This document shows positions 1 through 20,498 of a stretch of 20,498 nt of DNA, one piece after another. The stretch covers positions 1 through 20,498 of IMG/VR virus record IMGVR_UViG_3300047383_000769; one strand, written 5' to 3'. Under the pieces are notes generated by a model. It worked only from the letters and a program-made list of their open reading frames with translations, made no database searches and was not told where the DNA came from. The translations under genes were made by a program, and so were the position numbers. The DNA comes from a virus. The stretch's first letter is position 1, and every line of letters begins with the position of its first letter.

Positions 1-239
1 TGGATTATGGGTTAAATAACATTGCTTTAGGCGGAGATATCGTTAATAATAGCGATGATAAACAATTCTCACTAACTGGGTTATGTATTAGATTAACCGA
101 TAAAATATCACGTTTAAAAAATCTATTAATTAACGGTAGATCATTTGTTGAAGGTGAAGGTATGCAAGATACATTTATAGATATAGCCAATTATGGTATC
201 ATTGGGCTCTTAGTTGGGCGCAACAAATGGAAAAAATAG
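1..239 (+). CDS. DUF1599/Nmad1-like protein, C-terminal part (partial)
   Basis: This is the 3' end of a gene that begins before the window; reading from base 3 gives about 78 residues up to the TAG at 237-239. The visible part contains an LTDKISRLKNLL helix followed by an acidic spacer and a D-x-A-N-Y-x-I-I-x-L-L helix. That arrangement is what I know from DUF1599, also called nucleotide modification associated domain 1 (Nmad1), a domain found in phages and linked by context to modified-nucleotide metabolism. Known of the family: often encoded by phages with hypermodified DNA. Inferred: a nucleotide-related role in this phage. Only the C-terminal half can be judged, so the full architecture is unknown. 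The stop overlaps or abuts the next gene, which suggests co-transcription. Confidence 0.6.
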   Translation, partial: DYGLNNIALGGDIVNNSDDKQFSLTGLCIRLTDKISRLKNLLINGRSFVEGEGMQDTFIDIANYGIIGLLVGRNKWKK

Positions 240-1212
240 TTTGGCTAAAAAAATCCCAAAAATCATAAAGGAGATTAGAAATAATCCTCCTACACCCGTT
301 AATTATGCATATCAAAAGAATATATCATATTCTCAGATGTCTATATTTAGAGGGTGCCCCCATAGGTGGAAATTACAGTATAAAGATAAAATTAAACGTT
401 TTACATCCTCAATTCATACTGTATTTGGAACCGCTATACATGAAGTACTACAACACTATTTAGATGTAGCATATGATAAATCCTTTGCTGTAGCAGATAG
501 GGAAATTGATATGGAAGAATTTTTCCAAGAAAAATTTATAGGTGAATATCGAAACCAATACAAGAAAAACAAAGACCAACATTTTTCCTCAGCTGAAGAA
601 ATGAGAGAATTTTTTGATGATGGGATGGGTATTTTAAATTGGTTTAAGAAAAAAAGATCTAGGTACTTCTCCAAACGTGGTTGGCATTTAGTTGGTTGCG
701 AAATACCATTAGTAATTGCGCCAAATAAAATGTATAACAACATATTATACGCGGGTTTTTTAGATGTTGTCATGTACCATGAGGAAACAAAGACATTTAA
801 AATAATCGATATTAAAACAAGCACTCGTGGGTGGAGGGATCAGGATAAGAAAAATGAAGATAAACAATATCAATTACTTTTATACAAACAATATTTCTCA
901 GAACAGTATGGGATACCTTTAGATAAAATTGAAATTGAATTTTTTATTGTTAAAAGAAAAGTAATGGATTGGGATGATGAAAAAATAATGTCACCCCATC
1001 AAGCATATAGGGTACAGCAATTTAGCCCACCAAGTGGTAAAATTAAACTAGGACGAGCTAAAAAAGCTATAAATAATTTCATAAATGAATGTTTTAATTC
1101 TAATGGAGACATAAAAGATATAGAATATCCAAAATCTCCAAGTAAATGGAATTGTAACTTTTGTCCCTATAAAGAAGATAAAGAAAATTGTGGAGAAGGT
1201 ATAATCTACTAA
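214..1212 (+). CDS. PD-(D/E)XK nuclease, Cas4/AddB-like with putative Fe-S cluster
   Basis: A nuclease of the PD-(D/E)XK superfamily, RecB/Cas4 branch, likely acting on DNA ends. In order (numbered from 214) it shows SYSQMSIFRGCP around 39-49, a GTAIHE motif with His76, the acidic GFLD with Asp184, IIDIKTS carrying the Asp199-x-Lys201 core, and a QYQLLLY motif near 218-224. Cys48 together with Cys314, Cys317 and Cys326 reproduces the one-plus-three cysteine spacing that holds a 4Fe-4S cluster in Cas4 and AddB. The key catalytic residues all look intact. The start is uncertain: TTG 214 overlaps the previous gene by 26 bases, while TTG 241 would abut it. The first in-frame ATG, near 337, falls between the SYSQ residues and Cys48 and seems too late. 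Likely roles, by inference, are recombination, host DNA breakdown or replication-end processing. Confidence 0.85.
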   Translation: MGATNGKNSLAKKIPKIIKEIRNNPPTPVNYAYQKNISYSQMSIFRGCPHRWKLQYKDKIKRFTSSIHTVFGTAIHEVLQHYLDVAYDKSFAVADREIDMEEFFQEKFIGEYRNQYKKNKDQHFSSAEEMREFFDDGMGILNWFKKKRSRYFSKRGWHLVGCEIPLVIAPNKMYNNILYAGFLDVVMYHEETKTFKIIDIKTSTRGWRDQDKKNEDKQYQLLLYKQYFSEQYGIPLDKIEIEFFIVKRKVMDWDDEKIMSPHQAYRVQQFSPPSGKIKLGRAKKAINNFINECFNSNGDIKDIEYPKSPSKWNCNFCPYKEDKENCGEGIIY

Positions 1213-1257
1213 TTTTCGTATATATGTATACCTAAATAATGTTATAAAATAAAGATT
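1211..1257 (+). promoter_or_regulatory. Weak promoter/leader resembling the window's main promoter family
   Basis: The short gap before the gene at 1258 contains TTTTCGTATATATG, close to the TTCGTATATTTAC seen at 8595, 14062 and 14948, and an AATAAAGATTATG leader that differs by one base from the AATAAAGGTTATG leaders elsewhere. No TTG lies at the expected -33 position (bases 1196-1198 read AAG). It is either a degenerate member or a differently regulated promoter. Confidence 0.4.
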
Positions 1258-1446
1258 ATGAGCGCAAAAAAAGATATGACACTAACTAGTGTTAAAGTCA
1301 AAAGCGATTTATTCGAGAATTTTAAAATTGAATGTGTAAAACGTAAATTTTCCTTTCAAAAACTTGCTGATCGGGCTTTGTTTTTGTATCTTACAGATGA
1401 AGATTTTCGTAAATCAATTAACAATCAAACTAATCTCGAACTATAA
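1258..1446 (+). CDS. Small ribbon-helix-helix-like protein
   Basis: A 62-residue protein with a short N-terminal strand (TLTSVKVKSDLF), then two helices (FENFKIECVKRK and FQKLADRALFLYL) separated by a short turn. The order strand, helix, turn, helix and the small size fit the ribbon-helix-helix fold of Arc/MetJ-type DNA-binding proteins. From memory, T4-like marine phages carry comparable proteins with a conserved FSLQKLxDRAxYLY core, often without a known role. It follows a promoter-like leader and is only 12 bases before the first glycosyltransferase, so it may be the first gene of the glycan operon. DNA binding and any regulatory role are inference; no operator was identified for it. Confidence 0.65.
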   Translation: MSAKKDMTLTSVKVKSDLFENFKIECVKRKFSFQKLADRALFLYLTDEDFRKSINNQTNLEL

Positions 1447-1458
1447 ATCCAAAACTAA

Positions 1459-2898
1459 ATGAATAAAAGTTTTAAACACCTTTCTAAAGACAAAAGGAAG
1501 AAGATATTATTACTTTGTGATGATATAAGAGTACATTCTGGGGTTGCAACTGTGGCTCAAGAAATTGTAATGCATACTTCCCATCATTTTAATTGGGTGC
1601 AAATAGCTGGAGCTATTAAACATCCTGATATTGGGAAAAAAATTGATTTAAGTCAAAGCATTATTGATAATACTAACACCCCGGATGCATCTGTAGTTTT
1701 ATACCCTACAAATGGTTATGGAACCCCTGATTTGCTTAGACAAATATTGAAGATAGAAAAACCAGATGCTATTATGCTTATTACAGACCCAAGGTATTTT
1801 ACTTGGGTGTTTAATATGGAACATGAAATCCGTAAAAATATTCCTATTACGTATTTAAATATTTGGGATGATTATCCTGCTCCAATGTATAATAAAGCAT
1901 ACTATGAGGCATGTGATCTATTAATGGGGATTTCAAAACAAACCGTCAATATAAATAAAATTGTATTAGGTAATAAGGCTAAAAATAAAGTATTTAAATA
2001 CGTTCCTCATGGTTTAAACCCAGATATTTATAAACCTATAAACCCTGAAGATAAAGAATTAAAAAAATTTAAAATAAATTTCTTTAATAAAGACATCCCA
2101 GAATTTATCGTATTTTTTAATTCTAGAAATATTAGGAGAAAACAAATACCAGATACAATGTTAGCCTTTAGAGCATTTTTAGATACACTTCCTAAAGAAA
2201 AGGCTGATAAATGTAAAATGGTATTACATACAGAGGCAGTTACTGATGCTGGTACCGATTTATATAAAGTAAAAGAATATTTTTTTGATGAAAATTACCC
2301 AAATGCTATAAAATTTTCACATCAAAAATTATCCCAACAGGAATTAAACTATTTATATAATATTGCTGATGTCCAAATATTATTAACTTCAAACGAAGGT
2401 TGGGGGCTAACCATTACTGAAGCTATTTTAGCTGGTACCCCCATTATTGCTAATACAACGGGAGGGATGCAAGACCAAATGAGATTTACTGACGAAAATG
2501 GAAAATGGTTTACCCCCTCCCCAGATGTCCCTTCTAACCATAAAAGCACCTACAAAAAGCATGGTGAATGGGCATTTCCTGTTTACCCCGCTTGTAGATC
2601 CATCCAAGGTTCTCCCCCAACCCCCTATATTTTTGATGATAGATGTAAATGGGAAGATGCTACTGAAAGACTAGTTGAAGTTTATAATTTACCTAAAGAA
2701 GAAAGAAAACAGTTGGGATTAAAAGGTAGAGAATGGGCTATTAGTAATGAAGCTGGATTTACATCTAAACATCAAGCCAATAGAGTAATGGAAGCATTTG
2801 ATGAGTTGTTTAATACTTGGAAGCCAAGAGAAAAGTATGAATTAATTAACGCCACAGAATTTAAAGGAAATTTTTTAAAACATAAAATTTATTATTAA
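1459..2898 (+). CDS. GT-B glycosyltransferase (GT4/GT1-like)
   Basis: A 479-residue glycosyltransferase of the GT-B fold, predicted to transfer a sugar from a nucleotide-sugar donor. The N-terminal half carries a Rossmann-like strand (KILLLCDDI) followed by a HSGVATVAQEI helix, typical of the acceptor-binding domain. The C-terminal half has FNSRNIRRKQ near 220-229 and the E-x7-E donor-site signature (Glu313 and Glu321) in SNEGWGLTITEAILAGTP. An extended tail follows the catalytic region. It opens a run of glycan genes and its stop overlaps the next start by one base. Family membership is clear; donor, acceptor and product cannot be read from sequence. Possible targets are host surface glycan, virion protein or modified DNA. 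Confidence 0.88.
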   Translation: MNKSFKHLSKDKRKKILLLCDDIRVHSGVATVAQEIVMHTSHHFNWVQIAGAIKHPDIGKKIDLSQSIIDNTNTPDASVVLYPTNGYGTPDLLRQILKIEKPDAIMLITDPRYFTWVFNMEHEIRKNIPITYLNIWDDYPAPMYNKAYYEACDLLMGISKQTVNINKIVLGNKAKNKVFKYVPHGLNPDIYKPINPEDKELKKFKINFFNKDIPEFIVFFNSRNIRRKQIPDTMLAFRAFLDTLPKEKADKCKMVLHTEAVTDAGTDLYKVKEYFFDENYPNAIKFSHQKLSQQELNYLYNIADVQILLTSNEGWGLTITEAILAGTPIIANTTGGMQDQMRFTDENGKWFTPSPDVPSNHKSTYKKHGEWAFPVYPACRSIQGSPPTPYIFDDRCKWEDATERLVEVYNLPKEERKQLGLKGREWAISNEAGFTSKHQANRVMEAFDELFNTWKPREKYELINATEFKGNFLKHKIYY

Positions 2899-4175
2899 TG
2901 AATAAACCAGTTTTTGTAATTAGCTGCCCATTTGATACCTATTCAGGGTATGGAGCTCGTTCTCGTGATATTGTCAAGTCTATTATTAATACCCAAAGGT
3001 ATGATGTAAAATTACTCGCTCAGAGGTGGGGAAATACCTCTTGGGACTTTTGTAAAGATCATCCTGAATGGGGGTTTTTATTAAGTTTACAAATCCAAAA
3101 ATTAGAATCTAAACCCGATATTTGGATGCAAATTACAATACCAAATGAATTTCAACCCGTTGGAAAATATAATATAGGATGTACTGCGGGTATTGAGGCT
3201 ACAGTATGTAAACCTGAATGGATCCAAGGGTTAAATAGAATGGATTTAAATTGGGTTTCATCTACATTTGCTAAGGGAATGTTTGAAAGCATGAATTTTG
3301 AAAAAAGAAATAAACAAACCCAAGCATTAGAAGAGCATATCCAATTAAATAAGCCAATAGAAGTAATATTTGAAGGGGCAAATTTGGATGTTTATAAATC
3401 AATCCCAAGTGGTGAAATTAAAACAATTAATTTAGAGGATATTAAAGAATCATTTTGTTATTTAAATGTAGGACATTGGATTCAAGGTGAATATGGTCAT
3501 GATAGAAAAAATTTAGCAGTATTAATTAGATCATTTTATGAATCATTTAAAGGGATGTCAAAAACCAAACCTGCTTTAATTTTAAAAGCTTCAATGGGTG
3601 TAGCATCTTATATGAGTAGAGAAAACATTTTAGATAAAATTAAATCCATTAAAAATACAATTAACTCATCTTCACTACCCAATATTTATTTACTTAATGG
3701 AGAATTTAATGACCAAGAGATGAATGAATTATATAACCATCCTAAAGTAAAAGCAATGGTTAGCTTAACAAAAGGGGAGGGATATGGCCGTCCTTTACTA
3801 GAATTTAGCCTTACAGGCAAACCTATAATAGCATCAGGATGGTCAGGACATTTGGATTTTTTAAAACCTGATTTTAGTACTTTACTTCCTGGGGAATTAG
3901 AAAATGTACATAAAAGTGCTGCTAATAACTGGTTAATAGAAGAAGCCCAATGGTTTAAACCTTCATTACCTGCAGTAAATCAAAACCTAAAATCTTGTTA
4001 TAAAAAGTATAAACAATATAATTTAAAATCTAAAAAACAAAAGAACTTTAGTAAATCTAATTTTAGTTATAGTAAAATGGAAGAATTAGTAGATGAAACA
4101 CTACAAAAATATGTTCCAAACTTTGCAACTCAATTAAATTTTAATTTACCTAAATTAGAATTACCAACTTTATAA
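2898..4175 (+). CDS. GT-B glycosyltransferase, second copy type
   Basis: A 425-residue glycosyltransferase, also GT-B, translationally coupled to the previous gene through TAATG. The N-terminus has a CPFDTYSGYGARSRDI segment of the kind that forms the acceptor-domain glycine-rich loop. The donor-site signature is KGEGYGRPLLEF, with Glu294 and Glu302 forming E-x7-E, followed by TGKPIIASGWSGHLDFL. A middle insertion rich in Lys and Asn separates the two domains. It is not a close duplicate of its neighbour: lengths and internal segments differ, so the two probably make different linkages. Membrane segments and signal peptides are absent, so a cytoplasmic role is expected. The substrate is unknown. 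Confidence 0.85.
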   Translation: MNKPVFVISCPFDTYSGYGARSRDIVKSIINTQRYDVKLLAQRWGNTSWDFCKDHPEWGFLLSLQIQKLESKPDIWMQITIPNEFQPVGKYNIGCTAGIEATVCKPEWIQGLNRMDLNWVSSTFAKGMFESMNFEKRNKQTQALEEHIQLNKPIEVIFEGANLDVYKSIPSGEIKTINLEDIKESFCYLNVGHWIQGEYGHDRKNLAVLIRSFYESFKGMSKTKPALILKASMGVASYMSRENILDKIKSIKNTINSSSLPNIYLLNGEFNDQEMNELYNHPKVKAMVSLTKGEGYGRPLLEFSLTGKPIIASGWSGHLDFLKPDFSTLLPGELENVHKSAANNWLIEEAQWFKPSLPAVNQNLKSCYKKYKQYNLKSKKQKNFSKSNFSYSKMEELVDETLQKYVPNFATQLNFNLPKLELPTL

Positions 4176-4185
4176 AAATTATAAT

Positions 4186-4602
4186 ATGCAATACGATGAT
4201 TTGAAAGAATGTACTAGGTGTGGTTCTGATGCCTGTTATGTCCAAGAAGTTACAAAGGATATAAAGATAGAATTATGCTATGGTTGTGGTTTCCAAAGTA
4301 ATAGTATAATAAAAAAAGATAATACATTCTATAATGAGCAAATAGAAACTCTTCCTGAATTATATAAAGAATTAATGGATGAAGAAGAGGAAACTGGAAA
4401 AATTTGGATGCCCACCCACATTAATGTAAAAGATAAGGGAACAGTATTTGCTATAGGAAGTAGCCGTAATGATTGGGCTTGGGCTGGAGTAAAAGCTATT
4501 AAAGATAAAGAAAAAGGATATAAAACTGATATGTCTACTGTAAAATATTTTAAAGAACGTGATTTTATAGAAGCTTTATCGTATATTCAAGTTATACCAT
4601 GA
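4186..4602 (+). CDS. Zinc-ribbon protein of unknown function
   Basis: A 138-residue protein with a clear N-terminal zinc-ribbon pattern: C9-x2-C12 with a further Cys17, then C32-x2-C35 (LCYGCGF). The rest is acidic in the middle (DEEEETG) and ends with a segment containing KGTVFAIGSSRNDWAWAGVKAI. From memory, similar zinc-ribbon proteins with an N-x-x-x-K-G-T-V-F segment occur in marine myoviruses, where no function has been assigned. It lies inside the glycan cassette but has no glycan-related motif. It overlaps the next gene by four bases (ATGA). I do not assign a function beyond probable zinc binding. Confidence 0.7.
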   Translation: MQYDDLKECTRCGSDACYVQEVTKDIKIELCYGCGFQSNSIIKKDNTFYNEQIETLPELYKELMDEEEETGKIWMPTHINVKDKGTVFAIGSSRNDWAWAGVKAIKDKEKGYKTDMSTVKYFKERDFIEALSYIQVIP

Positions 4603-5039
4603 AATTAGGAAATTTAATAGAAAAAATAATATCTATACTTACTTTAGGCCAAGGTAAAAGGTTAGCTATGTATATAGCTAAATTAAGAGGTAAGGAGGAT
4701 TGTGGTTGTAACAGAAGAAAACAAAAATTAAATAATATAAATTTTAAATCGATGTCAGTAGTATCAACCCCACTTAATTTAGATTGGTCATCTAAATGGA
4801 ATGAAGTTAGAAGCCAAGTTGGATGTTCTTGTGAATTTGATTATGCTATTTTAATAGTTAAGGATAAACAAGGTAATTCAATACATGAGGAAAAATTAAT
4901 GGCTATCCCTTACATGAATGGTCATTTATCAAAAAAAGAAATCTCATTACCCTCTTTTGTAACTCCCCATTCTTACAGCTTACAATTCCATAAAAAAAAT
5001 GAAAATGAATTCATTAACCCTGTAAATATAAATCTATAA
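4599..5039 (+). CDS. Hypothetical protein with CxC-basic motif
   Basis: A 146-residue protein I cannot assign. The N-terminus (about 1-35) is an amphipathic stretch with LTLGQGKRLAMYIAKL, followed by a compact CGCNRRKQKLN motif near 35-45. A second Cys pair (GCSC, near 76) sits in a mixed alpha/beta C-terminal region, so metal binding is conceivable. No signal peptide is evident. The gene starts inside the end of the zinc-ribbon gene and its stop overlaps the following glycosyltransferase start by one base, so the three are almost certainly co-translated. The GQGKR segment is not a P-loop, as it lacks the GxxxxGK[ST] spacing. Confidence 0.65.
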   Translation: MKLGNLIEKIISILTLGQGKRLAMYIAKLRGKEDCGCNRRKQKLNNINFKSMSVVSTPLNLDWSSKWNEVRSQVGCSCEFDYAILIVKDKQGNSIHEEKLMAIPYMNGHLSKKEISLPSFVTPHSYSLQFHKKNENEFINPVNINL

Positions 5040-5671
5040 TGAAAATAAGTTACGGAATAACAGTTTGTAATGAGCATTTAGAACTTCAATATCTTATAGA
5101 GTTTTTATCTCCTATAATTGATAAAGAGGATGAAATAGTAATTGTTTATGATAAAAATAGAGTTACAGATGAGGTATTAGATATACTAGACCAACACCAA
5201 GATAAAGTAAGTGCCTTCCCATTTGATTTTAAACAAAACTTTTTGGAGAATAAAAATTATTTAGGAAGCGAATGTAAAGGAGATTATATATTCCAAATAG
5301 ATGCTGATGAGATTCCTAATGAGTTTTTAGTAAAGAATTTAAAAACAATACTAGATTCAAATAATGTTGATATGTTGGTAGTTCCTAGAAAAAACATAGT
5401 AAAAGGATTAACCCAATCTTATATTAATATCTGGGGGTGGAATGTTAATGAAAAAGGATGGGTTAATTGGCCAGATCAACAAAAAAGAATTTATAAAAAT
5501 AATCCTAAAATACAATGGTCAGGACATCAAGTCCATGGTATGGTAGAAGGATACGATACTTTTGCAGTGTTACCTTTAGAAGAAGGCTTTAGTATTACTC
5601 ATAATAAAACAATTGATCGTCAAGTAAAACAAAATGAAAGATATTCTAAAATAGAACAAAATAAGTTATGA
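5039..5671 (+). CDS. GT-A glycosyltransferase (GT2-like)
   Basis: A 210-residue GT-A fold glycosyltransferase of the GT2 type. It opens with ISYGITVCNE, the typical first strand and loop, has a strand EIVIVYD around 32-38, and shows the metal- and donor-binding QIDADEIP motif with Asp88 and Asp90 as the DxD pair. A later SGHQVHGMVEG segment with His residues is similar to the region after the acceptor site in short GT2 enzymes that act on surface glycans. The length is near the lower end for GT2. No membrane helices are visible, so it is probably soluble. It is coupled to genes on both sides (TAATG upstream, ATGA downstream). The sugar and acceptor are unknown. Confidence 0.85.
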   Translation: MKISYGITVCNEHLELQYLIEFLSPIIDKEDEIVIVYDKNRVTDEVLDILDQHQDKVSAFPFDFKQNFLENKNYLGSECKGDYIFQIDADEIPNEFLVKNLKTILDSNNVDMLVVPRKNIVKGLTQSYINIWGWNVNEKGWVNWPDQQKRIYKNNPKIQWSGHQVHGMVEGYDTFAVLPLEEGFSITHNKTIDRQVKQNERYSKIEQNKL

Positions 5672-6492
5672 GTAAATTTAAAGTAGGAGTTATAGGTAAC
5701 GGTTTTGTAGGGGAGAGTCAAGCATTTGCTTTTACCCCAACAACAGACTTAAGAATATATGATATTGACCCACTCAAAGCTACCCATACTAAAGAAGAAA
5801 TAGATGAATGTGATTTTATATTCGTATGTGTACCAACACCTATGAAAAAAGATGGATCCCAAGATATTTCATTTATAGATAAAATATTTGATGAAGCAGT
5901 TCAAGGGCCTATTTATATTATTAAGTCAACCATACTCCCTGGTACTACTAAGAGATTAATGGGGATGTATCCTGACCTAGAAATAGTTTTTTGTCCTGAA
6001 TTTTTAACTGAGAGAACTGCTAAGTTAGATATGCTTACTCAAGCAAGAATAGTATTAGGAGGAGAAAAAAGAGATACTAAAAAAGTAAAAGAATTATTCG
6101 AGCAGAGGTTTATGAATCGACATATAATTGAAACCGATCCAACAACTGCTGAACTAATTAAATATATGAATAATACTTTCTTTGCTACTAAAGTTAGTAT
6201 TATAAATGAATTTAAATTATTAGCTGATAAATTAGGGGCAAATTGGAAGGATGCATTGTATGGATTTACCTCAGATGGTAGAATAGGAGATAGCCACTTG
6301 CATGTTCCAGGACCAGATGGTAGATTAGGATATGGTGGTACTTGTTTCCCAAAAGATGTTAATGCTTTAATAACGTTAGCTAAAGAATTAGGTACGCCTC
6401 TTAATACTATAGAGGGGGGATGGGTAACAAATTTAATAGTGCGACCTGAAAAAGATTGGGAAGCAGATAAAGGTAGAGCAGTAAGTAAATAA
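5668..6492 (+). CDS. UDP-glucose/GDP-mannose 6-dehydrogenase family, short form
   Basis: A nucleotide-sugar dehydrogenase that would oxidise a UDP- or GDP-hexose to the uronic acid using NAD+. Seen: the Rossmann motif GVIGNGFVG (G10, G12, G15), an acidic DID at 32-34, CVPTP at 54-58, CPEF at 109-112, Lys165 and Asn169 in the central helix region, and the catalytic cysteine Cys226 in GYGGTCFPKD. Odd: at 274 residues it ends shortly after this motif, while usual family members run to about 390-450 and have a third, C-terminal UDP-binding domain. The stop at 6490-6492 precedes a normally spaced next gene, so I read this as a genuine short form, not an obvious frameshift. Product is probably UDP-glucuronate or a related uronate, feeding the neighbouring epimerase and transferases. 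Confidence 0.88.
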   Translation: MSKFKVGVIGNGFVGESQAFAFTPTTDLRIYDIDPLKATHTKEEIDECDFIFVCVPTPMKKDGSQDISFIDKIFDEAVQGPIYIIKSTILPGTTKRLMGMYPDLEIVFCPEFLTERTAKLDMLTQARIVLGGEKRDTKKVKELFEQRFMNRHIIETDPTTAELIKYMNNTFFATKVSIINEFKLLADKLGANWKDALYGFTSDGRIGDSHLHVPGPDGRLGYGGTCFPKDVNALITLAKELGTPLNTIEGGWVTNLIVRPEKDWEADKGRAVSK

Positions 6493-6495
6493 ATT

Positions 6496-6981
6496 ATGGA
6501 AATAAAAATAAACCAATCCAATTTAAACAACTCCGCAATTTCTACAGAAATGTTTTTATGGGTGATACATAATATTGAATTTAATTCTACAATATTAGAG
6601 CTAGGAAGTGGTAGCGGTACAAAAGAATTAACTAAGTATTATACTGTTTATTCTATAGAACAAGATCAAAAGTGGATTAATTATGCTGAGGATTCTAATT
6701 ACATACATGCTCCTATTAAAAATGGGTGGTATGATTCTGATATAGTTTTTAAAAATATTCCTTCTAGCTATAGTCTATTACTTGTAGATGGACCTGGAGG
6801 TACGGGTAATAGAGAAGGGATAAAACAATATTGGGATAAATTTAATGTTGATGTCCCTATAATAATGGATGATACCCACAGAGAAGCAGAACTAAGATTT
6901 GCCGAAGAAACAGCCCAAACCCTAAATAAAAAAATAACAATAATCCCAGGCCATCAAAAATCATTTGCATTACTGTTATGA
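6496..6981 (+). CDS. Class I SAM-dependent methyltransferase-like protein
   Basis: A 161-residue protein with a class I methyltransferase motif I, ILELGSGSG (35-41 core), an acidic residue after the second strand (SIEQDQKW, Glu55), and a LLLVDGPGG strand at about 95-102 that corresponds to motif IV. MDDTHRE follows near 124-130. The general layout (VDGP then a DD-x-H segment) resembles small methyltransferases acting on sugars, including uronic acid O-methyltransferases, but the substrate cannot be fixed. It lies between the dehydrogenase and the epimerase, and overlaps the epimerase start by four bases, so a role in methylating a sugar of the same glycan is a reasonable inference. Confidence 0.78.
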   Translation: MEIKINQSNLNNSAISTEMFLWVIHNIEFNSTILELGSGSGTKELTKYYTVYSIEQDQKWINYAEDSNYIHAPIKNGWYDSDIVFKNIPSSYSLLLVDGPGGTGNREGIKQYWDKFNVDVPIIMDDTHREAELRFAEETAQTLNKKITIIPGHQKSFALLL

Positions 6982-7841
6982 CAAAAAAGAAAATATTAGT
7001 TACTGGGGGAGTTGGGTTTATAGGCACTGCCTTAATTAAAAAACTCTTAAATGAAGGACATAATGTTCATTCGTTAGATAATTATGAAATAGGTCTAAAA
7101 GAAAATGAACAACCTGGATGTCATTACCATATAGGAGATATTGAAAATATAAACTTAATGGATAAAGACTTTGATTTAATTTTCCATTTAGCAGCTCTAT
7201 CCAGAATACAACCTTCATTTAATAACCCAAATGAAACCTTTAGGGTTAATACTATTGGAACACAAAGAATATGTGAATTTGCTAGGTTAATTGGAGCTAA
7301 AGTTATATACTCTGGTTCTTCTTCTAGATGGCATAATCCATACCAATCACCTTATGCTGCATGTAAACATATGGGGGAAGAAGCATGCAAAATGTATAGG
7401 AAAACTTATGGGATGGATATTGAGATTGTCCGTTTTTATAATGTTTATGGCCCAGGTGAAATAGTAGATGGAGATTGGGCAGCAGTTATAGGTAAATGGA
7501 GACGTCAGGTTAGAGATGGGGAACCAATAACTATTGTAGGTGATGGTGAACAACGTAGAGATTTTACTTATATTGATGATATTATAGATGGGTTGTGGAA
7601 AATTGGAATGAAAAATATTAAACATAAAGACGGATGGGAGTTAGGAACGGGACAAAATTATTCTATTAATGAAGTTTATTTAATGTTTAAAGAAAGATTT
7701 GGAGTTGATTTTACCTCCCTCCCAAATCAATCCGGAAATTATAGAAAAACATTAAGAGAAAATGATGATAGTTTAAAAGAATTAAATTGGTCCCCTTCAG
7801 ATAAATTAAGAGATTATATATTAAGTTTAAATAAACATTAG
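6978..7841 (+). CDS. NAD-dependent sugar epimerase/dehydratase (extended SDR)
   Basis: An extended short-chain dehydrogenase/reductase of 287 residues acting on a nucleotide sugar. Seen: the N-terminal NAD-binding motif GGVGFIG (G10, G13, G16), HLAALSR near 70-76, a SGSSSR segment near 112-117 supplying the catalytic Ser, and the catalytic SPYAACK with Tyr126 and Lys130. The C-terminal domain has RFYNVYGPGE, IVGDGEQRRDFTYIDD and LGTGQNYSINE, standard for epimerases and 4,6-dehydratases of this family. With a uronate-forming dehydrogenase two genes upstream, UDP-glucuronate 4-epimerase is one plausible role, but dehydratase or other epimerase activity is not excluded. A clear paralogue starts at 19816. 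Confidence 0.88.
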   Translation: MTKKKILVTGGVGFIGTALIKKLLNEGHNVHSLDNYEIGLKENEQPGCHYHIGDIENINLMDKDFDLIFHLAALSRIQPSFNNPNETFRVNTIGTQRICEFARLIGAKVIYSGSSSRWHNPYQSPYAACKHMGEEACKMYRKTYGMDIEIVRFYNVYGPGEIVDGDWAAVIGKWRRQVRDGEPITIVGDGEQRRDFTYIDDIIDGLWKIGMKNIKHKDGWELGTGQNYSINEVYLMFKERFGVDFTSLPNQSGNYRKTLRENDDSLKELNWSPSDKLRDYILSLNKH

Positions 7842-7844
7842 GGT

Positions 7845-8591
7845 ATGAAATTAACAGTGTACACAGCATTGTTTGCAGATGAAAGTTTACATTTAAAGGA
7901 TGTAGGAGAATTTTATCCTTTTAACCATAATAAAGATGATGTTACTTATGTAGCTTTTACTAATAGAGATGATCTAGAATCTAAATTTTGGGATGTGCAT
8001 TATATACCTATTGAAGAAGGATTATCCCCTAGGATGATGTCTAGAAAAATTAAATGGAACCCAACTCAATATTTAGAAAATTTTACCCATACTATATGGA
8101 TGGATTCACAATGTTATTTTAAAGTTGAACCTAAGGCTATTGTGGATTACATTCTACAAAGCGAGTACCACACTGCAATCCATCACCACACAGACCTACA
8201 AAGTACATATTCAGAAGGAATGCTACAGTGTTATTATTATGGTTTAGATAAACCCTCAATTATTAACCCTCAAATGGAAAAATATTTTAAAGAAGGATTA
8301 CCTTATAAATATGACCATTATGAAACAGGCATTTTAATCAGGAAAAACTGTGATGAATCTAATCAATTATCAGAAAATGTATGGAACGAATTACAAAATC
8401 ACAGTATTAGAGACCAATTAAGTACCCCTTATTGTGTATTTAAAGCTAGACAAAATGGAGATAAAGGTATAAAAACTATACCTGAATCTTTTACAGCTCA
8501 TAAGGGGGGTTTACCTTTACCTAAATCCCAAATATTTTTTACAGTACCAAAACCATCCGAAAAACTTAAAGAGAATTTGGATAATAGATAA
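7845..8591 (+). CDS. DUF616-like glycosyltransferase
   Basis: A 248-residue protein that resembles the DUF616 family (relatives of plant TOD1/MUCI70-type proteins), thought to be glycosyltransferases. Seen: an opening strand LTVYTALFADES, DVTYVAFTN, an R-x-x-K-x-K-W segment (MMSRKIKWNP, about 64-73), a TIWMDSQ motif with Asp87 in the usual DxD position, a HHHTD stretch at 113-117, and a HYETGILIRK segment. The sequence pattern R..K..P followed by IWxD is what supports the family call. It is the last gene of the glycan cassette, and the -33 element of the next promoter lies inside its final codons. Acceptor and donor are unknown. Confidence 0.7.
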   Translation: MKLTVYTALFADESLHLKDVGEFYPFNHNKDDVTYVAFTNRDDLESKFWDVHYIPIEEGLSPRMMSRKIKWNPTQYLENFTHTIWMDSQCYFKVEPKAIVDYILQSEYHTAIHHHTDLQSTYSEGMLQCYYYGLDKPSIINPQMEKYFKEGLPYKYDHYETGILIRKNCDESNQLSENVWNELQNHSIRDQLSTPYCVFKARQNGDKGIKTIPESFTAHKGGLPLPKSQIFFTVPKPSEKLKENLDNR

Positions 8592-8632
8592 ACCTTTCGT
8601 ATATTTACACCTAATTTAAAGGTTATATATTT
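8577..8632 (+). promoter_or_regulatory. Promoter with short leader (family member 1)
   Basis: TTG at 8577-8579, then exactly 20 bases, then TATATTTAC at 8600-8608, matching a Bacteroidota-type -33/-7 promoter. The leader AAAGGTT at 8618-8624 lies 18 bases after the start of the -7 box. It drives the zinc-ribbon gene at 8633. The -33 element lies within the last codons of the preceding gene. Confidence 0.75.
8591..8624. repeat. 7-bp inverted repeat flanking the -7 box
   Basis: AACCTTT at 8591-8597 and AAAGGTT at 8618-8624 are perfect reverse complements separated by 20 bases that include the TATATTTAC box. In RNA only the right arm would be present if transcription starts after the -7 box, so any function would be at the DNA level, for instance binding of a dimeric regulator. 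It may also be chance, since the right arm is the conserved leader motif. Confidence 0.4.
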
Positions 8633-8983
8633 ATGCGACAGACTATTAAAACACCTATTAAAATGAAAATGATTCCTTGTATTAAATGTAGTTCTCCTAT
8701 GCCCGAATTAAGGTTAACTAAATTTGGTTATAAAGTTTGTGTTAACTGCTCAACAGTAGGTACTAAACGTGGTATTCCCGTAATGAGAGGATCAGGTGAT
8801 CATACTTGGACTGAAACTATTATTATGGAAGAGGACCAATATGAAGAATTTGTAGTAGCATCTGCACTTGAACGTGGAGATAAAAATGCTGCTAAAGCAG
8901 AAATGTTAAATATGGATAAAGAAGATCGTAACTTACAAGGTCCATTTCAAATAATCAACAACACAGATAAAGATAGAACTTAG
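8633..8983 (+). CDS. Small zinc-ribbon protein, DksA/TraR-finger-like
   Basis: A 116-residue protein with a four-cysteine zinc ribbon near the N-terminus: C16-x2-C19 and C36-x2-C39 (CIKCSS ... KVCVNCS) enclosing PELRLTKFGYK. Both the spacing and the R-L between the pairs recall the C-terminal zinc finger of DksA/TraR proteins, but the long coiled coil of those proteins is missing. The rest is acidic and helical (EEDQYEEF, ERGDKNAAKAEML). It is the first gene after the promoter at 8577 and is followed two bases later by the HNH-like gene. A transcription-related role is inference; only zinc binding is well supported. Confidence 0.7.
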   Translation: MRQTIKTPIKMKMIPCIKCSSPMPELRLTKFGYKVCVNCSTVGTKRGIPVMRGSGDHTWTETIIMEEDQYEEFVVASALERGDKNAAKAEMLNMDKEDRNLQGPFQIINNTDKDRT

Positions 8984-8985
8984 TT

Positions 8986-9600
8986 ATGCCCAAACCAAAA
9001 CCATTATCTAAAGAAATGATAGTGGCGGCTCAAGCAAAAACTAAATCTAATATGGCCGCTGCAAGGTACTTGCATGTTTCTTATCAACATTATAAGAGGT
9101 ATGCTAAAATGTATAAGATATTTGAGGGCCATAAAAACCAAAGCGGTAAAGGTATACCTAAATTTTTAAAGGGTACAGGTAAAGAACCTGCACTTTTAGA
9201 TATTATTGAAGGAAGAGTATCATCAGCTCACTTTTCTCCTGCAAAAATAAAGTATCGTTTAATAGAAGAGGGATATTTATCAGAGCAATGCTCAATGTGT
9301 GGTTTCCAAGAACGTAGGGTACTCGATTATAAAATGCCCTTATTGTTACACTTCAAAGATAATAATAAATCAAATTACACACGCGATAACATTGAGTTAC
9401 TATGTTATAACCACTATTTTCTTACAGTTGGAGATATATTTACAGAGAAGGATGTTAAACAAATTGAATCACATCAAGAACACATAGGTACAACTGATAA
9501 AGTAGAATGGGAAGTAGATGATTATCATTTACAGCGTTTAAAAGAATTGGGCTTAGATGATAATGATGATGATGTTAACCAATATATATCTAGAATATGA
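8986..9600 (+). CDS. HNH endonuclease-like protein with N-terminal HTH
   Basis: A 204-residue protein. The N-terminal third contains NMAAARYLHVSYQHYKRYAKMYK (about 22-44), which looks like a helix-turn-helix. The centre carries an HNH-like zinc site: C102-x2-C105 (CSMCGF), then LLLHFKDNNKSN with His122, then DNIELLCYNHYF with Asn135, Cys140 and His143. The layout matches HNH nucleases with a treble-clef zinc site, except that the last ligand of the second CxxC knuckle is His, giving CYNH. From memory, marine T4-like phages have a closely similar protein ending LLCYNC. The tail is acidic (DDNDDDVN). It may be a homing-type or DNA-processing nuclease, or a non-catalytic zinc protein. No intron or intein is seen nearby. 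Confidence 0.75.
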   Translation: MPKPKPLSKEMIVAAQAKTKSNMAAARYLHVSYQHYKRYAKMYKIFEGHKNQSGKGIPKFLKGTGKEPALLDIIEGRVSSAHFSPAKIKYRLIEEGYLSEQCSMCGFQERRVLDYKMPLLLHFKDNNKSNYTRDNIELLCYNHYFLTVGDIFTEKDVKQIESHQEHIGTTDKVEWEVDDYHLQRLKELGLDDNDDDVNQYISRI

Positions 9601-9776
9601 AAAAAGCTAGGCGAGCCAGATCAATAAATAAGAAGCACCATAAAATTACTCAAGATTATAATAAGCAAAAAAGTAAGCATTTAGAAAAGTTAACTGATAA
9701 AATGCTTAAAAATGATGAAAAAGCAAACCAATTAAAATCAAAAACAATGAAAGGTGACTTTCTAAAAAACTTTTAA
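9597..9776 (+). CDS. Small basic protein (59 aa)
   Basis: A 59-residue, strongly basic and hydrophilic protein (MKKARRARSINKKHHK, later KSKHLEKLTDKMLKND). It starts within the stop of the HNH-like gene (ATGA overlap) and ends three bases before the next ATG, so the tight spacing supports it as a real gene. It contains about one third Lys and Arg and no Cys or Trp. Such composition fits nucleic-acid binding, but no domain is recognisable and no function is claimed. Confidence 0.7.
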   Translation: MKKARRARSINKKHHKITQDYNKQKSKHLEKLTDKMLKNDEKANQLKSKTMKGDFLKNF

Positions 9777-9778
9777 AT

Positions 9779-10087
9779 ATGAAATTTAAACACAATTGGC
9801 AATTTGATACAACAGAAGAATTAGAGGAAATATTTGGGGGTGAATCAAAAGAATTACATGACTTAATAGTTGATATAGCTTTAGGTAACTTAAAAACCAA
9901 AAGAAAACAAATCCCAGTAGTATCAATTTATACTAAAGATGAAGATATAACTTATGATATTATGATCGATAGGGTTGATATGGTTGAAACCTTAGAACAA
10001 AATCTCCAATCCATGGAAGATTTTGAAGATTATGAGCGATGTCAAAAAATTGTTAACGCTCTAGATTATTTGAAATCAAAATTTTAA
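9779..10087 (+). CDS. Hypothetical protein, acidic, helical C-terminus
   Basis: A 102-residue protein I cannot assign. The N-terminal part is mixed (KHNWQFDTTEELEEIFGG), the middle has a predicted strand pair (IPVVSIYTKDEDITYDIMID), and the C-terminus is a helical hairpin-like stretch, LEQNLQSMEDFEDYERC, that faintly recalls the UVR motif of UvrB/UvrC (a helix with a short turn, then D-Y-E-R-C). The similarity is too weak to name a family. The gene is spaced two bases from each neighbour. It probably forms one transcript with the endolysin gene that follows. Confidence 0.65.
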   Translation: MKFKHNWQFDTTEELEEIFGGESKELHDLIVDIALGNLKTKRKQIPVVSIYTKDEDITYDIMIDRVDMVETLEQNLQSMEDFEDYERCQKIVNALDYLKSKF

Positions 10088-10089
10088 TT

Positions 10090-10665
10090 ATGAAAAATTT
10101 ATTTAAAAATCTGTTTATTATTTTAGGTTTATCCTTATTGATGGCTTTTACTAACTATACTCGTCCTAAAAAGTCACCTATTAATACTATATTAAGTGCC
10201 CCTGTAGTAAAGATAGATGCAAAAATTAAACTAGAAGAAATTAAAATAAAAGGCCATACGGCCTTTTTAACTGCTCTAGGTCATAGAGAATCAGGCAATA
10301 GATATCATGTAGTTAACCGTTTTGGTTATATGGGTAAATATCAATTTGGTAAATCAACATTAAAAACATTAAAGATTAAAGTCACTAAAGAAGAGTTTTT
10401 AAACAATCCTGATTTACAGGAAGAAGCAATGAAAAAATTACTTATATATAATAAAAAACGTCTTAAAAAATATATAGATAAGTTTGATGGACAAGTAATA
10501 AATGGTATATTAATCACCGAATCAGGATTATTAGCTGCGGCACACTTAGGGGGTGCTGGTAGTGTTAAAAAATGGTTCAGAACTGGAAAAATAAAACAAG
10601 ATGGTAATGGTGTAAAAATAACTCAATATATGGAGCAATTTTCTGGTTATAGCTTATATTTATAA
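10090..10665 (+). CDS. Secreted lysozyme-like/transglycosylase endolysin
   Basis: A 191-residue protein likely to cut peptidoglycan for host lysis. Residues 1-21 have a short basic start and a hydrophobic core (LFIILGLSLLMAF) and look like a Sec signal peptide or signal anchor; there is no lipobox cysteine. After a linker, residues 58-90 carry LTALGHRESGNRYHVV, with Glu67 in the position of the catalytic Glu of lysozyme-like transglycosylases, followed by GYMGKYQFGKSTL. A later GLLAAAHLGGAGSVKKWF segment is typical of the SLT/lysozyme-like fold. Known: signal-bearing endolysins reach the periplasm without a classical holin pore. An intragenic hairpin at 10248 interrupts the coding sequence between linker and catalytic domain. 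A structural role on the virion is an alternative. Confidence 0.78.
   Translation: MKNLFKNLFIILGLSLLMAFTNYTRPKKSPINTILSAPVVKIDAKIKLEEIKIKGHTAFLTALGHRESGNRYHVVNRFGYMGKYQFGKSTLKTLKIKVTKEEFLNNPDLQEEAMKKLLIYNKKRLKKYIDKFDGQVINGILITESGLLAAAHLGGAGSVKKWFRTGKIKQDGNGVKITQYMEQFSGYSLYL
10248..10268 (+). terminator. Terminator-like hairpin inside the endolysin gene
   Basis: AAAAGGCC at 10248-10255 and GGCCTTTT at 10260-10267 pair perfectly over 8 bp around an ATAC loop, and a fifth T follows. On RNA this gives a GC core with a U-tract, although most of the tract lies in the stem. It falls within codons 53-59 of the endolysin, in the linker, where sequence constraint would be low. It may be a partial attenuator or chance. 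Confidence 0.4.
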
Positions 10666-10677
10666 TCAAAAAAGATT

Positions 10678-10812
10678 ATGGCAAGAATAGTTGTAGGTGA
10701 TTATAGACCAAATAAAAGAAAAAAACGACCTGGGGTACATGCAAAAAGTAAATCCAGTAAGATGAAACAAAGTAAAAACTATGTTAAACAGTACAAGGGA
10801 CAAGGGAAATAG
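10678..10812 (+). CDS. Small very basic protein (44 aa)
   Basis: A 44-residue protein rich in Lys and Arg, with PNKRKKRPGVHAKSK and an SSKMKQSKNYVKQYKGQGK tail. From memory, short proteins with the same RPKRKRPGxHAKxK...SKNYKKxYxGQG pattern occur in many marine T4-like phages, usually unannotated. That recurrence and the clean spacing (one base to the next ATG) support it as a real gene despite its size. The composition suggests RNA or DNA binding, but no role is established. The ATG is preceded by AAAAAAGATT, similar to the leader at 1251. Confidence 0.75.
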   Translation: MARIVVGDYRPNKRKKRPGVHAKSKSSKMKQSKNYVKQYKGQGK

Positions 10813-10813
10813 A

Positions 10814-10966
10814 ATGAATGTAACAGTAACAAGCTTATTTAATCATATGACCGATGCTGATTTTTTGGCATTACATGAAGCGGGTGAGCTAAAAAATTTC
10901 TGTTGGGCTTTATCTGTAGATCTACAATCTAAAAAAAATGAAAAAGATTATACTTACTCAGCATGA
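10814..10966 (+). CDS. Small hypothetical protein (50 aa)
   Basis: A 50-residue protein beginning MNVTVTSLFNHMTDADFLALHEAGELKN. I chose ATG 10814 because it comes just after the stop of the previous gene; an upstream in-frame ATG at 10781 would overlap that gene extensively. A helix with acidic residues (DADFLALHEAGEL) dominates. Its last 29 bases overlap the next small gene. No family recognised. Confidence 0.6.
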   Translation: MNVTVTSLFNHMTDADFLALHEAGELKNFCWALSVDLQSKKNEKDYTYSA

Positions 10967-11087
10967 ATGGTATGATGCCATGAAACTCCCTACACCTCAT
11001 AGGAATAGGAAAAAATACTATAGAAAAGAAAAACATAGAGCTGCTTGGAAAAGCGGCTCTTCTTCATTATATTTACAGGGTAAATAA
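10938..11087 (+). CDS. Small basic protein (49 aa)
   Basis: A 49-residue protein, MKKIILTQHEWYDAMKLP followed by a basic stretch HRNRKKYYRKEKHRAAWK. It starts in an A-rich run inside the end of the previous small gene. The overlap of 29 bases is longer than elsewhere in the window. The 3' third doubles as regulatory DNA: a strong hairpin (11037-11060) and the promoter at 11045 both lie within it. Composition suggests nucleic-acid binding; function unknown. Confidence 0.6.
   Translation: MKKIILTQHEWYDAMKLPTPHRNRKKYYRKEKHRAAWKSGSSSLYLQGK
11037..11060 (+). terminator. 10-bp hairpin with GGAA loop overlapping promoter
   Basis: AGAGCTGCTT at 11037-11046 pairs with AAGCGGCTCT at 11051-11060 through 10 bp (one G-U wobble in RNA) around a GGAA loop, which is of the stable GNRA type. 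The following UCUUC is only weakly U-rich, so this is a poor intrinsic terminator by itself. It may end the upstream transcript or cap it, and the -33 TTG of the next promoter lies across the loop. Confidence 0.5.
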
Positions 11088-11097
11088 AGGTTATATT
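11045..11097 (+). promoter_or_regulatory. Promoter with short leader (family member 2)
   Basis: TTG at 11045-11047, 20 bases, TATATTTAC at 11068-11076, then AAAGGTT at 11086-11092, again 18 bases after the start of the -7 box as in the promoter at 8577. It lies in the 3' end of a small gene and would drive the SWIM-finger gene at 11098. The coincidence of three spaced elements makes chance unlikely. Confidence 0.72.
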
Positions 11098-11535
11098 ATG
11101 GCACTTTGGGAATTTAGAAATTTAAATAAATATGGTAATTACAGAAAACGAATTATCCATACTGAAGGTGCATTAAGCATACCTGGTAGTGGGTTTGGTC
11201 CCTCTGTATTAGCAAATAGGTTTAAATACAAATATGAACATCCTGTTATGCCACCAATGATTTGGAAAAATAATGGCAAAACATATTTGATGCCGTTATG
11301 GCAAGAAGTAATTGATGGTACTACAGTTGATGATATAGAATGGGTTAAGCCAAAACCTAAAGTTAAACAAGAACCTATTATTGAAACTCATACTAGCAGT
11401 AGTAATGCAGATAAAACGTATAAAACAGCATATTACCCCGAATCAGGTAAGTTTTATTGTGATTGCCCAGGTAGATGGAGAGCGTTTGATAACCGTTGTA
11501 AACACATAAAGGCATTAGAAAAAAAAGTAAAGTAA
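11098..11535 (+). CDS. SWIM zinc-finger protein
   Basis: A 145-residue protein whose C-terminus carries a SWIM-type zinc finger: C121-x-C123-x10-C134-x-H136 within KFYCDCPGRWRAFDNRCKHIKALEKK. SWIM fingers bind DNA or mediate protein contacts, and here the finger ends the protein. The N-terminal 80 residues (LWEFRNLNKYGNYRKR, GKTYLMPLWQEVI) are unassigned, and a Lys/Pro linker (KPKPKVKQEPIIE) joins the two parts. It is the first gene after the promoter at 11045. A DNA-binding or regulatory role is inference from the finger. Confidence 0.78.
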   Translation: MALWEFRNLNKYGNYRKRIIHTEGALSIPGSGFGPSVLANRFKYKYEHPVMPPMIWKNNGKTYLMPLWQEVIDGTTVDDIEWVKPKPKVKQEPIIETHTSSSNADKTYKTAYYPESGKFYCDCPGRWRAFDNRCKHIKALEKKVK

Positions 11536-11548
11536 TGCGCGAGAAATT

Positions 11549-11620
11549 TTGATACCCGGAGGAGGGTGCGTATCTTCCCCATGTTGTGATAATGAAGTTA
11601 CAGCACTAAATAAAGGTTAT
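11549..11620 (+). promoter_or_regulatory. Promoter with long leader (family member 3)
   Basis: TTG at 11549-11551, 19 bases, TATCTTCCC at 11571-11579, then GTTGTGAT...AAGTTAC...AAATAAAGGTTAT directly before ATG 11621. The spacer contains ACCC-GGAGGA-GGGT, a palindrome also seen in the 14928 promoter. Although an open reading frame runs through this region from TTG 11549, the close match to the other promoters argues it is untranslated. Confidence 0.75.
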
Positions 11621-11860
11621 ATGTTTATTCAAGTACAAAATCAAAAATTAAAAAGAAACAATCAATTTAGAGTTCAAACAATGCCTGCTGGTATTAAAGA
11701 AATTCAATCCAGAGGTTGGAATGTTGATGATTGTAAATTTAGGGAAATTAGAGATGAATTAGTTAAAAATAACTATAATATCTTAGATGGTAGAAATAAT
11801 ACCAGAGGAAAACAATTTAAAAATAGAGCTAATAAAACTCATAGAGTAGTTTCACTATAA
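11621..11860 (+). CDS. Small basic hypothetical protein (79 aa)
   Basis: A 79-residue protein starting MFIQVQNQKLKRNNQFRV. I place the start at ATG 11621 because the in-frame upstream segment (from TTG 11549) matches the promoter and leader of other genes in this window. The middle, PAGIKEIQSRGWNVDDCK, and a basic C-terminus (TRGKQFKNRANKTHRVVSL) suggest a nucleic-acid-associated protein, but no family is recognised. It probably forms a transcript with the following genes. Confidence 0.7.
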   Translation: MFIQVQNQKLKRNNQFRVQTMPAGIKEIQSRGWNVDDCKFREIRDELVKNNYNILDGRNNTRGKQFKNRANKTHRVVSL

Positions 11861-11871
11861 ATTTAAAAAAT

Positions 11872-12423
11872 ATGTTATACGAAAGTTTTAAAAATGATAT
11901 TGCAAGCGGTGCATTAAAAATGTTTAAACCAAATGATTTAGCAGCAATGGCAGGTTATATTTCTCAATATAGGTTAAATGAATATTTATTATGGGATTAT
12001 GTTAATGCTGATGGTTATGATTTTGAATGTACTAGGGAACAACTACTAAAATTAAATCTTGATTTAAAACCATATTTAAAAGATATTAATTTAGTTGAAG
12101 GTAAGAGCAAAGCCCCTGAATTAGTTAACTCTAAAGTTTTAGCCTTTACCCCAGAAAATAAAAGAGGTAAATTTAATTTTTTATCAATTCATGTTATTAG
12201 TTCTTCTAATTATGAGGATAAATTATCTATAATCCCACATGATATATTTTTTAAGGAAATAATTGATACTAAGGATTCAGGTTTAACACTTGAATTTGAA
12301 CCACCCACCAAGTTGATTTTTGGGAATGATTATGGTTATAAACATGAAAAAACTAAATTTACTAAATTATTTGAAAAATGGGAAATTAAAAATTTTAAAA
12401 ATATAATTTTAGAACAACAATAA
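11872..12423 (+). CDS. Hypothetical protein (183 aa)
   Basis: A 183-residue protein with no family I can recognise. The N-terminus is helical (MLYESFKNDIASGALKMF, then DLAAMAGYISQYRLNEYLLW); a central stretch LNLDLKPYLKDINLVEGKSK is followed by strands (KFNFLSIHVISSS, GLTLEFEPPTKLIFG) and a Lys/Phe-rich end. Cysteines are nearly absent (one). No signal peptide or membrane helix is seen. It sits two bases before the next gene and probably shares the 11549 promoter. Confidence 0.65.
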   Translation: MLYESFKNDIASGALKMFKPNDLAAMAGYISQYRLNEYLLWDYVNADGYDFECTREQLLKLNLDLKPYLKDINLVEGKSKAPELVNSKVLAFTPENKRGKFNFLSIHVISSSNYEDKLSIIPHDIFFKEIIDTKDSGLTLEFEPPTKLIFGNDYGYKHEKTKFTKLFEKWEIKNFKNIILEQQ

Positions 12424-12424
12424 T

Positions 12425-12823
12425 ATGAGTAGAGGTAGACCAAGTGAACAAGTAGAAAGATTAGATAAATGGGTTATAGATAGTACTGATTATGATGGAT
12501 CTAGATCAATTATTAAATTTGATAGGTCTAAATCATCAAATGGTCCTTATTCATGGGAGAATATTCCACCTAAAGGGTTTAGACAACCTAAATTTAAACC
12601 AGATAAAGGTAAGGCATATGGTAAACAACCTGTAGTACTAGTATTTAAAACATCAAATCGTTCAAATGCCAAAACCAAAATAAAAATATTTAGAAATGAA
12701 AACATCGATTATATTCTATCAGCTGATAAATTAGTTGGGGTGCCATCTAAAGCTGAAATAGTTGATATTGGAGTAGGCAAATCGTTTATAGAGCGATATA
12801 AACAAAAATATAATTTAGCTTAA
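12425..12823 (+). CDS. Hypothetical protein (132 aa)
   Basis: A 132-residue, basic protein of unknown function. It begins MSRGRPSEQVERLDKWVIDS, has a Ser/Lys-rich section (KFDRSKSSNGPYSW), and ends with a mixed alpha/beta segment including KQPVVLVFKTSNR and YILSADKLVGVPSKAEI. The pattern looks like a small globular domain after a flexible start. It has no recognised motif or metal-binding residues. A 42-base gap with no convincing promoter separates it from the next gene. Confidence 0.65.
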   Translation: MSRGRPSEQVERLDKWVIDSTDYDGSRSIIKFDRSKSSNGPYSWENIPPKGFRQPKFKPDKGKAYGKQPVVLVFKTSNRSNAKTKIKIFRNENIDYILSADKLVGVPSKAEIVDIGVGKSFIERYKQKYNLA

Positions 12824-12865
12824 TCTTTATATATTTATAACAAAATATTAATCAATTTATTACAA

Positions 12866-13147
12866 ATGAAAACAATTTTAGTTATTTTAGTTTTATTAGT
12901 AGCAGCAGCTGCAGTATATTATTTCGGATTTTATAAAAAAGGAAAAATTAATGATCGCGATGGTGATTTTATTCCTGATGAAGTAGAAGATGCAGTTGAA
13001 GATGTAAAAGAAGTTGCTAAAGAAGTAAAACGCAGAGCCAAAAACGTTAAAAAAGAACTTAAAGACGTAGTAGAACAATCTAAAGATGTAGTTGATGCTG
13101 CAAAGGGTAAAAAACGTAGAGGTAGAAAACCAAAATCTAAAAAATAA
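12866..13147 (+). CDS. Membrane-anchored Lys-rich coiled-coil protein
   Basis: A 93-residue protein with one N-terminal transmembrane helix or signal anchor (TILVILVLLVAAAAVYYFGF). This is followed by DRDGDFIPDEVED, close to the calcium-binding repeat of thrombospondin type 3 and EF-hand-like loops, with Asp at the usual liganding positions. A long charged helix of VKEVAKEVKRRAKNVKK type and a very basic tail (KGKKRRGRKPKSKK) complete it. The tail could contact nucleic acid or the membrane surface. Its stop overlaps the next start by one base. Family unknown; the membrane anchor is the firmest call. Confidence 0.68.
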   Translation: MKTILVILVLLVAAAAVYYFGFYKKGKINDRDGDFIPDEVEDAVEDVKEVAKEVKRRAKNVKKELKDVVEQSKDVVDAAKGKKRRGRKPKSKK

Positions 13148-14004
13148 TGAGCAAATATAATTTAATAGACATTTACGAGCAATATCAAATTGGTTCAGGT
13201 TGGACCACAGATTTTGATTATGATGGAATGTTAATGGCTGGGCTAAAAGCAGGAGTTGATACTGATATTGAAATCCTAAAGAAAATGTCTGATGATTTTG
13301 AAGATGTTAACTATCATAGAGAAAATAACCACTTACAAAATGCTATTGAGGCGTTAGAAGATGGTGCTACTAAAGAAGCAGCTATGTTTTTTGGAGATTT
13401 TCATGCTGAAATTAAACAAACTATTAAAGACCAAGGTATGGATATTGAACCAACAGTAGGACAATTTATGGCTTCTAAAATGGAAGAGGGTGAAGAAGTA
13501 ACTGAAACTGAAGAAGTAGAAGAAGTATCTTCACGTGAAGGTTCTCGTATTGAAGGTTTACTTAGTATTCCTTTAAAAGCTAAATTCTTAGAAGCATTTC
13601 AAGATTTATATTTTGATTTAGTTGAAGAAGATCCATTCATGGCTGAAGATGTAGTTGATCATTTAAGTATTGAAATGTTAAAGCATTTAGATGCTATTCA
13701 AGCTCAAGGTGATAAATTAGCTGGTGTGAACACAGATGCTGATTTTGAAAGAGAACAAAGAGCACAATTGGATATGAGAGAAGAAGATTCAATTGAAGAA
13801 GGTATTTCAACCTCAGATATTACTAAGGCATTAAAAGATGATGCTAAAGCAACAGATTCAGAAATTAAACAATATATGGCATCAGTTAAAAAAGCAGGTG
13901 ATAAGTTTGATGATGTAGATGATTATGTTGAAGACTTTAAAAATTATGTTGCTGATAAATCATTACAAGAACACTTCGGTCGTTTCATGAAAGATTACCA
14001 ATAA
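13147..14004 (+). CDS. Large acidic hypothetical protein
   Basis: A 285-residue, very acidic protein, largely helical, with no family I can name. Notable segments are LIDIYEQYQIGSGW near the start, an EEGEEVTETEEVEEVSSREG stretch near 120-140, and a C-terminal ISTSDITKALKDDAKATDSE... followed by FKNYVADKSLQEHFGRFMK. It has no Cys. It overlaps the membrane-anchored protein by one base and ends before a strong terminator, so both are the last genes of this transcript. Similar acidic helical proteins include phage scaffolding or core proteins, but there is no evidence for that here. Confidence 0.65.
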   Translation: MSKYNLIDIYEQYQIGSGWTTDFDYDGMLMAGLKAGVDTDIEILKKMSDDFEDVNYHRENNHLQNAIEALEDGATKEAAMFFGDFHAEIKQTIKDQGMDIEPTVGQFMASKMEEGEEVTETEEVEEVSSREGSRIEGLLSIPLKAKFLEAFQDLYFDLVEEDPFMAEDVVDHLSIEMLKHLDAIQAQGDKLAGVNTDADFEREQRAQLDMREEDSIEEGISTSDITKALKDDAKATDSEIKQYMASVKKAGDKFDDVDDYVEDFKNYVADKSLQEHFGRFMKDYQ

Positions 14005-14030
14005 GATAAATTAAAATAAATTAAAGATAA

Positions 14031-14063
14031 TGCGGTATCCATTTGGTTACCGCATTTTTTTTT
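14031..14063 (+). terminator. Strong rho-independent terminator
   Basis: TGCGGTATCC at 14031-14040 pairs with GGTTACCGCA at 14045-14054 (10 positions, one T-T mismatch) around an ATTT loop, followed directly by nine T bases (14055-14063). It ends the transcript from the genes upstream. It overlaps the -33 region of the next promoter. Confidence 0.85.
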
Positions 14064-14111
14064 CGTATATTTACCCTGTTGATAATTAAGTCAACGCATT
14101 AAATAAAGGTT
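14043..14111 (+). promoter_or_regulatory. Promoter with long leader (family member 4)
   Basis: TTG at 14043-14045 sits in the terminator loop and right arm. Exactly 20 bases follow, then TATATTTAC at 14066-14074. The long leader has GTTGAT, AATTAAGTCAACGCATTAAATAAAGGTT-type elements and ends directly before ATG 14112. It shares both elements and leader with the promoter at 14928. Confidence 0.8.
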
Positions 14112-14258
14112 ATGAACGAACAATTTATTAAAGCAATTACAATTGCAATTGACAAAAAAATGATTACTGCCGACCAAGGGTTTGAGATCATTAGAGAGCA
14201 AAGTACTGAGCGTACTAGTGTTATTAACGAAACTATAGGTTTCAACCAAAAAAGATAG
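14112..14258 (+). CDS. Small hypothetical protein (48 aa)
   Basis: A 48-residue protein, MNEQFIKAITIAIDKKMI followed by TADQGFEIIREQSTERTSVI. It is supported by its position immediately after the AAAGGTT leader of a strong promoter, and by its stop two bases before the next ATG. Mostly helical by appearance; no family recognised. Confidence 0.65.
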   Translation: MNEQFIKAITIAIDKKMITADQGFEIIREQSTERTSVINETIGFNQKR

Positions 14259-14260
14259 TT

Positions 14261-14548
14261 ATGAAAACATTTGACGATTTAAAATTTACAAAACATAGAG
14301 TTACTAAAAAAGCTATTATGGCATCACTTGAACTTAAACCTAATGTGTTTATATCAGTGGTTGCAGGTGAAGGAATGTACAGTACATCTAGAAAAGGTGT
14401 TAGGGCCGAATGTACTAAAGTTGAAGATGCTTCTTCATTTGAAGTTGCCATCATAGATGAAAATTTACCTGATGATGAGCAGCAATGGGATGTTAATGGT
14501 TGGCAAACGAGAGAAGATATTAATAAATTAATAATTGAGAACTCATGA
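14261..14548 (+). CDS. Small hypothetical protein (95 aa)
   Basis: A 95-residue protein I cannot assign. It begins MKTFDDLKFTKHRVTKK, has a strand-rich centre (NVFISVVAGEGMYSTSRK) and a C-terminal acidic part (DENLPDDEQQWDVNGW) ending in a helix TREDINKLIIEN. One Cys near the middle. It overlaps the next gene by four bases (ATGA). Its position in a run of very short genes is typical of phage early or middle regions, where such proteins are often host-takeover factors; that is context only. Confidence 0.65.
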   Translation: MKTFDDLKFTKHRVTKKAIMASLELKPNVFISVVAGEGMYSTSRKGVRAECTKVEDASSFEVAIIDENLPDDEQQWDVNGWQTREDINKLIIENS

Positions 14549-14784
14549 GTGGAGAAAATAAAAGGTATGTAGTGACAATGGATATGTATGTTTATGCTGA
14601 TAGTGATTATATGGCTAAGAAACGTGCACATGATTTAAAATTATCAATAAGTAATAGACGACACTCCCAGGATGTAACTGTTAAAGAAATTGGTGAGCAA
14701 CCATTTGCTAGTTTTGATTATCGTAAATTAGATGATCCAACATTTATACCTAAAGATTTGTCTAACGAACCATTACCCTTTTAA
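14545..14784 (+). CDS. Small hypothetical protein (79 aa)
   Basis: A 79-residue protein, MSGENKRYVVTMDMYVYADSD, then YMAKKRAHDLKLSISNRR. The strand with Y-V-Y-A-D-S-D followed by a helix recalls small phage proteins in which an ADS-type strand leads into an AKxxAxxL helix; from memory these recur in T4-like phages without a known role. C-terminal PFASFDYRKLDDP and PLPF are probably extended. Confidence 0.62.
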   Translation: MSGENKRYVVTMDMYVYADSDYMAKKRAHDLKLSISNRRHSQDVTVKEIGEQPFASFDYRKLDDPTFIPKDLSNEPLPF

Positions 14785-14785
14785 T

Positions 14786-14923
14786 ATGAAAAAAGGAGAT
14801 TGGTTATTATATAATAATAAACGTAAAAAGTGCTTTGGTATACACCATAATGGTAATATTTTACTTAAAATGAATGGTACTATAGTTCAAGTACATAAAG
14901 AAAAAGTAAAAATTCCCGCATAA
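14786..14923 (+). CDS. Small basic protein (45 aa)
   Basis: A 45-residue basic protein, MKKGDWLLYNNKRKKCFGI then NILLKMNGTIVQVHKEKVKI. I place the start at ATG 14786, one base after the previous stop, not at the upstream in-frame ATG 14732, which lies inside the preceding gene. The alternation of short strands with G-D-W at the start suggests a small beta-barrel, possibly SH3- or KOW-like; that is a weak impression. Confidence 0.58.
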   Translation: MKKGDWLLYNNKRKKCFGIHHNGNILLKMNGTIVQVHKEKVKIPA

Positions 14924-14927
14924 AAAT

Positions 14928-15001
14928 TTGGTTACCCGGGCTAGGGTTCGTATATTTACCACGTTGATGCAGTTAAGTATCACATTAAAACAATAAAGGT
15001 T
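14928..15001 (+). promoter_or_regulatory. Promoter with long leader (family member 5)
   Basis: TTG at 14928-14930, 20 bases, TATATTTAC at 14951-14959, then GTTGAT, TTAAGT, CATTAAA and AATAAAGGTTATG with the ATG at 15002. The spacer contains ACCC-GGGCTA-GGGT, the same palindrome spacing as in the 11549 promoter. Confidence 0.8.
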
Positions 15002-15748
15002 ATGTCAAATACAGAAACAATGCAATTAGATTTATTTCATGGAGTAGTATTAACTACTAAACAACAAGAAGAAGTTAATGATTTTGTTAAAAAAATGGCT
15101 GAAAGAGCTGTTAAATCTCAAGATGATGTTAATAGAACAATGTTATTACTTGATGAAGCAGGATTTGTTCAAGGTGTTGATTATGATAGTAGTTTTGAAG
15201 TTTACGAGGTTACTAAAGAAGCATCATTTGGTTATTCATATAATAATACAAATTATGAGCATGAAGTTACTTACATGAATGCTGTAGGTGGTGTTTATCT
15301 TAAAGTTAATACCATTAAAGAGGGTAAAATAAAAGAATATAAAGCTTCAGTTGATAGAGAAGGTGGTAAATTAATGTGTACTAATATTACTCAACAATAT
15401 AGATATTATAAGCCAAGTTCATTGCTTACTAAATTTAATGAGCATAATGAGCGTAAAATAAATGAGCTTGAACATAATAATAAGCAAAAAATTGCTTTAG
15501 ATATTATAGTTGCTAAGTACCAGAAATTATATCCTAAAGCTGAGGTTAAAATTAGTTCTGATTATTATAGAAGATCTTATCATAGTTTTCCAACTGTTAA
15601 AGTTACATTTGAATCAGGTAGTTCAGTTGAATTTACTTTGGGTTATAGTGATGAAATGGAAAAAGAACGATTTCATAAAAAATATGATGCTCAAACTGAA
15701 ACAACTAAAGATTTATGTGATAGATTTAATAATCAAAAAGCTAAATAA
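15002..15748 (+). CDS. Hypothetical protein (248 aa)
   Basis: A 248-residue protein that I cannot assign. It begins MSNTETMQLDLFHGVVLTTK, followed by a helical section (EEVNDFVKKMAERAVKS), strand-rich parts with many Tyr residues (SFGYSYNNTNYEHEV), and a helical region NEHNERKINELEHNNKQKIA. A second strand-rich domain (YYRRSYHSFPTVKVTFESGS) precedes a charged end. The sequence from about 118 to 245 may repeat a helix-strand arrangement but I see no clear internal duplication. It is the first gene after the 14928 promoter. Confidence 0.68.
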   Translation: MSNTETMQLDLFHGVVLTTKQQEEVNDFVKKMAERAVKSQDDVNRTMLLLDEAGFVQGVDYDSSFEVYEVTKEASFGYSYNNTNYEHEVTYMNAVGGVYLKVNTIKEGKIKEYKASVDREGGKLMCTNITQQYRYYKPSSLLTKFNEHNERKINELEHNNKQKIALDIIVAKYQKLYPKAEVKISSDYYRRSYHSFPTVKVTFESGSSVEFTLGYSDEMEKERFHKKYDAQTETTKDLCDRFNNQKAK

Positions 15749-15749
15749 T

Positions 15750-15947
15750 ATGAAGTTATACGATGTACCTAGAAATAGTAAAATTAAAGTATTAGGGGAT
15801 ATTAAAATACCTCCCGCTGCTCAAAATATTGAAGAGCAAGAAGTGTTAAATTTTAGCCATGTAGATGGAATGTATAGTTATTGTACTAATAGTAATAATG
15901 AAGTAGTACATTTAGCAGCATGGACTGAAGTAGAAATTGTTAAATAA
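15750..15947 (+). CDS. Small conserved-type phage protein (65 aa)
   Basis: A 65-residue protein, MKLYDVPRNSKIKVLGDIKI then FSHVDGMYSYCTNSNN and VVHLAAWTEVEIVK. From memory, cyanophages and other T4-like marine phages carry a close small protein with the same MKLYxVPRNS start and a HxDGMYSYC...HxAAWTEVE core. Start at ATG 15750 is one base after the preceding stop; the longer in-frame reading upstream (from 15510) would run through the previous gene. It looks like an all-beta small fold. Function is unknown. Confidence 0.75.
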   Translation: MKLYDVPRNSKIKVLGDIKIPPAAQNIEEQEVLNFSHVDGMYSYCTNSNNEVVHLAAWTEVEIVK

Positions 15948-15952
15948 ATAAT

Positions 15953-16261
15953 ATGAAAAATAAATTATTAAAAATTAAAAAGTATTATGATGTTGAATTC
16001 ACTGAGGATTGGAAACAAGGTCTTGATTGGTATGTCTATAATGAAACCACAGCAGATGGATATGAAGTATATATTTCACATGATAGTAAATCCCCAATGT
16101 GTATAAATGATAATGTATTTTATTATGATAATGATTTATCAGATGAATTAGGATACAAAGTAATTGATGATGATATATTTCAAATATATGTTGATGATAT
16201 GGATTCATATTGGTTTGAAGAGGCGATAAATGATTTAATTAACGCAAAAGAGGATGAATAA
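15953..16261 (+). CDS. Acidic hypothetical protein (102 aa)
   Basis: A 102-residue acidic protein with many Tyr and Asp residues (DWKQGLDWYVYNETT, YYDNDLSDELGY, IYVDDMDSYWFEEA). The pattern of alternating strands then a terminal helix suggests a compact fold; no family recognised. Acidic small phage proteins sometimes mimic DNA or bind host proteins, but there is nothing here to show that. It overlaps the next gene by eight bases. Confidence 0.62.
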   Translation: MKNKLLKIKKYYDVEFTEDWKQGLDWYVYNETTADGYEVYISHDSKSPMCINDNVFYYDNDLSDELGYKVIDDDIFQIYVDDMDSYWFEEAINDLINAKEDE

Positions 16262-16520
16262 AGCAGATACATTCCAACTACCAGATTGGTTTAGTGGTGA
16301 AGTTTATGATGAAGGTGAGACCGTTACTAACCCATTTAGTGGTGAGGAGTATACATTAAATAATATTGAATTATCAATGTACGATTTTATTATAGGTAGT
16401 CAATATGTAATAGAATTAACATCTAACTCATGTACCCCAAGACAAGTTAGTGAATTACAAAGTGGATTAAAATGGTTTAGAGAGACTAACCCAAAAGCAT
16501 ATAAAATTTTATTAGATTAA
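16254..16520 (+). CDS. Small hypothetical protein (88 aa)
   Basis: An 88-residue protein, with DEGETVTNPFSGEEYTLNN and IELSMYDFIIGSQYVIEL, then a helical end ESGLKWF-type (LQSGLKWFRETNPKAYKIL). From memory, marine T4-like phages encode small proteins with the NPFSGExxxLNxxELSMYDF core. The function is unknown. It starts inside the end of the acidic gene, and a two-base gap separates it from the next ATG. Confidence 0.7.
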   Translation: MNKADTFQLPDWFSGEVYDEGETVTNPFSGEEYTLNNIELSMYDFIIGSQYVIELTSNSCTPRQVSELQSGLKWFRETNPKAYKILLD

Positions 16521-16522
16521 TT

Positions 16523-16750
16523 ATGAAAGTAAAAAAACAAGTTTTACATTATTGTTTGGATCAAGCAAAAAGTTTTTATAAATTGGGTGAACGCGATAAG
16601 GCAAGAGACTATTGTGATATGGGAATTGGTTATGTAGCAGCGAAAAAGGAAGATGGTTGGGACGGAGAAGACCTAATTGAAGACGTTAAAATTAACTTAT
16701 GGTTAGAACGTTTTTGGATGTTTTTAGAAAATAAAAATTTAATGTTGTGA
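16523..16750 (+). CDS. Small helical hypothetical protein (75 aa)
   Basis: A 75-residue protein, mainly helical: KKQVLHYCLDQAKSFYKLG followed by RDKARDYCDMGIGYVAAKK and DLIEDVKINLWLERFWMFL. The first two helices have the small-residue spacing of a TPR-like helical pair, but one pair alone is not enough to name the family. It overlaps the following GTG-started gene by four bases (GTGA). Confidence 0.62.
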   Translation: MKVKKQVLHYCLDQAKSFYKLGERDKARDYCDMGIGYVAAKKEDGWDGEDLIEDVKINLWLERFWMFLENKNLML

Positions 16751-16899
16751 GTAGAATAGAAGAATTAGTATATAGTGCCCATGAACATGGTAAACGAACT
16801 GACTTATTTGATACGGTTACTAGAATTAAAACCCAAAACCCAAATATGAAGTTAGAGGATGTTTATGATAGAGCATACCAACAAGTAATGAATACATAG
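16747..16899 (+). CDS. Small helical protein, GTG start (50 aa)
   Basis: A 50-residue protein starting at GTG 16747, which overlaps the previous stop in a GTGA arrangement. It reads SRIEELVYSAHEHGKRTDLF, then DTVTRIKTQNPNMKLEDVYD, and ends RAYQQVMNT. From memory, cyanophages and related phages have a short protein with the same MSRIEELVYxA start. All-helical; function unknown. There is no ATG alternative that keeps the conserved start. Confidence 0.7.
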   Translation: MSRIEELVYSAHEHGKRTDLFDTVTRIKTQNPNMKLEDVYDRAYQQVMNT

Positions 16900-16901
16900 A
16901 T

Positions 16902-17276
16902 ATGAAGTTTGCATTAATAGCACATGATAACAAAAAAGCAGATATGGTTGCTTTTGTGTCAAAAAGATTACCATTCTTTAATAAAAAGGATGTACAAATT
17001 GTTACTACCGGGACTACAGGTGAAAAAGTTAAACATGCTGGGATTAAAGATGTAGAAACAGTTAATTCAGGCCCCATAGGTGGAGATGCTGAAATAGCGG
17101 CAATGGTGGTAAGGGGGGAAATAACTGCAGTATTATTTATGAGAGACCCACTCGATAAACACCCTCATGACGTTGATATTAATATGCTAATGAGACTCTG
17201 CGACGTCCATGATGTTCCTCTCGCTACCAATTATAGAACAGCAAGTATACTAATTAAATGGTTTAAAAATAAATGA
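16902..17276 (+). CDS. mgsA: Methylglyoxal synthase
   Basis: This 124-residue protein should convert dihydroxyacetone phosphate to methylglyoxal and inorganic phosphate in the cytoplasm. The match to MgsA is clear across its whole length: LIAHDNKK with His8 and Asp9, TTGTTG at 35-40 for phosphate binding, SGPIGGD with Asp62 as the expected catalytic base, FMRDPL with Asp82, HPHDVD with His89 and Asp92, and PLATNYRTA near 106-114. These correspond to E. coli His19, Asp20, Asp71, Asp91, His98 and Asp101. It ends about 28 residues earlier than the E. coli enzyme but keeps the whole active site. The same fold occurs in carbamoyl phosphate synthase and IMP cyclohydrolase domains, but those lack this full motif set. 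It is embedded among phage genes, two bases after the preceding stop and overlapping the next gene by four. Confidence 0.92.
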   Translation: MKFALIAHDNKKADMVAFVSKRLPFFNKKDVQIVTTGTTGEKVKHAGIKDVETVNSGPIGGDAEIAAMVVRGEITAVLFMRDPLDKHPHDVDINMLMRLCDVHDVPLATNYRTASILIKWFKNK

Positions 17277-17632
17277 AAATAAATAGTCTATTTATAGGGT
17301 TAACCTTATTTTGTATTGCCCATATACTTACCTTCTACCAACTTAATGGTCAGTTTTTGAAAACAACAGATTGGTTTAAAAAGAATGAATTTATTGTAGC
17401 AGCATTTGGAATTATATTATCTTTTTTTTATATTTGGGGAACTAAATATACTGTACAAGGTATGGATGGGTTATTATGGCCTGCTCGCTTTATTGGGTTT
17501 GGAATAGGAATGGTATTTTATGCTTTATTAGTTAATTACCACTTCAATGAAGGTATTAGTACTAAAACTTGGATTAGCTTACTATTATCAGTTTTATTAA
17601 TTTGTATACAAGTATTATGGAAAAACAAGTAA
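17273..17632 (+). CDS. Four-helix membrane protein
   Basis: A 119-residue protein with about four transmembrane segments: SLFIGLTLFCIAHILTFY, FIVAAFGIILSFFYIWG, FIGFGIGMVFYALLVNYHF and ISLLLSVLLICIQVLW. Between helices are FKKNEF and the loop KYTVQGMDGLLWPARFIG. From memory, marine phages commonly encode a small membrane protein with the pattern NGQFxWxxFKKN ... TKYxVxxxDGLLWPxR, whose function is unknown. It overlaps the methylglyoxal synthase stop by four bases and its own 3' end overlaps the following gene by 16. Confidence 0.78.
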   Translation: MKINSLFIGLTLFCIAHILTFYQLNGQFLKTTDWFKKNEFIVAAFGIILSFFYIWGTKYTVQGMDGLLWPARFIGFGIGMVFYALLVNYHFNEGISTKTWISLLLSVLLICIQVLWKNK

Positions 17633-18258
17633 ACCTAAATTTAATTACAGGAATATTCTATTCAGAACACCAATTAAATATAGAACATGATTCAATAGTA
17701 AAAGAAGTAAAAGAATCTAGAGAATTTCCAGACAAATACCCATCAGATTTTAGTTTTAGAGGTAAATATTATGAAGAAGGTGAAGTTCATCATACCTTTT
17801 ATGAAGATACTAACTTATATAACCATACAGTTAAAAAAATAATGACCCCATTAAAAGAACTAATAGATGGAATATTTGGGGAAGATATGCTATTTTGTAA
17901 TGAAATGTGGGGTCATATAGTATACCCAGGGGATCAAACAATGGTACATGACCATAGACAAAATATACCTATTCCAGGATTATCTTTTGCTTACTATCCT
18001 CACGTTCTTGAAAATGGGGGTAATATTCATTTTATTACTGATGTAAATGGAAAAAAATGTAATTGTCCTCATGTAATTAAAAAGGGAGATTTGATTTTGT
18101 TTTCAAATGAAATATTACATTATACCCCTAGAAATGGGTCTGATGAAATCCGAATAACTATTAGTGGTAATTTTATTCCTACTGATAAATTTTTAAAAAC
18201 ATTACAAGAAGATGAAGAGGGGATAAACCCTTATTGGTATTATCATGGAAAAATATAA
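17617..18258 (+). CDS. 2-oxoglutarate/Fe(II) oxygenase-like protein
   Basis: A 213-residue protein, probably a 2-oxoglutarate- and Fe(II)-dependent oxygenase. The core barrel shows MVHDHRQNIPIPGLSFAYYP, with the His111-Asp112-His113 region providing the first metal ligands, then GGNIHFI, KKGDLILFSNEILHY with His168 as the distal ligand, and EIRITISGNF with Arg179 as the 2-oxoglutarate-binding residue. The layout matches the phage-associated putative 2OG-Fe(II) family (Oxy_5 type). I start it at ATG 17617, as the longer TTG start (17602) would extend further into the membrane protein gene. Substrate unknown: modified DNA base, protein or small molecule are all possible. Confidence 0.75.
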   Translation: MEKQVNLNLITGIFYSEHQLNIEHDSIVKEVKESREFPDKYPSDFSFRGKYYEEGEVHHTFYEDTNLYNHTVKKIMTPLKELIDGIFGEDMLFCNEMWGHIVYPGDQTMVHDHRQNIPIPGLSFAYYPHVLENGGNIHFITDVNGKKCNCPHVIKKGDLILFSNEILHYTPRNGSDEIRITISGNFIPTDKFLKTLQEDEEGINPYWYYHGKI

Positions 18259-18287
18259 GAAACAATCTAAAATTAAATAAATAAGTT

Positions 18288-18458
18288 ATGAAGCAATTTT
18301 TTACAAACTGGTATCCGATCATTATAGCATTCATTTGTATGTGTTATTCAATTGGATTAGGACTAACTGGTAATACAGCTGAAGCACAATACTCAGCCCA
18401 TTGGCCAGGTACGATTTTATTATTCGCAATAGCAATTAGACAAATACGAGGAAGATGA
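18288..18458 (+). CDS. Small two-helix membrane protein (56 aa)
   Basis: A 56-residue protein with two hydrophobic helices (YPIIIAFICMCYSIGLGL and WPGTILLFAIAI) separated by a short soluble loop (TGNTAEAQYSAH), ending in a basic RQIRGR. It is preceded by a 29-base gap and overlaps the next gene by four bases (ATGA). The order of three small membrane genes suggests a unit. Holin-like roles are possible, since holins are often small and have two or three helices, but nothing here proves it. Confidence 0.65.
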   Translation: MKQFFTNWYPIIIAFICMCYSIGLGLTGNTAEAQYSAHWPGTILLFAIAIRQIRGR

Positions 18459-18640
18459 GTGTAGCAATGTTTATAGTAGGTTTCTTTATATTTGCTGCCT
18501 ACGTAGGTTTCTTAATGTGGAATATATTTTATAACCATAATAAGAATAGAGAAGAAAATTATCCAAACTACTATGCTAGGCATGGATACCCACATAAAAG
18601 AGTTAGTAGAATGAAGAACAAAAAAGAGGATGTAAAGTGA
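18455..18640 (+). CDS. Small single-helix membrane protein (61 aa)
   Basis: A 61-residue protein with one N-terminal transmembrane helix (AMFIVGFFIFAAYVGFLMW) and a basic, Tyr-rich tail (NKNREENYPNYYARHGYP). Its 3' end overlaps the next gene through a GTGA junction. No family recognised; a membrane-associated role is the only supported call. Confidence 0.65.
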   Translation: MSVAMFIVGFFIFAAYVGFLMWNIFYNHNKNREENYPNYYARHGYPHKRVSRMKNKKEDVK

Positions 18641-18909
18641 GTTTTATCATTGGTTTCAGTTTTATTATTTTATTAGCTATATTTACAATTGTACTTTGGT
18701 TAATATCCAAACGCTTACCTCAAGAATTTATTTTATCTACTGTAGTATTTATGATGGTAGGAGATGGAGTATTAGTAGGTTTATGGTATTATGGGTTATT
18801 AGAAATAGTAGAATCAATTAAACAATTTAGATTAGGAATAGCAGGAGCATTTTGTGTAAGTGCTATGGGCCGATCAATTTATTTTTTATTACAGAATGAA
18901 AAAGTGTAA
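18637..18909 (+). CDS. Small membrane protein, GTG start (90 aa)
   Basis: A 90-residue protein starting at GTG 18637 with about three hydrophobic helices: IIGFSFIILLAIFTIVLWLI, FILSTVVFMMVGDGVLVGLW and a weaker GIAGAFCVSAMGRSIYFLL. The loop between the second and third has EIVESIKQFR. It overlaps the next gene by 14 bases. It could be a holin or other membrane component, but no holin family is recognised. Confidence 0.62.
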   Translation: MSFIIGFSFIILLAIFTIVLWLISKRLPQEFILSTVVFMMVGDGVLVGLWYYGLLEIVESIKQFRLGIAGAFCVSAMGRSIYFLLQNEKV

Positions 18910-19240
18910 CATTTGTAAAGAACAAAGATCCGATTGGATGTTTAAAAATAATAAGAAGAAAACATGCCGCAAATGCGAGTATAGATGGTGGCGTAATATT
19001 CTTCGAATGATGGTTAGGGATAGACGTTTAACACCCCTTGAAAGATTAGGCACTAGAGTTGGATATATGGGTGTTGGTTTTCTTATTGCAGGACAATGGA
19101 CCATTAACCCCATATTATATATGATGGGTTTCACCTGTGTATTAATTCAAGTTAGTATAAGAAGACAGTGGAATCTAGTAGTATTACAATTAAATGGTCT
19201 AATAGCTTGGACCATCCATTTTTTAAATTCATTATCATGA
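18896..19240 (+). CDS. Zinc-ribbon membrane protein
   Basis: A 114-residue protein combining an N-terminal zinc-ribbon (C4-x2-C7 and C24-x2-C27 in MKKCNICKEQ and CRKCEYRWW) with later hydrophobic stretches (GYMGVGFLIAGQW, ILYMMGFTCVLIQ and LIAWTIHFLNSL). I place the start at ATG 18896, inside the end of the previous gene, because it puts the CxxC right after the start as expected for a ribbon; the upstream in-frame GTG at 18860 would add residues overlapping the neighbour. Function unknown. Confidence 0.65.
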   Translation: MKKCNICKEQRSDWMFKNNKKKTCRKCEYRWWRNILRMMVRDRRLTPLERLGTRVGYMGVGFLIAGQWTINPILYMMGFTCVLIQVSIRRQWNLVVLQLNGLIAWTIHFLNSLS

Positions 19241-19380
19241 CACAAGAAGAAAAAAAAATCAAAGCCACTGAGCTAAGTAAACAGATCCTAGAATTGAAAA
19301 AATTAGGTCCAACTGTTACTACTAAAAAAACAATTCAAAGTTTACAACAAGAATTAGATAAATTAAATTATGCAACATAA
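19237..19380 (+). CDS. Small coiled-coil protein (47 aa)
   Basis: A 47-residue helical protein, MTQEEKKIKATELSKQILEL followed by KKTIQSLQQELDKLNYAT. Leu and Ile fall at heptad-like spacing in the last half, suggesting a short coiled coil. I use ATG 19237 because it overlaps the previous stop by four bases, the usual junction in this window. It overlaps the Smr gene start by 11 bases. Confidence 0.6.
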   Translation: MTQEEKKIKATELSKQILELKKLGPTVTTKKTIQSLQQELDKLNYAT

Positions 19381-19606
19381 GATTGATTTACATGGATTAA
19401 CTCATGATGAGGCAGCAAGGAAAGTAGAAACTGAACTTATAAGAATATCACTAACTAATTACTACCAAGTAGAAATTATAACAGGTAAATCTAAGTCAAT
19501 GCAAGATAAAATAATTAATGAGGTATTAGGACCCCTCAAATTTTTTTATTATATTCCCACTGTAAATGAGGGTACAATAATTGTTTGTCCAGATGATTTA
19601 TTATAA
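19370..19606 (+). CDS. Stand-alone Smr domain protein
   Basis: A 78-residue protein that is essentially only an Smr domain, the MutS2 C-terminal module with DNA-nicking or RNA-binding activity in known members. It begins MQHKIDLHGLTHDEAARKVE, giving the DLHGLT signature with His8, continues with VEIITGKSKSMQDKIINEVL in the place of the usual HGKG-G motif, and ends with a strand GTIIVCP. The second motif is altered (TGKS for HGKG), so catalytic activity may differ. It could act on recombination intermediates or mRNA. It follows a coiled-coil gene by overlap and precedes an unknown gene. Confidence 0.78.
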   Translation: MQHKIDLHGLTHDEAARKVETELIRISLTNYYQVEIITGKSKSMQDKIINEVLGPLKFFYYIPTVNEGTIIVCPDDLL

Positions 19607-19609
19607 AAT

Positions 19610-19819
19610 ATGACTTTATATTCTAACATAGTTTACAATAATAACATTGCTTATAAAATACTTGATATTATTGCAATACATAATTTTGTAGATAAAAAGG
19701 GTAATATAAATAAACAAGTATTAGGGATGTATGTACATGAAAAAGGTGGGGATCATGTATTACAAAGACAAGACAAATTTTTAATTTGTGAAACAATAGA
19801 AGAAGCAACAATAGTATGA
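19610..19819 (+). CDS. Small hypothetical protein (69 aa)
   Basis: A 69-residue protein, MTLYSNIVYNNNIAYKILDI then GNINKQVLGMYVHEKGGDHV and FLICETIEEATIV. Mixed strands and no recognisable family. The spacing (three bases after the Smr stop, ATGA overlap with the epimerase) supports it as a real gene. Confidence 0.6.
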   Translation: MTLYSNIVYNNNIAYKILDIIAIHNFVDKKGNINKQVLGMYVHEKGGDHVLQRQDKFLICETIEEATIV

Positions 19820-20498
19820 AACGTATATTAGTAACAGGAGCAGGTGGGTTTATAGGAAGCAATTTAATGAACTACCTAGCATTAGATAAAACAATATCAA
19901 TACAAGGTATGGATAACAACCCTCGTATTGATAATGAGTATATGATTCATTTAGATATAAAAAACATAAATAAATTAGCTTGGAAACCCGATATAATTTA
20001 TCATTTAGCAGCCCAATCTAAAGTACAGCAATCATTCGATGACCCTAAACAAAACGCAGAAGATAATGTAATGGGAACTCTAGCAGTATTAGAATATGCT
20101 AAAAAATGTAAATGTAAAGTAGTATATGCAGGTTCAGCTTCAAGACATACTGATCCATCCTCATCACCTTACGCCACTACAAAATATATGGGTGAAACAC
20201 TTTGTAAAATGTATAGAAAATGTTTTGGTGTAGATGTTGAAATAGCTAGATTTTATAATGCATATGGACCAAATGAATACTTACACCCTACTGAAAGTAA
20301 TGTAATTGGTATTTGGAGATATAATACCCAAAATAATATAAAGTGTAAAATAGTAGGTGATGGTGAACAAGAAAGAGACTTTATTCATGTTCAAGACATT
20401 GTTGAAGGGTTGGTTGCTATAGGGGATAGTATCTCAAGTCATGACGATGCCTGGGAATTAGGAACAGGCTCAACTTTAACTGTAAATAATTTAGCTAC
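19816..20498 (+). CDS. NAD-dependent sugar epimerase, second paralogue (partial)
   Basis: An extended SDR sugar epimerase or dehydratase, open at the right edge with 227 complete codons visible. Seen: the N-terminal GAGGFIG motif, HLAAQSKVQQSF, the catalytic SPYATTK (Tyr and Lys of Y-x3-K), RFYNAYGPNEYL, and VGDGEQERDFIHVQD, then LGTGSTLTVNN. It is clearly related to the epimerase at 6978 (shared CKMYRK, RFYN-x-YGP and VGDGEQ-x-RDF segments) but not identical, so it is a paralogue that probably acts on another sugar or step. It overlaps the preceding small gene by four bases. More sugar genes may follow beyond the window. Confidence 0.88.
   Translation, partial: MKRILVTGAGGFIGSNLMNYLALDKTISIQGMDNNPRIDNEYMIHLDIKNINKLAWKPDIIYHLAAQSKVQQSFDDPKQNAEDNVMGTLAVLEYAKKCKCKVVYAGSASRHTDPSSSPYATTKYMGETLCKMYRKCFGVDVEIARFYNAYGPNEYLHPTESNVIGIWRYNTQNNIKCKIVGDGEQERDFIHVQDIVEGLVAIGDSISSHDDAWELGTGSTLTVNNLA

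Follow-up and report, generated by a model that had tools for sequence, protein, structure and literature searches.

A predicted methylglyoxal synthase encoded by large phages, probably T4-type phages of Bacteroidota

Why would a phage carry a gene for methylglyoxal synthase (MgsA), an enzyme with a toxic product, and is the gene genuine, functional and kept? The question is raised by an open reading frame (ORF) in a window of 20,498 nucleotides, the whole stretch of DNA analysed here, which corresponds to positions 1 to 20,498 of the IMG/VR virus record IMGVR_UViG_3300047383_000769. The ORF, mgsA, occupies 16902..17276 on the plus strand, has an ATG start and a TGA stop, and encodes 124 amino acids plus the stop. 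Its assignment draws on the ORF itself, family models, matches to solved structures, an active-site alignment and a predicted model. The MgsA equivalog model NF003559 (NCBIfam) matches it with 146 bits (E 6e-43; cut-off 84 bits), and Pfam MGS matches it with 47.8 bits (cut-off 24.1). The TIGR00160 score of 138.8 is just under the cut-off of 146.9, presumably because the C-terminus is short. A phmmer search of solved structures returned methylglyoxal synthase chains only, the best being 8u2v (1e-33). These matches indicate that the product is almost certainly a methylglyoxal synthase.

Aligned with E. coli MgsA (a reference identical letter for letter to PDB 1b93), the window protein keeps H19, D20, K23, T45, T47, T48 and S65, and also G66, D71, D91, H98, D101 and R107 (E. 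coli numbering). The tested catalytic and phosphate-binding positions show no variation in any of 60 distinct phage MgsA proteins. Across the 98 distinct viral proteins, 11 active-site positions are invariant in 97; the single deviation, T47N, is found in loci L409-L411. The C-terminal tail of E. coli MgsA, with its R150, is missing from the window protein. R150 is likewise missing from 78 of 129 sampled cellular homologues, so the E. coli-type tail does not define the MgsA family as a whole. The AlphaFold2 model of the window protein, built from a 42-sequence alignment, has a pLDDT of 95.9 and matches the best solved MgsA structures (1wo8, 8u2v, 6f2c, 1b93) with TM 0.90-0.96 and an rmsd of about 1 Å. 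The MGS-like fold also serves as a ligand-binding regulatory domain, and weaker structural matches of the model are to carbamoyl phosphate synthetase (CPS), whose MGS-like domain is of this kind. The phage protein might then be a phosphate- or nucleotide-binding regulator that performs no catalysis. This is very unlikely, as the matches to MgsA are far stronger than those to CPS, and none of the catalytic residues varies across the phage clade, a constancy that binding alone would not call for. The first-pass annotation had described the gene at 16902 as a phage methylglyoxal synthase with an intact active site; family match, alignment and model agree with that description, and add that the site is invariant. 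The alignment suggests that the window enzyme is very probably active, and from known MgsA biochemistry its reaction would be the conversion of dihydroxyacetone phosphate (DHAP) to methylglyoxal and phosphate.

The gene is not peculiar to this record. MgsA is encoded in all 236 fetched viral loci, a set that includes some contigs fetched twice, and is therefore neither a chance ORF nor a single-contig chimera. In IMG/VR, relatives are encoded by at least 148 stretches in a single-sequence scan and by at least 324 in a profile scan, both counts being lower bounds because the scans use few peptide patterns. The earlier impression that mgsA is a rarity in phages does not hold, since the gene is recurrent and long maintained. 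Carrier contigs are as large as 155-310 kb, and the T4-type major capsid protein Gp23 is encoded in 16 of 19 large mgsA-carrying records. The virus record around the window gene, Gp23 and the surrounding phage genes place mgsA on genuine phage genomes and not on contaminating host DNA. Among deposited phages, the capsid protein of record G003 is nearest to that of an uncultured 462-kb phage (52%), followed by those of the Prevotella Lak megaphages (38%). Shared gene content ties the window to the Gp23-bearing phage group: 63 of 107 predicted G017 proteins are matched in G009 (Gp23-bearing), and 17 window proteins are matched there, among them MgsA, with the gene for the same membrane protein next after mgsA in G009. 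The mgsA-carrying group is one of large T4-type phages, probably with Bacteroidota hosts. G017, a relative of the window phage, also encodes a full-length GroEL/Cpn60 chaperonin (PF00118, 247 bits; L301:15831-17465, which is G017:35831-37465).

Within this group the distribution is patchy. The 26 records of capsid relatives, several being fragments, include 7 with mgsA, and large relatives of 139-236 kb exist that are without it. Its absence from many capsid relatives suggests an accessory rather than a core gene, and a benefit that is not universal. A second, unrelated phage type (L409-L411; L411:4992-5384) carries an E. coli-like MgsA with 62% identity to that of E. coli, which points to at least two acquisitions by viruses. 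Kept in hundreds of viral contigs, the gene is yet represented in neither PHROGs nor BFVD, nor in annotated deposited phages. No PHROG family matches the window protein, and no viral structure model in BFVD matches its predicted structure at E <= 0.001. INPHARED gave 22 MgsA matches with 32-45% identity, all to unannotated contigs, some of which are possibly host DNA; the one matching record examined carries no annotation, and no annotated, cultured carrier was found among the deposited phages searched there.

A tree of host and phage MgsA had been proposed in the first-pass annotation as a way to find the origin of the gene. It places most phage MgsA in one clade (support 100/99) related to the MgsA of Flavobacteriia and other Bacteroidota, and the strong support for this phage-dominated clade points to a long residence in phages. 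Most bacterial copies fall outside it. Five bacterial rows lie inside, namely Planktosalinus (L082), the Flavobacteriaceae MAGs L083-L085, and L086; in L082 to L084 the neighbours around mgsA are ordinary chromosomal genes. The AU test rejects a tree in which all phage copies share one origin and bacterial rows are kept out of their clade (p 0.001). It does not reject one in which L083-L085 alone are placed outside the phage clade (p 0.099), so that transfer from phage to bacterium is likely, not proven, for these copies. The MgsA alignment is short, at 127 columns, which leaves details of the tree uncertain. The most economical reading of the sequences would be that the gene was captured long ago from Bacteroidota, stayed in phages for a long time and went back to bacteria on a few occasions, and the nested bacterial copies suggest phages as donors of a glycolysis-linked enzyme. 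The nested MAG genes lie at L083:4977-5381, L084:4977-5381 and L085:4977-5396, and in L083 and L084 they stand beside groEL and DNA methylase-like genes.

The dN/dS of the window gene against its nearest relatives is 0.02-0.05; most pairs close to the window have values of 0.02-0.15, and the median over 500 pairs is 0.125. These low values indicate purifying selection, and mgsA appears to be a host-derived metabolic enzyme kept by selection in phages. Its absence from many capsid relatives and its differing neighbourhoods would also agree with accidental cargo, picked up recently from a host and of no benefit. The deep phage-dominated clade, the strong purifying selection and the lack of any broken copy among those seen make this extremely unlikely. 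The last point also bears on the earlier concern that the gene could be broken or replaced in related phages: all copies found are intact, and what is seen in many capsid relatives is absence.

In the window, mgsA has close neighbours on both sides. Directly upstream, a small plus-strand ORF at 16747..16899 (GTG start, stop at 16897-16899) encodes 50 amino acids, and from the spacing it probably forms one transcription unit with mgsA. Downstream, the ATG of a plus-strand ORF at 17273..17632 overlaps the mgsA stop codon (ATGA), which suggests translational coupling. The upstream ORF and this overlap together suggest a longer message as the probable template for translation of mgsA. The downstream ORF encodes a 119-amino-acid protein that is predicted from its sequence to lie in the membrane and that matched no Pfam or PHROG family. 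Its homologue in G009 is 71% identical and adjoins mgsA; those in G003, G006 and G017 are elsewhere in the genome. The next plus-strand gene, at 17602..18258, encodes a 2OG-Fe(II) oxygenase (phrog_81; weak Pfam 2OG-FeII_Oxy_5) and is regarded as a neighbour of mgsA only. In L162 and L164 a similar oxygenase ORF is at the same place after mgsA, and an mgsA-adjacent ORF resembles the 50-amino-acid ORF of the window. Other phages have short ORFs of this kind no more than a few genes away from mgsA. Matches to the T4-type late promoter motif TATAAATA and to sigma-70 promoters are at chance level in the AT-rich window. A Bacteroidota-type promoter pattern is at chance level in the window, G003, G017 and G009 and slightly above chance in G006. 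Farther away, the window holds a block of glycosyltransferase, UDP-glucose/GDP-mannose dehydrogenase and epimerase genes (1459-9600 and 19816-20498), whose order is largely conserved in G017 and G009, and a stand-alone Smr domain protein of 78 amino acids (19370-19606; PF01713, 30.5 bits).

Beyond the window, gene order around mgsA varies widely, and no constant partner gene was found in 57 phage loci. The commonest neighbours, a CTP_transf-like nucleotidyltransferase, an epimerase and a large upstream ORF, are each present in only about 10-11 of the 57 loci, and none was accepted as an operon partner. Such variation is expected of a stand-alone enzyme that acts on a host metabolite. In 10 of the 57 loci at most a few genes separate the CTP_transf-like gene from mgsA (L175:10647-11141, L227:9603-9998 and similar). 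Genes for thymidylate synthase, IMP dehydrogenase and nucleotidyltransferases are among the neighbours at some loci. In the G003 phage group, two ORFs just upstream of mgsA (G003:102573 and G003:103909) start with MK..F..FINE-like motifs, which resemble the sequences that target internal head proteins to the capsid in T4.

The hosts appear to be Bacteroidota, as suggested by the MgsA tree, the Lak-like capsid and the near absence of Shine-Dalgarno motifs. Such motifs are nearly absent before the starts in the window, G003, G017 and G009; some enrichment in G006 suggests that hosts may differ within the phage group. An MgsA match was found in 57 of 248 sampled Flavobacteriales genomes, a count that genome incompleteness may depress. 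Many hosts are probably without an MgsA of their own, and, if the hosts are as suggested, infection may often bring in an activity that the host does not have. Some Flavobacteriales with small genomes have two tandem MgsA-like genes (L265:1088-1501 and 1501-1863) after a GAPDH-like gene, and tandem pairs are also present in G028, G054, G072, G095 and G103.

What the enzyme would do for the phage can be framed from its chemistry. Active MgsA, made during infection, would convert host DHAP to methylglyoxal and inorganic phosphate. It would thereby act as a valve, reducing the store of triose phosphate and giving phosphate back at a time when nucleotides and sugar-nucleotides are being made by the phage; the methylglyoxal would be left to host detoxification or tolerated until lysis. 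This reading is favoured by MgsA chemistry, by the absence of fixed or detoxifying partners and by the nucleotide-metabolism neighbours. As a whole explanation it is given an even chance, and the narrower proposal that the phosphate and triose-phosphate valve is the main benefit is held tentatively, at a little under even. The family identity, catalytic residues, fold and long-term maintenance of the phage enzyme are firm as far as sequence comparison and a predicted model can make them; the benefit is surmised from them. Against the valve, the carbon price is high, at one DHAP for each phosphate freed, and the product is toxic. PhoH, considered as a phosphate partner, is uninformative: phages with mgsA have it, but so do relatives that lack mgsA, and it lends no specific support to a phosphate role. 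In favour of the valve, bacterial methylglyoxal production is thought to be important in phosphate limitation, where it frees phosphate from DHAP, and phosphate inhibits MgsA (PMC11850910).

A detoxification partner was also sought. Neither a glyoxalase I-type (PF00903) nor a DJ-1/PfpI (PF01965) protein was found in the 19 large mgsA-carrying records, so that detoxification would fall to the host. Methylglyoxal is a toxic electrophile (PMC11850910, PMC12096831), and the missing detoxification proteins and the lack of MgsA in most sampled Flavobacteriales would suit its use as a weapon that damages host DNA and proteins, halts host growth or harms co-infecting phages. It would, however, hit phage DNA and proteins equally, no protective partner gene accompanies mgsA, and the gene has no linkage to known host-takeover or exclusion genes. 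Use as a weapon is therefore unlikely. Also unlikely is a scenario in which a large group of T4-type phages, probably of Bacteroidota, brings the pathway as a deliberate toxin for host takeover or competition to hosts that mostly have no MgsA, with bacteria in turn having taken the phage gene into their chromosomes. Methylglyoxal could instead serve as a substrate, signal or redox lever (a thiol sink, a D-lactate/propanediol route or a precursor) that sustains carbon flow or stress responses. Overflow to methylglyoxal in Salmonella keeps glucose use going and provides a thiol sink during oxidative stress (PMC12096831), and sugar-nucleotide and glycosyltransferase genes are numerous in the phages. 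Against this, no methylglyoxal-using enzyme is found beside mgsA or through the two families searched, PF00903 and PF01965, and such a role is unlikely. Auxiliary metabolic genes reveal host reactions that limit phage growth. Under the valve reading, a conserved enzyme with a toxic product in hundreds of viral contigs would point to control of triose-phosphate and phosphate as a bottleneck of infection in what are probably Bacteroidota phages.

Viral mgsA has been named before. In Lake Baikal viromes it is an auxiliary metabolic gene on a 120-kb scaffold whose nearest phage is Caulobacter phage Cr30 (PMC8066274), and deep-sea brine pool viromes give it by gene symbol only (PMC11252502). Like the window gene, these are on viral scaffolds; in the passages that name it, both sources merely list mgsA and give neither a phylogeny or selection test nor a structure or function. 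No further account was found in the open literature searched, most subscription journals lying outside it. The enzyme and this kind of auxiliary metabolic gene are thus known, and the scale, the selection and the separate phage clade of mgsA appear to be undescribed.

The window protein has its fold and catalytic residues in common with the solved bacterial enzymes of Thermus (1wo8/2x8w), B. subtilis (6f2c), Borrelia (8u2v) and E. coli (1b93), and differs from them in being phage-encoded. Its length is close to that of the short-form MgsA of Thermus. Relative to E. coli MgsA and the solved relatives, it has a two-residue insertion near residue 27, which is also present in a Flavobacterium copy. 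The closest cellular relatives, which are of the same length class, are the chromosomal enzymes of Flavobacteriia (Planktosalinus, 69-70%; Flavobacterium, 53%). With neighbours named by eye from sequence, mgsA stands among glycolysis genes in Flavobacterium (L087) and follows a GAPDH gene in G063 (L265).
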